Below are positions 1 through 64,000 of a stretch of 64,000 nucleotides of DNA, piece by piece (position 1 is the stretch's first letter; each line of letters starts with the position of its first letter). The position numbers were made by a program, and so were the translations under genes. Under the pieces are notes generated by a model. It was not told the DNA's origin and searched no databases. It was given only the letters and a program-made list of their open reading frames with translations. Source of the DNA: Flavobacterium sp. SUN052 (lineage in GTDB: Bacteria; Bacteroidota; Bacteroidia; Flavobacteriales; Flavobacteriaceae); the NCBI RefSeq assembly GCF_028867935.1, contig NZ_JAPQNS010000004.1:248001-312000 (forward strand), given 5' to 3'.

Positions 1-609
1 ACCGTAAAGAGTATGATTGGGTTGGTGAATGGCCTGATCGAGTTAGTAAGAGCCAATTCCGACGCTGCGACGCTTACGTACCAACCCCAGCGGATTGATG
101 AATTGTTGTGGCAGGCCAGGGCAAATGTTCTTTCGAAATACCCTGCCTATCAGGTGGATATTGATTTTGAAAGCATGCCAGAACAGGAGGAAGAGCTGAT
201 TTTGCTTGGTGAAGGTCCGTTGCTCACTACTGCTTTTCAGAACCTAATAGAAAACGGCTGTAAATATTCGTCGGATAACAGCGTGGCTGTAGCGCTGGCT
301 TTTACACCCAATCAGATGCGGGTAAGTTTTGCCGACAAGGGTGTTGGCATTTCGAAGGCCGATTTGCCGCACATTTTTGAACCCTTTTACCGGTCCGAAA
401 ACGTAATGGCCATTAAGGGAAATGGTATCGGGCTGGCGTTGACACAGCGTATAATTGACTTGCATCAGGGACGCATTCAGGTGGAGTCTGTGGAGCGTAA
501 AGGGACTACCGTCACAGTGTTGTTTCCACTTCGGGAACAGGCACCGCCTACACCACCACCGATTGTGCTGAACGATACCACTTCTCGGCCATCCCCCTCT
601 TTTCCGTAA
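1..609 (+). CDS. Sensor histidine kinase, C-terminal part (5' end outside window)
   Basis: The frame is open from the first base, so the visible 202 residues are the C-terminal end of a longer kinase. Counting from the first internal Met (position 13), the HATPase_c signatures appear in order: N box NLIENGCKYSSD (77-88), G1 box DKGVGIS (108-114), F box FEPFYRS (122-128) and G2 box GNGIGLAL (136-143). The phospho-accepting His region would lie upstream of the window. The protein ends in a short Pro-rich tail (about APPTPPP). Known for the family: ATP binding and autophosphorylation of the dimerisation-helix His. The partner regulator is probably upstream and cannot be seen. The stop is 31 bases before proA, but the two need not be functionally linked. 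Confidence 0.9.
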   Translation, partial: TVKSMIGLVNGLIELVRANSDAATLTYQPQRIDELLWQARANVLSKYPAYQVDIDFESMPEQEEELILLGEGPLLTTAFQNLIENGCKYSSDNSVAVALAFTPNQMRVSFADKGVGISKADLPHIFEPFYRSENVMAIKGNGIGLALTQRIIDLHQGRIQVESVERKGTTVTVLFPLREQAPPTPPPIVLNDTTSRPSPSFP

Positions 610-614
610 CTTTG
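607..614 (+). promoter_or_regulatory. Candidate -7 box (TAACTTTG) for proA
   Basis: TAACTTTG matches the Bacteroidota -7 consensus TAnnTTTG exactly and overlaps the stop codon of the preceding kinase gene. It would start transcription about 20 bases before the proA ATG. No good TTTG or TTG sits 19-21 bases upstream, so the -33 element is weak or missing. Confidence 0.35.
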
Positions 615-640
615 CCTCCTTATTTCCTCCGTACTGCCCA

Positions 641-1906
641 ATGACCAATACTATTACGCCCCTACTTCAGCATACGAAACAGGCTGCTTCGGCAGTACGG
701 CAACTGCCCGACGAGCAAAAAGCGGCTTTGCTAACCTATCTGGCTGATTTGTTGCTACTTAATACAGACCAGATTTTGTCTGAAAATAAGCGTGATCTCG
801 ACCGCGTTTCTGACTCTGATCCCAAAAAAGATCGGCTTCGCCTGACGGAAGCGCGGGTAGCAGATTTGGCAAAAAGTCTAAATGACGTAGCTAATTTGCC
901 TGATCCATCGGGCGCGGTACTGGTGGAGCGGACCATTGAAAAAGGGTTGAAATTACGTAAGCTGGCTGTACCGCTTGGCGTAGTCGGTGCCATTTATGAG
1001 TCGCGGCCAAACGTTACTATTGACGTAGCCGCTTTGTGCTTGCGCTCGGGAAATGCCTGCGTACTGAAGGGAGGTAAAGAGGCCGACTTTTCGAATCGCA
1101 TTCTGGTTAGTTTTATCAAGCAGGCATTAGCTGCGTTTGATATTCCTACCGCTGCCGTAACGCTCTTACCGCTCGATAACGACGGACAACGCGGAGCCGT
1201 AGTAAACGAACTGCTGACCGCCACGCGCTACGTCGATATTATTATTCCCAGGGGGTCCGAATCCCTGATTCAGTTTGTGCGCAAACATTCACTGGTGCCA
1301 ACCATCGAAACGGGGGCGGGAGTGTGCCATACCTATGTTGAGAAGACGGCTAATCTGGCCAAGGCTGCTGCTATTGTGGTCAATGCCAAAGTAACGCGGC
1401 CGTCCGTTTGTAACGCTCTCGATTGTATTGTGGTTGACGCTGTGGTGGCTGAAAACTTTTTGCCGCTCCTCATGCCGGGCTTTAAGGAATACAATGTGGA
1501 GGTTTTCGCCGACGAAACAGCGTTTCCAATTCTGCAACGAGCCGGTTACACCAATCTACAGCCTGCCCAGCCAGCCGATTTTGGTCGCGAGTTCTTGGAC
1601 TTCAAATGTTCCGTTCGGGTAGTGGCCGATATGGATGAAGCCTTAGCCCATATTCAATTGTACTCGTCGCGGCACTCAGAAGCTATCGTTTCGTCGGACC
1701 AGACCAACATCAACCGCTTTCTGAACGAGGTCGACGCAGCGGCTGTTTATGCCAATGCTTCAACCCGCTTCACCGATGGGGGCGTGTTTGGGTTGGGTGC
1801 CGAAATCGGTATATCTACGCAGAAGCTTCATGCAAGAGGGCCATTTGCGCTCGAAAAATTAGTAACCGAAAAATGGATTGTGGTCGGTGACGGACAGATT
1901 CGCTAA
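641..1906 (+). CDS. proA: Glutamate-5-semialdehyde dehydrogenase (gamma-glutamyl phosphate reductase)
   Basis: This cytosolic enzyme performs the second step of proline synthesis: NADPH-dependent reduction of gamma-glutamyl phosphate to glutamate semialdehyde. At 421 residues it has the usual ProA length. Visible family features are the YESRPNVTID segment (119-128), GGKEA (144-148) and the catalytic Cys in VTRPSVCNAL (Cys257), followed by the conserved C-terminal segment with FGLGAEIGIS. No proB (glutamate 5-kinase) lies in the window, although proB and proA are adjacent in many bacteria; it may be upstream or elsewhere. The ATG at 641 gives an N-terminus that aligns naturally with ProA proteins, and a -7-like box lies just upstream. 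Confidence 0.95.
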   Translation: MTNTITPLLQHTKQAASAVRQLPDEQKAALLTYLADLLLLNTDQILSENKRDLDRVSDSDPKKDRLRLTEARVADLAKSLNDVANLPDPSGAVLVERTIEKGLKLRKLAVPLGVVGAIYESRPNVTIDVAALCLRSGNACVLKGGKEADFSNRILVSFIKQALAAFDIPTAAVTLLPLDNDGQRGAVVNELLTATRYVDIIIPRGSESLIQFVRKHSLVPTIETGAGVCHTYVEKTANLAKAAAIVVNAKVTRPSVCNALDCIVVDAVVAENFLPLLMPGFKEYNVEVFADETAFPILQRAGYTNLQPAQPADFGREFLDFKCSVRVVADMDEALAHIQLYSSRHSEAIVSSDQTNINRFLNEVDAAAVYANASTRFTDGGVFGLGAEIGISTQKLHARGPFALEKLVTEKWIVVGDGQIR

Positions 1907-1953
1907 TTGAATGGTGTTGTATATTGCGTTGTTAATATACCGTAACTAAAACT

Positions 1954-2892
1954 ATGACACCTGTTCCTGAATCGTTCATTATTCTGTGGTCGACACCGCT
2001 GTATGCATTGGTTATTGGTATCGAAATGATACTAAGCCATTGGCAGCATCGGCATTTGTATTCGTTTTGGGGGGTGGTGCAAAACCTATACCTGACTATT
2101 CTCAATGCAAGTCTCGATCTGCTGGTGCGTGGGTTGTACGTAGGAGTGCTGCTCTTCGTCTATACCTACCGCGTGGGTGAAATCTCCGACCCGTGGTTTT
2201 ACTGGGCAGCCCTGGTAGTACTCGAAGATTTTATGTTTTACTGGCTCCACCGATTCGACCATGTTTGTCGGTTGTTCTGGGCCGTTCACGTTACCCATCA
2301 CTCCTCCGAAGAGTTTAACCTGACTACCGGCTTCCGCTCGTCGGTGTTTCAGCCCTTGTATCGGTTCATCTATTTTGTTCCGCTAGCTTGGTTTGGTTTT
2401 CGGGCCGAAGACATTTTACTGACTTATTCGGCAACCCAGATTTGGGGTATTTTGGTCCACACACAGTACATAGGCAAACTAGGGGTTTTAGAATGGTTTA
2501 TGGTCACACCCTCGCACCATCGGGTACACCATGCTTCCAATATTCAGTACCTTGATCGGAATATGGGTATGTTTCTGATTATCTGGGATCGGCTGTTTGG
2601 CACTTTTGCCGAAGAAGATCCCAACGAGCCGGTACGGTACGGTTTAACCACCAATCTGACCAGTCAATCGCCGGGAAATCTGATTTTTCATGAGTGGAAA
2701 AAATTGGGAGAAGACCTTCGGAAACCTGGCCCACTAAGTCAAAAAGTCAATTATTTGCTTCAGCCGCCCGGTTGGAGTCACGACGGGAGTAGTCAAACTG
2801 CCGAGCAGATGCGCCAGGGGGGAAACACCTCAAACCAAGCCTCTTTGACGAATCACCAAAATGTAGTATTTTCCCCAGAGTTGACTGAGTAA
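1954..2892 (+). CDS. Sterol desaturase / fatty acid hydroxylase family membrane protein
   Basis: This is a 312-residue integral membrane di-iron oxygenase. The histidine clusters that bind the two irons are all present: H99-RFD-H103, H112-VT-HH116 and HHRVHH (188-193). Hydrophobic segments precede and separate the clusters. The C-terminal ~50 residues after the catalytic domain are polar, Ser/Gln/Asn-rich and probably disordered. Known for the family: O2-dependent hydroxylation or desaturation of lipids, sterols or carotenoids. The substrate cannot be read from the sequence. The gene stands alone between proA and the CotH locus, with 47 and 62 bases on either side, so an operon with its neighbours is possible but not evident. 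Confidence 0.88.
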   Translation: MTPVPESFIILWSTPLYALVIGIEMILSHWQHRHLYSFWGVVQNLYLTILNASLDLLVRGLYVGVLLFVYTYRVGEISDPWFYWAALVVLEDFMFYWLHRFDHVCRLFWAVHVTHHSSEEFNLTTGFRSSVFQPLYRFIYFVPLAWFGFRAEDILLTYSATQIWGILVHTQYIGKLGVLEWFMVTPSHHRVHHASNIQYLDRNMGMFLIIWDRLFGTFAEEDPNEPVRYGLTTNLTSQSPGNLIFHEWKKLGEDLRKPGPLSQKVNYLLQPPGWSHDGSSQTAEQMRQGGNTSNQASLTNHQNVVFSPELTE

Positions 2893-2954
2893 TTGCAACG
2901 CTGGTGAGCCGATCGGCGTAGTCAATTATAACCATTGCGACACCCCGATTTGCC

Positions 2955-4358
2955 ATGAACCAGAATCGTTTACTTACCCTTGCAGTCACGCTGCTATGGA
3001 TTGGCGTATCCTGTCAGCCCAAAATCGTTGATCCGGCAACCGTATCTGTGACAGCTAATCCTGACTGGACCGAAGCTTCGCACAGTAATAAGGCCACTCC
3101 CGATTACACGGTAGTATTTCCGCAAGACAAAGTCAATACGTTGGAAATTACCATGACCGCAGCGGAGTGGCAGTCTGTAATGACCGACATGACGGCTAAG
3201 TTTGGTGGTAGCTTCGGGGCGGGTGGCACTACACCTGGGGGAGCTGTTCCGGGTGGAGCGGGGAATTTTGGAACGGCCGAGCCCAATTATATTGCTTTGC
3301 CAGTGACGTTTAACGGGAAAGCTTGGAAAAAGGTAGGCTTCCGGCTCAAGGGAAACTCCAGCTTGTCGTCGGCCTGGCGTGGTGGTACGTATAAACTTCC
3401 CTTTCGGCTGAATTTCGATGAGTTCGAAGATACATTTCCTGAAATTAAAGATCAGCGGTTTTATGGCTTCAAAGAGCTGTCCATGTCGCCTGCTTTTGGG
3501 GATGCTTCGCTGATTCGCGAAAAGGTGGCGGCCGACATTTTTCGGCAGGCGGGGGTTCCGGCCGCTCAAACAGCCTTTTATAAAGTGTACATCAACTTTG
3601 GCGCTGGCCGGAAATACTGCGGTATTTATACAATGGTTGAAGTGATCGACGACACCATGGTGGAAAGTCAGTTTGCTGATAAAAAAGGAAATATCTACAA
3701 GCCTGAGTCTAGTTTCCTGACATTTACCCAGACGCAGTTCGAAAAGAAAAACAACAAAACGGAGGCCGATTACTCCGATGTGCAAGCGTTTATTACAGCC
3801 CTTAACAGCAGCGACCGGACAACAAACCGGGCTCTCTGGCGGACCAATCTGGAGAAGACGTTCAATATTGATCACTATCTGAAGTTCCTGGCCGTAAACA
3901 ACACCATTGTCAACTGGGATACCTACGGGTCAATGGCCCACAACTATTACTTCTATACTGCCCCCGATAAACGGATCGTGTGGATTCCGTGGGACCATAA
4001 CGAAGCCCTAAAAACCACAGCTGGAGCGGGTGGAGGTATTGCCAGGGCAGTGTCGCTGCCCATGACCGAAGTGACGGCTGCCTGGCCTTTGCTTAAGTAC
4101 GTAGCCGAAGATCCTGTGTACATGGCGAAATACAAGCAAAGTGTGAAAACATTTGCCGAAACGGTGTTTACTGCTACGGCCATGAACGCACTGGTTGAGC
4201 GGAATCATGCCCTCATTGCGCCCTTTGTAACCGGTACCGAAACGGAGCAAAAACCCTATTCGTATCTGGCTTCGCCTGCTGAGTTCACCAACGCTTTAGC
4301 CACTCTGAAAACACATATTGCCTCTCGGAATCAGGCAGCCGCCGACTTCACGAAATAA
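2955..4358 (+). CDS. CotH-type protein kinase family lipoprotein
   Basis: A 467-residue exported protein. The N-terminus is a lipoprotein signal with lipobox VSC (Cys20), so it is probably membrane-anchored outside the cytoplasm. Residues ~50-400 have the CotH pattern: a GNSS..W..KLPFRLNFDEF block, a GFKELSM..D..LIREKVA block, YCGIYTMVEVID, GNIYKPE, and WIPWDHNEAL with Asp347 in the expected metal/catalytic region. Between the first strands lies a Gly/Pro-rich low-complexity stretch (about 84-107), a frequent linker in this family. Known: Bacillus CotH is an atypical secreted protein kinase of spore coat proteins; Bacteroidota members are not characterised. It heads a three-gene unit with a DUF4956 membrane protein and a DUF2490 outer-membrane protein. 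Confidence 0.88.
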   Translation: MNQNRLLTLAVTLLWIGVSCQPKIVDPATVSVTANPDWTEASHSNKATPDYTVVFPQDKVNTLEITMTAAEWQSVMTDMTAKFGGSFGAGGTTPGGAVPGGAGNFGTAEPNYIALPVTFNGKAWKKVGFRLKGNSSLSSAWRGGTYKLPFRLNFDEFEDTFPEIKDQRFYGFKELSMSPAFGDASLIREKVAADIFRQAGVPAAQTAFYKVYINFGAGRKYCGIYTMVEVIDDTMVESQFADKKGNIYKPESSFLTFTQTQFEKKNNKTEADYSDVQAFITALNSSDRTTNRALWRTNLEKTFNIDHYLKFLAVNNTIVNWDTYGSMAHNYYFYTAPDKRIVWIPWDHNEALKTTAGAGGGIARAVSLPMTEVTAAWPLLKYVAEDPVYMAKYKQSVKTFAETVFTATAMNALVERNHALIAPFVTGTETEQKPYSYLASPAEFTNALATLKTHIASRNQAAADFTK

Positions 4359-4377
4359 CGCATCGACACCTCCCCTC

Positions 4378-5061
4378 ATGATTTTACTCCAACAGGCGGC
4401 TAACCCCGCTATACTCGACGGTTTTGCATCTATGGCTCTTTTCTCGTTCGACTTGCTGCTTCGCTTTGGCGTTGATGCAGCGACAGTTGCCGTGCTGATT
4501 CGGCTGATTTATTACCGGATTTACCGAAAGTCAGCGCTGTTTGTGACATTTTTCGCCTTCAACCTGACTATATTTCTCGTTACCTATATGCTGCATCAAG
4601 TGCAGATGTCTATGGGGGCTGCATTTGGTTTATTCGCCGTGTTCTCGATGCTTCGGTTCCGTACCGAGGGTATTTCGATAAAGGATATGACCTATCTGTT
4701 TGTCGTCATTTCCATTGGTTTGATCTCAGCAATTTGCGAAGTAGGAACGGAGTACGGAGGCTGGGTAGGGGCGGCTCTGCTCAATAGCCTGATTGTGGGT
4801 GTTGTGTACGTGTTGGAAAGCGACTGGTTTGTGCGTCGGGAATCAAGCAAAACTATTTACTACGACCGTACTGATCTGCTTCGCCCCGAACATGCCCTCA
4901 ATTTACTGGACGATTTGCGAGCTCGTACGGGGCTTTGGATATACCGGGTTGAGGTACGGGACATTGATTTTCGGAAAGACTGTGCCCAACTGACTGTCTA
5001 TTATCATGAAAACACTAGGCAACCCGTTCAGGCGGCTAAAGAAGTGATCAGCTACCGATAA
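4378..5061 (+). CDS. DUF4956 domain membrane protein
   Basis: The protein has 227 residues from the ATG at 4378. A longer reading from 4318 would overlap the CotH gene by 41 bases and add a polar, non-conserved N-terminus, so it is not favoured. About four hydrophobic segments occupy residues ~20-150, followed by a soluble C-terminal domain with the pattern YYDRTDLL...LLDDLRARTG..IYRVEVRDIDF, typical of DUF4956. Family members are commonly found next to CotH kinases or VTC-type polyphosphate polymerases (established context); only CotH is present here. The role is unknown; a membrane partner of the CotH protein is an inference. The next gene starts 14 bases downstream. Confidence 0.85.
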   Translation: MILLQQAANPAILDGFASMALFSFDLLLRFGVDAATVAVLIRLIYYRIYRKSALFVTFFAFNLTIFLVTYMLHQVQMSMGAAFGLFAVFSMLRFRTEGISIKDMTYLFVVISIGLISAICEVGTEYGGWVGAALLNSLIVGVVYVLESDWFVRRESSKTIYYDRTDLLRPEHALNLLDDLRARTGLWIYRVEVRDIDFRKDCAQLTVYYHENTRQPVQAAKEVISYR

Positions 5062-5075
5062 GAACCATCAAAACC

Positions 5076-5744
5076 ATGATTCAACGATTTGTATTTATCC
5101 TTTCTGTAAGCCTGGTTCCGTTGGCTGTTTGCGCTCAAAGCCCAACTATGGGTGTTTGGGCTGGGGCAAGTGTCGAAAAAAAACTGGGAAAAGCATTCTC
5201 CGTTGAACTAAATGGCCAGATGCGGGTCAGCGATAATTTTACTATTACAAGAGCGTATTTAGGAGAATTGGGAGTTGGCTATCGCTTGACCAAACATTGG
5301 AAAGTTGGGGCATTTTACCGGTACACGGGTCGGCGTAAATACAACAAAGAAACCCTCGACTATTATTATCGTCCCTATCATCGGTTCTACGGAGAATTAA
5401 CTTTTGACCATAAAATCTGGCGTGGACTAAAAGGGAATTATCGCCTTCGCTACCAAGATCAGTTCAAGGATGATACAGAGGGTTTAGTGGCCGATAAAAG
5501 CTATATCCGCAACAAGTTTGAGCTGTCGTACGACATGAAAACCCGCTTTACCCCGTTTGCTTCCGCCGATATATTTTATCGCATAGGCACGGGTATCGAT
5601 CAGGTTCGGAGTAAAATAGGCGTCGATATTGACCTCACCAAACGCCAGAGTTTGTCGGTCTCGGTCTTCACTGACGTACCCGTCAATGCGGGGCCAATTA
5701 CAGAGGTATATGGAAATATAGGCTATAAGCTCAAGTTAAAATAA
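5076..5744 (+). CDS. DUF2490 family outer-membrane beta-barrel protein
   Basis: A 222-residue protein with a signal peptide ending near VCAQS (residue ~21). The rest is a series of alternating amphipathic strands rich in Tyr, Arg, Lys and Gly (for example WKVGAFYRYTGRRKYNKE and RGLKGNYRLRYQDQF), ending in a strand GNIGYKLKLK. This is the DUF2490 pattern, predicted to be a small outer-membrane barrel of about ten strands. It closes the CotH-DUF4956-DUF2490 operon. The trio spans periplasm or outer-membrane face, inner membrane and outer membrane, which suggests an envelope assembly, but no substrate is visible. Confidence 0.82.
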   Translation: MIQRFVFILSVSLVPLAVCAQSPTMGVWAGASVEKKLGKAFSVELNGQMRVSDNFTITRAYLGELGVGYRLTKHWKVGAFYRYTGRRKYNKETLDYYYRPYHRFYGELTFDHKIWRGLKGNYRLRYQDQFKDDTEGLVADKSYIRNKFELSYDMKTRFTPFASADIFYRIGTGIDQVRSKIGVDIDLTKRQSLSVSVFTDVPVNAGPITEVYGNIGYKLKLK

Positions 5745-5769
5745 GCGGGAGTAATTGAGGTAATAAAAG

Positions 5770-5818
5770 ATTGGGGTAATTGAGTAACTCCGCGTGTGAG
5801 TTACCCAATTACCCCAAT
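5770..5818. terminator. Palindrome between convergent genes, TAATTGGGTAA family copy 1
   Basis: Arms 5770-5790 and 5798-5818 (21 bases, one mismatch) flank a 7-base loop CGCGTGT. It lies between the end of the DUF2490 gene and the end of the minus-strand surface-protein gene, so it can serve as a bidirectional terminator. Related palindromes occur at 18806-18843 and 62150-62198. Confidence 0.7.
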
Positions 5819-5846
5819 TACCATTTTAACTTAGTTGACCAATTAT

Positions 5847-8453
5847 TTACTGCCGTACTACCTTCACAGTTTTCGATTGAGTAGGAGAGCTAATGTTTAG
5901 CAAGTACATGCCACTTGAGCCTAAACGAAGCGTTTGACGATCAACTTCAGAAGTAACTTCTGTTTGTTTTTCAGTAATTAACCGGCCTGTCAGATCGCGA
6001 AGCTGATAGGTAATCGGTTTACCTTCGGCACCGCGTACTTCAACAGAAACAGACTCCGCAATAGTTGGGTTACCCAACACGGTTACGTTGAGATCGCCAG
6101 TCGCTTCAGCAGAGGCTACCCGAGCGCGAACGCAGAACGCCACCAGATCAAAGGTGATACTTACGGTTTTGCCACTCTGTGTTGCGTAGAGAATCAGCGG
6201 TTTTGGATCGCTTCGGAGTCCCGCTTCAACGATACCCGTGGTACTTTGTGGTGAACTACGCGTTACGCCGGGTGTAAAGAAAGTTATCGGCGACCCATCA
6301 CCCCCACTGGTTTGCAGGGTGATAGCTCCCGTCTGGCAATTGTAGGCAGGGGCAAGTATCCTGAACTCCGATGAAGTAGGAGGGGGAGTGACCGTTTTCG
6401 AGTCACAGTTGGCGACAACAGGGATAAGTGTCACCGCTGAACACGAGTTTGCAGCACTAGTCGTGACTAAAGTATATGTACCTGCTTGTGTCACGACGAC
6501 TGTGCCAATTAGTGAAGTAGTATTATAACCACCCGGTCCAGTATAAAGATAACTTGGACCAAATATGCCCCCTGTTGATAACGTAACGCTGCCTCCTCCG
6601 CAACCTATTGTTCCAGACGTTGTAACTGTTGATGGGGTAGCAAATGTATTGCTTACAACTGTAGTAACGGCAGTTGCCGAGCAACCCGGAAGTCCAGTTA
6701 CTGTTAGGAAATAGGTTCCGGGCTGGTTAACGGTAATGCTTGTAGCGGCACCAAACTGAGCTACGCCAGGCCCGTTGAAGGAATAAACACTTCCTGTACC
6801 TTGCGCTACTAAGGTTACACTATTTTGAGAACAAGTTATTTGATTAAGGGCGTTCAATGAAGCGGTTGATGTATTCGGCGTAAATGCAACGGTTGTACTG
6901 GCCATACTGGTACAACCGTTGTCGCCAACCAATAACACCGAATAGACGCCTGGTTCAGCAACTGTCATTGAATTAGTACTGGTTACCCGAAACAGTTTGG
7001 GGCCAGAGAAGTAGTAATCCCGATTGCCGGACGGCCCCGTGAGTGTAACAGCGGGAATTGTGCATGATAAGTTACTGCTGGCAAACAAAAACGCTTGTGG
7101 TGAAGCGGTACTACTAACTACTGTAGTTGCCAGTGTTGTACGACATCCGTTGGTTCCAGTGAAAATAACCGAATACGACCCCTCTGCGGTTACCGTGACC
7201 GATCCCGTCTGATTAGATGCGAGTATGCCATTTCCCCCAAAAACATAACTGGTTCCGGGTGCTGCGCCAGTAGCCGACAAGCTAACCACACTGCTATTAC
7301 AGGTTATCTGCCCCAGGGGAACAAATGTACCGACTGCCGAGGCTGGAGAAATTATAGTGGAAACCGTTGATATACAACCGTTTGGTCCAGAAATAGCTAC
7401 TTGGTACGTTCCCGGCTGATTCACTACAACCTGATTACTTGTTCCAGACTGAGTTACGCCCGGCCCACTAAAGGCATAACTGGTGCCGCCAGTGGTAGCA
7501 ACTAAAGAAACCGAAGAACCAGCACACAAAATTGAACTGCTGGCAACCAAACTCGCATTTGGAACAGCCGTACCCGTTGATGCACTGAACGACAGCGATC
7601 GTGAGCAGCTACCATTATAGGCAATGAGCGTATACGAAATTGGTTGGAAAAGCGTGAATAGGCCACTTGCTTGCTGAGGGCTAAACGGCAGCAATGCATA
7701 ACTGGTACCCCCCGTTGCGGTAATATTTGTTGGATTGGAACCACAAAGCACCGGGCTACCCAGTATCGTAACATCGGGCAGTGGGACAACGGTAACAACT
7801 GCTACTCCCCCAACGGGTAGCGACACGCCGTTGGCTCCGACGAGTGAAATCAAGGTATAGGTGGTGTTAGCAGTGGGGCTGACAACAATGCCGTTCCCAC
7901 TTGTGTAGCTCACTACCGTAGTACTGACAAGGCCGGTGCTGCTATTGCTGGCACTCGTATAGACCAGTGTAAAGGGGCCAATCCCGTTGGTGACGCCTAC
8001 GCTCAGGGTTGCCGACTGCCCTGCGCAGATGGTAGACGTACCCACCAAACTACCTCCCGGAACGGTAACGCTGGTGGTAGCCGTAATGGATTGGCTGGCA
8101 ATGGCTGCAACGGTTCCGCTGGCGGGTACCCCCGCATCACGAACTGTCAGGGTAAATGTATGAACGCCCGGAATTAACCCGGTTACAGTTGCGGTTGAAC
8201 TGCCATTGGCAGAAATGGCACCTGGTCCGTTAAAGGTATAGCTGTAAGGAGATGTGCCGCCCCGTGCTGTGGCAGAAAGGCTAGTGCCAGTCGTAGCTGT
8301 TAATAAATTGGGGGTAGCAATGAGCGTGGCCGACAAAGCAGTGGGTGTGGTGATCTGAGCTTCTACAGTTGAAGCCGCCATTAGTAAACTAAGAAGCCCC
8401 AAAAATTGAGTAAGGGCTGATTTCAACAATGGAGTAAATGTAGATTTAAGCAT
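5847..8453 (-). CDS. Large surface protein with Ig-like repeats and T9SS sorting domain
   Basis: The protein has 868 residues from the ATG at 8453. A longer reading to 8492 would place 13 residues ahead of a clean signal peptide (about 1-33, ending STVEAQ), and a promoter lies just upstream of 8490. The body is a run of Ig/PKD-like repeats of ~75 residues with a recurring pattern: T.YFSGPGV...., V..PGTY.V...G.NGC....TTVVS. Residues ~715-800 form a different module (YNC.TG....GGDG...) and the last ~75 are a type A T9SS C-terminal signal (LGNP...VEVRGAEGKPITY...G.YLLNI.....KTVKVVRQ). Expected location is the cell surface or medium after T9SS export across the outer membrane. Adhesion or gliding roles are possible but unproven. 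Composition is dominated by Ser, Thr, Gly and Val. Confidence 0.88.
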   Translation of the reverse strand: MLKSTFTPLLKSALTQFLGLLSLLMAASTVEAQITTPTALSATLIATPNLLTATTGTSLSATARGGTSPYSYTFNGPGAISANGSSTATVTGLIPGVHTFTLTVRDAGVPASGTVAAIASQSITATTSVTVPGGSLVGTSTICAGQSATLSVGVTNGIGPFTLVYTSASNSSTGLVSTTVVSYTSGNGIVVSPTANTTYTLISLVGANGVSLPVGGVAVVTVVPLPDVTILGSPVLCGSNPTNITATGGTSYALLPFSPQQASGLFTLFQPISYTLIAYNGSCSRSLSFSASTGTAVPNASLVASSSILCAGSSVSLVATTGGTSYAFSGPGVTQSGTSNQVVVNQPGTYQVAISGPNGCISTVSTIISPASAVGTFVPLGQITCNSSVVSLSATGAAPGTSYVFGGNGILASNQTGSVTVTAEGSYSVIFTGTNGCRTTLATTVVSSTASPQAFLFASSNLSCTIPAVTLTGPSGNRDYYFSGPKLFRVTSTNSMTVAEPGVYSVLLVGDNGCTSMASTTVAFTPNTSTASLNALNQITCSQNSVTLVAQGTGSVYSFNGPGVAQFGAATSITVNQPGTYFLTVTGLPGCSATAVTTVVSNTFATPSTVTTSGTIGCGGGSVTLSTGGIFGPSYLYTGPGGYNTTSLIGTVVVTQAGTYTLVTTSAANSCSAVTLIPVVANCDSKTVTPPPTSSEFRILAPAYNCQTGAITLQTSGGDGSPITFFTPGVTRSSPQSTTGIVEAGLRSDPKPLILYATQSGKTVSITFDLVAFCVRARVASAEATGDLNVTVLGNPTIAESVSVEVRGAEGKPITYQLRDLTGRLITEKQTEVTSEVDRQTLRLGSSGMYLLNISSPTQSKTVKVVRQ

Positions 8454-8495
8454 AATGGGCGAATTGATAATCAAGGCAATATAAGGAAGCAAAAG

Positions 8496-8526
8496 AAAAC
8501 TTAGGTCATTAATTTATTAAATCAAA
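8496..8526 (-). promoter_or_regulatory. Candidate promoter (TTTG-N19-TAAGTTTT) for the Ig-repeat surface protein
   Basis: On the minus strand TTTG (8526-8523) is followed after 19 bases by TAAGTTTT (8503-8496), seven of eight matches to the Bacteroidota -7 box TAnnTTTG. The predicted start of transcription near 8490 leaves a leader of about 38 bases before the ATG at 8453 and excludes the longer reading that begins at 8492. Confidence 0.5.
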
Positions 8527-8727
8527 CGAATCTTGATTTAGCGGTTTTACTCATGTGATTGTAATGAGAACATTTTGGATTGTAAGCGACTTAATACTTA
8601 GTCTGTAATTTTAGTAGTTTATTTGGAGGTACATTTTGATAAGATAATCTGTTGGCTGGAGGGTAATAAACTACTCGTATGTCGATTACCACACACATTT
8701 TTGCGTTATTTTGTGAGGTAATTTCCT

Positions 8728-10230
8728 ATGAAGCACCTACTCACGTTCCTGTTTTCCATGTGGTCGGTTTGGGCAATGGCTCAAGCAACAGATTACGACC
8801 CTTATCGCCAGTTCACGCCTGATGAACTGCGGCAGGATTTCGATGTGCTGCAACGGGCACTCACTGAATTGCACCCCGGTTTATTTCGATATAATACGCC
8901 CGACAGTCTGGCAGTAGCCTACGGGCAAACCATGGCTAAAATGAACCAGCCAATGAGCGATGTAGCGTTTGGGCTGGCAATTCGCCCCTACATTGGGCAG
9001 GTTCGATGTGCGCATACCAGTCTGACTAATTCCAAAGAACGCCAACGGTATTTAAAGCAACTTCACTTACCACCCTGGCCTATTTCGGTGCTAGTTAAAG
9101 ACGATCGAATGTTTGTGGCCACGCGCCCGCTGCAAACAACCGGAGTAGCGGCCTTCGAAGAAATTTCGAGCCTCGATGGTCACTCTACTCACGAACTATT
9201 AGCCCATTTCAGGCCGATGGTGTGGGGCGATGGCTATACCAAAACTGCGCACGATGGAATGCTTTCTGTTGTGCTCCCCGCACTGTATAGGGCCACCTAC
9301 GGGTTCAGCGATACGCTGCGAGTGGGCCTGACCGATTCGAGTGGGCACGTACGAACTGTGGCGATTCCGGCCAGGGCTATGTCTGCCCGAAGACTGGCCC
9401 GTAATGCAAAAGCCGATACTATTCGGCGGCAGAAACAGGCCTTGCCAACCCGGACGGTGCTTAGCCGACGTGGTTTGCAGCTGGCTGTTGTCCGAGAAGA
9501 TTCGGCTGTGGCGGTGCTGAAAATTGAGCGGTTTGGCGATGGACCCATGCGCCGGTCTTTTGGAACTGTTTTTGATGAAATAAAGCGTCGGCATATCCGC
9601 CAGCTGGTGATTGATGTGCGGGGTAATCTGGGTGGTAGTGCCCAAACCTGCCGCGATTTGCTCCGGTACGTTGTCGACCGGCCATTCGTGTTCTGGGATT
9701 CAACCGTTGCCAATCAACGCAATGCTCACGTAGACGGAGCCAAGACGTGGATCAGTGGCCCATTTGCTTATATCGATCTGCATTTTCGGTTACGGCGCGA
9801 CAATAACGGAAACCTCCAATTGCCTACGTACCGGAAAATGACCCGCCCTCGTAAATCGAGCCATTTTGATGGGCCTATTCTGATACTGACGGATGGCTTG
9901 TCGTTTTCAGCAGCTGCGATTTTTCCATCACTCGCCCGAGAATTCAACGCTGATGTGAAAATTGTGGGTCGAGAGACGGGTGGAGGAGCATACGGTTGCA
10001 ATGCCGGACAGAGTTTTTTTGTGGAGCTACCTAATACCCGGATGATTGTAAAGATTCCGGCTTACCGAATTCGATTGCCTTTGCCGGGCCGCGACACAGG
10101 GCGTGGTGTACTACCCGATTATCCCGTCAGCTACTCTATTGACGATTTACGCCAGGGGCGCGACAAAGATTTAGAGCAAGTAAAGGCTTTATTAGTAACC
10201 GATGATAAACGAGAGGGTATTGTCCCGTAG
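8728..10230 (+). CDS. S41 family peptidase (C-terminal processing protease-like)
   Basis: A 500-residue exported protein with signal peptide 1-19 (ending AMAQA). The N-terminal part (YRQFTPDELRQDFDVLQRAL) is the helical domain common to Bacteroidota S41 proteins. The core follows with VIDVRGNLGGS and TDGLSFSAA; by family analogy Ser394 in this motif is the nucleophile. Where classical CtpA proteases carry a catalytic Lys in VG..T.GK, this protein reads VGRETGGG, the tricorn-like variant seen in many secreted S41 members. Likely periplasmic or surface serine peptidase; the substrate is unknown. It is flanked by a divergent surface-protein gene and by the Kai module, with 114 bases before the kaiC ATG. 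Confidence 0.85.
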   Translation: MKHLLTFLFSMWSVWAMAQATDYDPYRQFTPDELRQDFDVLQRALTELHPGLFRYNTPDSLAVAYGQTMAKMNQPMSDVAFGLAIRPYIGQVRCAHTSLTNSKERQRYLKQLHLPPWPISVLVKDDRMFVATRPLQTTGVAAFEEISSLDGHSTHELLAHFRPMVWGDGYTKTAHDGMLSVVLPALYRATYGFSDTLRVGLTDSSGHVRTVAIPARAMSARRLARNAKADTIRRQKQALPTRTVLSRRGLQLAVVREDSAVAVLKIERFGDGPMRRSFGTVFDEIKRRHIRQLVIDVRGNLGGSAQTCRDLLRYVVDRPFVFWDSTVANQRNAHVDGAKTWISGPFAYIDLHFRLRRDNNGNLQLPTYRKMTRPRKSSHFDGPILILTDGLSFSAAAIFPSLAREFNADVKIVGRETGGGAYGCNAGQSFFVELPNTRMIVKIPAYRIRLPLPGRDTGRGVLPDYPVSYSIDDLRQGRDKDLEQVKALLVTDDKREGIVP

Positions 10231-10344
10231 CCTAAGATTACGGGAAATGCGTGTTAAGGCTTTTATGGGGATTTGTTACCTTTAAAAATGGGCCTGATTT
10301 TTCGGGCCTGTCATGCCTCCCTAAAGTCATATACTCTTCGTTTA

Positions 10345-12057
10345 ATGAGTCTAAAAACTTCTGATAGCTCAAACCCCGCGCTGCCTATTTTATCCAAAGC
10401 ACCAACAGGAATTGCCGGATTGGATGAAATAACGGGTGGAGGTTTACCAAAAGGTCGGCCAACACTTATTTGTGGGAGTGCAGGTTGTGGAAAAACCCTG
10501 TTCTCTCTTGAGTTCATTGTACGTGGCGCTATGCAGTTCAATGAACCAGGCGTTTTTATGGCGTTTGAGGAAAAAACCGACGAGCTGGTAATTAATGTGG
10601 CTTCGCTGGGTTTCGATCTGAAACAGTTACAGGCTGATAAACTCGTCCGCTTAGACCACGTTCACATCGAACGCCACGAAATTGAAGAGACCGGTGAATA
10701 TGACCTGGAAGGTCTGTTTATTCGGTTGGGACACGCCATCGATAGCATCGGTGCTAAGCGGGTTGTGCTGGATACCATCGAAAACCTGTTTTCCGGCTTA
10801 TTAAATCAAGGCGTACTGCGAGCTGAAATCCGTCGGCTTTTTGAGTGGCTCAAAAGTAAAGGCGTCACTACCATCATTACGGGTGAAAAAGGCGATGGGA
10901 CCTTGACTCGCTATGGTCTTGAAGAGTACGTATCGGATTGCGTTATTTTGCTTGACCACCGGGTAAGCAACCAGATTTCAACTCGGTTGTTGCGTGTCGT
11001 GAAGTACCGTGGGTCCATGCACGGTACAAATGAGTATCCCTTTCTGATTGATGCTCAGGGTATTTCGGTCTTGCCGGTTACATCGCTGACGTTAGATAGC
11101 CCGGTTTCGTCGGATCGTGTTTCGTCTGGAATAGCGTCTCTGGATAAGATGCTGGATAATAAAGGCTTTTACCGGGGTAGCAGTATTCTTGTTTCTGGAA
11201 CGGCTGGAACGGGTAAAACCAGTATCGCTGCCAGCTTCGCGAATGAAATCTGCCGACGCGGTGAACGGTGTGTGTTTTTCGCTTTTGAAGAATCACCCCA
11301 GCAGATTTGCCGCAATATGCAATCAATTGGAATGAACCTTCAAGACCACGTTAATGCAGGTTTATTACAGTTTCATGCCTCTAGGCCTACCCTTAACGGG
11401 TTAGAAATGCATTTGGTCGCTATTCATAAGATTGTCAAAAACTTCAGGCCACATGCCGTAGTATTGGACCCTATTACCAATCTGGTTACGGTGGGTTCGA
11501 TGAGCGAAGTAAAGTCGATGTTGATTCGCCTGATTGATTTCTTACAGACTGAACAAATAACGGTGATGTTTACGGCTCTGTCGTTGAATACTGTCATTCA
11601 CGAACAAACCGATGAAGGTGTATCGTCGCTGGTCGATGCGTGGTTGTCGGTAAAGGATATTGAGTTTAATGGGGAGCGTAACCGGGGATTGTACGTCATG
11701 AAATCGCGGGGAATGAAACATTCGAATCAGGTTCGGGAGTTTGTTATTACCAACCACGGTCTCGATTTGGTCGACGTTTATCTAGGACCGGAAGGTGTTC
11801 TGACGGGTTCGGCCCGCGAGGCTCAACAATTACAGTATGAAACGGGCGTGGCGCTGCGCGATCATGCTGTAGGTCGGAAAGATCGTGAGATTGAGCGGAA
11901 GCGTACCGTATTAGAAGCTCGAATTGCCAGTTTGCGCGAAGAATTTGAATCTGTTCAGGAAGATCTGAATCGGAGTTATGTGGAGGAGGAGCTGCGCAAT
12001 GAAGTGATGGAAAAAAACCGCGCCCTGATGACTCGGAGTCGGCATAACGAAGAATAA
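10345..12057 (+). CDS. kaiC: KaiC-like RecA-family ATPase/kinase
   Basis: The protein has 570 residues from the ATG at 10345. Starts at 10273 (TTG) and 10288 (ATG) are possible but add a non-KaiC tail. Two RecA-like domains are visible: CI with Walker A GSAGCGKT (44-51) and the catalytic Glu pair E75-E76, and CII with GTAGTGKT (285-292) and E315-E316. The CII stretch T422-D-E-G-V-S427-S428 aligns with cyanobacterial T426...S431-T432, so both phospho-acceptor positions keep hydroxyl residues. After ~490 the cyanobacterial A-loop/KaiA-binding tail is replaced by a Glu/Arg-rich coiled coil of ~75 residues. The gene heads kaiC-kaiB-kaiB-kinase-receiver with no kaiA. Likely role: ATP-driven timer or state switch feeding a phosphorelay (inference). 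Confidence 0.93.
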   Translation: MSLKTSDSSNPALPILSKAPTGIAGLDEITGGGLPKGRPTLICGSAGCGKTLFSLEFIVRGAMQFNEPGVFMAFEEKTDELVINVASLGFDLKQLQADKLVRLDHVHIERHEIEETGEYDLEGLFIRLGHAIDSIGAKRVVLDTIENLFSGLLNQGVLRAEIRRLFEWLKSKGVTTIITGEKGDGTLTRYGLEEYVSDCVILLDHRVSNQISTRLLRVVKYRGSMHGTNEYPFLIDAQGISVLPVTSLTLDSPVSSDRVSSGIASLDKMLDNKGFYRGSSILVSGTAGTGKTSIAASFANEICRRGERCVFFAFEESPQQICRNMQSIGMNLQDHVNAGLLQFHASRPTLNGLEMHLVAIHKIVKNFRPHAVVLDPITNLVTVGSMSEVKSMLIRLIDFLQTEQITVMFTALSLNTVIHEQTDEGVSSLVDAWLSVKDIEFNGERNRGLYVMKSRGMKHSNQVREFVITNHGLDLVDVYLGPEGVLTGSAREAQQLQYETGVALRDHAVGRKDREIERKRTVLEARIASLREEFESVQEDLNRSYVEEELRNEVMEKNRALMTRSRHNEE

Positions 12058-12060
12058 ACG

Positions 12061-12113
12061 AGAGCGGTCTGTAAGCCGCTCGTAGACAGATGGGCGGCTT
12101 TACAAACCGCTCT
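12061..12113 (+). promoter_or_regulatory. Stem-loop between kaiC and kaiB
   Basis: Arms 12061-12079 and 12094-12113 pair along ~19 bases with one mismatch and one bulge around a 14-base loop. It begins three bases after the kaiC stop and ends seven bases before the first kaiB ATG. There is no T-run after it (TATATATA follows). It may act as a processing or stability element that sets the KaiC:KaiB ratio, or be a copy of a dispersed palindromic repeat. Confidence 0.6.
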
Positions 12114-12119
12114 ATATAT

Positions 12120-12413
12120 ATGGTAGAAGAACAGGAAATGTGGGAGCTGCGGCTCTATGTGGCGGGCAACACCCCCCGGTCTTTGACGGCACTGGCAAAC
12201 TTGAAAAAGTACTGTGAAGCGCACTTAAAAGGGCAGTATAAAATTGAAGTGATTGACCTGTTGGTGCATCCGCAATTAGCTGAGGGTGATCAAATTCTGG
12301 CCATTCCTACATTGGTCAAAAAAGTACCGGAACCCATTCGTAAAATTATTGGCGATTTATCGAATGAAGAAAAAGTTTTGGTTGGATTGAACATCCGCCC
12401 TGCTACCAATTGA
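12120..12413 (+). CDS. kaiB: KaiB family protein, copy 1
   Basis: The protein has 97 residues from the ATG at 12120. A longer reading from 12090 would start inside the stem-loop and is rejected. The sequence follows cyanobacterial KaiB closely: [19 protein letters not shown], a [24 protein letters not shown] block and [16 protein letters not shown]. Known for KaiB: a thioredoxin-like, fold-switching protein that binds phosphorylated KaiC and, in cyanobacteria, sequesters KaiA and regulates output kinases. No KaiA is encoded here, so its role is probably to tie KaiC state to the adjacent kinase (inference). The gene stops one base before the second kaiB starts, indicating co-transcription. Confidence 0.93.
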
Positions 12414-12414
12414 A

Positions 12415-12717
12415 ATGAGCGAACAGGCTGAAACACTCGATGAAAGTAAACCGTATGTGTTGCGCTTGTTTATAACAGGAGCCTCGCTGAATTCTGTGCG
12501 AGCGGTCACTAATCTGAAGCAAATTTGCGAAGAACATTTGGAAGGGAATTATTCGCTTGAAATAATTGATGTGCATCAACAGCGCGAAATTGCCCAGATT
12601 GAACAGTTAATTGCTTTGCCGCTGTTGGTAAAGCTGTTTCCGCTTCCTGAACGACGCTTGATCGGCGATCTGTCGGAAACGAAGCGGGTATTATCAGGAT
12701 TAGGTATTACCCCGTAA
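12415..12717 (+). CDS. KaiB family protein, copy 2 (divergent)
   Basis: The 100-residue product shares the KaiB frame (VLRLFITGASLNSVRAVTNL, IIDVHQQREIAQIEQLIALP, RRLIGDLSETKRVL) but is more diverged than copy 1. The usual YVAGNTP is FITGASL and the NPQLAE-like loop is QQREIAQ. It starts one base after the first kaiB stop and ends two bases before the kinase ATG. A pair of KaiB proteins with different surfaces suggests one for KaiC and one for the kinase or a second conformer, but this is inference. The conserved GDLS near the C-terminus argues it is a functional KaiB fold rather than a decaying copy. Confidence 0.88.
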   Translation: MSEQAETLDESKPYVLRLFITGASLNSVRAVTNLKQICEEHLEGNYSLEIIDVHQQREIAQIEQLIALPLLVKLFPLPERRLIGDLSETKRVLSGLGITP

Positions 12718-12719
12718 CA

Positions 12720-13994
12720 ATGTCTGTTAACCCGTCCAAGACATACGATCAGCTTTTGGCTGAGAACGAACGCCTGAGCCGGCAATTAGAAGAAGCCACG
12801 GAGACGATTTATGCGATCCGGACAGGGCAAGTTGACGCGCTGATAGTACAGGGTAAAGACGGCCATGAACTCTATACCCTTAAAACCGCTGACCACACCT
12901 ACCGGGTATTCATTGAAACCATGAATGAAGGGGCAGTCACGCTCAATAGCGATGGCCTGATTGTTTATTCTAACTCCATGTTTGCGTCGATGGTGGGTAA
13001 ACCTCTATCATCCGTTATTGGTATGTCGTTCAGAACATTTGTACCACCAGAGTCCGAAACAGCCTTTGGTGATTTGTTTCGTATGGGTTGGACAGAAGAC
13101 AATAAAATTGAATTGTTTATTGCAGGGGCTCATGGCTTAATACCCTGTCAGCTTTCGGTTAATGCGCTTGAGCTCAACGACGGTGTTTCGCTGAGTATGA
13201 TTCTGACTGATCTGACGGTACAGAAGGAGAACCAGCGGCTGTTAGAAATCAATAATGAACAACTAGCCCAGACTAACGCAGCGCTGGAGGTTAGTAATCA
13301 CGATTTATTGCAGTTTGCATCGGTGGCTTCACATGATTTACAGGAGCCGCTTCGGAAGATTCTGATCTTTGCCAAGATGCTAAAAGATAGGCATACTAGT
13401 GAGCTGCCAGCCGATAGTGTGAGGTATCTGGAGAAAATTATCGATTCGTCAAACCGGATGAAGACGATGATCGTAGATATTTTGACGTACTCGCGCTTAT
13501 CCACAAATGATGACCGATTCGTGCCAACCAATCTGCACGATATTGTAACTGATGTCATCAGCGATTTCGATTTGGTTATCAGCGATAAAAAGGCAGTGGT
13601 ACGTATTGAAAATCTACCAACGGTCGATGTCAATCCAGGGCAAATGCGTCAGGTTTTTCAAAACCTCATCAGTAACGCGATGAAGTTTAGTAGGCCCGAC
13701 ATTGTTCCTGAATTAGTCATTAGTGGTGGCATCGAGCGGAGAAACGAGTCAGGTCAGGAGCCACATTACTATATTAAGATCGCTGACAATGGAATTGGCT
13801 TTGATGATCAATATGCGGAAAAAGTGTTTTCGTTATTTCACCGGTTGAACACCAAAGACGCGTACGAGGGATCAGGAATTGGATTGGCTATCACAAAGCG
13901 GATTATCGACCGGCATCACGGTACGGTTAGCGCACAAAGTGAAGAGGGAAAAGGGTCCGTATTTATAATTAAGTTACCTTTACGTAAACACTAA
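12720..13994 (+). CDS. PAS-domain sensor histidine kinase of the Kai operon
   Basis: A 424-residue soluble kinase with no membrane segment. It starts with a short coiled coil (LLAENERLSRQLEEATE) and an IRTGQVDALIVQ linker, then a PAS domain (~60-175), a second short coiled coil, the dimerisation/phosphotransfer helix with His205 in SHDLQEPLRK, and HATPase_c with QNLISNAMKF, DNGIGFDD and GSGIGLAI. The start lies two bases after the second kaiB stop. The start of the N-terminus resembles the segment found in PAS kinases that accompany KaiC in non-cyanobacteria. Position suggests it reads KaiB/KaiC state and phosphorylates the single-domain receivers that follow (inference). Confidence 0.9.
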   Translation: MSVNPSKTYDQLLAENERLSRQLEEATETIYAIRTGQVDALIVQGKDGHELYTLKTADHTYRVFIETMNEGAVTLNSDGLIVYSNSMFASMVGKPLSSVIGMSFRTFVPPESETAFGDLFRMGWTEDNKIELFIAGAHGLIPCQLSVNALELNDGVSLSMILTDLTVQKENQRLLEINNEQLAQTNAALEVSNHDLLQFASVASHDLQEPLRKILIFAKMLKDRHTSELPADSVRYLEKIIDSSNRMKTMIVDILTYSRLSTNDDRFVPTNLHDIVTDVISDFDLVISDKKAVVRIENLPTVDVNPGQMRQVFQNLISNAMKFSRPDIVPELVISGGIERRNESGQEPHYYIKIADNGIGFDDQYAEKVFSLFHRLNTKDAYEGSGIGLAITKRIIDRHHGTVSAQSEEGKGSVFIIKLPLRKH

Positions 13995-14006
13995 TTAGGG
14001 AAAAGA

Positions 14007-14414
14007 ATGAGTAGTCAGCTCAAACGAAAAATATTATTGGCGGAAGATGACAGTGACGATGCCTTTTTCTTCTTCGATTTTCTTCACAACCGTGCTGATG
14101 TTGATCTCCTTCCAAGCGTATCAAACGGTGTTGAAGTGATTGATTATTTGAATAATGTTTCTTCGGACGATGAGTTGCCCGACGTTATTGTGCTTGATCA
14201 GAACATGCCTAAACTATCGGGTCGGGAAACACTCGATTACATCAAGTCGAACGAAAAGTACGGCAACATTGCTGTTGCCATCTATTCAACGTATGTAGGG
14301 CCACAACTGGCCGAAGAATGTCTGAAATTGGGAGCCGCTTTAGTCGAAACCAAACCAATTTCAAAAGAAGGCTATAACAAAATGCTGGATACTATATTAG
14401 AAGTTGTAGGCTAA
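14007..14414 (+). CDS. Single-domain response regulator (receiver only), copy 1
   Basis: A 135-residue receiver domain with no output domain. Acidic pocket residues E13/D14/D15 (LAEDDSDDAF), phospho-acceptor Asp64 (VLDQNMP) and Lys116 (ETKPIS) are in their expected places. It starts 12 bases after the kinase gene, so it is the natural first acceptor of that kinase. As a stand-alone receiver it could relay phosphate or act through protein binding. The Asn-rich FFFFDFLHNR helix 1 is common in Bacteroidota single-domain receivers. A 187-base A+T-rich gap follows, which may hold the promoter of the next gene. Confidence 0.92.
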   Translation: MSSQLKRKILLAEDDSDDAFFFFDFLHNRADVDLLPSVSNGVEVIDYLNNVSSDDELPDVIVLDQNMPKLSGRETLDYIKSNEKYGNIAVAIYSTYVGPQLAEECLKLGAALVETKPISKEGYNKMLDTILEVVG

Positions 14415-14566
14415 GTACCTATTTATATTCTAAAGTGATACAATTGAATATTAGAAAAGTTGCTAAAATAGAAAAGATTTTACTTAAGCTGCTTATTATA
14501 TAAAATGTGACCAAAGTCTTCTGTTGAAGTAATATTAAACAGTTCTAGCTGTAATATTAGTCGTAG

Positions 14567-14597
14567 ATTGCGGTACATGCTTTATATACTATAGTTG
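14567..14597 (+). promoter_or_regulatory. Candidate promoter (ATTG-N19-TATAGTTG) for the second receiver gene
   Basis: ATTG (14567-14570) is followed after 19 bases by TATAGTTG (14590-14597), seven of eight matches to TAnnTTTG. The box ends four bases before the ATG at 14602, so transcription would begin at or next to the start codon. The same geometry is seen at three other genes in this window. Confidence 0.4.
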
Positions 14598-14601
14598 GCA
14601 A

Positions 14602-15054
14602 ATGGAAACCAGCAAGCTTCAGCTCCTTCTTGCCGACGATGATGAGGATGACTGCCTCTTTTTTAAGCAGGCCTTATCAGAATTATCTGTAGCGACTTCC
14701 CTGACTACAGTGCACGATGGTGAGCAGCTCATGCAGCTACTCACAAAAAAAACGGGTATGCTTCCTAGTGTTCTATTCCTCGACCTTAATATGCCGCGCA
14801 AAAACGGCTTTGAATGTTTGGCGGAAATAAATCAAGACGATACCCTGCGGCAGCTACCTGTGGTAATACTCTCTACCTCATTTGATGAGGCTATGACGAA
14901 CCGATTGTACAAGAATGGGGTACATTACTGCATCAAAAAACCGAATGAATTTGTCAAACTCAAACGGGTACTTCAGCAGATAATTACCCTGATTGTTGAT
15001 ACTGATTTTGCACGGCCAGTAGCCGAAAGTTTTGTGCTTGAAGCAGATTCATAA
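14602..15054 (+). CDS. Single-domain response regulator (receiver only), copy 2
   Basis: A 150-residue receiver domain. The acidic pocket is ADDDEDD (11-17), the phospho-acceptor is Asp61 (FLDLNMPRKNGF) and the conserved Lys is in IKKP (112-113). About 25 residues trail after the domain without a recognisable output motif. This type (FLDLNMP, response regulator rcp1-like) is typical of receivers acting with phytochrome-like or PAS kinases. It is followed after 11 bases by the CheB-CheR hybrid kinase, so the two are probably co-transcribed. A promoter with a very short or absent leader lies directly upstream. Confidence 0.92.
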   Translation: METSKLQLLLADDDEDDCLFFKQALSELSVATSLTTVHDGEQLMQLLTKKTGMLPSVLFLDLNMPRKNGFECLAEINQDDTLRQLPVVILSTSFDEAMTNRLYKNGVHYCIKKPNEFVKLKRVLQQIITLIVDTDFARPVAESFVLEADS

Positions 15055-15065
15055 ACGAGCTAACC

Positions 15066-18000
15066 ATGAGCGAAGGCCAAAAAACGTTGTCCCCTAACTT
15101 GTTTCCCGTAGTTGGCGTTGGAGCTTCGGCAGGTGGTTTAGACGCCTTTAAAAAACTGCTTGAAGCTATTCCCGAAAATTCGGGAATGGCTTATGTGTTG
15201 GTGCAGCACTTATCGCCCATCCACGAAAGTATTCTACCCGAACTGCTTCAAAAAGTTACGTCTATTCCAGTATTGGAAATAGCGGATGAGATCAAAGTAG
15301 AGCCTGATCACATCTATATTCTACCCAGCAACAAAATGTTGGTGGCCAACGACGGGATCTTACAGCTGAGCCCCCGCACCACAAAAAAAAATGAGCCAAA
15401 TCTGCCCATAGACCTTTTTTTTACGTCATTGGCCGAGGTCCATCAAAGTGGTGCTATTGGTGTGGTACTGTCGGGAACGGGTAGTGATGGCACCAAAGGG
15501 CTAAAAGCGATCAAAGAGTATGGGGGTATTACGATTGCGCAGGATGAAATGTCGGCTGGGTATGATGGTATGCCTAAAAGCGCCATACAAGCCGGCGTAG
15601 TGGATTTTATTCTTCCACCTGAGCAGATTCCCCAAAAACTATTAGAAATAGCGGGCATTTTCAATCAGCATATCAACACAGAATCGTCCCTCCAGGCCCA
15701 GGCTAATGATGCTTTCCGGCAAATGCTTGCATTGTTGCGCATCCGCAAGGGAACTGACTTCACGTATTACAAACAAACCACAATCCGTCGGCGAATACTG
15801 CGCCGAATGGCCATCAATAAAAGCGATCAGCCTGTCGATTATCTTACCTATTTGCGGGACAATAAGATAGAACAGGATGCGCTATATCAGGACCTGTTGA
15901 TTCCGGTAACCTCGTTTTTTCGGGATCCAAAAACCTTTTCTACGCTATGCGATACGATTTTTCCGCTCATCATAAGAAACAAATCAGCTAGTGAGCCAAT
16001 ACGTGTATGGGTAACCGGTTGTAGCACCGGCGAAGAAGCTTACTCGATGGCAATATGCTTTAAGGAGTTTTTGGGGGAGGACCGGGAACGAGTTCAACTG
16101 TTTGCCAGTGATCTAAGCGAACCCGCTATTGCCAAAGCACGTACTGCCATTTATACAAAATCTGAAGTTGAAGGGGTATCACCACAGCGGTTACAGGAAT
16201 TCTTTATAAAAACCAATGGGAGTTATCAGGTGAATAAGCAAGTGCGGGATATGTGCGTATTTGCCCGCCATAATTTTCTAAAAGACCCACCCTTTGGAAA
16301 AATAGATTTTATAAGCTGTCGTAACGTACTAATTTACATGGAGCCCTATCTGCAAAAGAAAGCTCTCACGACTTTTCATTATGCATTGAACCCCAATGGC
16401 TTTTTATTATTAGGTAAATCTGAAACAATAAGTGGCGTCCCTGAACTTTTCGCTTCAGCCGTAAAAACCGAGAAACTATTTACTCGTAAAGATGTACCCG
16501 GCCGGTTTATGCTTTTGGCAAGTGAACGAAGTGAATTACCTGTAGTCTCGGTAAAAACCGATCCTAAAACCGAAACTATGCGTGCTGATTTTCAGAAGAC
16601 AGCTGATGATATAATTCTAAGTAAGTACACACCTGTTGGGGTGGTCGTAAATGAGGGCTTGGATATTGTTCATTTTCGCGGTAGTACCAGCAATTTTTTA
16701 GAACAATTGTCGGGGAAACCCACACATAATTTATTGCTGATGGCAAAATATGGGTTGGCTTTTGAGCTACGTAATATTTTACATAAAGCAAAAAAACAGA
16801 AAGCAGCCGTAATAAAAGAAAATATTCCTGTACTCATAAATGATGTTCAACGTATTATTTCGCTCGAAGCTATTCCGTTGCTCAATACCATTGAACCACA
16901 CTATTTAGTTCTTTTCCACGAAAAGAATCAAGTGGGTAATATGGCGATAACTGGTAGTTCTAAAAAAGCAACAGTTTCAAAGTCAAACAAGGATAACAAA
17001 GACCTTCGCATACACCAGCTTGAGCAGGAACTAGATCAAACTAGGGAAGATATGCGGAGTATTACCGAAGATCAGGAAGCAGTAAACGAAGAACTACAAA
17101 GCGCCAACGAAGAACTCCTAAGCGGGAGCGAAGAGTTGCAAAGCCTGAACGAAGAACTTGAAACAAGTAAGGAAGAGCAACAAAGTACCAACGAAGAATT
17201 GATGGCTGTGAATCAGGAAATCACGAACCTGAATGAGCAAGTAATAGCCTCACGCGATTATGCTGAAGCAATTATTGGCAACATTCGCCAGCCCTTGCTA
17301 GTGTTGGATAAAAACTTGCGGATAAAAACGGCTAACAGCACATTTTACCAAGCATTTCAGGTAAAAGAGCCTGAAACAGAAGGCTTTCTTATTTATGACC
17401 TGGGTAACAAACAGTGGAATATCCCTGAGCTGCGAACATTACTTGAAAAAATTCTTCCAGAAAAATCCGCATTCAACGATTTTGCCATAACCTACACGTT
17501 TCCAGTAATTGGTGAGCGGGTAATGTTGTTAAATGCCCGCGAACTGGTAAACAAGAACAGTTCAGAGAAATTAATTTTGCTGTCAATTGAAGATATTACA
17601 GATAAAGCGAAAGCGCAGGAGAAAGAAAAAAAAGCTGAGAAGCGCTTTCAATTTATTGCTGATGCTATGCCACAAAAAGTATGGACAGCCGATGCAATAG
17701 GAAATGTTAATTATTTAAGTCAGCATTGGTTCAGTTATACGGGATTATCTTTTGATGAATTAAAAGACTGGGGCTGGGAAAAAATAGTTCATCCACTCGA
17801 CCTGACTGAATATAAACAACGCTGGCAAAAATCTATTGATACCGGTACTGATTTCGAAATGGAGAATAGGCTTTTAGATTGGCAGGGAAACTATATGTGG
17901 TATCTCAGCCGATGGTCAGCTCAGAAAGATAAGCGTGGTGTTGTTGAAATGTGGGTAGGTACCAATACGGAAATTCATAAACAGAGAAAGCAAAAAGAAG

Positions 18001-18803
18001 CGCTGGAAAAAGCAGTAGGAGAGCGGACAGTTGAGCTAGAGGAAGCTAACGAAACACTTGAAAATAAAAACTCAGCCCTTCTGAAAATGAATAATGAACT
18101 TGAATCATTTACCTATATATCGAGCCATGATTTACAGGAGCCCCTGCGTAAAATACAAACACTGGCTGGTCGAATACTCGAAAAGGAAAGCCAGAATTTA
18201 ACTGAAAACGGTAAAGATTATTTTTTGCGATTGCAGGGGGCTGCCGAACGGATGCAGCAACTTATTCAGGATTTACTGGCCTTCTCCCGTGTAAATACAA
18301 CAGAACGGAAATTTGAAGACACGGATCTTAATACAATTACGAATGAGGTGCTTAGTGAGCTGGACGAAGCTATTCAGGAAAAACACGCTACTATAGAGGT
18401 TATATGCCTCGGATCTGCCAAGATCATTGTATTTCAGTTTCGTCAACTGATGCAAAACCTTGTCGGAAACGCGCTTAAATTCACCGATGTTGCTAAACCT
18501 CCGCATATTATAATAAGGAGCGGGGTTGAGTTAGGAAGAGAGTCGACTAACAAAAATTTATTACCCGACAAGAACTATTGCCACATCTCTGTCAGCGATA
18601 ATGGTATTGGGTTTGAACCCAAATATAGCGAACGGATTTTTGGGGTATTTCAACGGCTAAACGGTAGAAATCAATATAGAGGTACTGGAATTGGTCTGGC
18701 AATTGTGAAAAAGATAGTCGAGAACCATAAAGGGTTTATTACCGCTACCAGCAAGCTTCATAAAGGAGCTACGTTCGATATATATATTCCTGCTGATGAA
18801 TAA
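15066..18803 (+). CDS. CheB-CheR-PAS-histidine kinase hybrid protein
   Basis: A 1245-residue cytosolic fusion. CheB methylesterase domain (~12-195): triad Ser21 (GASAGG), His48 (VQHLSP), Asp141 (GTGSDGT), all present. CheR domain (~215-475): N-terminal TTIRRRILRRM, SAM-binding VWVTGCSTGEEAYS (314-327) and CRNVLIYM (418-425). A Glu/Gln/Asn-rich coiled coil follows (~645-725), then two PAS-like regions (~735-850 and ~860-975), a phosphotransfer helix with the His of SSHDLQEPLRK (~1019) and HATPase_c with QNLVGNALKF, DNGIGF and GTGIGLAIV. No receiver or membrane domain was seen. No chemotaxis receptor or cheA is nearby, so methylation of a receptor in cis is doubtful. It closes the Kai-associated signalling block. 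Confidence 0.92.
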   Translation: MSEGQKTLSPNLFPVVGVGASAGGLDAFKKLLEAIPENSGMAYVLVQHLSPIHESILPELLQKVTSIPVLEIADEIKVEPDHIYILPSNKMLVANDGILQLSPRTTKKNEPNLPIDLFFTSLAEVHQSGAIGVVLSGTGSDGTKGLKAIKEYGGITIAQDEMSAGYDGMPKSAIQAGVVDFILPPEQIPQKLLEIAGIFNQHINTESSLQAQANDAFRQMLALLRIRKGTDFTYYKQTTIRRRILRRMAINKSDQPVDYLTYLRDNKIEQDALYQDLLIPVTSFFRDPKTFSTLCDTIFPLIIRNKSASEPIRVWVTGCSTGEEAYSMAICFKEFLGEDRERVQLFASDLSEPAIAKARTAIYTKSEVEGVSPQRLQEFFIKTNGSYQVNKQVRDMCVFARHNFLKDPPFGKIDFISCRNVLIYMEPYLQKKALTTFHYALNPNGFLLLGKSETISGVPELFASAVKTEKLFTRKDVPGRFMLLASERSELPVVSVKTDPKTETMRADFQKTADDIILSKYTPVGVVVNEGLDIVHFRGSTSNFLEQLSGKPTHNLLLMAKYGLAFELRNILHKAKKQKAAVIKENIPVLINDVQRIISLEAIPLLNTIEPHYLVLFHEKNQVGNMAITGSSKKATVSKSNKDNKDLRIHQLEQELDQTREDMRSITEDQEAVNEELQSANEELLSGSEELQSLNEELETSKEEQQSTNEELMAVNQEITNLNEQVIASRDYAEAIIGNIRQPLLVLDKNLRIKTANSTFYQAFQVKEPETEGFLIYDLGNKQWNIPELRTLLEKILPEKSAFNDFAITYTFPVIGERVMLLNARELVNKNSSEKLILLSIEDITDKAKAQEKEKKAEKRFQFIADAMPQKVWTADAIGNVNYLSQHWFSYTGLSFDELKDWGWEKIVHPLDLTEYKQRWQKSIDTGTDFEMENRLLDWQGNYMWYLSRWSAQKDKRGVVEMWVGTNTEIHKQRKQKEALEKAVGERTVELEEANETLENKNSALLKMNNELESFTYISSHDLQEPLRKIQTLAGRILEKESQNLTENGKDYFLRLQGAAERMQQLIQDLLAFSRVNTTERKFEDTDLNTITNEVLSELDEAIQEKHATIEVICLGSAKIIVFQFRQLMQNLVGNALKFTDVAKPPHIIIRSGVELGRESTNKNLLPDKNYCHISVSDNGIGFEPKYSERIFGVFQRLNGRNQYRGTGIGLAIVKKIVENHKGFITATSKLHKGATFDIYIPADE

Positions 18804-18805
18804 GT

Positions 18806-18843
18806 GATTGGGTAACTGAGGTAATTTCCCCAATTACCCAATC
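18806..18843. terminator. Palindrome between convergent genes, TAATTGGGTAA family copy 2
   Basis: Arms 18806-18821 and 18828-18843 pair over 16 bases with two mismatches, around a six-base A/T loop. The element starts two bases after the hybrid-kinase stop and ends eight bases before the pgk stop on the other strand, so it can end transcription from both sides. It is related in sequence to 5770-5818 and 62150-62198. Confidence 0.65.
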
Positions 18844-18851
18844 CTAATTTC

Positions 18852-20039
18852 TTATTGCAATGCCGCTACGCCTGGTAGCACTTTACCTTCCATGTATTCG
18901 AGCAAGGCACCGCCACCCGTCGAAACGTAGCTAACGCGGTCGCCGTAACCAGCCTGGTTGATTGCCGAAGCTGAATCGCCCCCGCCGATGAGTGAGAAGG
19001 CACCATTTTCTTCGGTTGCTTTCACTACCGCTTTGGCAATGGCGTTGGTACCCGTAGCAAAGTTTTCGAACTCAAATACGCCCATTGGGCCGTTCCAGAG
19101 AATGGTTTTTGAATTGGCAACTACTTCCATAAACAGCTTGACTGATTCGGGACCAATATCCAGCCCTTCCCACCCATCAGGAATCTCGCCCGTAGCGAAA
19201 GTCTGGCGGTTGGCATCGTTTGAAAAGCTATCGGCGCATACATTGTCGAGCGGCATAATGATTTTCACGCCCTTCTCTTCGGCCTTTTTCAGGATTTCCA
19301 GCGCTAGGTCCTGCTTGTCCGCTTCGAGCAGCGACTTACCAATTTTTCCACCCAATGCTTTAGTGAATGTGTACGTCATTCCCCCACCGATAATCAGGTT
19401 ATCGACCGTATCGAGCAGGCGTTCAATAATCAGGATTTTGTCTGAAATCTTGGCTCCACCCATAATTGCCGTAAAAGGCCGCTCAGCATGATTTAGGATT
19501 TTGTCGGCGTTTTCAATTTCGGCCAGCATCACATAGCCACACACCCGATCTTCGAAAAACTGACCGACAACTGCCGTGCTGGCGTGAGCGCGGTGGGCGG
19601 TTCCGAACGCGTCGTTCACCCAAACATCGCCCAGTTTCGAGAGTTTTTCGGCAAAACCCACATCGCCTTTTTCTTCTTCTTTGTAAAAGCGAAGGTTCTC
19701 AAGCAAAAGAATTTCGCCTGGCTGCAACGCGGCTGCCTGATCAATAGCCGACTGGCCAATGCAGTCGTCGGCAAATTTTACCTCGCGACCGAAAGTTTCT
19801 GACAAGGTAGGAACCAGGTGCCGGAGCGAATATTTATCCGTTGGACCATCTTTTGGGCGACCGAGGTGTGACATCAGGATAGCCGAACCACCATCATTCA
19901 AGATTTTGGTAATTGTTGGGATAGTCGCTTTGATGCGGGTATCGTCGGTGATGGTAAACTGTGCGTCGAGTGGCACGTTGAAATCCACGCGGACGAGGGC
20001 TTTCTTACCAGCGAAATTGTACGAGTCAACTGTTTTCAT
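18852..20039 (-). CDS. pgk: Phosphoglycerate kinase
   Basis: Glycolytic enzyme transferring phosphate from 1,3-bisphosphoglycerate to ADP. The ATG at 20039 gives 395 residues beginning [20 protein letters not shown], the normal PGK start; the longer reading to 20069 adds ten residues that PGKs do not have. Visible signatures: [38 protein letters not shown] and the C-terminal nucleotide loop GGGDS. Length and motifs are complete. The gene is monocistronic here, convergent with the hybrid kinase and divergent from the M28 peptidase. Confidence 0.97.
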
Positions 20040-20066
20040 GAGAAAATCAAAGAGTGAAATCGACCG

Positions 20067-20095
20067 CAAAATTGGTGGAAAAAATTAAGTGGCAA
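20067..20095 (-). promoter_or_regulatory. Candidate promoter (TTG-N18-CAATTTTG) for pgk
   Basis: On the minus strand TTG (20095-20093) precedes CAATTTTG (20074-20067) by 18 bases; the latter differs from TAnnTTTG at one position. Transcription would begin about 25 bases before the pgk ATG at 20039. Confidence 0.35.
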
Positions 20096-20178
20096 GCTGT
20101 GAATTTGAAAAGCTTACTATTGTCCTGAATAACAAAATTATCTTTATGCTTTCAACTGCTTACTTCCTCGCTACTTAA

Positions 20179-22527
20179 ATGATTTTTTCGTCCAAAATTT
20201 CAGCGGTACTTGTGCTCCTTTTGCTCATCGGTATTTCCGTCTGGACAATTAGGGCCATGCAGCCTCCCTCACCACTACCCACCACTGCACCCGCAACGGA
20301 GTTCTCGGCTCAACGTGCTTTTGCTCATGTTCGCGAAATAGCCCGTGAGCCCCATGCTATGGGTACGCCAGCCCACGTTACTGCTCGCGCTTATCTGCTT
20401 AATCAGTTGCGCGCGCTTAACCTGGAAACCGAGGTTCAGGAAACGGCTGTTAGCCATCGACGCGGTGGCAGTGTGGGCTACGTTTTTAATCTGGTTGGTC
20501 GGCTGAAAGGACAGAAACCCGGTAAAGCGGTGTTGATGCTCGCTCACTACGACTCGCAACCCAACTCGCGCGGAGCTGCCGATGATGGTTCTGGCGTAGC
20601 GGCAATTCTCGAAACGGCCCGTGCCCTGAAAAATGGTCCACCTTTGCAAAATGACGTTATTTTTCTGCTCACCGATGGCGAGGAATATGGGTTGTACGGC
20701 GCTCAGGCGTTTGTGCGTCATCCCTGGGCTAAAGATGTTGGTTTTGTAATGAATCTCGAATCGCGGGGTGTACGCGGACCCAGCATGACGTTTGAGATCA
20801 GTCCGGAAAACGGGTGGGCTGTTGATGCCCTCGCCAAAGCAGCTCCGTATCCGCTGGCTTCGTCGCTGATGTATGAGATCTACCGCATTCTGCCCAACAG
20901 TACCGATTTTACTGTATTTAGATTGGCGGGTTACAGCGGTCTCAATTCGGCCTTTATTGATGGGTTTGTGCATTACCACAAACTGACCGATTCACCCGAT
21001 AATCTCGACCTCGGTACCCTGCAGCACCACGGGAGTAATTTACTGGGCCTAACCCGCTACCTCGGCAACCAACCCCTCGATCACACCAAAGCACCCGACA
21101 AAGTTTTCTTCAATACGGTTGGGTTTCAGATGGTGCAGTACCCCATGTCGCTCAACTGGTTGTTTGTGGGGCTACTCACACTGACGCTAATTGTTGCTCT
21201 TGTGGTGGGCAGTCGCAAAAAAGTGTTGACGTTGGGGCAAAGCCTTGCCGGAGCGGTTTTATTTCTGTTAATGGTTATCTTGATACTGGCCCTGTTATGG
21301 CCGCTTACAGTATTTGTGCGGCAACTGATGCCCGATGCGTATCATATCAGAGTGGCCGAAGGCAGCCCACTGTCATTTTTGTATTTCATTAATGGTATTT
21401 ACGCTTCCGACAAATTCCTGATTGCCTATGCTTTACTGACCACTGGCGTATTTGGATTACTGGTGCGGGTGGTAATGCGCTGGATACGGCCCTTTTCACT
21501 CATCATGGGGGTTTACCTGCTTTTGTACATACTGGTTATGGTACAGGCGTTTTTATTGCCCGCTACAACTTTCCAACTCATGTTTCCATTGCTGTTTAGC
21601 CTGGTGGGCACGGGAGCTGTGTTGCAATGGAATCTGTATCAGCGCAAAAGTAGGTTGTCTTATGAATTAGTAACACTGGGAGCTGCTTTACCTGCATTGT
21701 TTCTGATTCCGTTGGTTCGATTGCTGTTCGTGACGTTCGATCTGCAACTGCCAATTGTTGGCTCTATGGTATTATTTATTATCACTCTGGGACTGTTATT
21801 GCCGATTGGCGTTGGGATTGAGCAATCGCTTCGCTGGCGTAACGGACCGACTGTAGCAATCGCGGTTTTGGTGCTTGGCTTGTTAACGACCGCCTGGGCT
21901 ATTCGAGCTGAGGCTCCCAGCACCGTGCAACCGCTACACAGCCAGGTTAGTTATTACCTGAATGCCGACACAGGAAAAGCGTACTGGATGTCGCCATCGA
22001 CAACAACCGACCCCTGGAAGCAACAGTTTTTTACCCAAAGTACTATTGGCTCTTTCCCCGAGTTTTATCCGGCCAGCAAACGGCAACTGTTAAAGAATTC
22101 AGCCCAACCATTGGCTCTACAAGCGCCAACTGCCGAACTGCTGAGCGACAGTAACACCACCACAAGCCGAACAGTGCGGATAAAACTACGGTCGGTGCGT
22201 GGGGCAGCGGGTTTTGAAATTGGGTTGATTGCCAAAGACACCGCCGATATTCAGTCAATCTTCGTAAATAACGAACCGACTAAACCTGGAAGCGCGCCAG
22301 TTAGTGGTGGCCATTTATTCTCCGTTGTAGCTAACGGCTTGCCGCTAAACAAAGAAATGACGCTCACCGTCAGAACCCGACCGGGAGCGTCATTGCGTTT
22401 GTTATTATACGATCAATCGATGAGCTTGCCTAAATCGCTGGTGAAAATCCCTTTACCAGCCAATGTGGTGTATGAGCAGGGAGCTGGAAGTAATCAGACA
22501 GTTGTGCGGAAAGAGTTTACGTTCTAA
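20179..22527 (+). CDS. M28 family zinc aminopeptidase with multi-pass membrane region
   Basis: A 782-residue protein. One N-terminal membrane segment (~7-27) leads to an M28 peptidase domain (~45-310). Zinc-site residues are seen in LAHYDSQ (His123, Asp125), AADDGSG (Asp135/136) and TDGEEYG (Glu168/169). From ~325 to ~590 there are about eight or nine hydrophobic segments, then a soluble C-terminal domain of ~190 residues. This resembles the architecture of eukaryotic ERMP1/Pff1 peptidases (M28 followed by transmembrane helices). The catalytic domain should face the periplasm. Substrate unknown. The gene converges on the ytxH-like gene with only ten bases between the two stops. Confidence 0.88.
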   Translation: MIFSSKISAVLVLLLLIGISVWTIRAMQPPSPLPTTAPATEFSAQRAFAHVREIAREPHAMGTPAHVTARAYLLNQLRALNLETEVQETAVSHRRGGSVGYVFNLVGRLKGQKPGKAVLMLAHYDSQPNSRGAADDGSGVAAILETARALKNGPPLQNDVIFLLTDGEEYGLYGAQAFVRHPWAKDVGFVMNLESRGVRGPSMTFEISPENGWAVDALAKAAPYPLASSLMYEIYRILPNSTDFTVFRLAGYSGLNSAFIDGFVHYHKLTDSPDNLDLGTLQHHGSNLLGLTRYLGNQPLDHTKAPDKVFFNTVGFQMVQYPMSLNWLFVGLLTLTLIVALVVGSRKKVLTLGQSLAGAVLFLLMVILILALLWPLTVFVRQLMPDAYHIRVAEGSPLSFLYFINGIYASDKFLIAYALLTTGVFGLLVRVVMRWIRPFSLIMGVYLLLYILVMVQAFLLPATTFQLMFPLLFSLVGTGAVLQWNLYQRKSRLSYELVTLGAALPALFLIPLVRLLFVTFDLQLPIVGSMVLFIITLGLLLPIGVGIEQSLRWRNGPTVAIAVLVLGLLTTAWAIRAEAPSTVQPLHSQVSYYLNADTGKAYWMSPSTTTDPWKQQFFTQSTIGSFPEFYPASKRQLLKNSAQPLALQAPTAELLSDSNTTTSRTVRIKLRSVRGAAGFEIGLIAKDTADIQSIFVNNEPTKPGSAPVSGGHLFSVVANGLPLNKEMTLTVRTRPGASLRLLLYDQSMSLPKSLVKIPLPANVVYEQGAGSNQTVVRKEFTF

Positions 22528-22537
22528 ATCCGCATTC

Positions 22538-22852
22538 CTATACTGGAGTCACTGGAGTCTCCGGTGTTTCAGCAGCGGGAAGTTCAGGCTTTTTGCCCAG
22601 TACGTCGTTGATGGCTTGCTCGGCATCGGGGAAGTTGTTGCGCAGCAAATCGGCCAGTTTTGATTTCAGGTTATCGAAATACTCCGGTGCATTTTCAACA
22701 GCTGCTTCAGCCTCCGACTTGAACTGATTGCCCTGTTCTTTCAGGTTCTCCATCATTTTTTCGCCCTCTTCGGTATGGGCATACTTAGTGAGAGCAACCC
22801 CGGCAACAGCTCCGAGGATAAATGTAGCAAGATGTTTTGCGTTGACAGCCAT
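22538..22852 (-). CDS. YtxH-like small membrane-associated protein
   Basis: The ATG at 22852 gives 104 residues; the longer reading to 23011 runs through the OsmC terminator and is rejected. A hydrophobic, Gly/Ala-rich segment (about 9-23, ATFILGAVAGVALTKY) is followed by a charged helical region (EEGEKMMENLKEQ...) and a Pro/Thr-rich tail (ETPETPVTPV). This is the YtxH domain pattern, often linked to envelope or general stress in Gram-positives and common but uncharacterised in Bacteroidota. It is adjacent to an OsmC gene on the same strand, but a strong terminator lies between them. Confidence 0.75.
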   Translation of the reverse strand: MAVNAKHLATFILGAVAGVALTKYAHTEEGEKMMENLKEQGNQFKSEAEAAVENAPEYFDNLKSKLADLLRNNFPDAEQAINDVLGKKPELPAAETPETPVTPV

Positions 22853-22934
22853 AATGTTAGATTGGTTAACGTGATAATGAGGTGAAGATACAGGGTTTTT
22901 AAACCGAAGAGTCCTGTTAGTTAGGAATTGGCTT

Positions 22935-23009
22935 AAAAAAAGGATGGTCGGTTTGTCCGTAACGCGAGCTGTATTGAGTAGCAATGTCAGCGTTACGAAC
23001 AAACCGACC
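22935..23009 (-). terminator. Rho-independent terminator after the OsmC gene
   Basis: On the minus strand, arms 23009-22991 and 22964-22946 pair over 19 bases with one mismatch, and a run of seven T follows at 22941-22935. It starts 18 bases after the OsmC stop codon and separates that gene from the downstream ytxH-like gene. Confidence 0.75.
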
Positions 23010-23026
23010 AATCGGTAAAACTGTTA

Positions 23027-23461
23027 TTATACCAGCGATGCGTTCAGCGTTAGCTTAATGTCTGGTGATAAGGCCCGTGAGATAATACAATGGGATTTGG
23101 CCCCTTCAGCAATCTCTTTGAATTTGGCTTCGTCGATACCCGGAACGCTACCTTTGATGGTGAGGTCAACAGCCGTAACAGTCAGCGTATCGGTGTCCAT
23201 TGTCAGTACGGCATTGGTTTCGAGTGAATCCACCGTAAATCCGGCCCGACCAAGTTCAGCGCCCGTGGCCATGGTGAAACAGCCCGCATGAGCAGCCGCT
23301 AATAGTTCTTCAGGGTTTGTACCCGCTTTACCGTCTTCGCTCTGGAAACGGGTTTTAAACGAAAAAGGCGTGTTGTCTAACACACCACCAAATGCCGACA
23401 AACTGCCGGTACCTTCTTGTAGACTGCCTTTCCAGGTAGCCGATGCTCTGCGTTTAAGCAT
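23027..23461 (-). CDS. OsmC/Ohr family peroxiredoxin-like protein
   Basis: A 144-residue cytosolic protein of the OsmC subfamily. The two reactive cysteines are at Cys61 (HAGCFTMA) and Cys125 (SHCIISRAL), with the typical GTNPEELLAAAHAGCF and N-terminal SATWKGSLQEGTG regions. Known for the family: thiol-dependent reduction of organic hydroperoxides, with induction by osmotic or oxidative stress in Proteobacteria. It stands alone between its terminator and a divergently transcribed oxidoreductase gene; no regulator of the OhrR type is adjacent. Confidence 0.93.
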   Translation of the reverse strand: MLKRRASATWKGSLQEGTGSLSAFGGVLDNTPFSFKTRFQSEDGKAGTNPEELLAAAHAGCFTMATGAELGRAGFTVDSLETNAVLTMDTDTLTVTAVDLTIKGSVPGIDEAKFKEIAEGAKSHCIISRALSPDIKLTLNASLV

Positions 23462-23616
23462 GGTTTAGTTCTGTATAGTGTTGAATTTGGAACTGACAGT
23501 TTAACGGAGGGCGATGGCAAATGGTTTTGCGGACTTCATCAATCCGAAAGTTCTTGCTTGCAAAGCCACGTCATTCTGCCCAAATTAGCCGAATAAACCT
23601 AAACCAGTTGATCATC

Positions 23617-24915
23617 ATGAATCAACCGCTTAACCGTCGGGAGTTTCTGCAGCAGAGTAGTGCTGCTGCGCTGAGTCTCGCTTTATTTCCCAGTATGAAA
23701 CGGCGCGTGGCACCATCCGACAAACTTCGTGTGGCGCATATTGGCGTAAATGGCATGGGAACGAATCATCTAAACTGGTTTGCCAAACTCCCCGAAGTAG
23801 ACATTGTGGGCTTGTGCGATGTGGACGAAACTCACTTGGCTAAAGCGCTGGATACCCTAAAAAAGCACGAACCATATGCCAACCGCCCAGCCGACGCGGT
23901 TAAAACCTACGCTGATTTTCGCTACCTCCTCGACCGGAAAGACATCGACGCTATCACCTGCGCCACCCCCGACCATTGGCATGCCCAGATTGCAATCATG
24001 GCCTTTCAGGCGGGTAAAGATGTGTACGGCGAAAAACCGCTGTCGTACAGTGTGCGCGAAGGGCAGCAGATGCTGAAAGCGCAAAAACGTTACGACCGGA
24101 TTTTTCAGCTAGGAACCCAGATCCATGCGGGCGATAACTACCACCGGGTGGTTGAGATTATAAATTCTGGAGCGATTGGTAAAGTGCACACGGTGCGGCT
24201 CTGGAAAACCGGTGCTCCCCCGGTGCTTGGCCCCGCCAATTATCAGGCTCCGCCCAGCACTCTCAACTGGGACATGTGGCAGGGCCCGGCCCCAGTATCG
24301 CTGTATACGCCCGAGCGCTGCCATTTTACATATCGCTATTTTCTGGATTATTCCGGTGGGGTATTTCAGGATTTCTGGTGCCACATTGCCGATGTAGTTT
24401 GGTGGGCCATTAACCCAACGGGTTTGAGTCGTATAACCGCGAAAGGCGAGCTACCCGAAGGCATCGGAGATGCTCCCAAATGGATTGATATTGATTATGA
24501 GTTCGACGGTTTGAAACTTCACTGGACCAGTACACCACTCAACGTGCCGGGTGCCGAGAAACGTGGTATTGGTGCCTATTTCGAGGGCGATAAAGGAACA
24601 CTACTCTGCGATTATGGTTCGCGCGAAATCACGATCAACGGCGTTACCATGACCGACATAGCAGAAGTGCCGATCACAATCGAACGCTCGCCCGGCCACC
24701 AGCAGAACTTTGTGAATGCAGTAAAATCAAGAACACAGCCGGAATCGAATCTGGCCTACGCCCGGCAAATGACCATGCCTATGCACCTCGGTCTAATTGC
24801 CTGGCGACTTGGTCAGCCGCTGGAGTGGAACGCCCGCAAAGAAAAATTTCGCCATAATTCAGAAGCTAACGCACTGCTTTCGAGAGAATACCGGAAAGGA
24901 TGGGATTTGGTGTAA
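23617..24915 (+). CDS. Gfo/Idh/MocA family oxidoreductase with Tat signal
   Basis: The ATG at 23617 gives 432 residues starting with a twin-arginine signal (NRREFLQQSSAAALSLALF); the longer reading from 23521 is rejected for this reason. The NAD(P)-binding fold begins with VAHIGVNGMG, followed by DVDETHLAKA, CATPDHWHAQ and the EKP motif (YGEKPLSYSV). Large C-terminal domain as usual for the family. Likely a periplasmic, cofactor-preloaded sugar or inositol-type oxidoreductase, as in many Bacteroidota secreted Gfo/Idh/MocA members. Substrate cannot be assigned. It is 76 bases upstream of the threonine aldolase gene. Confidence 0.92.
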   Translation: MNQPLNRREFLQQSSAAALSLALFPSMKRRVAPSDKLRVAHIGVNGMGTNHLNWFAKLPEVDIVGLCDVDETHLAKALDTLKKHEPYANRPADAVKTYADFRYLLDRKDIDAITCATPDHWHAQIAIMAFQAGKDVYGEKPLSYSVREGQQMLKAQKRYDRIFQLGTQIHAGDNYHRVVEIINSGAIGKVHTVRLWKTGAPPVLGPANYQAPPSTLNWDMWQGPAPVSLYTPERCHFTYRYFLDYSGGVFQDFWCHIADVVWWAINPTGLSRITAKGELPEGIGDAPKWIDIDYEFDGLKLHWTSTPLNVPGAEKRGIGAYFEGDKGTLLCDYGSREITINGVTMTDIAEVPITIERSPGHQQNFVNAVKSRTQPESNLAYARQMTMPMHLGLIAWRLGQPLEWNARKEKFRHNSEANALLSREYRKGWDLV

Positions 24916-24991
24916 AACATAATTGGACTCAGGTTCGGCCTGTCGGCTCTTTGAAACGTGTAACTTGGGACTTGAAATTTGAGATCACTTT

Positions 24992-26026
24992 ATGACAATA
25001 GACCTTCGAAGCGATACCGTAACACACCCCACGCCCGCCATGCGCGAGGCCATGTTTGCTGCCCCGCTGGGTGATGATGTATTCGGTGACGACCCAACGG
25101 TGAATGCCCTGGAAACTAAAGCGGCCCAGCTTTTCGGAATGGAAGCGGCCCTGTTTTGTCCCAGCGGTACAATGACCAATCAATTGGCGATCAGAACCCA
25201 CACCCGCCCCGGCGATGAGGTGATTTGCGACCAGCTTTCGCATATTTACCTGTATGAAGGAGGTGGGATTATGGCTAATTCGGGGGTATCGGTGTCGTTG
25301 CTGCCGGGTGAGCGGGGTAAACTTACGCCCGCCCTTGTTCGTGATGCCATCAACAACCCCGCCGACCCGCACCGGCCTTTGACGCGGCTGGTTAGCCTGG
25401 AAAATACAATGAATAAAGGGGGTGGTTGTTATTACACTCTACCCGAAATAGCCGCCATCCGGCAAGTATGCGACGACAACAAGTTACCTCTGCACCTCGA
25501 TGGAGCGCGACTGTTTAACGCGCTGGTTGAAACGGGCGAAAGCACCGAAGCGCACGGTCAACTGTTCGACTCAATCAGTATTTGTCTCTCGAAAGGGTTG
25601 GGTTGTCCGGTTGGGTCGCTGCTGTTGGGGAAACGCGATTTTATTACTCAAGCCCGGCGCTTTCGCAAAATGATGGGGGGAGGCTGGCGACAGGCGGGGT
25701 TCCTGGCGGCCGCGGGTATTTACGCTCTCGATCACCACGTGAACCGGCTGAAACTCGACCATTCTCGCGCCCGTAAAATTGGGGCAATGCTTGAAGCCCT
25801 GCCCGAAGTGCAGGAGATTTACCCCATCGATACCAACATCGTTATTTTCCGTTTGCCCGAAAGTATTCTGGCGACCGATTATGTGCAACAACTAGCCGAA
25901 AAAGGAATTCGGGGTGTCACGTTCGGAAAACATTTGGTACGATTTGTAACGCATCACGACTTCACCGACGAGCATCTGGCAGAACTGGAAACGCGACTAA
26001 AATCTTCGATAGGATTACACAATTAG
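24992..26026 (+). CDS. Low-specificity L-threonine aldolase
   Basis: A 344-residue PLP enzyme cleaving L-threonine or allo-threonine to glycine and acetaldehyde. Recognisable segments: [15 protein letters not shown] at the N-terminus, [34 protein letters not shown] and the PLP-Lys in [12 protein letters not shown] (Lys201). Length is normal. It is followed after 58 bases by a GHMP kinase and then a GNAT-nitrilase gene, all on the plus strand. The spacer to the kinase (26027-26084) contains a tandem AATCCTGT pair within a partly self-complementary stretch. Confidence 0.94.
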
Positions 26027-26084
26027 AAGGATTTCTTTTCGTCTTACGAATCTTTTAATCCTGTAATCCTGTCGAAAAAATACT

Positions 26085-27206
26085 ATGACCAACATCGTTG
26101 CCTCCACGCCGGGGCGTATTTGCCTGTTTGGCGAACATCAGGATTATCTCGGCCTGCCCGTGATTGCAGCCGCCATTTCGCGACGGATGAACATTGATGC
26201 CGGCCGACTTAATCCAGACGGAGCTCCCCCCGAAGTGCGTCTGTCGCTGCCGGATGTCCATAGCGAAAAACGCTTCCTGATCGATACATTTCCGCTTGCT
26301 TATACCAACAAACGCGATTACTTCCGGTCGGCCATGAATGTGCTGCACCGCGACGGTCTCCGGTTTTCGGCGGATATTGAAGGACGGGTGTGGGGTAATA
26401 TTCCGATCAACGCCGGAACATCTAGTTCATCGGCTCTGATCGTTACCTGGCTGAATCTGTTGAGCCAACTAGCCGACGAGCCCCGACAGTACACGCCCGC
26501 GCAATTGGCGGAGATGGGCTACGTGGCCGAGGTGCTCGAATTTGGCGAACCGGGTGGCATGATGGACCATTACTCAACGGCCATTGGTGGTGTTATTTAT
26601 CTGGAATCAAAGCCAGTGATTCGGGTAGAATCGTTTCCGTTTTCGGGCGCTGACTCGGGCCTGGGAGCTTTTGTACTTGGCGATTCGGGCGAACCGAAAG
26701 ATACCATCGGCGTGTTGCGGCACGTGAAATACGGAATGCTCGATGCGATGGCGAAGATGCAGGCGTATGACCCGGCATTTGCGTTTGACGCCATGCTCAC
26801 TGAAGCCGTAGCTGACTATGCGCACCTGCTCACTCCTGACGAGTTAGCGCTCGTAAAGGGAAATCTCTCCGACCGCGATGTGCTTCGGCAAGCCCTGACC
26901 ATGTTCCGAAGCGGCACCATCGACCACGTTATACTGGGACAATTGCTGACTACCCACCAAACGAGCCTCCGAGAAGCCAAACGGGTGTCGACCCCCAAAA
27001 TCGACCGGATGATCGATGCCGCGTTGCAGGCTGGTGCCCTGGGTGGTAAAATCAATGGATCGGGTGGGGGAGGATGTATGTTTGCCTATGCACCAACTAA
27101 CACCGAAGCGGTAGCTGAGGCTATTCAGCAAGCGGGCGGAAAAGCTTATATTATTCCAGTAGCCGAAGGAACAAGGGTAACGCACAAAACGGGAACCGGT
27201 AGTTAG
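26085..27206 (+). CDS. GHMP family sugar kinase (galactokinase-like)
   Basis: A 373-residue protein. N-terminal PGRICLFGEHQDYLG matches the galactokinase signature position; the phosphate-binding loop is NAGTSSSSAL (~104-113) and the C-terminal GHMP motif is GGKINGSGGGGCMFAY. The EHxDY arrangement points to a sugar substrate, but galactose-specific residues cannot be asserted; glucuronokinase or arabinokinase-like activity is also possible. No galT or galE lies next to it. It overlaps no neighbour and is 20 bases upstream of the GNAT-nitrilase gene. Confidence 0.85.
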   Translation: MTNIVASTPGRICLFGEHQDYLGLPVIAAAISRRMNIDAGRLNPDGAPPEVRLSLPDVHSEKRFLIDTFPLAYTNKRDYFRSAMNVLHRDGLRFSADIEGRVWGNIPINAGTSSSSALIVTWLNLLSQLADEPRQYTPAQLAEMGYVAEVLEFGEPGGMMDHYSTAIGGVIYLESKPVIRVESFPFSGADSGLGAFVLGDSGEPKDTIGVLRHVKYGMLDAMAKMQAYDPAFAFDAMLTEAVADYAHLLTPDELALVKGNLSDRDVLRQALTMFRSGTIDHVILGQLLTTHQTSLREAKRVSTPKIDRMIDAALQAGALGGKINGSGGGGCMFAYAPTNTEAVAEAIQQAGGKAYIIPVAEGTRVTHKTGTGS

Positions 27207-27226
27207 TAGATAGTGGTTAGATAATT

Positions 27227-28816
27227 ATGCGCATAGATACCCGAAATTTAAGGAAAGAAGACTACGCCGACCTGAAAGAGGCCATGATTGAGTCGTACAG
27301 TGGCATTGGTGGCGATTATTGGGAGAAGAACCTGATCGACAAACTGTTACGGCTATTTCCAGAAGGGCAGTTTTGCGTAGAAGTCGATGATAAAGTGGTT
27401 GCCTGCGCCCTTGCCATTCGGGTTAAATACTCCGACTTTGGCGATAGCCATACCTACGAAGAAATTACTGGTAACTACACGTTCGATACGCACAACCCCA
27501 AAGGTGATTGGTTCTACGGCATCGAGATGTTTGTCCATCCCGATTACCGTGATCTTCGTCTAGGTCGGCGGCTCTACGATGCCCGTAAAGAGCTGTGTGA
27601 ACAACTAAATATAAAGGGGATTCTGGCTGGAGGGCGCATTCCTAATTACGCGGCTCATGCCGAGCAGATGCCGCCCCGCGAGTACATTGCGCGGGTAAAA
27701 CAAAAAGAGATTTACGACCCTACCCTGAGTTTTCAGCTCTCCAACGACTTCCACGTTAAAAAGGTCTTGCGGGGTTATTTGCCCGGCGATACGGAGTCGA
27801 AGGAGTATGCAACCTTGCTGGAGTGGAACAACATTTATTACGTAGACGAAAAGAAAAAACGCTCTCACTCCGACTCCATTATTCGCCTGGGCGTGGTGCA
27901 ATGGCAGATGCGGCACTTCCCGACCGTTGAGTCGTTTTTCGATCAGGTCGAGTTTTTTGTGGATGTGGTTGCCGATTATAAGGCCGATTTTCTGGTGTTG
28001 CCCGAGTTTTTTAACACGCCCCTGATGGCCGAGTTTCGTGACATGCCCGAACCCCAGGCTATCCGAAAACTTGCCGAATATACCGACGAGGTGCGCGAGC
28101 GGCTTATCAAATTCGCCATTTCGTACAACGTCAATATCATTGGTGGGTCGATGCCGCTGGTGGACGATAGCAAGCTCTACAATGTAGCCTATCTGTGCCG
28201 TCGCGATGGTACGTTCGAAGAGTACCGCAAAGTGCACATTACCCCCAACGAAGTGCGGTATTACGGTATGGTGGGGGGAAATGAGGTTAAGGCGTTCGAT
28301 ACGGATTGCGGCAAAATTGGCATGATGATCTGCTACGATGTAGAGTTCCCCGAATTGGGTAGGTTGCTTGCAGCGCAGGGAGCCCAAATTCTGTTTGTCC
28401 CTTTCCTGACCGATACTCAAAATGGGTATTACCGCGTTCGCAACTGCGCACAGGCACGGGCTATCGAGAACGAATGCTACGTGGCAATCTCAGGTTGTGT
28501 AGGCAACCTGCCTAACGTGCCTAATACGGATATTCACTACGCCCAATCGGCGGTGTTTACGCCCTCGGATTTCCAGTTTCCGAACAACGCGATCAAAGCC
28601 GAAGCAACTACCAACACCGAAATGGTCCTTTTCGCCGACGTTGACTTATCGTTGCTTAAAGAACTTCACGAATATGGTTCGGTGCAGAACCTGAAAGACC
28701 GCCGGACCGATTTGTACGAGGTAACCGTAAAGCGGCCATCAAAACGGACTTCCAAAAAAGCTTCTCACGACAACGACCCCGAACACGTTGCGCCAGTATT
28801 GGTGGTGACGCCGTGA
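27227..28816 (+). CDS. GNAT acetyltransferase-nitrilase superfamily fusion
   Basis: A 529-residue bifunctional protein. Residues ~1-190 form a GNAT domain (DLKEAMIES..., GIEMFVHPDYRDLRLGRRLYD, acetyl-CoA loop R-x-x-R-L-G-R-R-L). Residues ~220-500 form a carbon-nitrogen hydrolase with the catalytic triad Glu260 (LPEFFN), Lys335 (YRKVHITPNE) and Cys369 (MMICYDVEFPE). The last ~25 residues are Lys-rich and probably disordered. This fusion is known across Bacteroidota and Proteobacteria, but its reaction is not established; the two activities probably act on the same amine or amide. It ends the plus-strand run that begins at the threonine aldolase. Confidence 0.92.
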   Translation: MRIDTRNLRKEDYADLKEAMIESYSGIGGDYWEKNLIDKLLRLFPEGQFCVEVDDKVVACALAIRVKYSDFGDSHTYEEITGNYTFDTHNPKGDWFYGIEMFVHPDYRDLRLGRRLYDARKELCEQLNIKGILAGGRIPNYAAHAEQMPPREYIARVKQKEIYDPTLSFQLSNDFHVKKVLRGYLPGDTESKEYATLLEWNNIYYVDEKKKRSHSDSIIRLGVVQWQMRHFPTVESFFDQVEFFVDVVADYKADFLVLPEFFNTPLMAEFRDMPEPQAIRKLAEYTDEVRERLIKFAISYNVNIIGGSMPLVDDSKLYNVAYLCRRDGTFEEYRKVHITPNEVRYYGMVGGNEVKAFDTDCGKIGMMICYDVEFPELGRLLAAQGAQILFVPFLTDTQNGYYRVRNCAQARAIENECYVAISGCVGNLPNVPNTDIHYAQSAVFTPSDFQFPNNAIKAEATTNTEMVLFADVDLSLLKELHEYGSVQNLKDRRTDLYEVTVKRPSKRTSKKASHDNDPEHVAPVLVVTP

Positions 28817-28835
28817 GATCGGGGCCGCCCGGCGG

Positions 28836-29714
28836 TCATCTCGTCACCGCTCGATATACCTCCAGCGGCCTGTCGGTGCTCATAATATCGGCTCCGTTTT
28901 TGGCAAATTCGCGGTAGACCTGATCGCCTTTGGCTTCAGCTTGTTTATCTAAGTTTCCGAGCGTGCCAAGAATGGTAGCAATGCCTTTCTCGTGGAGGAA
29001 ATCATACAGGGATTTTTCAGATTCGCGAGTGCCGACGAAAGCAACCATGCGATTGTCAGGGAAACCGAGCTCATGCAGACGGTCGTACTCAGCGCGGTTA
29101 CGGATCGTGACGGAAATCATCAGTTCAGGAGCCATCTTATTTAGCCGGATTGCGTCCTGTGCGTTGTAAGTGATAATAGCCGCTCTGTCGCCCGTGCCGG
29201 TTTTGCGGACCATCTCTACTATCTTTTCAAATTTGACGTTGCGTTTTACATCCAGGGTGAAATGAGCCCCTGCCCGAAGGCCCCAGCGCAAAACGTCTTC
29301 CAGTGTAGGAATTCGGTAGGGCGTAGGGTTACCCATGTTGTCTTCCAGTTTGTATTGCTTAACCTGCTCGTACGTGTAGTCGATGAGTTTGCCCGTGCCG
29401 GTAGTGGTGCGGTCAAGAGTTGCATCATGCATCATCACCATGACGCTGTCTTTGGTCAGGTCGATATCGCACTCGATGATGACCGGGCTGGCCTTAGTGC
29501 CAATCTGTTTGGCCAGATACTCAAATGATTCAATACAGTTTTCGGGGTAGCCTTTCAGGTCGCCCCCGCCCCGGTGAGCCGAGATACGAGCGGTTTGGTT
29601 GGGTGTATATTTGAAGTTGTCGTAAGCCCGGTTTGCCGTGTTGCGGGTTGTGGCTCTGGGCGTACAGGTAGCTAGTGAAAGCGCTAGCAGGGAAATCAAA
29701 AAGCTGTTTTTCAT
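28836..29714 (-). CDS. Glycerophosphodiester phosphodiesterase family lipoprotein
   Basis: A 292-residue exported protein with lipobox ATC (Cys17). The GDPD catalytic pattern is present: SAHRGG, ENCIESFEYL, the metal pair in IIECDIDLTKD, and HDATLDRTTTGTG. Members hydrolyse glycerophosphodiesters from phospholipid turnover to glycerol 3-phosphate and an alcohol. The C-terminal STDRPLEVYRAV is typical. A promoter box abuts the ATG. The gene converges with the GNAT-nitrilase gene and lies 57 bases downstream of the MFS/spermidine-synthase fusion on the same strand. Confidence 0.93.
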   Translation of the reverse strand: MKNSFLISLLALSLATCTPRATTRNTANRAYDNFKYTPNQTARISAHRGGGDLKGYPENCIESFEYLAKQIGTKASPVIIECDIDLTKDSVMVMMHDATLDRTTTGTGKLIDYTYEQVKQYKLEDNMGNPTPYRIPTLEDVLRWGLRAGAHFTLDVKRNVKFEKIVEMVRKTGTGDRAAIITYNAQDAIRLNKMAPELMISVTIRNRAEYDRLHELGFPDNRMVAFVGTRESEKSLYDFLHEKGIATILGTLGNLDKQAEAKGDQVYREFAKNGADIMSTDRPLEVYRAVTR

Positions 29715-29718
29715 GCCG

Positions 29719-29749
29719 CAAAGGTACGAGCCTGGTAAGGTTTTTGAAA
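29719..29749 (-). promoter_or_regulatory. Candidate promoter (TTTC-N19-TACCTTTG) for the GDPD gene
   Basis: On the minus strand TTTC (29749-29746) precedes TACCTTTG (29726-29719) by 19 bases. The -7 box is a perfect TAnnTTTG and ends four bases before the ATG at 29714, so the mRNA would begin at the start codon. Confidence 0.5.
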
Positions 29750-29771
29750 TTTTCAGAACTCCGATGGTACT

Positions 29772-32060
29772 TCATTTTACCGCTTTATCGCGTTGGCGAA
29801 TACTGTATTCATCCTTTGGAAACAGATCGGTATTGATTTCCTGAACAAGGGGTTGATTGCCGGGTATAGGATGCGTGTGCGGCTGATATTTGGTCAGGAG
29901 ATTCCACAAGTTGATGCCTGCCGAGCCATAATGAGCCTGGCTGAACGTACTGATCGCTCGCTGCTGAATAGCCTTCCAATCCACAACAATAGGCTGATTA
30001 CTACCAATCAATACCAAGTCATCGACATAAACGATGTATGGAAAAACACTCTGAAACGTATTCCGAATACGAACCGTGGGCGCCCACGTAACCGCGTAGC
30101 CACCAGGTTTAAGCCGCGACCGAAGCAACTCAAAATACTCCTGCGAATACACATTTCCCGAAAACGCCGACGTTGGACGGAGGGCGTCGGCTTCGATAAC
30201 ATCGTATTTGGTCGGGTTGTGTTGCAGGGCATAGCGGCCATCCCGGAAAATGAGCCGGAGCCGCTTGTCCGACAAGACGCTATTGACCGTGCTATCATTA
30301 GCCTCTGCCCCATATTCAGCCACAATCTGGGCCTGATTGCTGACAATCTCAAAACAGTCAATCTGGCGAGTTTCAGGTCGGCCCCCAACGCCGTGTACTG
30401 TTCCCGCCGAGCCCAACCCGATCACGGCTACGCGTTCTGGCTGGGGGTGCATCATTACGGGTAAGGCTCCCAGTAAAGTATGTACCTCATCGATGGAGTA
30501 GGGGAGACCACTTTGCCCCAGGCCATTTACGAAAACAATACCTGCCTGATGATTTGGCATTAATTTGATCACCGATAAGCCCGATTCGTTTTCGTTCACC
30601 AACAAATCGCTGACTTTATCAACCCCGTTCATCCGTTGCCAGAAATGAATATTGTCGGGAATGAGCAGCAAAGCCAGCACCTGCACTATCGTTAACACCG
30701 ACACGGCCAGCGCATTAAGGTGCTTTCGGGCAAATAGGGTGAAACCATACACAATACTTAGAGCAGCAATCCATTTGAGGAGCGTGGCTGTTCCGAGCAC
30801 GGGAAACCCGATCCAGGTAACCCACCAGGCTCCGAATGCCGAACCTACAATGTTCACGAACTGCAACCAGCCTACTTTGCGTCCAACTTCCTCGAATCGA
30901 TCCTGAATCAGCGATTGCGATACGGCAAAACTCAGGCCCATCAGAAACGTAGGAATGAACAACAGAAAAAGCGGAATGAGGCCATACGTGAAAACGGCGA
31001 AGCCCGGCGACAGAACCGGCTCACCACTTTTGAAATATTGCCAAAGAAAATCAAGCGAGGGCGCGCGGCCAATCGCATTCACGAATACTCCAATCGAGAC
31101 CGCCGTATACAGGTACAAACCCGTTTGAGCCCACAAAAAGACTCGTTCCCGTTGGTTTGATGAGCTAAAGCGCCGTCGGTGACCCAGGCCAACACCGACT
31201 AGCGTACCCAGCGCCATAGAGCCCAGATAGACCGCCAGCAGAATTGAAAACGTCAATGAAACGGATTTGATGAGGGTTTCGAGAATCCGAAACCAGACCA
31301 GTTCGAGCGAGAGAGCCGCCAGACCTGAAAGCGCGTATTGCACAGACCAGATTGTGAACTCGGGCGTAAAACGAAGCGGAGCAAGTTCAGATGGATCCTC
31401 GGGTACATGGTTGTCTTGTAAACTGGTTTTGGGAAGCTTTTGCCCCAGCCAAAGCGCTCCAACAACACACAAGCCATTAAATAAAACCCCAACCCAGATT
31501 GACGTTTCGTAGCCCATTAGCCGAACCAATACAAATCCTGTTACGAATGCCCCGATGGCGGCACCCAGCGTATTTACGAAATAGAGCAAACTGATATACC
31601 GGGCTTGGGCGGGTCCATCGCCAAATCGAAACGCCCGCGAGAGGGCGGGCAACGAAAAACCCATCAGAAACGTAGGTACTAACAATACGGCAAACACAAC
31701 CACGTACATGACAATCGGGCTGTCGTTTTCGATTGGGCTATTTATATACAGAAAATCATAAAGAATCCACTTGCTGAGCGCAGCAAAGGCCATAATACCT
31801 CCTTCAGCCAGTAAAAAATAGCGGAGGTTACGGGCCGCCGAAGCTCGGTCGGCCAGGCGGCCCCCGATGAGATAGCCCAGACCCAGACCGGTCATGAACG
31901 CGGATACAATTAGGCTGATACTAACCGTGTCGGAACCCGTATAAAATACCAGTAATCGCTGCCAGATAACCTGATATAACAGGGCGGCAAAGCCAGAGAG
32001 GAAAAAGAGGCAATAGAGTAGATTCAGGAACGAAGTAGCGGGGCGGGTAGTGTTGGTCAT
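29772..32060 (-). CDS. Fused MFS-type membrane domain / spermidine synthase-like protein
   Basis: A 762-residue protein. The first ~510 residues hold about 14 hydrophobic segments, including two MFS-like half-repeats with the matching phrases PTFLMGFSLPALSRAF and PTFLMGLSFAVSQSL. The C-terminal ~220 residues are a Rossmann methyltransferase/aminopropyltransferase fold with RVAVIGLGSAGT (motif I), CFEIV, and EADALRPTSAFSGNVYSQEYF. The classical GGGDG motif of spermidine synthases is altered, so polyamine synthesis is not certain. Such fusions are widespread and uncharacterised. A promoter with a four-base spacing to the ATG lies upstream. The GDPD gene follows on the same strand. Confidence 0.87.
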   Translation of the reverse strand: MTNTTRPATSFLNLLYCLFFLSGFAALLYQVIWQRLLVFYTGSDTVSISLIVSAFMTGLGLGYLIGGRLADRASAARNLRYFLLAEGGIMAFAALSKWILYDFLYINSPIENDSPIVMYVVVFAVLLVPTFLMGFSLPALSRAFRFGDGPAQARYISLLYFVNTLGAAIGAFVTGFVLVRLMGYETSIWVGVLFNGLCVVGALWLGQKLPKTSLQDNHVPEDPSELAPLRFTPEFTIWSVQYALSGLAALSLELVWFRILETLIKSVSLTFSILLAVYLGSMALGTLVGVGLGHRRRFSSSNQRERVFLWAQTGLYLYTAVSIGVFVNAIGRAPSLDFLWQYFKSGEPVLSPGFAVFTYGLIPLFLLFIPTFLMGLSFAVSQSLIQDRFEEVGRKVGWLQFVNIVGSAFGAWWVTWIGFPVLGTATLLKWIAALSIVYGFTLFARKHLNALAVSVLTIVQVLALLLIPDNIHFWQRMNGVDKVSDLLVNENESGLSVIKLMPNHQAGIVFVNGLGQSGLPYSIDEVHTLLGALPVMMHPQPERVAVIGLGSAGTVHGVGGRPETRQIDCFEIVSNQAQIVAEYGAEANDSTVNSVLSDKRLRLIFRDGRYALQHNPTKYDVIEADALRPTSAFSGNVYSQEYFELLRSRLKPGGYAVTWAPTVRIRNTFQSVFPYIVYVDDLVLIGSNQPIVVDWKAIQQRAISTFSQAHYGSAGINLWNLLTKYQPHTHPIPGNQPLVQEINTDLFPKDEYSIRQRDKAVK

Positions 32061-32064
32061 GCCC

Positions 32065-32096
32065 GAAAGATAAACAAGGCCGGGTAAGTTGGCAAA
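32065..32096 (-). promoter_or_regulatory. Candidate promoter (TTTG-N20-TATCTTTC) for the MFS/spermidine synthase fusion
   Basis: On the minus strand TTTG (32096-32093) precedes TATCTTTC (32072-32065) by 20 bases; one mismatch to TAnnTTTG. The box ends four bases before the ATG at 32060. Confidence 0.5.
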
Positions 32097-32185
32097 ACAG
32101 CGAACCTGATTTACGGTTCTTATGGTATGAAACTGACCCGTTAGAAGGTGTCAGACAGTATCTCGCTAAACTACAAGCAACTAGC

Positions 32186-32992
32186 ATGGCAGACCAGAAA
32201 TTAAAAGGACAAACGGCTCTCGTTACCGGAGCAAATTCAGGGATTGGCGCGGGTGTAGCCAAATCGCTCGGGCAGGCTGGCGCCAATGTTGTAATCAACT
32301 ACGTCAGTCGACCCGAAGATGCGGAGGCTATCGTCAATGAAATAAAAGGCTACGGTGTAGATGCGTTGGCGATACAGGCCGATGTATCCAAAGAAGAGCA
32401 GGTACAGGCCATGTTCAAACAGGCAGTAGACCACTTTGGTACTATTGATATTTTGGTGAATAACGCTGGTTTACAGCGCGATGCCAAGTTTGATGAAATG
32501 ACGCTCGATCAGTGGAACCTGGTGATCAATGTGAACCTGACGGGCCAGTTTTTGTGTGCCCGCGAGGCTATTCGTGAGTTTTTGCGCCGGGGGCCGCGCC
32601 CCGATGTGTCGAAAGCAACGGGTAAAATTATCTGCATGAGTTCCGTTCACGAGATCATTCCGTGGGCGGGTCACGTCAACTATGCTTCATCCAAAGGAGC
32701 CATCAAAATGTTGATGCAATCGCTGGCACAGGAATATGGCGACCGGCAGATTCGGGTCAATAGTATCTGTCCCGGTGCTATTCAAACGCCCATCAACACC
32801 AGCGCCTGGAATACTCCACAGGCGTTGAACAGCCTGATGACGCTGATTCCGTATAACCGTATTGGTCAACCCGAAGACATTGGTAATCTGGCTGTTTTTC
32901 TGGCGTCCGACGACTCGGATTACATCACAGGAGCCAGCATTTTCATTGATGGTGGCATGACTGTTTTTGAGGGTTTCGCAACGGGAGGCTGA
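32186..32992 (+). CDS. SDR family oxidoreductase (glucose 1-dehydrogenase-like)
   Basis: A 268-residue classical short-chain dehydrogenase. Cofactor loop TGANSGIGAG (14-23), NNAG (92-95), and the catalytic Ser153, Tyr166 and Lys170 (NYASSKGA) are present. The phrase NNAGLQRDAKF and the C-terminal IDGGMTVFEGFATGG are typical of the glucose 1-dehydrogenase-like group, which oxidises glucose to gluconolactone with NAD(P). It is 69 bases upstream of a glucosidase gene on the same strand, consistent with glucose released by that enzyme being oxidised, but this link is inference. Confidence 0.92.
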   Translation: MADQKLKGQTALVTGANSGIGAGVAKSLGQAGANVVINYVSRPEDAEAIVNEIKGYGVDALAIQADVSKEEQVQAMFKQAVDHFGTIDILVNNAGLQRDAKFDEMTLDQWNLVINVNLTGQFLCAREAIREFLRRGPRPDVSKATGKIICMSSVHEIIPWAGHVNYASSKGAIKMLMQSLAQEYGDRQIRVNSICPGAIQTPINTSAWNTPQALNSLMTLIPYNRIGQPEDIGNLAVFLASDDSDYITGASIFIDGGMTVFEGFATGG

Positions 32993-33061
32993 TCTGAGTA
33001 CTATACATTAGTTAAGACACCCTCCTTTTACCCAATTTACTGCCAGTAATGCACAGGACCC

Positions 33062-35728
33062 ATGCCAAAGAAACACACTTCCTCAACCCCAATTCCGGAC
33101 GCTGAACGTCAGCGACTTCTGGAAAATGCCAAAAAGACTGTTCCACTCGAAAAGTGGGGCCCTTACCTCTCTGACCGTCAGTGGGGGACTGTGCGGGAGG
33201 ATTATTCTGCCAACGGCGATGCCTGGAATTTCTTTCCGCACGACCATGCCCGTTCGCGGGTTTACCGCTGGGGAGAAGATGGCTTGCTGGGTATCTCCGA
33301 TCGGCGGCAACATGTTTGCTTCGGGTTGGCTCTTTGGAACCACAACGATGGTATTCTGAAAGAAAGGCTTTTTGGCCTGACTAACAACGAGGGCAACCAT
33401 GGCGAGGATGTAAAAGAGCTGTATTACTACCTCGACAATACACCCACGCACTCCTACATGAAAGGGCTCTACAAGTACCCACAGGCACATTTCCCCTATG
33501 GCCAGTTGCTGTTGGAGAGTAGTTTTCGCTCCCGTAGCGACCCGGAATTCGAGATTTTAAATACGACTGTTTTTGAAAGCGGTCGCTACTTTGATGTGCT
33601 GGTTGAATATGCGAAAAATAACAGCGATGATGTTAGTATTCGCATCACTATCACCAATCATGGCCCCGACGATGCTGAGTTGACGGTGTTGCCGACGCTC
33701 TGGTGCCGTAATCGCTGGATCTTTGAACCAGCTTATGAAAAGCCAACCATCACTCGCCGACCGGATACTCCTACGGCGGGTGTAGCGTATTTGAAACACC
33801 CCCGCGTTGGTGACTATTACTTTTATTATGAGCCAACGGATGTGGCTCTCATGACCGAGAACGAGACCAATACAAAACGGCTCTATGGCGTGCCCAACGC
33901 TACTCCGTTTGTAAAAGACGCCTTTCACGAGGCTATTGCCGGACAGAACGACTACCTCTGTGAACTGCTACAGGAGAACCTAACTGGCACCAAATTCGCA
34001 CCAGTTTATCACTTGTTTGTCGCGGCTCAGTCATCGCGGTCGGTGTGTTTGCGGCTCACTAAAGACGTGAAGCTGAAACCGTTTGGAAAAGATTTTCAGC
34101 AGGTTTTTGTTGATCGGGCTCGCGAGGCCGACGAGTTTCATCAGAAGTTGACGCCAGTTAATGCCACGCCTGATCAGAAAGCCATTCAGCGGCAGGCGCT
34201 GGCCGGTTTGCTTTGGTCGAAACAGTATTACCACTACGATATTCCGCGCTGGCTGCACGGTGACCCTGGTCAGTTTCCGCCCCCTCCTGAACGCGCGCTG
34301 GGTAGAAATAGTAAGTGGGAACATCTCAATAATGAAGATGTTCTCTCAATGCCCGACAAATGGGAGTATCCCTGGTATGCAGCCTGGGATCTGGCATTTC
34401 ACTGCATTCCAATGGCGATGGTTGACCCAGTGTTTGCCAAGAACCAGTTGATTTTGCTCATGCGCGAGTGGTACATGAGTCCGCAGGGCCAGATGCCTGC
34501 TTACGAATGGAATTTTTCGGATGTGAACCCGCCTGTTCATGCGTGGGCGGCCCTGTCGGTGTACCGCATTGAACGTGCTATTTATGGAAACGAAGACATT
34601 CAGTTTCTGAAGCGGGCTTTCCAGAAGTTGCTAATCAATTTCACCTGGTGGGCCAACCGGCAGGATGAGGAAGAGAACAACGTATTCAGCGGTGGCTTTT
34701 TGGGTTTAGACAATATCGGAGTCATCAATCGGAGTCACCTGCCGCCCGGCACTCTGCTCGAACAAGCCGATGCCACCGCCTGGATGGGGATGTACGCCCT
34801 GAATATGATGGACATCGCCCTAGAGATTACGCACCACGATCCTTCCTTTGAAGATGTAGCGACAAAATTCTATGAGCAATTTGTACTGATTGCCGAGTCG
34901 CTCAATCAGGAGCTCTGGGACGAAGATGATCAGTTTTATTATGATCTGCTGCACCCGGCGCATGGGCCTTCAAAAAAGTTGAAAGTTAAATCGGTAGTGG
35001 GTCTGACGGTGTTATTTGCGGTATCGGTTATCAAGCGCGAAAAGAGCCAACCGCTGTCGGATTTTCTGAAACGAATGCAGTTCTTTCAGAAGTACCACAG
35101 CGAGTTGGGCCGACCCATGCCTGAACAACTCGTGAACGAAAAGGGCGATATTCTGCTGTCGTTGATCTCGCGGGAACGGTTAATAAAACTACTGGAGGTG
35201 ATGCTCGACGAAGCCGAATTTTTATCGCCGGGGGGCATCCGGGCATTGTCGAAATACCACGAGGCACATCCGTACGGTGTTCAGGTTGATGGTGAGTTTT
35301 ACGGTATCCGGTACGTTCCCGGCGACTCCGATACGGGGATGTTTGGCGGTAATTCAAACTGGCGCGGGCCGGTCTGGATGCCTATCAACTACCTGCTCAT
35401 CAAGTCTCTCAAAAAGTACCATCAGTTTTTTGGCGATTCGCTCACTGTTGAATACCCAACTGGCTCTGGAAATCACCTGACGCTCGAACAGGTTTCTGAT
35501 GCTTTAGCCAAACGCATTGTGAGCATTTTCGAACGCGACGAAACCGGTAATCGCCCCGTCAATGGACCGTTTAGCCCATTCTACCAACGCCCGGAAAACG
35601 CGGACTTACTCCTGTTTTTCGAGTACTTCCACGGCGACACCGCCCAGGGAATCGGAGCCAGCCACCAAACCGGCTGGACAGCCGTAGTAGCCGAACTAGT
35701 CAACGATGATGCTTGGGAGTGGGAGTAG
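33062..35728 (+). CDS. GH63-like glucosidase (MGH1-type alpha/alpha toroid)
   Basis: An 888-residue protein without a signal peptide, so probably cytosolic. The sequence matches the bacterial branch related to mannosyl-oligosaccharide glucosidase (GH63): an N-terminal beta-rich domain with NNEGNHGEDVKE and YWC-like WCRNRWIFEPAYEKP, and a C-terminal (alpha/alpha) barrel with YPWYAAWDLAFHCIPMA, YEWNFSDVNPPVHAWA and GGNSNWRGPVWMPINYLL. The Asp in WDLAF is the likely catalytic acid region. Known members act on alpha-glucosyl-glycerate, mannosylglycerate or trehalose-like compounds; the specificity here cannot be read. A perfect terminator hairpin follows eight bases after the stop. Confidence 0.88.
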   Translation: MPKKHTSSTPIPDAERQRLLENAKKTVPLEKWGPYLSDRQWGTVREDYSANGDAWNFFPHDHARSRVYRWGEDGLLGISDRRQHVCFGLALWNHNDGILKERLFGLTNNEGNHGEDVKELYYYLDNTPTHSYMKGLYKYPQAHFPYGQLLLESSFRSRSDPEFEILNTTVFESGRYFDVLVEYAKNNSDDVSIRITITNHGPDDAELTVLPTLWCRNRWIFEPAYEKPTITRRPDTPTAGVAYLKHPRVGDYYFYYEPTDVALMTENETNTKRLYGVPNATPFVKDAFHEAIAGQNDYLCELLQENLTGTKFAPVYHLFVAAQSSRSVCLRLTKDVKLKPFGKDFQQVFVDRAREADEFHQKLTPVNATPDQKAIQRQALAGLLWSKQYYHYDIPRWLHGDPGQFPPPPERALGRNSKWEHLNNEDVLSMPDKWEYPWYAAWDLAFHCIPMAMVDPVFAKNQLILLMREWYMSPQGQMPAYEWNFSDVNPPVHAWAALSVYRIERAIYGNEDIQFLKRAFQKLLINFTWWANRQDEEENNVFSGGFLGLDNIGVINRSHLPPGTLLEQADATAWMGMYALNMMDIALEITHHDPSFEDVATKFYEQFVLIAESLNQELWDEDDQFYYDLLHPAHGPSKKLKVKSVVGLTVLFAVSVIKREKSQPLSDFLKRMQFFQKYHSELGRPMPEQLVNEKGDILLSLISRERLIKLLEVMLDEAEFLSPGGIRALSKYHEAHPYGVQVDGEFYGIRYVPGDSDTGMFGGNSNWRGPVWMPINYLLIKSLKKYHQFFGDSLTVEYPTGSGNHLTLEQVSDALAKRIVSIFERDETGNRPVNGPFSPFYQRPENADLLLFFEYFHGDTAQGIGASHQTGWTAVVAELVNDDAWEWE

Positions 35729-35735
35729 AGCTAAT

Positions 35736-35791
35736 AAAAAATGAGGGATGAAGTATGGACTTACAATGCCATACTTCATCCCTCATTTTTT
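35736..35791. terminator. Bidirectional terminator between glucosidase gene and leuS
   Basis: Arms 35736-35758 and 35769-35791 are perfectly complementary over 23 bases around a ten-base loop. The outer ends are A-run and T-run, so a U-tail is produced on either strand. It lies between the convergent stops at 35728 and 35802. Confidence 0.88.
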
Positions 35792-35801
35792 GTTACAAAA
35801 G

Positions 35802-38759
35802 CTAAATCACCACGTTTACAATGCGTTTGGGCACGACAACCACTTTTTTGGGCGTCTTACCTTCGAGCCATTTCTGCACGATTTCGTCGGCCAAAACCTC
35901 TTTCTCGATCTCGGTGGCAGCCCGATCAATGGCGAAACTGATCGTGGTGCGTACTTTGCCGTTAATCTGAATCGGGTACTCGAACGCATCTTCAACCAGA
36001 AACGCTGGGTTGAACACCGGGTAACTGGCCCGCGATACGCTGCCGGGTTCGTTGCCCAATGCTGACCATAACTCCTCGCAAATGTGCGGAGCGTAGGGCG
36101 ACAAAATCAGGACTAAATCCTGCAAAATGGCCCGCTTGTGGCAATTCAGCGTAGTCAACTCGTTCACACATACCATGAACGCAGATACGGATGTGTTGAA
36201 CGAATAATTAGCAATGTCTTCCTGCGCTTTTTTGATGGTTTTGTGCAGTACTTTCAACTCAGCGGGCGTGGCTGGCTCATCGGTGACAATCCACTGGCTC
36301 TCGCCCGATGCGTTGTCTTTATAGAACAGTCGCCAGAACTTGCGAATGAAGCGGAATGTACCGTCGATACCGTTTGTATTCCAAGGCTTAGCCTGCTCCA
36401 ATGGACCAAGGAACATTTCGTACAGGCGGAGAACATCAGCACCGTATTTGTCCACGATTAAGTCTGGGTTCACCACATTGAACTTAGACTTAGACATTTT
36501 CTCGACTATAGGAGTCAGTTCAACTTTGTCTTCGCTGAATATTGTAACATCAGCATCGGGGCCGAATAATCCAATATAAGCAAGTGCTGCTTGCTTGCTT
36601 GAAGGTAGTCTCCCATCAAAATCTGCTATTATATATTCTTTGAATTTAGGATAGTATATTTTCATCTCGTCTAAGTTCTCCTTAGTCAAGTAATACTTAC
36701 CGTTCTCAAAAGAAACGAAACTCACAGGAATATGATACTGAAAGCCATCACCCTGTGCAGTTTTGTAACTAGGATTAATTTTTACCGTTGGTGGGACAAT
36801 GCAATAGAGCAGCCTGTCATCGTCTGGATTTCCACTATCCTGTATGTAAACCCTTGCCATCATGCTCATTCCCTGAATCATGCCTTGATTGATCAGCTTC
36901 TTGAACGGCTCGTCTTGTGGGATGTAGCCCCGATCGTACATGAATTTGTTCCAGAAACGGCTGTAGAGCAAGTGGCCAGTGGCGTGTTCAGAGCCACCCA
37001 TGTACAGGTCAACGTCCTGCCAGTAGTCGATGGCTTCGCGGCTGGCAAACTCGCCCGTGTTGTTCGGGTCCATGTATCGGTACCAATACCACGATGACCC
37101 CGCCCAACCGGGCATGGTCGATAGTTCGTACTCGTACTTTTCTTTATATTTCCAGTCCTCAGCCCGTCCCAGCGGTGGCTCGCCGGTTTCAGTGGGCAGG
37201 TATTTATCGACAGCGGGCAGTTCGAGTGGTAAATCCTGCTCGTTGATCAGGTAAGGCAAGCCGTCGCGGAAGTACACGGGCACGGGTTCCCCCCAGTAGC
37301 GTTGGCGGCTAAACACGGCGTCGCGCATGCGGAAGTTGATTTTCCCCTTGCCAACTCCACGTTCCTCCAACCAAGCAGTCAGTGTAGTTGTGGCCTCTTT
37401 ATAGGTCATTCCATTGATAATACCCGAGTTGATGTATCTGCCTTCTTTGGTATTATCAGCCTGATGCTCGATATCTTTTTGGCCATCAAGAATTTGAATG
37501 ATAGGCAGGTCAAAATGCTTGGCAAACAGATAATCGCGTTGGTCGCCGGAGGGAACAGCCATGACTGCACCGGTGCCGTAACCCGCCAACACATAATCGG
37601 CCAGGAAGATAGGCACCTTCTCGTTGTTCAGCGGATTCAGGCAATAGCTACCCGTAAACACCCCCGAAACAACTTTGACATCGGCCATGCGATCGCGCTC
37701 CGAGCGGAGTTTGGCCGCTTGAATATAGGCGTCTACAGCTTCGCGCTGCTCATCGGTTGTCAGGCTTGGCACCAGTTCATGTTCGGGGGCCAACACCATA
37801 AACGTCACGCCATAAATTGTATCTACGCGGGTCGTGAACACCTCAATTGTGTTTGGGCTGTCGGCTACTGCAAACTTCACACTCGCGCCCACGCTCCGGC
37901 CAATCCAGTTTCGTTGTTGTTCTTTAAGCGACTCCGGCCAGTCGATAGTATCCAGACCCGTCAACAAGCGATCGGCGTAGGCCGTGATCCGCATCATCCA
38001 CTGGCGCATCAGTTTTTGCTCCACCGGGTAGCCGCCCCGCTCCGAAACGCCATCTTTTACCTCGTCGTTGGCTAGCACCGTTCCCAGAGCCGGACACCAG
38101 TTTACCATGGCGTTGGCAACGTAAGTCAGGCGGTATTTCAGCGTGATCTCGTATTGTTCCCGCTCCGATTTAGCGTTCCATTCCTCAGCGGTGAACTGCT
38201 GCGAGGGATCACTGGCTATATCTTCATCGCAAACCGCATTTACACCCGCTGTGCCGTTTTCGGCAAACTTGGCCAGCAGGGTTTCAATTGGTTCGGCTTT
38301 ATCGGTGTCTTTGTTGTACCATGACCGGAACAACTCCATAAAAATCCACTGCGTCCATTTGTAATAGCCCGGATCGGATGTGCGCACCTCGCGGCTCCAG
38401 TCGAAGCTGAACCCGATTTGTTTCAGTTGGTCGATGTACGTGGCAATGTTAGCCTCCGTAGTAATGGCCGGGTGTTGACCTGTTTGAATGGCATATTGTT
38501 CGGCGGGTAAACCAAATGAGTCGAATCCCATTGGATGCAACACATTGAAGCCCTGTAACCGACGATACCGCGACACGATATCCGACGCGATGTAGCCCAG
38601 CGGATGCCCTACGTGCAGACCCGCCCCCGATGGATACGGGAACATGTCGAGGACGTAGTATTTGGGTTTATTGCTGTTGGTTTCGGGGCGGTACGTCTGG
38701 TTTTCGTCCCAGAACTTCCTCCATTTTTGCTCAGTCTCGCGGTGATTGTAATCGGCCAT
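35802..38759 (-). CDS. leuS: Leucyl-tRNA synthetase
   Basis: At 985 residues this is a complete class I synthetase. HIGH appears as HVGH (49-52, in SGAGLHVGHPLGY), the editing CP1 domain is in the middle (EVFTTRVDTIYGVTFMV with the threonine-rich loop), and KMSKSK lies near 753. Between about 626 and 750, just before KMSKS, is the leucine-specific insertion; its DNA (about 36495-36880) is visibly richer in A+T than the rest of the gene and uses codons such as ATA and AAA more often. The reaction is attachment of leucine to tRNA-Leu. The gene is convergent with the glucosidase and divergent from a membrane-protein gene. Confidence 0.97.
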   Translation of the reverse strand: MADYNHRETEQKWRKFWDENQTYRPETNSNKPKYYVLDMFPYPSGAGLHVGHPLGYIASDIVSRYRRLQGFNVLHPMGFDSFGLPAEQYAIQTGQHPAITTEANIATYIDQLKQIGFSFDWSREVRTSDPGYYKWTQWIFMELFRSWYNKDTDKAEPIETLLAKFAENGTAGVNAVCDEDIASDPSQQFTAEEWNAKSEREQYEITLKYRLTYVANAMVNWCPALGTVLANDEVKDGVSERGGYPVEQKLMRQWMMRITAYADRLLTGLDTIDWPESLKEQQRNWIGRSVGASVKFAVADSPNTIEVFTTRVDTIYGVTFMVLAPEHELVPSLTTDEQREAVDAYIQAAKLRSERDRMADVKVVSGVFTGSYCLNPLNNEKVPIFLADYVLAGYGTGAVMAVPSGDQRDYLFAKHFDLPIIQILDGQKDIEHQADNTKEGRYINSGIINGMTYKEATTTLTAWLEERGVGKGKINFRMRDAVFSRQRYWGEPVPVYFRDGLPYLINEQDLPLELPAVDKYLPTETGEPPLGRAEDWKYKEKYEYELSTMPGWAGSSWYWYRYMDPNNTGEFASREAIDYWQDVDLYMGGSEHATGHLLYSRFWNKFMYDRGYIPQDEPFKKLINQGMIQGMSMMARVYIQDSGNPDDDRLLYCIVPPTVKINPSYKTAQGDGFQYHIPVSFVSFENGKYYLTKENLDEMKIYYPKFKEYIIADFDGRLPSSKQAALAYIGLFGPDADVTIFSEDKVELTPIVEKMSKSKFNVVNPDLIVDKYGADVLRLYEMFLGPLEQAKPWNTNGIDGTFRFIRKFWRLFYKDNASGESQWIVTDEPATPAELKVLHKTIKKAQEDIANYSFNTSVSAFMVCVNELTTLNCHKRAILQDLVLILSPYAPHICEELWSALGNEPGSVSRASYPVFNPAFLVEDAFEYPIQINGKVRTTISFAIDRAATEIEKEVLADEIVQKWLEGKTPKKVVVVPKRIVNVVI

Positions 38760-38835
38760 ATTGTTGTGACGAACGTTGGTTCGTTCTTGAAATGCTATCT
38801 AAAACAAGCTGAAAAAACTGCTGGCCTGTCGGCCT

Positions 38836-38854
38836 AACGGAGCGGTGCTCCGTT
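38836..38854. repeat. Short palindrome in the leuS/membrane protein divergent region
   Basis: AACGGAGC, GGT and GCTCCGTT form a perfect 8-bp hairpin, enclosed by a CCTGT (38825-38829) and ACAGG (38857-38861) pair that could extend it. It lies in the region between leuS and a divergent gene. It may be a REP-like element; no T-run follows. Confidence 0.45.
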
Positions 38855-38901
38855 TTACAGGTTGCAAAAATAGCCGTTTCGTGGGACATTTGCCCGTGCC
38901 C

Positions 38902-40677
38902 ATGAAACTCCGTTCAGACTATAACACGCTACTACTGTCGTTTTTGCTTACCTGTGTAGTGGGCGGCTTGGCCGTTTGGCTCGTTGAAGACTTCAGCAGC
39001 CCACTTTCCGACGGTGGCGACACCGATTTCTACGAGTATGTTGGGTATTATTTTGCGCACAACCTCACGCTCTGGCCTTTTCCTCAACTCAGCTTACTTC
39101 ACGATCAGACCTTCTATCCGTATGGAGCCAATCATACATTGCTTGATTGGGGTTGGGAGCGCGATTATTGGTATGCCTTCTGTTATTGGTTTTTCGGTCA
39201 GGGAGAACCGGGTCCCTATCTCCAGTATTACTACGTCTATAGCCTGCTGGTTTCGGCGCTCGGCACTTTTTGGCTGATCCGAAAGCCTTTTGGAAACGCC
39301 AAAGCATTCGTAGCTGGATTGATCGTTTCGGTGTTCAACTTCTATTGCCTTTACAAATTTCCGATTCACTTCAACATCAGCGTTGTTCATTGGACTACGC
39401 TCTGTATCATTGCTACCTACCGGTTTCTTTATGAGTTAGTTACTGATAGAAAACAGCTGCCCTCGCCAACGTTGGTGTTACTCTGGATCTGGCTACACAT
39501 ACAGGTATTGAGCCAGGAACTAGGTTATGTGGCTGGTTTTGCGCTGACATTTACGACCATTTGTATTCCTTTTATTGGGTGGTATGGGTGGAAGAAGATT
39601 CGAAGAGGGCAGTTTAAGAATACGGACTGGGCGTTTCGGAATCTCAGTCGAGTACCAGTGAATCTGGCACTGGTTGGCATCATTCTTCTGAGCCTGTGGC
39701 TTTATTTACCGTTGACACTCCAGATTTTTGTAGGCGCTCAAGCCTATGCCGACGCCCCACTGGAAATGAAGCCAGTTTGGTCGCATCCACTTCGGCTGTT
39801 GATTCCATATGTACCGGGGCTCGATGTTACGGCATTTGATTATAAACGGTATCTCCACGACTCGTTCGAAAGCTACGGGCAGGGAAGTCCGGGGCTATAT
39901 CTGGTCGTTCTGGGGGTGTTGGGCTGTTGGACAATCCGGCGAAAACCGGCGCTTTGGGTGCCGGTGGCTCTGATGCTGGTGCTGTGCCTGCTCTATCACC
40001 CCGTCTGGTTGCCCACGCTTCGGGTATTCCCCTGGTTCAGTTTTAATCGGCACGGCGGAAGAGCTTCATTGGCCTACCCTGTCCTGTTTTTGTTATTGGC
40101 ATTATCGGTGCAATGGCCAGCAAAACGATTCGGTCAACTTGCTTTTTTTGCGTTAATGACCCTGATGATAACAGAGTGGGTATGGGGATTCCGGTATCCG
40201 CTGCTGTACAATCCCCAACCAGTATCGTCCTCGCTATATCGCTATCTCGAAAAGGTTCGAAACACCCCCGGCGAAGCGGTTCTCGACTTTCCGTTTTGCA
40301 CCATTGGGGCCGATGGAGTAGGAGCCAAAGAAGGGCTTTGTCCTTATTATCTGCAACAAAACGCCGTATTCACATTTAGGCGATTCCACCAGAAAAAAGT
40401 GGTTGGCCAATACTGGGGCCGATTGCATCCCAAAGATATTCAACCGTTTCTATCTGATAACTGGCCCCAACTGCTCGAACCGGGCCACGTTTTTACCCCT
40501 ACGGACTGGCAGTTTCTGGACCAATTTCTCCGGCAGAACAAGTTTGCGGGCATCAATCTTTTTCCCGATTTGTTGACCCCGGCGCAGCGGCAGGCTTTTT
40601 ACAATCATTTTGGGAAACCTGCTGCTCAATCGCAGTTTCCGATGGCCGGTACGGTGGAGTTTTTGCGATTGCAGTAA
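38902..40677 (+). CDS. Large multi-pass membrane protein (GT-C glycosyltransferase-like)
   Basis: The ATG at 38902 (591 residues, starting MKLRSDYNTLLLSFLL) is preferred to 38845, which runs through a palindrome. A near-consensus promoter (TTG, 20 bases, GACATTTG at 38885-38892) ends nine bases before it. About ten to twelve membrane segments fill residues 10-450, with a large acidic first loop (DFSSPLSDGGDTDFYEYV), and a soluble C-terminal domain of ~140 residues follows. The Asp-containing first loop and layout resemble GT-C lipid-linked sugar transferases, but no specific family signature was recognised. Alternatives include a flippase-like or unknown membrane protein. Confidence 0.65.
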   Translation: MKLRSDYNTLLLSFLLTCVVGGLAVWLVEDFSSPLSDGGDTDFYEYVGYYFAHNLTLWPFPQLSLLHDQTFYPYGANHTLLDWGWERDYWYAFCYWFFGQGEPGPYLQYYYVYSLLVSALGTFWLIRKPFGNAKAFVAGLIVSVFNFYCLYKFPIHFNISVVHWTTLCIIATYRFLYELVTDRKQLPSPTLVLLWIWLHIQVLSQELGYVAGFALTFTTICIPFIGWYGWKKIRRGQFKNTDWAFRNLSRVPVNLALVGIILLSLWLYLPLTLQIFVGAQAYADAPLEMKPVWSHPLRLLIPYVPGLDVTAFDYKRYLHDSFESYGQGSPGLYLVVLGVLGCWTIRRKPALWVPVALMLVLCLLYHPVWLPTLRVFPWFSFNRHGGRASLAYPVLFLLLALSVQWPAKRFGQLAFFALMTLMITEWVWGFRYPLLYNPQPVSSSLYRYLEKVRNTPGEAVLDFPFCTIGADGVGAKEGLCPYYLQQNAVFTFRRFHQKKVVGQYWGRLHPKDIQPFLSDNWPQLLEPGHVFTPTDWQFLDQFLRQNKFAGINLFPDLLTPAQRQAFYNHFGKPAAQSQFPMAGTVEFLRLQ

Positions 40678-40797
40678 AGCTACAATCAGTCTTTTGAGCA
40701 AATTGCTCCTGATTTTTGTTATGATTTGATAAGGTGTTAAACCGATACGTTCAAATTCTGTCTAATTTCTGTTTACCAACCATAAACGAGTATCCTT

Positions 40798-41358
40798 ATG
40801 AAACGTACTAGCTTAATTATTACTGGCCTATTCTCTATTTTATTCTCTGTCAGTGCATTGGCTCAAACATCAACTACGGTAGCAAGCCCGTTGGTAGCAC
40901 CTGTTCAGCAGAGCGTAACCAAACTAAAAGCACTTCAGGCAACTGGCGACCCCGACTTTGATTATGTTTTTCGGATGCGCCTGTTAGAGCAGGGCGCCGT
41001 GGATATGGCCAAACTAGAAGCCGCGCAGGGAACTGACGAAGCGACAAAGGCGAAAGCTCAGGCTTTTGTGGATGCTAAGACAAAAGAATTGGCTGAATTA
41101 GAAGCCATGCAACGTCAACTCCGTCCAACACGCCCTAATCAGGCTTACACGCAGAAACAAAGCCAACAGATCCAGGCTATTATATTGAAAATGCAGCCCG
41201 ATGGCGTTCCGGCCAAAATGACGGGGAAATTAGATGACGATTTTAATGCCCTCATGACGGAATTCACCCGCGATGCCAGCGACTTATCGAAAGCGTATAT
41301 GACGTACGGAAACAACGCATCGGTGAAGGCAATTGCCCAGAAGATGGTAGCGCAGTAA
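40798..41358 (+). CDS. DUF305-like exported helical protein
   Basis: A 186-residue protein with a clear signal peptide (1-23, ending ALAQ). The mature part is helical: DPDFDYVFRMRLLEQGAVDMAKLEAAQGTDE, a long KTKELAELEAMQRQL helix, and a second TGKLDDDFNALMTEFTRDASDLSKAY repeat. This follows the DUF305 (ferritin-like bundle) two-repeat pattern, but the usual HHQG metal-binding start is Leu63-Glu64-Gln-Gly here, so metal binding is probably lost. Location periplasm. Upstream 120 bases carry no clear promoter. A large palindromic element starts 12 bases after the stop. Confidence 0.7.
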   Translation: MKRTSLIITGLFSILFSVSALAQTSTTVASPLVAPVQQSVTKLKALQATGDPDFDYVFRMRLLEQGAVDMAKLEAAQGTDEATKAKAQAFVDAKTKELAELEAMQRQLRPTRPNQAYTQKQSQQIQAIILKMQPDGVPAKMTGKLDDDFNALMTEFTRDASDLSKAYMTYGNNASVKAIAQKMVAQ

Positions 41359-41370
41359 ACAGTGATGGAG

Positions 41371-41479
41371 GGTGACTGGCGCGAGCATTTGCTCGTGCCA
41401 GTTATCTTTCGGGTATTCACCCGAGCCAGCGAATGCTGGCAGCAATAGCTGGAACGAGCAAATGCTCGCGCCAGTCACC
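41371..41479. repeat. Large inverted repeat with nested hairpins (REP/MITE-like)
   Basis: Outer arms 41371-41396 and 41454-41479 are perfectly complementary over 26 bases. The 57-base interior holds two more hairpins, CGGGT/ACCCG (41410-41423) and GCCAGC/GCTGGC (41425-41440). The whole would fold into a branched structure on either strand. It lies between convergent genes and could also end transcription, but the complexity suggests a mobile or dispersed repeat. No transposase is nearby. Confidence 0.7.
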
Positions 41480-41485
41480 TTACCC

Positions 41486-42928
41486 TTAAAGCTCCTGGGC
41501 AATGTTGAAGTAGAACCCTCGCTGCCCCTGCCCGTTGATGGTGGCACTGAACCGGCCGACGAGGTTGTAAAAGGTTACCACATCCAGGCTTATACCCGTT
41601 CCAAGCAGGAGTTTGTTCGCAAGTCGGCTATCGAATTGTTGGGCAATAGAACTTCGCACGTAGCCCGCATCGGCAAACCCGGTCAGATAAGCGGCAAGAG
41701 GAAACGTATTGAATTGCTTTACTTTCAGCCAGCTGATTTGCTTAACACTACTGAAAAGCTGGTAACGCAGACTGTTTTTCCAAAGGCCAAAGTGCTGCCC
41801 GTCGATGATAAACAGCTCATACCCCCGCACTACTTCCTGAAGATAGCCAAGGCCCCGCAAATCGTTGTAAGGTTGCCGACGGGGCAGAATCATCTGCCCG
41901 CGCACCCCCGAGCTGGCATACCAATGTCCTTTGGGTTTACTGCTCAACGGCCAGAATCGGGCAGCTGAAGCCACCACTTCAAACTGATGTAAATCATTGT
42001 TAGGAAATAACCCGTACAAAGTGGCATCACCCGTGATGAGCGTTCCCCGCAATGGATAGGCCACGTTGTCGCGCCGGTCGAAGCGGTAACCGTAGGCAAG
42101 CTGTGTGTATTGCTGGCGGGTGCGTCCATCGAGGTAATACGTCGGATTGAGCCGGGCAATGGTGTCGGCAATCTGGTTGCGAACATACCGAAGCCCCAGC
42201 GTGTGAAAATGATAAAATCCATCTCGGCGCGTTAATGAGGCTCCCACATAAGCCCGCGTTCGGAGCAACTCTTCCGACCGGAAATAAACCAGTTTATCAA
42301 ATCGGGACCGGTACGCAATTTCTCGGTTGGTTTGGTACGAAACGTCGAACCGGAGACCGGTTCGTTGTGCCCGGTCAATGTAAGGCCGCTGGTAAATCAT
42401 CAGAAAACGCTGTAGAAAGCCAAATTCTGCCACGCCCACAAGTCGGTCGTTGTTACCCGATACGTTGCGGTAATCTAATCGCGCCCCGTAGATCACCCGC
42501 CGAAAGCTTCGTCCCCGGTCATACCACCACTCATTGAAATTACGGTCGGCGAGGTCAAAAACGGGATACGCCAGTACATACCAGCGCTCTTTCATAACCA
42601 CGTCGATCTCAACAGGCGTCGGATTACCGTTGGCAGTTAAGGAATCGGCCGTTTTTCGGGACGAAACAGTAACCGTAATGAAAAGATTGGTGTTATTAAG
42701 TTTACGTTGATCCCAGGCCAACTTACCGGGCAGATCTGTCAGGCGGATGGTATCGCCCGCGTGGATTTCCAACTCGCGAAGCACAATGCGGTCGCGGGTG
42801 CGGACATTACCCGCCAGATTTACCCGTTTGACTAGTACGGTTGATGTTGAATCGGCGCGCTGGGCATAGAGCAAACCCGACGTTGGAAAAAGAAAGACAA
42901 GTGAAAAGAAAATGAACCAGCCGCGCAT
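41486..42928 (-). CDS. BamA/TamA-like outer-membrane protein with POTRA domain
   Basis: The ATG at 42928 gives 480 residues starting with a signal peptide (MRGWFIFFSLVFLFPTSGLLYAQ); the reading to 43015 adds a 29-residue non-signal start. One POTRA-like region (~27-110, VKRVNLAGNVRTRDRIVLRELEIHAGDTI) precedes a beta barrel of the Bac_surface_Ag/Omp85 type (RPYIDRAQRTGLRFDVSYQT, RFDRRDNVAYPLRGTLITGDA). It ends IAQEL rather than the usual aromatic C-terminus. Known for the family: insertion or translocation of outer-membrane proteins or lipids. With one POTRA it is not the main BamA. A -7 box lies upstream and supports this start. Confidence 0.85.
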   Translation of the reverse strand: MRGWFIFFSLVFLFPTSGLLYAQRADSTSTVLVKRVNLAGNVRTRDRIVLRELEIHAGDTIRLTDLPGKLAWDQRKLNNTNLFITVTVSSRKTADSLTANGNPTPVEIDVVMKERWYVLAYPVFDLADRNFNEWWYDRGRSFRRVIYGARLDYRNVSGNNDRLVGVAEFGFLQRFLMIYQRPYIDRAQRTGLRFDVSYQTNREIAYRSRFDKLVYFRSEELLRTRAYVGASLTRRDGFYHFHTLGLRYVRNQIADTIARLNPTYYLDGRTRQQYTQLAYGYRFDRRDNVAYPLRGTLITGDATLYGLFPNNDLHQFEVVASAARFWPLSSKPKGHWYASSGVRGQMILPRRQPYNDLRGLGYLQEVVRGYELFIIDGQHFGLWKNSLRYQLFSSVKQISWLKVKQFNTFPLAAYLTGFADAGYVRSSIAQQFDSRLANKLLLGTGISLDVVTFYNLVGRFSATINGQGQRGFYFNIAQEL

Positions 42929-42947
42929 GTTGAGGAGTGAAGTCGCC

Positions 42948-42955
42948 CAAAGATA
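42948..42955 (-). promoter_or_regulatory. Candidate -7 box (TATCTTTG) for the BamA-like gene
   Basis: Minus-strand TATCTTTG (42955-42948) is a perfect TAnnTTTG. Transcription from it would leave about 15 bases before the ATG at 42928. No TTTG is found at the usual distance upstream. Confidence 0.35.
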
Positions 42956-43042
42956 CGGTCTTGTTGAAAAATCTGCCTGTAAACGTAGTATTCCTATCGT
43001 TGGCTTTCGTATCATTGTCTAATTTTCCTGTGATATAATCCA

Positions 43043-44395
43043 ATGCAACAAAAACCTACCTTGAGCTTTTGGCAAATCTGGAACATGAGTTTCGGATTTT
43101 TTGGCCTTCAATATAATTTTGGCCTTCAGCAGTTCATCATGAGTCCGGTTTTCCGGTATTTAGGAGCTGATGAAAGCAAAATCCCCGTTCTCTGGCTTGC
43201 TGGTCCTGTTACAGGCTTGTTGATTCAGCCACTCATTGGTGCCATCAGCGATAGAACCTGGTCACCCAGATGGGGTCGTCGGAAACCGTTTTTTCTGATC
43301 GGTGCTTTGCTGTCGAGCATTGCCCTGATTTTGATGCCTAATTCCAAAACACTCTGGATGGCAGCGGGCCTGATGTGGATGATGGATGCTGGTCTGAATG
43401 TCACGATGGAACCTTTCCGGGCGTTCATTGGCGACAAGCTCAATGCAACGCAGCGCACCCTTGGCTTTGCTGTACAGAGCTTTTTTGTGGGTTTTGGGCA
43501 AATTTTGGCCAGTATGATGGCCTATATTTTGCCTCTTTTTGGTATTGCCATGACAGCCACCGTGGCATCGGGCAGTTCCATTCCCGAATACGTACATTAC
43601 CTGTTCTATATCGGCTCGTTCGTCATTATAGCGGCTGTACTCTGGACCGTATATACCACTAAAGAATACCCTCCCGCCGACATGGCGGAATTTGAGCGCA
43701 TGAAGCGTGAAAGCGGAGGCTTTGCCCATGCATTCGCCGAAATAAAAGACGCGCTCGTTGAAATGCCTACGACGATGCGGCAACTCTGGTGGGTGAAATT
43801 TTTTACGTGGTATGGCTTGCCGTTAATGTGGCAATACCTGTCGCTGGCAATTTCTCGCCATGCCTTTAACGCACCAACACCCCAATCGCCGGGCTTTGAT
43901 GAGGGCAGCAAATGGGGTGGTCTGTGTTTCGCGGCTTTCAATGTGGGATGTATTGTAGTAGCCTTTCTAATTCCGACTCTAAGCAGACGCCTGAGCAAGC
44001 AGGCTGTTCACGCTACGTTTCTGACCGTTGCCGGGCTTGGCTTTTTATCGATGTTGCTATCAAACGACAAGTATATTTTCACCTTTGGTATGCTGCTGGT
44101 GGGCTTCGGATGGGGTTCAATTCTATCGATGCCTTACGTAATGCTGGCCGACTCCGTTCCCCCTCAGCGTATGGGGGTTTATATGGGTATTTTCAACGGG
44201 TTTATCGTGGTTCCGCAAATTATCAGCATGATCACCGTTCCCTTTTTATACGACACCATTTTGGGGGGCGATCCACGTAACGCGTTGGTATTGTGTGGTG
44301 TATGTCTGTTTCTGGCTGCTGTGTCGTGTTTTCTGGTTAAAACTCCTAAAACAACAGAAACACCCGTATTTCCGGTTGGCGCAGGCGGGCATTAA
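43043..44395 (+). CDS. MFS sugar transporter (SLC45/GPH-like)
   Basis: A 450-residue protein with about 12 membrane segments. The loop between helices 2 and 3 contains PLIGAISDRTWSPRWGRRKPF, where D-R followed by GRRKPF is the signature of the SLC45 / sucrose-proton transporter group. Proton-coupled uptake of a disaccharide or glucoside is therefore the best guess. A PfkB sugar kinase follows 65 bases downstream on the same strand, which fits import then phosphorylation of a hexose. The gene is divergent from the BamA-like gene. Confidence 0.88.
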   Translation: MQQKPTLSFWQIWNMSFGFFGLQYNFGLQQFIMSPVFRYLGADESKIPVLWLAGPVTGLLIQPLIGAISDRTWSPRWGRRKPFFLIGALLSSIALILMPNSKTLWMAAGLMWMMDAGLNVTMEPFRAFIGDKLNATQRTLGFAVQSFFVGFGQILASMMAYILPLFGIAMTATVASGSSIPEYVHYLFYIGSFVIIAAVLWTVYTTKEYPPADMAEFERMKRESGGFAHAFAEIKDALVEMPTTMRQLWWVKFFTWYGLPLMWQYLSLAISRHAFNAPTPQSPGFDEGSKWGGLCFAAFNVGCIVVAFLIPTLSRRLSKQAVHATFLTVAGLGFLSMLLSNDKYIFTFGMLLVGFGWGSILSMPYVMLADSVPPQRMGVYMGIFNGFIVVPQIISMITVPFLYDTILGGDPRNALVLCGVCLFLAAVSCFLVKTPKTTETPVFPVGAGGH

Positions 44396-44460
44396 TTTTG
44401 TTTCAAGTTTCATTGCTACCATTGGAACAGAGCAGCCAATCAAACCTGAAGCCATTCACT

Positions 44461-45366
44461 ATGTATGATATTCTCGCCGTTGGCGAACTTCTTGCTGACC
44501 TTATTGGGCAGGAAATAACAACCAATTTATCCGATACCGCCACGTTTGAACGATTTCAGGGTGGTTCTCCCGCCAACATGGCTGCTAACATGGCCCGACT
44601 CGGTAACCGGGCCGCCATTGTTTCCTGTGTTGGCTCCGACAATGTTGGTTCTTATCTTATTGAGCAGGTGGCGAAGGCGGGTGTCGATACCGATTACATT
44701 GTCCGGTCAACGCACGAGCCAACCAGTATTGTGCTGGTATCGCGCACTAAAGGAACGCCCGACTTTATCGCTTACCGTCAGGCCGACCGGCAGCTAATGC
44801 CCTATCACTTGCCCGATACGCTACTGAGTCAGGCTCGAATTTTCCATACGACCTGCTTTGCGCTGAGTCAGGAGCCTGCCCAAAGCACCCTGGTCGACGC
44901 GGCCCAACGGGCCAGCCGGTCGGGCTGTCAGGTGAGTATCGACTGTAATTATGCACCCAGCATCTGGCCCGATCGTGATCAGGCATGGCAGGTGATCAAA
45001 GCGTATTGTTCGGCGGGGGCGTTGGTGAAATTGAGCGAAGATGATGCCGCCCGGCTGTATGGAGAAGTCCAGTCCGCAGATCAAATTATCAGTGATTTTC
45101 ATGCGATGGGAGCCACGTTGGTATGCCTTACTCTGGGGGCTGATGGGAGTATTGTCTCTTCAGGCGGTGGCACTGACCGGGTTCAGTTGCCGGGCCGGAA
45201 AATTGAAGTGATCGACGTTACCGGTGCGGGCGATGCATATTGGGCGGGCTTCCTAACGGCTTGGCTTGAGAAACGGACACCTGCACAATGCGCTGATGCC
45301 GGTGCTGATATTGCCACCTTGAAACTGACTACAAAAGGCCCACTGCCAACCGGCATTCGGATTTAA
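44461..45366 (+). CDS. PfkB family carbohydrate kinase (fructokinase-like)
   Basis: The ATG at 44461 gives 301 residues starting MYDILAVGELLADLIG; the 44398 reading starts with TTG just after the transporter stop and is rejected. PfkB signature 1 is GGSPANMAANMARLG and signature 2 is VTGAGDAYWAGFL, with the catalytic Asp in GAGDA. Fructose is the likely sugar (fructokinases have this pattern), but ribose or another ketose is possible. The last codons form the 5' arm of a terminator hairpin. Confidence 0.9.
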   Translation: MYDILAVGELLADLIGQEITTNLSDTATFERFQGGSPANMAANMARLGNRAAIVSCVGSDNVGSYLIEQVAKAGVDTDYIVRSTHEPTSIVLVSRTKGTPDFIAYRQADRQLMPYHLPDTLLSQARIFHTTCFALSQEPAQSTLVDAAQRASRSGCQVSIDCNYAPSIWPDRDQAWQVIKAYCSAGALVKLSEDDAARLYGEVQSADQIISDFHAMGATLVCLTLGADGSIVSSGGGTDRVQLPGRKIEVIDVTGAGDAYWAGFLTAWLEKRTPAQCADAGADIATLKLTTKGPLPTGIRI

Positions 45367-45392
45367 CAAACGCCGGTTGGCAGTGCCTTTTT
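45333..45392 (+). terminator. Rho-independent terminator overlapping the end of the PfkB gene
   Basis: CACTGCCAACCGGC (45341-45354) pairs perfectly with 45372-45385, and a run of T follows (45388-45392). Pairing can extend to AAAAGGC with a two-base bulge. The 5' arm is coding (last residues of the kinase). It separates this gene from the convergent TonB receptor. Confidence 0.8.
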
Positions 45393-45393
45393 A

Positions 45394-47670
45394 TTACCAA
45401 AAGAACGTTAAACTCAACCTCCCGAAAAAGGGGGTGCCAGGTGTGAAGTGTATTTCTTCGACCGGGGTGGCTTCGCCCCGAAGGCGGCTCTCAGTGGCAA
45501 ACTGGGTTTCTTTCCAGCGCGTGTCAAACAAGTTCTGCACTGACAGACCAAGCACGTAATTCTTTCGAGTATAATTAGCCTGCAAATCAGTTACGAAATA
45601 ACCCTTTGCCACAATCGAATTGTCTTCATTGGCGGGTCGGTCGGCCATATAACGGTACCGTAGGGAGCCGCTGAAACCCGATTTCGTTTGCAAAGACAGA
45701 CCACCTACCGATGTAAATCGTGGAGCTAGCGGTAGATAGTTTTGACCCGCTTCATCGCCAATCGAGCGTGGATTGGCCGTGTTTAGGTCGAGATCAAAAT
45801 ACAATGTTTTAGTAAGTTGGTAACGCACCGACAGGTCAACACCTTCCCGACGAGACTTGCCGCTGGGTTCAACTACACCTTCGTCGCCTACGTACACAAA
45901 CTCCTGAGCAAGCCATAAATACCAGGCAGCCGCGTTGACAATCAGGCGCGGAAATGGCTTGAAAATCACACCTAGGTCAGAACCATAAGCGCCCGGCAAT
46001 ATTTCACGACCCCCCTGCGGCACCACTACCCGCGTATCGTTGGAGTGGAAGCCTTTTCCTGTATTCAGATAAAGCTGCACTCTGGGGTTAAGTGTGTAAT
46101 ACAGGTTCAGTTTAGGGGAGACAATAGCCTGGCGAGCCCGTCCGGTTTGAGCCGGTTGCAACAGCAAATCTGTGTATTGACTTCGAAAATAGTCGACCCG
46201 GACGCCCGCATTGACTGTAAATCGGTTTGAAACTTCAACGATTTCATCGGCATACAGAGCTGCGTTGATCTCGTTTATGTTACCATATTTGGCCCGTTCT
46301 AATGTCTCCGTGCGGTTTTTGGTGTATGAGAGTTCGGTAGGTGTTGCTCCGTTTTTTCCACCTGTAATGTCGTGCCGGTATTGTGCACCCAATGTGGTGG
46401 TAAAATGTGTTTTGCCGATGGTAGATTCAGTGGTGTAGCTGCCATTATAGCCAAACAGATTCCGGCGTTCCTTCTGTCGAATCTGATCGCCATTGATCGA
46501 GTCGCGCAGGAAAAACGTGAAGTTGGAATACAGCTCGAATCCGTAGTTGCCGTAGAATATCTGATTTTTGATGAGGTTATTGCGGGGTGTAACGGTTACG
46601 AACTGGGCATTGAAGTTTGTGCGGCTGGTTTCACCCCCTTCAGTTGGGTCAACGGACCCGAAAAAGCCGGTTAAGCCAGACTCAATGGCCCGGTCGGGAA
46701 TCTGACCAGAGTGATTCCATTTGCTCCAAAACGTTGAGCCGGTCAGAGTCAGGTTAGTATTGGCACCGATGTGACCATGATATTTGCCCATCACGTTAAG
46801 CCGGTTGAAATGCTGCGGATTATCGAAATACGAGTTCGTAAACGAGTACTCCGACGCCAAATACGCTGACTGATTTTTGGCCTTGCCCTTTTCGCCAAGT
46901 AAATCCAGACCGGCCACAGCCCGGAACGTATCGAACTGACCCCCTTCGAGTTTCACAAACGAGCGGTCGAGGGCGGTGCGGGTGCGAAAATTGACCCAGC
47001 CCGCCGTTGCCAGATTACCTTTTTCAGCATTGTAAGGCCCTTTTTTAAAGTCTACTCCTTCAATTAATTCAGGAATGACAAAATGCAAATCTGCATAGCC
47101 CTGCCCGTGGGCGTGCGACACCATGTTAACGGGCATTCCGTCCACGGTAAGCTGAATGTCGGTGCCGTGGTCGAGGTCGAAGCCGCGTAGAAACAATTGT
47201 TCAGCTTTACCACCGCCCGCGTGTTGGCCAATGAACAGGCCCGGAACCAGTCGCAATACTTCCTGAGAATTGGTAATGGGCCGGAGCTTAATATCTAAAC
47301 TGCTGATGAGCTGCTGGTCGTGCGCCCGGCCTGATGAAATCGTCACCTCACCAAGTTCTACGGGTGCGGTTGTCAGTCCTGTTCGGACGGTTTCCGTTTT
47401 GTCGTCCTGAATAGTTACGTTAATGAGTTGGGTGGCAAAACCCACGTGCGACAACTCAATTTTGTAAGGAGCAGCGACTAGGCCAACAAAGCGATAATGA
47501 CCCAGTTCGTTCGTGGTAGTGGCGCGGCTAAGTCCAGTGATTTGAACGGTTACGCCACGGATGGGTTGGTTGGTAGTTTGGTCGTAGACAGTGCCCGACA
47601 GATTACCAAGATGCGCGAAAGCACCTGTGCTGAGTAAACAGCACATAAAAAGGAATAGAAAGTTTTTCAT
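45394..47670 (-). CDS. TonB-dependent receptor with carboxypeptidase-like N-terminal domain
   Basis: The ATG at 47670 gives 758 residues (MKNFLFLFMCCLLSTGAFAH signal peptide); the reading to 47679 begins with TTG. A CarboxypepD_reg-like domain (~20-105, LSGTVYDQTTNQPIRGVTVQI) precedes the plug (~120-235, with QEVLRLVPGLFIGQHAGGG and GMPVNMVSHAHGQGYAD) and a 22-strand-type barrel ending LSLTFFW. No SusD partner is next to it, so it is not a canonical polysaccharide locus. It is the last gene of a minus-strand run with a Cys/His small protein, a TPR lipoprotein and two DUF4331 proteins; a metal or small-molecule cargo is an inference from the His/Cys neighbour. Confidence 0.93.
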   Translation of the reverse strand: MKNFLFLFMCCLLSTGAFAHLGNLSGTVYDQTTNQPIRGVTVQITGLSRATTTNELGHYRFVGLVAAPYKIELSHVGFATQLINVTIQDDKTETVRTGLTTAPVELGEVTISSGRAHDQQLISSLDIKLRPITNSQEVLRLVPGLFIGQHAGGGKAEQLFLRGFDLDHGTDIQLTVDGMPVNMVSHAHGQGYADLHFVIPELIEGVDFKKGPYNAEKGNLATAGWVNFRTRTALDRSFVKLEGGQFDTFRAVAGLDLLGEKGKAKNQSAYLASEYSFTNSYFDNPQHFNRLNVMGKYHGHIGANTNLTLTGSTFWSKWNHSGQIPDRAIESGLTGFFGSVDPTEGGETSRTNFNAQFVTVTPRNNLIKNQIFYGNYGFELYSNFTFFLRDSINGDQIRQKERRNLFGYNGSYTTESTIGKTHFTTTLGAQYRHDITGGKNGATPTELSYTKNRTETLERAKYGNINEINAALYADEIVEVSNRFTVNAGVRVDYFRSQYTDLLLQPAQTGRARQAIVSPKLNLYYTLNPRVQLYLNTGKGFHSNDTRVVVPQGGREILPGAYGSDLGVIFKPFPRLIVNAAAWYLWLAQEFVYVGDEGVVEPSGKSRREGVDLSVRYQLTKTLYFDLDLNTANPRSIGDEAGQNYLPLAPRFTSVGGLSLQTKSGFSGSLRYRYMADRPANEDNSIVAKGYFVTDLQANYTRKNYVLGLSVQNLFDTRWKETQFATESRLRGEATPVEEIHFTPGTPFFGRLSLTFFW

Positions 47671-47729
47671 AAATGGCAAGATTGTGCCAGCAGGGAGCTA
47701 GCACGATGGATAGAGAAACAGAGTTCGTC

Positions 47730-48125
47730 TTATCCTTGCCAGGGGGGAGAGAAAATAGCCGCGCAAACACCCTCCGAACGCTTTATCCGATACGCACTCA
47801 CCACGATTCTCTCCCAAAAAGCGGGTGTGGGTAGCGGCTGAATCTGTTCAGTAGGCAAGCAATGCACGTCCATCATTTTCAGTAATGATACTTGATGTTC
47901 CGACGCCTTGCGGGTATCCTCAGCAAAGTCAGCAGCCAGTTGGGCGTTGATCTCTTCCAGAAAGGGGGTAATGTCAACGTGGTGGCAATGCGAACAATGC
48001 AATCGATGTTCTTCAGTGTTATTAATAACGTAACGCGGTTCGCCAGGGGCATTCATATAGCCTCCACCAACCACCATCAGGTAGTTGAGAAAGAGCATGA
48101 AAGCAACCCAGGAGCGAGGAAACAT
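47730..48125 (-). CDS. Small Cys/His-rich protein of unknown function
   Basis: A 131-residue protein with a hydrophobic N-terminus (~5-20) that could be a signal or anchor. Its mark is the cluster H40-x2-H43-C44-x-H46-C47-H48-H49 and a second set H77, H88, C89, together a strong candidate metal site. No known domain was recognised. It lies 16 bases from the TPR gene (upstream on the minus strand) and 59 bases before the TonB receptor, so co-transcription is likely. Possible roles are metal handling or sensing for the receptor (inference). Another possibility is a redox-active small protein. Confidence 0.6.
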   Translation of the reverse strand: MFPRSWVAFMLFLNYLMVVGGGYMNAPGEPRYVINNTEEHRLHCSHCHHVDITPFLEEINAQLAADFAEDTRKASEHQVSLLKMMDVHCLPTEQIQPLPTPAFWERIVVSAYRIKRSEGVCAAIFSPPWQG

Positions 48126-48141
48126 GGTATTCAGTAAGTTA

Positions 48142-49446
48142 CTAAAGTATGTTCGGATTCGTTTTCTTTGCAGCGGCAGTGAGTTTGTTACCTTGTGCTG
48201 TATTGCCCAATGCTAACTCAATAGCTCCTGCTTCCTTCAATAATTCGGGGTCTTTGCTTCCCGTACGCAAGGCCACCTGCATGTGTTGCTGAGCTTTCTT
48301 AGGGTCGTTCTTCATGAAATAAACCCAGGCAAGGGCATGGTTCACATCAATATTGTTAGGCCGTTTAGCGTATTCTTTCATACCGGCAGCCAACGCCAGA
48401 TCCGCATTGCCCGACTTAGTATATAGCTTGCAAACCTCCAGATCAACTAGGTGTCCCGATTTGGCATCTTCGTCGAGCATGGTTACAACTTCAGCATACT
48501 TTTTAGCCGCTTTAGCTTTGTCGCCCTGTAGTGCATAGATCTCGGCCATTTCCTCATGAAACGAGAATTCGGGCATGATAGCAGCTGCTTTATTTAAGTT
48601 TGCCAAGGCTTTGTCGTATTCTTTGCGGGCTTTTTGCACCTTTGCCAAACCACCTAATGCAAAGGCATAACTTGGCCGCATAGCCAGAATTTCGTTGTAT
48701 TGCTGCTCGGCTTTGTCTAACTGACCGGTTGTTTCGTAGAGATGCCCGAGGGTGTTTTTGCTCCAGCATTGTGGTTCTGAGCCGGGTAATCCAGCCTGAA
48801 CGGCTAACACCATTGCTTCAATTGAACCGGGGTAATCGCCGTAAATTTCACGTAAATACGAAGCCCGCGAATACGATTCCAGCGATGGTTTCAGGGCCTG
48901 CATCTTGTCAGACATTTTTACGGCCTCTTCATAGTTGCCCAATTCAACATTGGCATCCACCAGAATACCATATACATACGCATTGTTTGGGTTGATCTGA
49001 CGAGCTTTTTCGGCAATCGTTTTGGCTTCAGCAAACTGGTGCTGCGACATTTTTACGGATGCCTGAAATACGTTGGCTTCGAAATTCTTCGGGTTGATAG
49101 CCAGCACACCATCCAGAATTTTCAGGATAGCCGGGTAATAGTAAGGGTGCTCACCCGTAATCCGAGCCTCCGACAAATAGATGGTTACTAACTGAAGCCG
49201 GGGTTTCACATTGTTTGGCTCTTTGGCAATCTGCATTTTCAGCTCTTCAACTTTTTGCTGCGTTTTAGGCCACTCAATCGCGTTGGCCAGCTCACCCTGC
49301 CGCATAAACAGCGAAGGCAGTTCGGAGTTCGACGAAGCTGAGGCTGTCTGCTCAGTCGTTTTGGTGCAACTGGCCAAAAATGCCAGTACTGAAATGATTA
49401 ACAGGCTGAATACTAATGGCCTGAAGTTTATGGGAGATGTCTTCAT
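48142..49446 (-). CDS. TPR-repeat lipoprotein
   Basis: A 434-residue protein with lipobox ASC (Cys27). About eight tetratricopeptide repeats run from ~85 to 425 (for example AEAKTIAEKARQINPNNAYVYG, LDKAEQQYNEILAMRPSYAFAL, YDKALANLNKAAAIMPEFSF). TPR proteins bind other proteins; here it is probably a periplasmic or outer-membrane scaffold. It is downstream of the DUF4331 pair on the minus strand (175 bases, containing a palindromic repeat) and upstream of the Cys/His protein. Its last residues are KKTNPNIL. Confidence 0.88.
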   Translation of the reverse strand: MKTSPINFRPLVFSLLIISVLAFLASCTKTTEQTASASSNSELPSLFMRQGELANAIEWPKTQQKVEELKMQIAKEPNNVKPRLQLVTIYLSEARITGEHPYYYPAILKILDGVLAINPKNFEANVFQASVKMSQHQFAEAKTIAEKARQINPNNAYVYGILVDANVELGNYEEAVKMSDKMQALKPSLESYSRASYLREIYGDYPGSIEAMVLAVQAGLPGSEPQCWSKNTLGHLYETTGQLDKAEQQYNEILAMRPSYAFALGGLAKVQKARKEYDKALANLNKAAAIMPEFSFHEEMAEIYALQGDKAKAAKKYAEVVTMLDEDAKSGHLVDLEVCKLYTKSGNADLALAAGMKEYAKRPNNIDVNHALAWVYFMKNDPKKAQQHMQVALRTGSKDPELLKEAGAIELALGNTAQGNKLTAAAKKTNPNIL

Positions 49447-49465
49447 AAAATGGTTTAGTTTAAAA

Positions 49466-49614
49466 CCTCACACCCAACCCCTCTCCTTGTGAAGTAGAGG
49501 GGAGGTATCAACGTCCAGCTAATAAATGCTTGGCAATTTTGGGTTGCCGGAACAAATAGAGATTGGCTGGTAAGACACCCCTCTCCTTCACAAGGAGAGG
49601 GGCCGGGGGTGAGG
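49466..49614. repeat. Long imperfect inverted repeat with CCCCTCTCCTT hairpin
   Basis: Arms 49466-49494 and 49586-49614 pair over 29 bases with three mismatches. The right arm also holds a local perfect 11-bp hairpin (49578-49588 with 49592-49602). It fills the gap between a DUF4331 gene and the TPR gene. Likely a dispersed palindromic element that may weaken read-through on the minus strand; no T-run marks a standard terminator. Confidence 0.55.
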
Positions 49615-49621
49615 TAGATTA

Positions 49622-51916
49622 TTATTGCCGTATTACCCGAATTGTCTGGCTGCTTGTTGGCGTTGTGGCCTGGAGCAGATAAACACCCGGTGTACTGCCT
49701 ATGCGTACAGTGCGATGTTCTTTTTCACCAGCCTGGCCAATAGACTGCTGACTGATTGATACACCACCGGCCGTTACAACTTGCAACTTGAGGGGTTCAC
49801 CAGCAGCGCCCAGCACTTCAACCATTACTTCGTCGGTTGTGACAGGGTTGCCCATTAAGCGCATCGACAGCGATTCAGAACCTTCATTGGCCAAGCGGCC
49901 ACTGGCACAACGGGCGCGGAAGTCAAACGTTGTACTGGCTTCTGACATCGGATCGCCTACGTACCGAACCATGATCGTGATGTTTTTCGTGTTTGGATCT
50001 GCACGTACACCCGTTTCAATAGTGCGGGTTGTGCTAGCTCCGTATGCGCCGTTTACAACACCCACTGCGCGGTATTCAACGGCCCGGTTAGCATCGCCAC
50101 CAGTGCGGCCGAAGGTAACTTCACCCGTAGCACAGTTGTAAGCAACAACAGTTGCTGCCAGTGGTTGCGTTGGGGCTGGTACAAACGACTGTGGTCCAAC
50201 ATATTGGTTGCCAAGGAAACCTCTCCATGGATCCTGAACGAATGGGAAAGCTGCTTTCAACGTGGTGTCGTTTTTGGTAACACCCGCGTTGAAACCTAAC
50301 ACATTACCCAATTGAGCCGTTACCGGGCTAGGCGATGTTCCTGGGGTATAATCATCATACCACAAACCAATAGCGGCCAGAACTACACCACCCACTGCCT
50401 GCAACTCAATCGTGGTCACGTCATCTTCCAACCGGCGTCCGTTCGGGAAACCATCCATGTTAGGAATAAACTGCAAGTTCGGATTGGCATAGGTCGGGTT
50501 GGTCAAGCCTAACACGGCTGCCTGTACTAAGCCCAGCGAACTGAAGTTAGGATCGTTCCGGGGAGTGGCAGGCACAGCCATGTTCAAGCGCAACATATCG
50601 CCCAGAGTAGGCAGGAAGTTGTGGATGAAAGGCTTACCAGCGGCAAGCGGGTTACCGTTTTTGCCCGTTGCCAGTTGATAAGGCTTCAGGTTAGGCACCC
50701 CTGTGTAGAAGATCGGCAGTAAGTCAACTGCACGTGGACTAGTTGCATCGGGAAGCAAAACGGCACCAAACGCGGCATCAGCCAAAGCTGTACCTGTCAC
50801 AGCCGTTGTGTTACGCAGACCTGATAAACCAGGCTTGCCATTACGGAAGTCAAAAGCGCCTAACGATTTCGACTGAATACGCAGCGGGGCCAGGCCTGGG
50901 ACAGCCGCTCCAAACTGTGAGTCGTCCATGTACAGGGCCAACTCTGGGTTGGTAAAGTACTTGGCAAATTGCAGGTCGTTTCCGCCGTATGGCGTCATGG
51001 CATTCCACTTGTCTTTCATTCCGATTGGGATGACAGCTTCGTTCGTCAGGGGCATACCCAGACGCGACACCTGAATCCACTCGCCATCTGACCCACGGTC
51101 ACCACCTTTAAACAGTGTTGAAATCTGCCGACGGCTTGATGATGCCCACACACCTACCACGAAGTCGGGGTCAAGAATGTTAGCGGCCATTGCTACCGTT
51201 TTGCGGTCTTTTTGCAGCGTTGCTACCGGAACTTCAATAGCAATAGTGTGGCAGTTAAACTTGGCCACAGCATCACGACCTGGCTTACGGAAACCACCTA
51301 CATCGAATGCACCACCCAAATCTACAAAGAATGGATCGTCAACTGGTCCGCAGAAAACGCGCTCGCCCGTTGAGGCTGTCATAATCGACTTTGTCGCCAG
51401 TGCATTGTAGCTCGCAGCGCCTAAACCTACTGTTCCATTCTCAATTGAGCGTGGTCCAATATTGGCAGGTGGAACAGAGCCGTTCATTACGATTGTCTGA
51501 AATGTCCGGCCACCATCGATGCTACGCTCACACGTATACGTTGTTTTCTGATTCTGCTTGCCTAAACGGATGTTGAAAAACGTGGTTGGGTCTTCATTCG
51601 TGATTTTGAATGTAAACCGGTACGTAATATCATCGCCCGGAGTCGAAGCGTTGTTCTTTACGTGAATCTCATACCGGATGTTCTCGCCAAATGTGTACCA
51701 GTTTGGACCACCATTGGGGTCTTCAAACGGGATATAGTTAGCAATCAGAACGATTTTCTCGGCATCAGTTGGACTCTTGAACGCATAAACGTCGGTATTA
51801 TCAGCCAGCGGATCGGTCGAGATCAGCGGGGCTTCCCGGTGACTGGAGGCCACCGTCTGGCTAAACGGCACGTACGTCAGCACGGCCATCAGCAAAAAGG
51901 ATAGTATTTTTTTCAT
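49622..51916 (-). CDS. DUF4331 family protein with T9SS C-terminal sorting domain
   Basis: A 764-residue exported protein (signal peptide ~1-24). The DUF4331 domain starts SSHREAPLISTDPLADNTDVYAF and spans ~25-585. It ends near WRGFLGNQYVGPQSF, then a ~90-residue module (YNCATGEVTFGRTGGD...GVRADPNTKNI..FRARC) and a type A T9SS signal (LMGNPVTTDEVMVEVLGAAG...GVYLLQA.....TIRVIRQ). The last two parts match the end of the Ig-repeat protein at 5847. Location: cell surface. It is 26 bases downstream of its paralogue and shares exact DNA stretches with it. DUF4331 has no proven function. Confidence 0.92.
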   Translation of the reverse strand: MKKILSFLLMAVLTYVPFSQTVASSHREAPLISTDPLADNTDVYAFKSPTDAEKIVLIANYIPFEDPNGGPNWYTFGENIRYEIHVKNNASTPGDDITYRFTFKITNEDPTTFFNIRLGKQNQKTTYTCERSIDGGRTFQTIVMNGSVPPANIGPRSIENGTVGLGAASYNALATKSIMTASTGERVFCGPVDDPFFVDLGGAFDVGGFRKPGRDAVAKFNCHTIAIEVPVATLQKDRKTVAMAANILDPDFVVGVWASSSRRQISTLFKGGDRGSDGEWIQVSRLGMPLTNEAVIPIGMKDKWNAMTPYGGNDLQFAKYFTNPELALYMDDSQFGAAVPGLAPLRIQSKSLGAFDFRNGKPGLSGLRNTTAVTGTALADAAFGAVLLPDATSPRAVDLLPIFYTGVPNLKPYQLATGKNGNPLAAGKPFIHNFLPTLGDMLRLNMAVPATPRNDPNFSSLGLVQAAVLGLTNPTYANPNLQFIPNMDGFPNGRRLEDDVTTIELQAVGGVVLAAIGLWYDDYTPGTSPSPVTAQLGNVLGFNAGVTKNDTTLKAAFPFVQDPWRGFLGNQYVGPQSFVPAPTQPLAATVVAYNCATGEVTFGRTGGDANRAVEYRAVGVVNGAYGASTTRTIETGVRADPNTKNITIMVRYVGDPMSEASTTFDFRARCASGRLANEGSESLSMRLMGNPVTTDEVMVEVLGAAGEPLKLQVVTAGGVSISQQSIGQAGEKEHRTVRIGSTPGVYLLQATTPTSSQTIRVIRQ

Positions 51917-51942
51917 TGTTGTGTCTGAAGAATGATGATGGC

Positions 51943-53703
51943 TTATTGACGGGCCTTGAGGCTATAGTCGTACCCTCTCCATGGTGTTTGTACATAGGGG
52001 AAGGCAGCGCGCAGGGTCGTATCGTTTTTGGTAGGACCTGCGGAGAAACCCAGTACGTTCGTCAAATTCGTGGTGACCGGGCTTGGACTTGTTCCCGGCG
52101 TATAATCATCATACCACAAACCAATAGCGGCCAGAACTACACCACCCACTGCCTGCAACTCAATCGTGGTCACGTCATCTTCCAACCGGCGTCCGTTCGG
52201 GAAACCATCCATGTTAGGAATAAACTGCAAGTTCGGATTGGCATAGGTCGGGTTGGTCAAGCCTAACACGGCTGCTTGCACTAAGCCCAGCGAGCTGAAG
52301 TTCGGATCGTTCCGTGGGGTAGCCGGTACAGCCATGTTCAAGCGCAACATATCGCCCAGAGTAGGCAGGAAGTTGTGGATGAAAGGCTTACCAGCGGCCA
52401 GTGGGTTACCGTTTTTGCCTGTTGCCAGTTGATAAGGCTTCAGGTTAGGCACCCCTGTGTAGAAGATTGGCAACAAGTCAACCGCACGTGGGCTAGCCGC
52501 GTCAGGTAGTAGAACACCGCCAAAAGCAGCTTCGGCCAGCGCCGTACCATCAAGAGCAGAGTTGCCTTTCAGACCAAACAGACCAGGCTTGCCATTACGG
52601 AAGTCAAACGATCCGAGTGACTTTGACTGAATCCGCAGACCACGCAATGATGGTACAGCACCACCAAACTGTGAGTCGTCCATGTACAGGGCCAACTCTG
52701 GGTTGGTGAAGTACTTGGCGAATTGCAAATCTTCACCACCGTATGGCGAAACCGCGTTCCACTTGTCTTTCATTCCGATTGGGATAACAGCTTCGTTAGT
52801 CAGGGGCATGCCCAAACGCGATACCTGAATCCAGTCGCCATCAAGGCCAACGTCACCACCCCAGTTGATCGTTTTGATCATTTTGCGGCTCGACGATGCC
52901 CACACACCAATCACAAAATCAGGATCAAGGATGGTAGTAGCCTGCGACACTGTTTTGCCATCTTTCTGCAACAGATTGACCGGAATTTTCAGGGCAATGG
53001 TATGGCAGTTGTAGCGGGCAACAGCATCTTTCGGTTTATTCACCGAGTTACCCTCAGGGCGGAAGTTACCCACGTCGAACGCACCGGCAAGGTCCACAAA
53101 GAATGGATCGTCGGCAGGGCCGCAGAATACCTGCTCACCCGACGACGCGGTAGCAATAGCTTCCGTCCGTAGGGTTTCATACGACTTGCCTAAACCAACT
53201 GTGCCATTCTCAATAGACCGTGGACCAATGTTGTTAGCCGGAACGATGCCATTGGCAATGATTGTCGTAAACGTTGCTCCACCATTTGTGCTTTTCTCAC
53301 ACTTATAGGTGGTTTTGAGGTTTTGCTTACCCAGGCGAATGTTGAAGAACGTGGTTGGGTCTTCGTTGGTGTTCGTAAACGTGAAGCGGTACGTAATATC
53401 GTCACCAGGTGTGTTAGTGCGGTTTTTTACGTGAATTTCGTAGCGGATGTTCGAGCCGAAGTTGTAATAGTTAGGACCCCCTTCTGGTGATTCGAAGGGA
53501 ATGTAGTTAGCAATAATCGTAATAGTATTCGGGTCGTCGGGACTTTTGAAGGCATAGACATCGGTATTGTCGGCCAACGGATCGGTTGAAATCAGCGGGG
53601 CTTCGCGGTGGCTGGATGCATAGCCGCCAAGGCCCATTAGTAGTAGGGAACAACTAAGGATCAATTTCCTCAGATGAACCAAACGCAAGGGAGAGATGCG
53701 CAT
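51943..53703 (-). CDS. DUF4331 family protein, short paralogue without sorting domain
   Basis: A 586-residue exported protein (signal peptide ~1-29, ending GGYAS before SHREAP). It covers the whole DUF4331 domain and ends WRGYDYSLKARQ, exactly where its paralogue continues into the extra module and T9SS signal. So it is either the ancestral short form or a copy that lost the tail. Without the tail it would stay in the periplasm while the paralogue is exported (inference). It is the first gene of the minus-strand locus. A 500-base A+T-rich region without genes precedes it. Confidence 0.9.
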   Translation of the reverse strand: MRISPLRLVHLRKLILSCSLLLMGLGGYASSHREAPLISTDPLADNTDVYAFKSPDDPNTITIIANYIPFESPEGGPNYYNFGSNIRYEIHVKNRTNTPGDDITYRFTFTNTNEDPTTFFNIRLGKQNLKTTYKCEKSTNGGATFTTIIANGIVPANNIGPRSIENGTVGLGKSYETLRTEAIATASSGEQVFCGPADDPFFVDLAGAFDVGNFRPEGNSVNKPKDAVARYNCHTIALKIPVNLLQKDGKTVSQATTILDPDFVIGVWASSSRKMIKTINWGGDVGLDGDWIQVSRLGMPLTNEAVIPIGMKDKWNAVSPYGGEDLQFAKYFTNPELALYMDDSQFGGAVPSLRGLRIQSKSLGSFDFRNGKPGLFGLKGNSALDGTALAEAAFGGVLLPDAASPRAVDLLPIFYTGVPNLKPYQLATGKNGNPLAAGKPFIHNFLPTLGDMLRLNMAVPATPRNDPNFSSLGLVQAAVLGLTNPTYANPNLQFIPNMDGFPNGRRLEDDVTTIELQAVGGVVLAAIGLWYDDYTPGTSPSPVTTNLTNVLGFSAGPTKNDTTLRAAFPYVQTPWRGYDYSLKARQ

Positions 53704-54205
53704 ACTGGTTGAGTGTTAAATTGTTGAACTTAAGTAAAAGTCCTTATGCAGGACGTGTACTATATACTCCCGCCAGCAGCGTTCGGATTTTTTGTTATTA
53801 AAATTAGCTGAAAAATTGAGGGAATGGCCCAAGAACACTAAGTCCCATATCGCTATGGATACTTTCATGTATCTTTGGGATGTTATAAGTATATAAAATG
53901 CAAAACCCTTCTAAGATTCTTTTCAGATAGTACAATAATGAAAATTGATGCCGTTCGATGAAATCTACTATTTTTATAGTTTATAAGGATGCGGAAGTGT
54001 ATTGATGATATTGCTGTCATGTACTAGTCCCGTTCTGTTTTGGTAGAAAAGTGCTCATAAAAAAGTAAGGGCAATACATTTATATTTGAGTAATAATAAT
54101 CAGGAAAAATACTCCCGTAAAATACAAAATAGCGTCTTTAATAACGGTAGGATTATACCACCCATTACAAAGACGCTCAAATGCAATTATCTGAAATTTA
54201 GTAGT
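53704..54205. other. A+T-rich intergenic region upstream of the DUF4331 locus
   Basis: About 500 bases without a supported gene on either strand. It must hold the promoter of the DUF4331 operon, but no convincing TTTG/TAnnTTTG pair was found. A perfect 9-bp inverted repeat (54131-54139 with 54169-54177, AGCGTCTTT) with a 29-base loop lies near its right end. It could be a terminator remnant for the adjacent VOC pseudogene or a rearrangement scar. Confidence 0.6.
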
Positions 54206-54457
54206 TTATAAGTTGAGATGAGGGCTCTCAGTTAGCCCAATAATATTTCCTGCTGGATCTTTCACTGTAGCTGTCAGTCTGTTGTCACCTACATCGGTAA
54301 TGGGTGCATCTGCCGTGTTTCCCAAACTCAACATACGCTCGTAAACGGTTTTAATAGAGGCTACGCCCCAATAAGTAATTGTGCTTCCTGCCTGGATCGC
54401 TGCATTGGGGTCAAGTCCTAACCCATACCCGCCGACATTGAAGCCAACATAGAAAGG
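54206..54457 (-). pseudogene. VOC/glyoxalase family protein, C-terminal fragment
   Basis: Minus-strand frame from 54457 to the TAA at 54208-54206 encodes 83 residues: it begins PFYVGFNVGGYGLGLDPNAA and ends IGLTESPHLNL, with TVKDPAGNIIGL in between. That is the second half of a VOC (glyoxalase/bleomycin resistance) protein. An in-frame TAG directly precedes it, there is no usable start codon, and the expected N-terminal half is missing, replaced by 42 bases before the next gene. Hence a decayed, truncated gene. Confidence 0.75.
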
Positions 54458-54499
54458 CTACTGACCCAAATCTCATAGATAACTCGACATGATGTGTGT

Positions 54500-55213
54500 T
54501 TATGCCGTTGGCCGTTTCAAAAGTTGCCGAATCGAAACCAAATGCCCAAACACAACGAGCGGAACAATAAACGTAGGCAACCAGCTGAAGGGGAAATGTA
54601 AAATGGCAATGTTTGGCTGATCAAACGCAAATTGCTGGACAGGCGTAGGCGTCGATAAAAGCGCGTACGTAACAACATTTGCCAAAAGCGCCAGACAAAC
54701 AAAATTCCAGACCAGAATCAGCCGACGGCTTAGCTTGCCTTTTGTCAAACCAAAATAGGCTACAAATGGGGCCGTGAGACCAGAAAGTACATCAAAATTC
54801 CGACCTTCGAACGTTATCAATTCAGGGACCGCTTTATTCAGAAAGAGCCACCACAGTACTAGTTCGACTATTATTCTGACGGTGTTCAAGTAGGTTATAT
54901 TGGTCAACGGTAAACTGTCCATGAACCGCCGTCCTGCTGGTGTGGCCGATAGGGAGACAATGGTTATGATGGTGGGCAAAATGCCAAACAGCACGATCTT
55001 AGGCGGCATTGCGGCCGTTGCCTGATACGCCCCATTCAATGTCAAAACGGCCTGAATAATCAGCCAGACAGTCAGGCCGACTAAAATACCGGTTCCCTTT
55101 TTTCGAGTTGCTTCAGAACGGGACCGCCTGACGGCCCAATAGAAATACATAAGCGTGGCGAGGGTAGTCAGCCCGAAGGCGACTGATACATAACCTGGTA
55201 AGTTGGGGATCAT
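54500..55213 (-). CDS. Multi-pass membrane protein of unknown function
   Basis: The ATG at 55213 (237 residues, starting MIPNLPGYVSVAFGLTTLATLMYFY) is preferred to 55294, which has a polar start. About seven hydrophobic segments cover most of the chain, with few charged residues and short loops (for example YWAVRRSRSEATRKKG). No catalytic motif was recognised. It lies downstream of a Crp-like regulator on the same strand (about 108 bases from that stop to this ATG), so it may be co-transcribed with or controlled by it. The decayed VOC gene follows. Confidence 0.65.
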   Translation of the reverse strand: MIPNLPGYVSVAFGLTTLATLMYFYWAVRRSRSEATRKKGTGILVGLTVWLIIQAVLTLNGAYQATAAMPPKIVLFGILPTIITIVSLSATPAGRRFMDSLPLTNITYLNTVRIIVELVLWWLFLNKAVPELITFEGRNFDVLSGLTAPFVAYFGLTKGKLSRRLILVWNFVCLALLANVVTYALLSTPTPVQQFAFDQPNIAILHFPFSWLPTFIVPLVVFGHLVSIRQLLKRPTA

Positions 55214-55321
55214 GATTTCCAGTGCATTTAAAGTTGATGATGCAAAGGAGGCAATAACTAACGGATCACCACTTGTCAAATGACAGTAACGCACTTGCCC
55301 GATGGCAAGAAATAGATTTTG

Positions 55322-55906
55322 TTAGTCCTTTTTCGACAGTTCTCGTCGGATTCGGCTCAACGAGGTATCAGTTATTCCCAAATACGACGCGATCTGTTTG
55401 AGTTGGGCGTACAGAAAGACGTCTTTATTCGTAGCGATTAAATCCAAGTAACGTTCTTCGGCACTCTTATGAATAAGTGCCAGTGTGCGCTGCTTGAAAG
55501 CCGCAAACTCCTTGACCAGCATAGCCCTTCCAAATTCTCGGAATTCGGGTACCGTATGGAACAGTGTATTCAATTTATCAAATGTTATAGAATAACCTGT
55601 GCAATCGGTTAGCGCCTGTATATTTTCTGCGGAAGCGGTGCGCATAAACAGAGAGGATACCTCGAATACAACCTTGCTTTTAGAATGGAAGTACGTAGTT
55701 ACCTCGTTTCCCTCGGCATCGAATGTAAAAGCTCGCATGAAGCCTTCAGCCAAGAAGAAATACTCGTTGCTGATTTTACCCGCTTTGAGGAGGTAGGCGT
55801 TTTTAGATAATTCACGTTCCTCAAAATGGTTCGCGATAGTCGTAGCAACCGGCCGAGTGGTAGTTACATGACTCTGAATAAAATCGATTAATAGCTCTTT
55901 ATCCAT
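55322..55906 (-). CDS. Crp/Fnr family transcriptional regulator
   Basis: A 194-residue protein with an N-terminal cyclic-nucleotide-binding-like beta roll (~25-115: NAYLLKAGKISNEYFFLAEGFMRAFTFDAEGNEV) and a C-terminal helix-turn-helix (QIASYLGITDTSLSRIRRELSKK). The cAMP-contact motif is not obvious, and no Cys cluster for an Fe-S centre is seen, so the effector is unknown. This small type is common in Bacteroidota and often controls a neighbouring gene. It is divergent from marR with 101 bases between the two start codons, which must hold both promoters. Confidence 0.9.
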   Translation of the reverse strand: MDKELLIDFIQSHVTTTRPVATTIANHFEERELSKNAYLLKAGKISNEYFFLAEGFMRAFTFDAEGNEVTTYFHSKSKVVFEVSSLFMRTASAENIQALTDCTGYSITFDKLNTLFHTVPEFREFGRAMLVKEFAAFKQRTLALIHKSAEERYLDLIATNKDVFLYAQLKQIASYLGITDTSLSRIRRELSKKD

Positions 55907-55971
55907 TTATAAGGGGTCCGGGGAGTTTGTCATTAAATTATACAGTTCTCAGCAAACTTTCTCAAGATGTA

Positions 55972-56003
55972 TTTGGTTGATATAGCAACAGGTTTTACAT
56001 TTG
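55972..56003 (+). promoter_or_regulatory. Promoter of the marR gene (TTTG-N20-TACATTTG)
   Basis: TTTG (55972-55975) and TACATTTG (55996-56003) match the Bacteroidota consensus perfectly with a 20-base spacer. The -7 box ends four bases before the ATG at 56008, so transcription should start at that codon. If a leader is required, the ATG at 56050 (residue 15) is the alternative start. Confidence 0.6.
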
Positions 56004-56007
56004 CATC

Positions 56008-56478
56008 ATGATTCAAGAAGATACTCTTCGGGCCAAGTTTGCAGAGCGTATGGGTTCACAGTCCATCTTTATGATTAGCCACGTGGGCCATTTGATGGCT
56101 AAAAAGGCAAATCGTGAATTGGCGCGCTTAGGCTTTACGCTACAGATCGAGCAATTCCCCGTTTTGTTTGTTACCTACTTTGCAGGCGAGGATTTGTTGT
56201 CTCAACAGGACATTGCTAATATGCTACAGAAGGATAAATCGGGCATACAGCGCTCTATTCGCACATTAGAGCGCGACGGCTACCTAAGGGTAGCACCAGA
56301 TAGTATTGATCGACGTAAAAATATGATTCGATTAACACCAGCTGGAAAAATGATTATTGAGCAGGCCATTCAAACCACCGAAACAATGGATCAGCAGGTA
56401 ATGAGTCAACTATCGCAAGAGGAGCGGGAGGCCTTTGTGAAAACAACCCGTAAGATTATCACACTGCTCGACAAGTAA
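56008..56478 (+). CDS. MarR family transcriptional regulator
   Basis: A 156-residue regulator. The winged helix-turn-helix is clear (LSQQDIANMLQKDKSGIQRSIRTLERDGYLRV, wing DSIDRRKNMIRLTPAGK), followed by a dimerisation helix (EREAFVKTTRKIITLLDK). It is directly upstream of tolC-acrA-acrB type genes and probably represses them, with release by an effluxed compound (family knowledge plus inference). The start at 56008 sits on the predicted transcription start; 56050 would keep the full DNA-binding domain. Confidence 0.93.
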   Translation: MIQEDTLRAKFAERMGSQSIFMISHVGHLMAKKANRELARLGFTLQIEQFPVLFVTYFAGEDLLSQQDIANMLQKDKSGIQRSIRTLERDGYLRVAPDSIDRRKNMIRLTPAGKMIIEQAIQTTETMDQQVMSQLSQEEREAFVKTTRKIITLLDK

Positions 56479-56495
56479 TATTTTTTGTTCTATTA

Positions 56496-56524
56496 GTTGA
56501 TAGGTCTACAGTAGATAGGTCAAC
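56496..56524. promoter_or_regulatory. Candidate operator between marR and the tolC-like gene
   Basis: The 29-base element runs from GTTGA to its complement TCAAC and includes two direct copies of GATAGGTC (56499-56506 and 56514-56521). It lies 10 bases before the ATG of the outer-membrane efflux gene. Position and symmetry fit a MarR binding site; the sequence has not been tested. Confidence 0.35.
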
Positions 56525-56534
56525 AGTTGTATTT

Positions 56535-57890
56535 ATGAAACGTTTAATTGCACTTAGTTTAGGTTTAGCACTCGCGCTCCCGCTTTGGGGATGGGCGCAG
56601 GCACAACCGCAAGCCCCGGCAACGGGTGCTTTTCGGTTGAAAGACTGTATCGATTACGGTCTTAAAAATTTCGGAAGTATTCGCCTTGCTCAGTATAAAG
56701 TTGAGACAGCCGACCAACAGGCGCGCCAGGCGTTGGGTCAATATTTGCCGCAAGTGAGCGCCACGGGCACATCGACGGATAACCTTAAGCTTCAGCAGAG
56801 TGTGATTCCGGCTGGGGTGTTTGGGCCGGAACCACGGGTATTCATCATTGGTCAGAAATACCAGACCAACTTAACTGCCCAGGTTTCGCAGACCATTTTC
56901 GATAAGTCGCTGTTAATTGGCATTAAGGCTAACAAGCCCAACCAACAGCTGGCCACTCTTAATACGCGTCAAACACAGGAGGATGTTATTTATAACATTG
57001 CCAGCAACTACTACCAGGTTTTTGTGACTCAGCAGCAGATTGCCTTGCTACGCGACAACCTCCAGCGGACGCAGCAGGTGCTAAACATTCTGAAGCTTCA
57101 GCGCGATAATGGTGTAATTCAGCCGGTTGATTATACGCGAACGGAGGTGAGTTACAACAGCACCCAGTCACAGTTGACGCTGGCGGAGAACGATATGAAT
57201 CTGGCCATTAACCGGTTGAAGTATCAGATGGGAATGCCGCAGGAGCAAAATCTGGTGTTGTCGGACTCAACACTCATAACCGAGCTACCCAAAATTGAAC
57301 AGGGACAGTTCGATCCTAAAAGTCTGGTTTCGTTTCAGCAGGCCGAAACAAATCTGACCTTACAACAGCTACAATTGCAACGGATTCGGGCGGGTTATTT
57401 GCCAACGCTGAGCCTGACTGGTAACTATGGTACGGTGAACCTCGGTGCTCAAACCTTCAATAAGATACTGAGCAACTTTGTAGGCTTTGGTAGCGTCGGT
57501 ATACGCCTGAACATCCCCATTTTCGACGGTTTTCAGCGCGATTCGCAGTTGAAACAACAACAGCTGACCCTATTGACGCAGCAGGAGCAGCAGAAGCTGA
57601 ACGTGTCGGCTTATCAGCTTCAGTTTAACAGTGCCCAATCGCAAATTCAACGGGCGCAAACGAGCGTGCAAAATGACGACCGTAACGTGAAACTGGCGCA
57701 GGAAGTTTATAACATCACCACCTTACAATACAAGCAGGGAACCAAGCTGCTAAGTGACCTGATCAACGCGGACAACTCCTACCGCGAAGCCCGGACTAAC
57801 TACATCAACTCGTTGATCAATCTGTACCAGGCCCGCCTTGATCTCGAACAATCGCAGGGTAAACTTCTTTCCTTTTACAACCAACTCTGA
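56535..57890 (+). CDS. TolC family outer-membrane efflux protein
   Basis: A 451-residue protein with signal peptide 1-23 (ending WAQAQ). It follows the TolC/OEP pattern of two long coiled-coil repeats: YLPQVSATGTS..., LARNNLQRTQQVLNILKLQRDNGV, and in the second half YLPTLSLTGNYG and KLAQEVYNITTLQYKQGTKLLSDLINAD. It is the outer-membrane duct of the downstream RND pump. It is the first structural gene of the efflux operon, 23 bases before the adaptor gene. Confidence 0.94.
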   Translation: MKRLIALSLGLALALPLWGWAQAQPQAPATGAFRLKDCIDYGLKNFGSIRLAQYKVETADQQARQALGQYLPQVSATGTSTDNLKLQQSVIPAGVFGPEPRVFIIGQKYQTNLTAQVSQTIFDKSLLIGIKANKPNQQLATLNTRQTQEDVIYNIASNYYQVFVTQQQIALLRDNLQRTQQVLNILKLQRDNGVIQPVDYTRTEVSYNSTQSQLTLAENDMNLAINRLKYQMGMPQEQNLVLSDSTLITELPKIEQGQFDPKSLVSFQQAETNLTLQQLQLQRIRAGYLPTLSLTGNYGTVNLGAQTFNKILSNFVGFGSVGIRLNIPIFDGFQRDSQLKQQQLTLLTQQEQQKLNVSAYQLQFNSAQSQIQRAQTSVQNDDRNVKLAQEVYNITTLQYKQGTKLLSDLINADNSYREARTNYINSLINLYQARLDLEQSQGKLLSFYNQL

Positions 57891-57913
57891 TCAATCCAAC
57901 CGATTCATAGATC

Positions 57914-58969
57914 ATGAAAAAGACAACACTAATCGTTATCGTAGCCACCCTAGCTATTATTTCCCTGATTGGTTTTCGACTGGCTTCCAACAAAAAGAAA
58001 ATTGACGAACAAAAGCAGCCAGTTGTCAAAGCAAATGTATCCATTCCCGTAACCGTAGCTCCCGTTGTGGAAGGTGCGGTTAGCCAGCAACTTGTTAAAA
58101 CCGGTAACCTGATTCCGTTTAAAGAAGCTGATTTGGTTGCGACCACAGCCGGAAAAGTAACCAAAGTCAATTTTAACCTGGGCTCCAGCGTTCGGGAAGG
58201 GGCTGTATTGATTCAACTCGACAATCGCCTGAAAGAACTGTCGCTGGAAGCAACTCAGCTGTCTATTGACCGGCTGAAAAAAGACGTAACGCGCTACAAC
58301 ACCCTGTTGGCTGGCAACGCTACCACCGAGCTGCAGGTAAACGACACAAAGTACAACTATGAAAACGCGCTGAATCAGGCTGAGCAAATCAAAAAACAGA
58401 TTGCTGATGCTAACGTGAAATCACCAATTGGTGGCCGTATTGTACAAAAAGATATTGAACCCGGCGAATACATCACCGTTGGTAAGGTGCTGGGTAAAGT
58501 ACTCGACGTGGCTCGTCTGAAAGTGGAGGTGCCCGTAAATGAAAGTGACGTGTATCGGCTACGCGAAGGTCAGTCGGTTCGGGTAACAACCGACGTGTTT
58601 GCTGGTCGGACATTCAACGGACGCATTTCTTACATTGCTCCCCAAGGTTCCGACGAACACAATTACCCGGTTGAGATTACGATTGACAATGCAAATGGAT
58701 TGAGAGCCGGTACGTTTGTTAATGTTGATTTCTCGCAGAAATCGAACCAGAAAGCGCTCCAGATTCCGCGTGCCGCTTTAGTTGAAAGCATCAAAAATCC
58801 GTACGTCTACGTCATCAACGGGAATACGGTCAGTCGTCGTACGATCACAGTTGGTCGCGACTTTGGCGACACCATTGAAGTACTGAATGGCTTAAGCGCT
58901 GGTGATCAGGTTGTAACCACTGGTCAACTGAACCTGAGCGACGGCAAACCAGTACAAATCACAAAATAA
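57914..58969 (+). CDS. RND efflux periplasmic adaptor (membrane fusion protein)
   Basis: A 351-residue protein with an N-terminal membrane anchor (about 5-24, TTLIVIVATLAIISLIGFRL) and no lipobox. The biotinyl-lipoyl part (LVATTAGKVTKVNFNLGSSVREG), a hairpin helix, and barrel-sandwich half (ANVKSPIGGRIVQKDIEPGEYITVG) are clear, followed by the beta-barrel and membrane-proximal domains (GRISYIAPQGSDEHNYPVEITI). It joins the TolC-like duct to the RND pump encoded 12 bases downstream. Confidence 0.94.
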   Translation: MKKTTLIVIVATLAIISLIGFRLASNKKKIDEQKQPVVKANVSIPVTVAPVVEGAVSQQLVKTGNLIPFKEADLVATTAGKVTKVNFNLGSSVREGAVLIQLDNRLKELSLEATQLSIDRLKKDVTRYNTLLAGNATTELQVNDTKYNYENALNQAEQIKKQIADANVKSPIGGRIVQKDIEPGEYITVGKVLGKVLDVARLKVEVPVNESDVYRLREGQSVRVTTDVFAGRTFNGRISYIAPQGSDEHNYPVEITIDNANGLRAGTFVNVDFSQKSNQKALQIPRAALVESIKNPYVYVINGNTVSRRTITVGRDFGDTIEVLNGLSAGDQVVTTGQLNLSDGKPVQITK

Positions 58970-58981
58970 AGTCACCCAATC

Positions 58982-61900
58982 ATGTCTATATCCGAAATAG
59001 CTGTTAAACGGCCGCTCTTGGTGACGACCATTTTCACCGTCCTGATTTTGTTCGGTGTACTGAGTTATCAACAGTTGTCTTACAACCTGCTGCCCAAGTT
59101 CGAAGCCAACGTGATCAGCGTTGCTACGGTGTATCGTGGGGCCTCGGCCGACGAAGTAGAGACCAACGTTACAAAGCGTATTGAAGACGCCCTGTCAGCC
59201 TTGGAAGGCCTCGACCGCATGACATCGACCTCGCAGGAAGGCGTATCGAGTGTGATTATCCAGTTGAAAAATGGCGTGAACACCACGCTTGCTCAACAGG
59301 ATGCCCAGCGCAAAATTGAGCAGATCATCAACCTCCTGCCCGATGCCGCCGACCGCCCTATTCTCAATAAATTCTCTACCGACGAAATCCCGGTATTGCG
59401 GATGGGGGTTACGGCCAATATGTCGCCCACGGCGCTGTATGACCTGATCAATAACAACATCAAGCCACAGTTGTCAAACGTGTCGGGTGTTGGTCAGGTA
59501 AACATTATTGGTGGTAATGAGCGCCAAATTCAGGTGAATGTGAATACTGAAAAACTGCGCGGTTATGGCATATCTATCGGTCAGGTAGCACAAGCTATTA
59601 ACGCGGCCAACGCGAGCTACCCCGCTGGTCAGTTGGAAACTCGGGAATCACAATACTCAATTCGGTTTGATGCTTCGGTGCAAACGGTGAAGCGGTTACG
59701 CGATTTGATCGTTGCCAATCGGACCAACGGCAGCCAGGTGTTGTTGAAAGACGTTGCCGAAGTAGTCGATGCCAGTACCAAGCCAACCGCTATCAACCAC
59801 ATTAATGCACAACCATCTATTGGTTTGCAGATTCAGAAACAATCGGATGCCAACGCCGTATCGGTGAGCCAACAGGCGCAGGTGAAGATTAAACAACTGG
59901 AAAAACAGTACAGCAACATTGGCCTGAAATTCAACGTGGCCTCCGACCAGTCTATTTACACGCTGGCTTCGGCCAACGCAGTGGTGTTCGATATGGGTCT
60001 GGCCATTCTGATTGTATCGGTGGTGATGTTGCTCTTCCTGCACAGCTTCCGGTCAGCTCTGTTCGTATTGGTTGCCTTGCCTTCGTCTATGATTCCGACG
60101 TTTGCGCTGATGTATATCATGGGTTTTTCGCTGAACCTGATGACGCTCATGGCGCTCTCGCTGGTAGTAGGTATTCTTGTCGATGACTCGATTGTGGTGT
60201 TGGAAAACATTAACCGACACCTCGAAATGGGTAAAAACAAGCGACAGGCTTCACTGGATGGCCGGAGTGAAATTGGCTTCACCGCTCTGGCAATTACCCT
60301 GGTCGACGTGGTGGTGTTTGTTCCCCTAGCCATGACGGGTGGTCTGATCGGTAATATCCTGCGGGAGTTCGCCCTTGTGGTTGTTTTCTCAACGCTGATG
60401 AGCTTGTTGGTGTCGTTTACGCTGACTCCGCTGCTGGCCTCACGTTTCGGTAAAATCGAAATACTGAATCCAAAATCGCTGTGGGGACGTCTGAATCTGG
60501 GTTTTGAGCGGATCATTGACAGATTGACCAACGCTTACGGCAACATTCTGGTATGGGTGTTGGGCCACAAACGGTATATCTTCCTATCGGTGATTGCCAT
60601 GCTGGTTGGATCGATTTATCTGATTCCGGCAGGCTTCATTGGAGCTGCTTTCATGCCGCAGAGTGATATGGGTGAGATGAGTGTACAGATTGAACTGGCG
60701 CCAACGGCCTCTATCTACCAAACCAACGCGGTAGCGCAACGGGCAGAGCAAATCATTATGAAGCACCCAGAAGTGACCAATGTATTTTCTAATATTGGCT
60801 ATAGCAGTACCGGTCTGGGGACTTCTGCCAACAGTAACCTGGCCGACCTGAACGTGAAGCTGATCGATAAGAAACAGCGCAAGCTCTCGACGGAAGCCTT
60901 TGGGCAGATGCTGAAAAATGAAGTGAGCCAGATTCCCGGTGTGCGCGTGACGGTTGCTCCGGTGGGTATTGTTGGAGCATCACAAGCGCCGATTATGATT
61001 GCTGTAAAAGGCACTAATCTGGCTGATATTCGCAAGGCGGCTGCTTTGGTGAAGCAAGTAACGGCATCGGTTCCGGGTACGCAGGATGTGAAATACTCGG
61101 TGAAAGATCCGAAACCGGAAGTAACGGTTAATCTGGACCGTGACAAGATGGCACAGCTTGGTATCAGTGCTTCTGAAGTAGGTATTGCTCTGCAAAATGC
61201 CTTCCGGGGTAACGACTTGTCGAAGTTCAAGCAGAACGGAAACGAGTACGATATTCTGGTTAGCCTCGACCAGTTCGATCGCACGCAGGCTTCTGACGTG
61301 TCTCGCCTAACGTTTGTTAATAATCAGGGTAAAACGTTCGAACTGTCGCAGTTTGCCAAAGTGCAGGAGCAAGTGGGTGAAAGTGTACTGGAGCGCATCG
61401 ACCGACTCTCATCGATTACAATCAACGCTCATGTTGTTGGTCGCCCCGTGGGCACTGTTGGGGCCGATATTCAGGCAAAGATGGGTAAAGAGAAATTGCC
61501 GGAAGGGGTTTCGATTCAGTACCTGGGCCAGTTGCAGCAACAGTCCGACGCCTTTGGAAGCCTGGGCTTGGCTCTGGGGATTGCCATTCTGCTGGTGTAC
61601 TTCATCATGGTGGCTCTTTACGAGAGTGTAGTGTACCCGTTCGTGGTATTGTTCTCCATTCCTGTTGCCCTAATTGGTGCTTTACTGGCGCTGGCGCTGA
61701 CTATGGAAAGTCTAACCGTATTCGCCATTGTGGGTATGATTATGCTGTTGGGTCTGGTGGCCAAGAACGCCATTCTGATTGTTGACTTTACCAACCAGCT
61801 AAAAGCCGAAGGCAAAGAGGTCGTCGAAGCGCTGATTGAAGCTGGTAAAGAACGTCTACGCCCCATTCTGATGACAACCCTGGCCATGATTTTGGGTATG

Positions 61901-62113
61901 TTGCCCATTGCCTTAGCCAGTGGAGCCAGCGCTGAAACCAAAAACGGTATGGCCTGGGTTATTATCGGCGGCTTGAGTTCATCGTTATTACTGACACTTC
62001 TGGTGGTACCATCCATGTACTTAGTGGTTGATCGGGTCATTGCCCGATTCACCAAGAAAAAGGTGATACCGCAAAAACCACAGGAGTTAGAAGTCGCCAA
62101 GGCGATGAATTAA
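58982..62113 (+). CDS. RND efflux pump, inner-membrane permease (HAE1/AcrB-like)
   Basis: A 1043-residue proton-driven exporter with 12 membrane segments and two large periplasmic loops. The proton relay residues are in place: Asp401-Asp402 in VGILVDDSIVV and Lys928 in GLVAKNAILIVDF. The N-terminus MSISEIAVKRPLLVTTIFT is typical. Substrates are likely hydrophobic drugs, dyes or bile-like compounds. The order marR-tolC-adaptor-pump suggests single control by the MarR protein. It ends at a palindromic terminator. Confidence 0.96.
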   Translation: MSISEIAVKRPLLVTTIFTVLILFGVLSYQQLSYNLLPKFEANVISVATVYRGASADEVETNVTKRIEDALSALEGLDRMTSTSQEGVSSVIIQLKNGVNTTLAQQDAQRKIEQIINLLPDAADRPILNKFSTDEIPVLRMGVTANMSPTALYDLINNNIKPQLSNVSGVGQVNIIGGNERQIQVNVNTEKLRGYGISIGQVAQAINAANASYPAGQLETRESQYSIRFDASVQTVKRLRDLIVANRTNGSQVLLKDVAEVVDASTKPTAINHINAQPSIGLQIQKQSDANAVSVSQQAQVKIKQLEKQYSNIGLKFNVASDQSIYTLASANAVVFDMGLAILIVSVVMLLFLHSFRSALFVLVALPSSMIPTFALMYIMGFSLNLMTLMALSLVVGILVDDSIVVLENINRHLEMGKNKRQASLDGRSEIGFTALAITLVDVVVFVPLAMTGGLIGNILREFALVVVFSTLMSLLVSFTLTPLLASRFGKIEILNPKSLWGRLNLGFERIIDRLTNAYGNILVWVLGHKRYIFLSVIAMLVGSIYLIPAGFIGAAFMPQSDMGEMSVQIELAPTASIYQTNAVAQRAEQIIMKHPEVTNVFSNIGYSSTGLGTSANSNLADLNVKLIDKKQRKLSTEAFGQMLKNEVSQIPGVRVTVAPVGIVGASQAPIMIAVKGTNLADIRKAAALVKQVTASVPGTQDVKYSVKDPKPEVTVNLDRDKMAQLGISASEVGIALQNAFRGNDLSKFKQNGNEYDILVSLDQFDRTQASDVSRLTFVNNQGKTFELSQFAKVQEQVGESVLERIDRLSSITINAHVVGRPVGTVGADIQAKMGKEKLPEGVSIQYLGQLQQQSDAFGSLGLALGIAILLVYFIMVALYESVVYPFVVLFSIPVALIGALLALALTMESLTVFAIVGMIMLLGLVAKNAILIVDFTNQLKAEGKEVVEALIEAGKERLRPILMTTLAMILGMLPIALASGASAETKNGMAWVIIGGLSSSLLLTLLVVPSMYLVVDRVIARFTKKKVIPQKPQELEVAKAMN

Positions 62114-62149
62114 GTAGATGGTAATTGGGTAATTGATGTAACAAAGTAA

Positions 62150-62198
62150 TTGGGGTAACTGGGTAACTATCAAATAGGTAGTTACCCAGTTACCCCAA
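62150..62198. terminator. Palindrome between convergent genes, TAATTGGGTAA family copy 3
   Basis: Arms 62150-62169 and 62179-62198 pair perfectly over 20 bases with a nine-base loop. It lies between the RND permease and a convergent lipoprotein gene. An extra half-copy (GGTAATTGGGTAATTG) lies just before it at 62120-62135. Confidence 0.75.
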
Positions 62199-62216
62199 CT
62201 ACCTTTTCCCCAATTC

Positions 62217-62855
62217 TTATTTCATATCGGCTAGCTTGTCGAGATCAATGTCGTCGAGGGCTGCCTTGATCTTGTCCATTGATACACCGTTGCCCTTCGC
62301 CGTAACCACGAAGCGGTTCTTGATTAAGACCGCAATCTCGCCGTCTTTGTTGCTGTTGTTATATTTTTCGTACGACTTGAAATCACCCATCTTGCCGGTT
62401 TTCTCGTAGCCGTCTTCGGTTTCCTTATCCACATCAATCATCGACCAGGCGGCCATGCCCATCATAGCACCAGTGCCCCCCGCATCGACAATAGACAGCT
62501 CAATGCGCTCTGAATTGTCCGAATTGGCATATTCGCCGTTGGCCGTAGAAATTTTGAACCCCATAGCTCCTGTTTTCTCTCCGTTTGCCGTTTTACGAGG
62601 TAATCCATCGGCATCGGCTGGTAAGAGTTCTTTCAAGGTGCGAAAATCAACTGTCTCGACGGGGCCATTCTTCTGCGATTCTTCGGCTTGCTCAGCCACT
62701 TTTTTCATGGCACTCATCGCATCCGAAACAGAGACATTGGCATCATCGGCAATTTTCTCAGCGGCTTCTTCAGCTTTTTCCTCGTCACTCTTACCCCCGC
62801 AACCCATCAGCAATGTTGCTGACACAAAAGCTACGGCTATGTAGTGTAGTTTCAT
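62217..62855 (-). CDS. Lipoprotein of unknown function
   Basis: A 212-residue exported protein with lipobox MGC (Cys19). After it comes an acidic helical stretch (DEEKAEEAAEKIADDA...), then a domain with FRTLKELLPADADGLPRKT, a Gly/Met-rich stretch (GGTGAMMGMAAWSM) and a conserved-looking C-terminus (AVLIKNRFVVTAKGNGVSMDKIKAALDDIDLDKL). No known family was recognised. It is convergent with the RND gene and not linked to purF, which has its own terminator. Confidence 0.75.
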   Translation of the reverse strand: MKLHYIAVAFVSATLLMGCGGKSDEEKAEEAAEKIADDANVSVSDAMSAMKKVAEQAEESQKNGPVETVDFRTLKELLPADADGLPRKTANGEKTGAMGFKISTANGEYANSDNSERIELSIVDAGGTGAMMGMAAWSMIDVDKETEDGYEKTGKMGDFKSYEKYNNSNKDGEIAVLIKNRFVVTAKGNGVSMDKIKAALDDIDLDKLADMK

Positions 62856-62937
62856 CGGTAAATTGGTTTAGAATCAGGCGGTAAGGTAATGAATATATTA
62901 ACTGTTGAGCGTGAATTTTGAGTATGTGTAAAAAGAC

Positions 62938-62977
62938 GAAGGGGGCTGATACACCTACTTGTGCATCAGCCCCCTTC
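62938..62977 (-). terminator. Rho-independent terminator of purF
   Basis: On the minus strand, arms 62977-62961 and 62954-62938 pair over 17 bases with one mismatch and are followed by GTCTTTTTA. It begins 19 bases after the purF stop and isolates it from the downstream lipoprotein gene. Confidence 0.85.
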
Positions 62978-62996
62978 TTATAATACTTCGTTTTGT

Positions 62997-64000
62997 TTAG
63001 TACGCCCGTACCAATTTGCCTTCCATAAAGTTGACAAAGGCTTTGTTGACCACCTTATTACCACCGGGTGTTGGATAATCACCAGTGAAGTACCAGTCGC
63101 CTGTGTGGTTAGGACAGGCAACGTGCAGGTTTTCAACCGTTTGGTAAACCACAGCAACTTTGGCGTTGAGTTCTGGCGGGGTAACAATTTCGGCTACTTT
63201 GCGCGATAGTTCTTCGTGTGTAAACGGAGTGAATAGCGCCTTCACATAGTTCTGCTCCGAAGCAGTTCCCAGTTCAATAGCAGTAGCGCATTGAGCGTAA
63301 ACCTCATCGAGCAGGTCTTCCATACCGCGTTCCTTCAACAACTCCAGTGCGGCCCGGAAAGCAACAAACTCCTTCGGTTTCGACATGTCGATACCGTAGC
63401 AATCGGGGAAACGTATCTGCGGAGCCGATGAAACAATCACAATTTTCTTGGGTCCTAACCGGTCGAGCATTCGTAGAATACTCTTCTCCAGAGTCGTCCC
63501 CCGAACAATTGAATCATCAACCACAACAACATTGTCTTTACCCTTCTTAATAACCTCAAACGTGGTGTCGTACACGTGCGACACCATGTCGTCGCGTTGG
63601 GAATCGTCGGCAATAAACGTGCGCAGCTTTACATCTTTTGAAACCAGTTTTTCGATGCGTGGCCGGAAGGTCAATACCCGTTCGAGGTCTTTCTCAAACA
63701 AAATTCCTTCCATGATCGCCTTCTTGCGCTGCTTGGCAAGATAATCTTCCAGGCCCTCAACCATACCAAAAAAGGCGGTCTCGGCTGTGTTTGGAATGTA
63801 CGAAAAAACTGTGTTTTCGAGGTCGTAATCAACCTCTTTCAGAATTTGCGGAATGAGCAATTTGCCAAGTGTTTTCCGCTCATTATAAATATCGGGATCG
63901 GTAGCACGGGAGAAATAGATGCGCTCGAAGCTACACGACTTTTTCTCTTCAGGCTCCCGGAACTGGTACTCGTCGTATTCACCATATTTGTCGATGATCA
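62997..64000 (-). CDS. purF: Amidophosphoribosyltransferase, C-terminal part (5' end outside window)
   Basis: The minus-strand frame is open to the window edge, so the N-terminal glutamine amidotransferase domain is cut off. Reading in from 64000, the phrases CSFERIYFSRATDPDIYNER, then GKLLIPQ, FSYIPNTAETAFFG, TFIADDSQRDDMV, the PRPP motif VVVVDDSIVRGTT and SSAPQIRFPDCYGIDM identify PurF. The TTG at 63860 is internal, not a start. PurF makes phosphoribosylamine from PRPP and glutamine, the first step of purine synthesis. About 334 residues are visible. Confidence 0.95.
   Translation of the reverse strand, partial: IIDKYGEYDEYQFREPEEKKSCSFERIYFSRATDPDIYNERKTLGKLLIPQILKEVDYDLENTVFSYIPNTAETAFFGMVEGLEDYLAKQRKKAIMEGILFEKDLERVLTFRPRIEKLVSKDVKLRTFIADDSQRDDMVSHVYDTTFEVIKKGKDNVVVVDDSIVRGTTLEKSILRMLDRLGPKKIVIVSSAPQIRFPDCYGIDMSKPKEFVAFRAALELLKERGMEDLLDEVYAQCATAIELGTASEQNYVKALFTPFTHEELSRKVAEIVTPPELNAKVAVVYQTVENLHVACPNHTGDWYFTGDYPTPGGNKVVNKAFVNFMEGKLVRAY

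Follow-up and report, generated by a model that had tools for sequence, protein, structure and literature searches.

Does a row of genes in which kaiC is followed by two kaiB genes, a PAS histidine kinase, two receivers and a CheB-CheR kinase encode one signalling pathway or a smaller Kai system with other genes beside it, and what might two KaiB proteins do in such a system? The genes lie in a window of 64,000 nucleotides (the whole stretch of DNA analysed) from Flavobacterium sp. SUN052. All seven open reading frames (ORFs) were confirmed on the plus strand from the ORF list and Pfam, with the domains that a preliminary description had given them:

10345..12057, plus strand: kaiC, 570 aa; two KaiC/RecA domains and a C-terminal helical tail of the Rhodobacter sphaeroides type
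12120..12413, plus strand: kaiB1 (named by position), 97 aa from the ATG at 12120; ORF open from 12090
12415..12717, plus strand: kaiB2 (named by position), 100 aa; predicted to be fold-switched, thioredoxin-like
12720..13994, plus strand: sensor kinase of the kai operon, 424 aa; helix motif at the N terminus, PAS, HisKA, HATPase_c
14007..14414, plus strand: receiver 1 (REC-only, PF00072); optional fifth operon gene, possible phosphate acceptor
14602..15054, plus strand: receiver 2 (REC-only); outside the kai core, apparently opening a separate two-gene unit
15066..18803, plus strand: CheB-CheR-PAS-PAS-HisKA-HATPase protein, receiver domain absent; apparently second gene of the separate unit

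Extent of the conserved operon

The gaps from kaiC to the CheB-CheR kinase are 32 (kaiC to the ORF opening at 12090), 1, 2, 12, 187 and 11 bases; the last five had been given correctly in the preliminary description, together with an extra '1' that was wrong. Those relatives whose KaiB1 has 97 aa begin it where the window has its second ATG, at 12120, and if this is the start the kaiC-kaiB1 gap would be 62 bases. The kaiC frame is also open upstream from TTG 10273, and ATG 10345 aligns with the longest-ORF start of kaiC in several relatives (L004, L005, L008 and others). The family assignments are far above chance, with KaiC scoring 744.9 bits against NF006799 and 626 bits against 8dba, and kaiB1 and kaiB2 scoring 94.3 and 81.5 bits against the Pfam KaiB domain (PF07689).

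Conservation centres on four genes, kaiC-kaiB1-kaiB2-kinase, to which some loci add a receiver. All 124 non-redundant loci for which sufficient sequence was available have this core; in 14 of them a receiver lies directly 3' of the kinase (13 being of the receiver 1 family), and receiver 1 is missing from most loci. Conservation of the kaiC neighbourhood does not extend to the CheB-CheR kinase, as no CheB or CheR ORF above 30 bits was detected in the flanking sequence fetched for 80 named loci (at most 10 kb), among them those of the two Fibrella species. A relative of receiver 2 lies directly upstream in 11 of the 12 close CheB-CheR kinase orthologues fetched, and among the 11 closest such pairs KaiC was not found in eight genomes, lies on another contig in two and is ~2 Mb away in one. 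By these comparisons receiver 2 and the CheB-CheR kinase look like a separate pair, apparently unrelated neighbours of the kai core.

We consider it highly improbable that the seven genes act as a single signalling chain, in which phosphate would be relayed by way of the two receivers as far as the CheB-CheR kinase. The common strand and the 11-base spacing of the last two genes are consistent with such a chain, as are CheB-family genes near KaiC elsewhere, namely two KaiC-CheB pairs (L219 and L111) and four loci outside the 80 (L175 and L178-L180) with a CheB-CheR protein ~4 kb past receiver 1. However, these four proteins are encoded on the opposite strand and belong to another subfamily than that of the window, 187 bases precede receiver 2, and both the 80 flanks and the 11 closest pairs argue against the chain. 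The seven-gene module of the preliminary description thus gives way to a four-gene core, and its 'hybrid' label for the CheB-CheR protein falls with the missing Pfam receiver domain. Of 200 family genomes, 135 yielded no KaiC, and the system is therefore accessory.

KaiC type and known relatives

Judged by its sequence, KaiC is of the KaiA-independent R. sphaeroides type. It is closest to 8dba, 8fwi and 8db3 (607–626 bits, compared to 312–366 for the other full-length solved KaiCs), and its phmmer alignment with 8dba extends through the C-terminal tail. Among 134 aligned KaiC sequences (the window and 133 loci, some near-identical), the Walker A lysines 50 and 291 and the catalytic glutamate pairs E75, E76, E315 and E316 are present in every one, the CII phosphosites S427 and S428 in 131 and 134 respectively, and a long C-terminal tail, apparently of the coil-forming R. 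sphaeroides kind, in 133. Three loci that have the kinase front end described below carry a KaiC without the coil.

The genome holds one KaiC and two KaiBs, and KaiA (PF07688) was not found in it by a search that was positive only in Synechococcus elongatus among 14 control genomes, so that the earlier recognition of a KaiC-KaiB-kinase cluster without KaiA stands. With no KaiA detected, the locus does not fit a cyanobacterial KaiABC oscillator. The cyanobacterial KaiABC-SasA system shares the KaiC and KaiB families and the use of a thioredoxin-like KaiB-type module together with a histidine kinase, but differs from the present locus in its KaiA and in a kinase that carries the KaiB-like domain.

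The closer parallel is the KaiBC-RS hourglass of R. sphaeroides (Cereibacter), encoded by a kaiC-kaiB-PAS/HWE kinase operon. It shares the KaiC type, SS phosphosites, C-terminal coil, lack of KaiA, a KaiB of the KaiB1 lineage and a kinase with the same front-end motif, while it has one KaiB rather than two and an HWE rather than a HisKA kinase; in the KD131 plasmid record a receiver gene is not annotated directly after the operon. The paper on this KaiC reports a solved structure, autophosphorylation without KaiA, the coil, an ATP:ADP cue and the label hourglass (PMC10076222), and to that extent the hourglass idea of the preliminary description is upheld.

Two KaiB lineages

Having two KaiBs is not unusual, as all 124 core loci and 19 of 27 loci of a phylum sample have them; what had been overlooked is that the two are of different kinds. 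On their sequences KaiB1 and KaiB2 are separate lineages, falling into separate supported groups of the tree (99/94 and 97/86). In AlphaFold2 models of medium confidence (pLDDT 70.7 and 75.3), KaiB1 is predicted to take the ground-state topology, its best structural matches being ground-state KaiB crystals, and KaiB2 the fold-switched, thioredoxin-like topology, its best matches being 4kun and other fold-switched KaiBs. The nearest of these is Lpp1115 of Legionella pneumophila, a KaiB whose solved structure (4kun) is fold-switched and which was compared here at the protein level. The training set of AlphaFold2 is said, in the title of one paper, to power some fold-switched predictions (PMC11934219). 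The KaiB2 sequence profile is also nearer than that of KaiB1 to both Lpp1115 and the SasA sensor.

The two proteins also differ at positions that help to flip the fold in the laboratory. Positions 68 and 83 of R. sphaeroides KaiB, where mutation contributes to the flip, are hydrophobic in all 120 KaiB1 sequences, whereas KaiB2 is polar at both in 102 of 124 and at at least one in 123. The three prolines associated with slow switching are each present in 120 of 120 KaiB1s, and in KaiB2 they are largely kept (P58 in 124, P65 in 123 and P67 in 110 of 124). KaiB1 is thus predicted to be a KaiB of the metamorphic type, with the ground fold, by its model, prolines and hydrophobic residues. KaiB2 is probably locked in the thioredoxin-like fold, as prediction, profile and residues agree, although it may still switch because the three prolines are kept.

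It is unlikely, in our view, that KaiB2 is instead an ordinary fold-switching KaiB retained for dosage or for heteromers. The conserved prolines, together with conserved G73 and S76, would fit this, as would the hydrophobic residues found at both key positions in 1 of 124 KaiB2s and in 3 of 19 second KaiBs of the phylum sample; against it are the separate tree group, the prevalence of polar residues, and the nearness of model and profile to Lpp1115 and of the profile to the SasA sensor. We found no description of a switching KaiB encoded in tandem with a probably locked one in the open-licence literature searched, and such a natural pair would offer a ready comparison for the tuning of a metamorphic protein.

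The kinase and the proposed timer

The second feature overlooked earlier is the front end of the kinase, which by its linkage in the genomes searched is nearly exclusive to the kaiBC system. Its N-terminal helix motif (EEA..TI.AIR.G.VDALVV) is conserved, and residues 1–167, which hold the PAS domain and served as query, match 64 of 200 family genomes (weakest match E 1.9e-49), of which 63 have KaiC and the 64th carries a decayed operon; this co-occurrence has a Fisher p of 1.7e-48, uncorrected for relatedness. All 27 matches in the phylum sample lie beside kaiC-kaiB, and the 13 plasmid records in which the front end of the R. sphaeroides kinase occurs (nine from Cereibacter) are the same 13 that have the R. 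sphaeroides-type KaiC. Specificity to KaiC-bearing genomes is a SasA-like trait, though these counts speak of linkage only. As the catalytic part changes (HisKA, HWE, HisKA plus receiver) and the front end stays constant in three samples, the link between kinase and Kai proteins is directly testable.

A SasA-type kinase with a KaiB-like sensor in the same chain was considered and rejected, since Pfam shows PAS-type domains, HisKA and HATPase_c and no PF07689, which was also absent among the 120 kinase homologues listed of 7998. Two papers mention the kinase of kaiBC operons without KaiA as a neighbouring gene (PMC4794148, PMC3164672). In a third the R. sphaeroides operon kinase is a candidate for signal input to KaiBC rather than output (PMC5520375), and the presence of a PAS domain within the front end agrees with an input device that would respond to redox or some other signal and thereby set the state of KaiC or KaiB. 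Yet the HisKA and HATPase domains are complete, and receivers adjoin 14 + 23 of the 124 loci in the manner of ordinary kinase-to-receiver output. To our knowledge, moreover, neither KaiC nor KaiB has a phosphate acceptor for a histidine kinase, and we regard the input role as doubtful. Of the output chain suggested in the preliminary description, the step from kinase to receiver is plausible and the ending in the CheB-CheR kinase unsupported.

We propose, with reasonable though by no means full confidence, a KaiA-independent KaiBC timer like that of R. sphaeroides, served by a sensor kinase of its own, of the hourglass type and responsive to energy state. Modelling the mechanism on the R. sphaeroides relative, we infer the folds adopted in solution, binding to KaiC, competition, signal direction, phosphotransfer and timing as follows. 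The KaiC tail would hold the A-loop open, so that at high ATP:ADP KaiC phosphorylates itself on S427/S428; KaiB1, after a slow fold switch, would bind the CI ring and bring about ATP hydrolysis and dephosphorylation. With a slow KaiB1 step and a KaiC driven by ATP:ADP, the state of KaiC would therefore report both energy state and elapsed time. KaiB2, kept in the thioredoxin-like fold that is competent to bind, would need no slow step before binding, and may be either a competitor of KaiB1 or a marker of the phosphorylated ring. The kinase would read the KaiC-KaiB complex through its N-terminal/PAS part, and phosphate may then pass from HisKA to receiver 1 where that gene is present. A single KaiB was detected together with this kinase front end in 8 of the 27 loci of the phylum sample and also in R. 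sphaeroides, so KaiB2 cannot be essential if the kinase is to act with KaiC.

KaiC could alternatively be an energy- or stress-state switch without timing, tracking ATP:ADP at once with the kinase reporting, a reading we take seriously but hold only tentatively. A stress role, reportedly implied by the title of a paper on the Legionella kai operon, would suit it. So would the R. sphaeroides system, which is driven by the ATP:ADP ratio, with KaiC autophosphorylation within half an hour (PMC10076222). Conversely, three slow-isomerising prolines retained throughout KaiB1 are what would be expected if a slow step were under selection.

More speculatively, and we think rather improbably, the operon may be a SasA split in two genes, in which the slow, switching KaiB1 serves as timer, the locked KaiB2 docks on KaiC at once as a SasA-type sensor acting in trans for the kinase, and the front end is a general KaiC-reading module joined to different kinase classes; competition between locked and switching KaiB would then set when the kinase is on. 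The kaiC-kaiB-kaiB-kinase genes of Pararhizobium qamdonense plasmid p3 resemble the present locus in order, two KaiBs and kinase front end, but the kinase there has a receiver in the same chain; the first KaiB is KaiB1-like, and the second scores slightly better as KaiB2 (107.0 vs 99.2 bits) while the tree places it outside the KaiB2 group of Bacteroidota.

Genes, KaiC type and host

The seven open reading frames and domains reported in the preliminary description are present, with minor corrections: its gene spacings were in part wrong, and the word 'hybrid' does not suit the last protein. The names kaiB1 and kaiB2 are positional (first and second after kaiC).

10345..12057, plus strand: kaiC
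12120..12413, plus strand: kaiB1
12415..12717, plus strand: kaiB2
12720..13994, plus strand: sensor kinase, 424 aa
14007..14414, plus strand: receiver 1, receiver domain only
14602..15054, plus strand: receiver 2, receiver domain only
15066..18803, plus strand: CheB-CheR-PAS-PAS-HisKA-HATPase protein (CheB-CheR kinase)

KaiC is a complete double-domain protein. Among curated models, NF006799 matches it best (744.9 bits), and against TIGR02655 it scores 342.8, under that model's cut-off of 546.25. The closest solved structures are those of R. sphaeroides KaiC (8dba, 8fwi and 8db3, 607–626 bits; other full-length solved KaiCs score 312–366 bits), and the alignment with 8dba extends through the C-terminal coil. 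PMC10076222 describes that protein as a dodecamer, with phosphorylation without KaiA, and the system as an hourglass. The window's genome holds one KaiC and two KaiBs, both at this locus, and a genome search finds no KaiA, bearing out the earlier statement that the module lacks one. By eye, the kaiC–kaiB1 gap contains a pair of neighbouring G+C-rich inverted repeats (12062–12112), which might influence the KaiC:KaiB ratio; because the second overlaps the first possible KaiB1 start, the ATG at 12120 is favoured.

The window's PGK is 92% identical to that of Fibrella rubiginis, 90% to that of F. aquatilis and 85–87% to those of six Spirosoma, and only 57–60% to those of five tested genomes labelled as the same genus or family (59–60% for three labelled as the same genus). 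On this one protein, the kinship assigned to the window's genome seems to be wrong, and these identities lead us to regard its host as Fibrella-like (Spirosomataceae).

The conserved core and the CheB-CheR kinase

Neighbourhoods were read in 80 named Bacteroidota loci (the best 80 of 129 relatives) and in 54 further stretches, partly from the same organisms. A strong KaiC match was present in 133 loci, or 126 once identical KaiC segments were removed, and 124 of these carry kaiC, two kaiB and the kinase in the window's order, a count that holds for close relatives since loci were picked by KaiC similarity. In all 124 the kinase starts at most 15 bases past kaiB2 or overlaps it. One exception (L046) is a contig that stops after the second kaiB; the other (L219) has a different, short-tailed KaiC and then a lone CheB. 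L219 (2449–4679) and L111, from separate assemblies, share a divergent KaiC (52% identity) with a lone CheB-type methylesterase directly after it, which is a different KaiC pairing.

Of the 124 loci, 14 have a receiver after the kinase (13 of the receiver 1 family) and 23 (Dyadobacter and relatives, including L025, L048 and L193) have one directly upstream of kaiC, which in most of them resembles receiver 2 more than receiver 1; it is as if receivers had been repeatedly recruited to either operon end. In six loci (L175, L178–L180, L187 and L196) we noted by eye, after the kai operon and receiver 1, a gene of ~680 aa resembling a GlgE-type maltosyltransferase, and also a receiver protein whose N terminus resembles LytTR.

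The single seven-gene unit proposed earlier does not stand: the conserved order is kaiC–kaiB–kaiB–kinase, and the CheB-CheR kinase is, on these genome comparisons, separate from the kai operon. Its strong relatives occur in at least 87 of 200 genomes of the true family, and of the 12 loci fetched with an identity of at least 62%, 11 (all except L112) have a receiver-2-like gene immediately upstream; in those 11 genomes KaiC was not found in eight, was on another contig in two and was ~2 Mb away in one. Counter-evidence comes from L175, L178, L179 and L180, where a CheB-CheR protein (divided between two ORFs in L178) lies ~4 kb past receiver 1 on the opposite strand. Three of these four were recovered in the 200-genome family search at 44–46% identity, and we therefore place these proteins in another subfamily. 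The lone CheBs behind the divergent KaiCs of L219 and L111 belong to the counter-evidence too, and CheB-type proteins may possibly drift towards KaiC.

The kinase front end

Published kai operons and KaiB states make this operon type already known. A kinase usually adjoins non-cyanobacterial kaiC (PMC3164672), purple bacteria have kaiC-B-PAS/HK operons (PMC4794148), non-phototrophic Bacteroidota and Pseudomonadota of mats carry kai genes (PMC10173096), PMC5520375 gives Bacteroidetes KaiB2/KaiC2 types only (its own naming, not our positional one), and the fold-switched KaiBs of PMC10808063 include a Legionella KaiB and KaiB-TV4. What is added here is a near-exclusive kinase front end across kinase classes, together with a pairing of two predicted KaiB states.

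The front end (kinase residues 1–167, a helix motif plus PAS) matches in 64 of 200 family genomes, once per genome, with a weakest E of 1.9e-49. KaiC was found in 65, and both together in 63 (Fisher p 1.7e-48, uncorrected for relatedness). G350 and G428 have KaiC without the front end, and in both the KaiC is divergent. The sole match without KaiC, in G419, is a kinase with the C-terminal half of kaiB2 and a receiver before both (L256, 5206–7018), neither kaiC nor a full kaiB1 occurring within the 12.5 kb fetched; this locus is, judged by its gene content, a decayed kai operon. In a phylum sample of 395 genomes, which shares G297 with the family sample, kaiC and kaiB adjoin all 27 matches. When the corresponding part of the R. 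sphaeroides kinase was searched against 72,556 plasmid records, it matched 13 (nine of them Cereibacter), exactly those with KaiC of at least 52% identity, and was absent from the remaining three KaiC plasmid records (35–37%).

When 129 kinases were compared, all except that of Aquisphaera showed the N-terminal motif, and every one showed PAS, some weakly. The scanned Bacteroidota kinases have a HisKA catalytic domain, those of Cereibacter and Falsirhodobacter an HWE domain, and that of Pararhizobium HisKA together with a receiver. The simplest reading of these sequence patterns is that the front end would read the Kai complex. For the R. sphaeroides kinase, PMC5520375 suggests the opposite direction, with the kinase feeding into the Kai system.

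Two kinds of KaiB

According to PMC10808063, R. sphaeroides KaiB adopts the fold-switched state, as checked by NMR, when I68R and V83D are combined with a change at N84 (printed once as N84R, elsewhere as N84A). Counting Ala and Cys as hydrophobic, KaiB1 is hydrophobic at positions 68 and 83 in 120 of 120 cases. Of 124 KaiB2 sequences, 102 have polar residues at both positions and 123 at one or more; the window's KaiB2 has E and S. Position 84 is mostly Gly in both alike. R. sphaeroides KaiB has Ile, Val or Leu at 29 positions, of which 68 and 83 alone are always hydrophobic in KaiB1 and hydrophobic in <15% of KaiB2. KaiB2 retains the three prolines that slow the fold switch (PMC11551320), which counts against a locked KaiB2. 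In the phylum set, which overlaps the first KaiB set by at least G297, both positions are hydrophobic in 19 of 19 first KaiBs and seven of eight single KaiBs, and the 19 second KaiBs are polar at both in 13, at 83 only in three and at neither in three.
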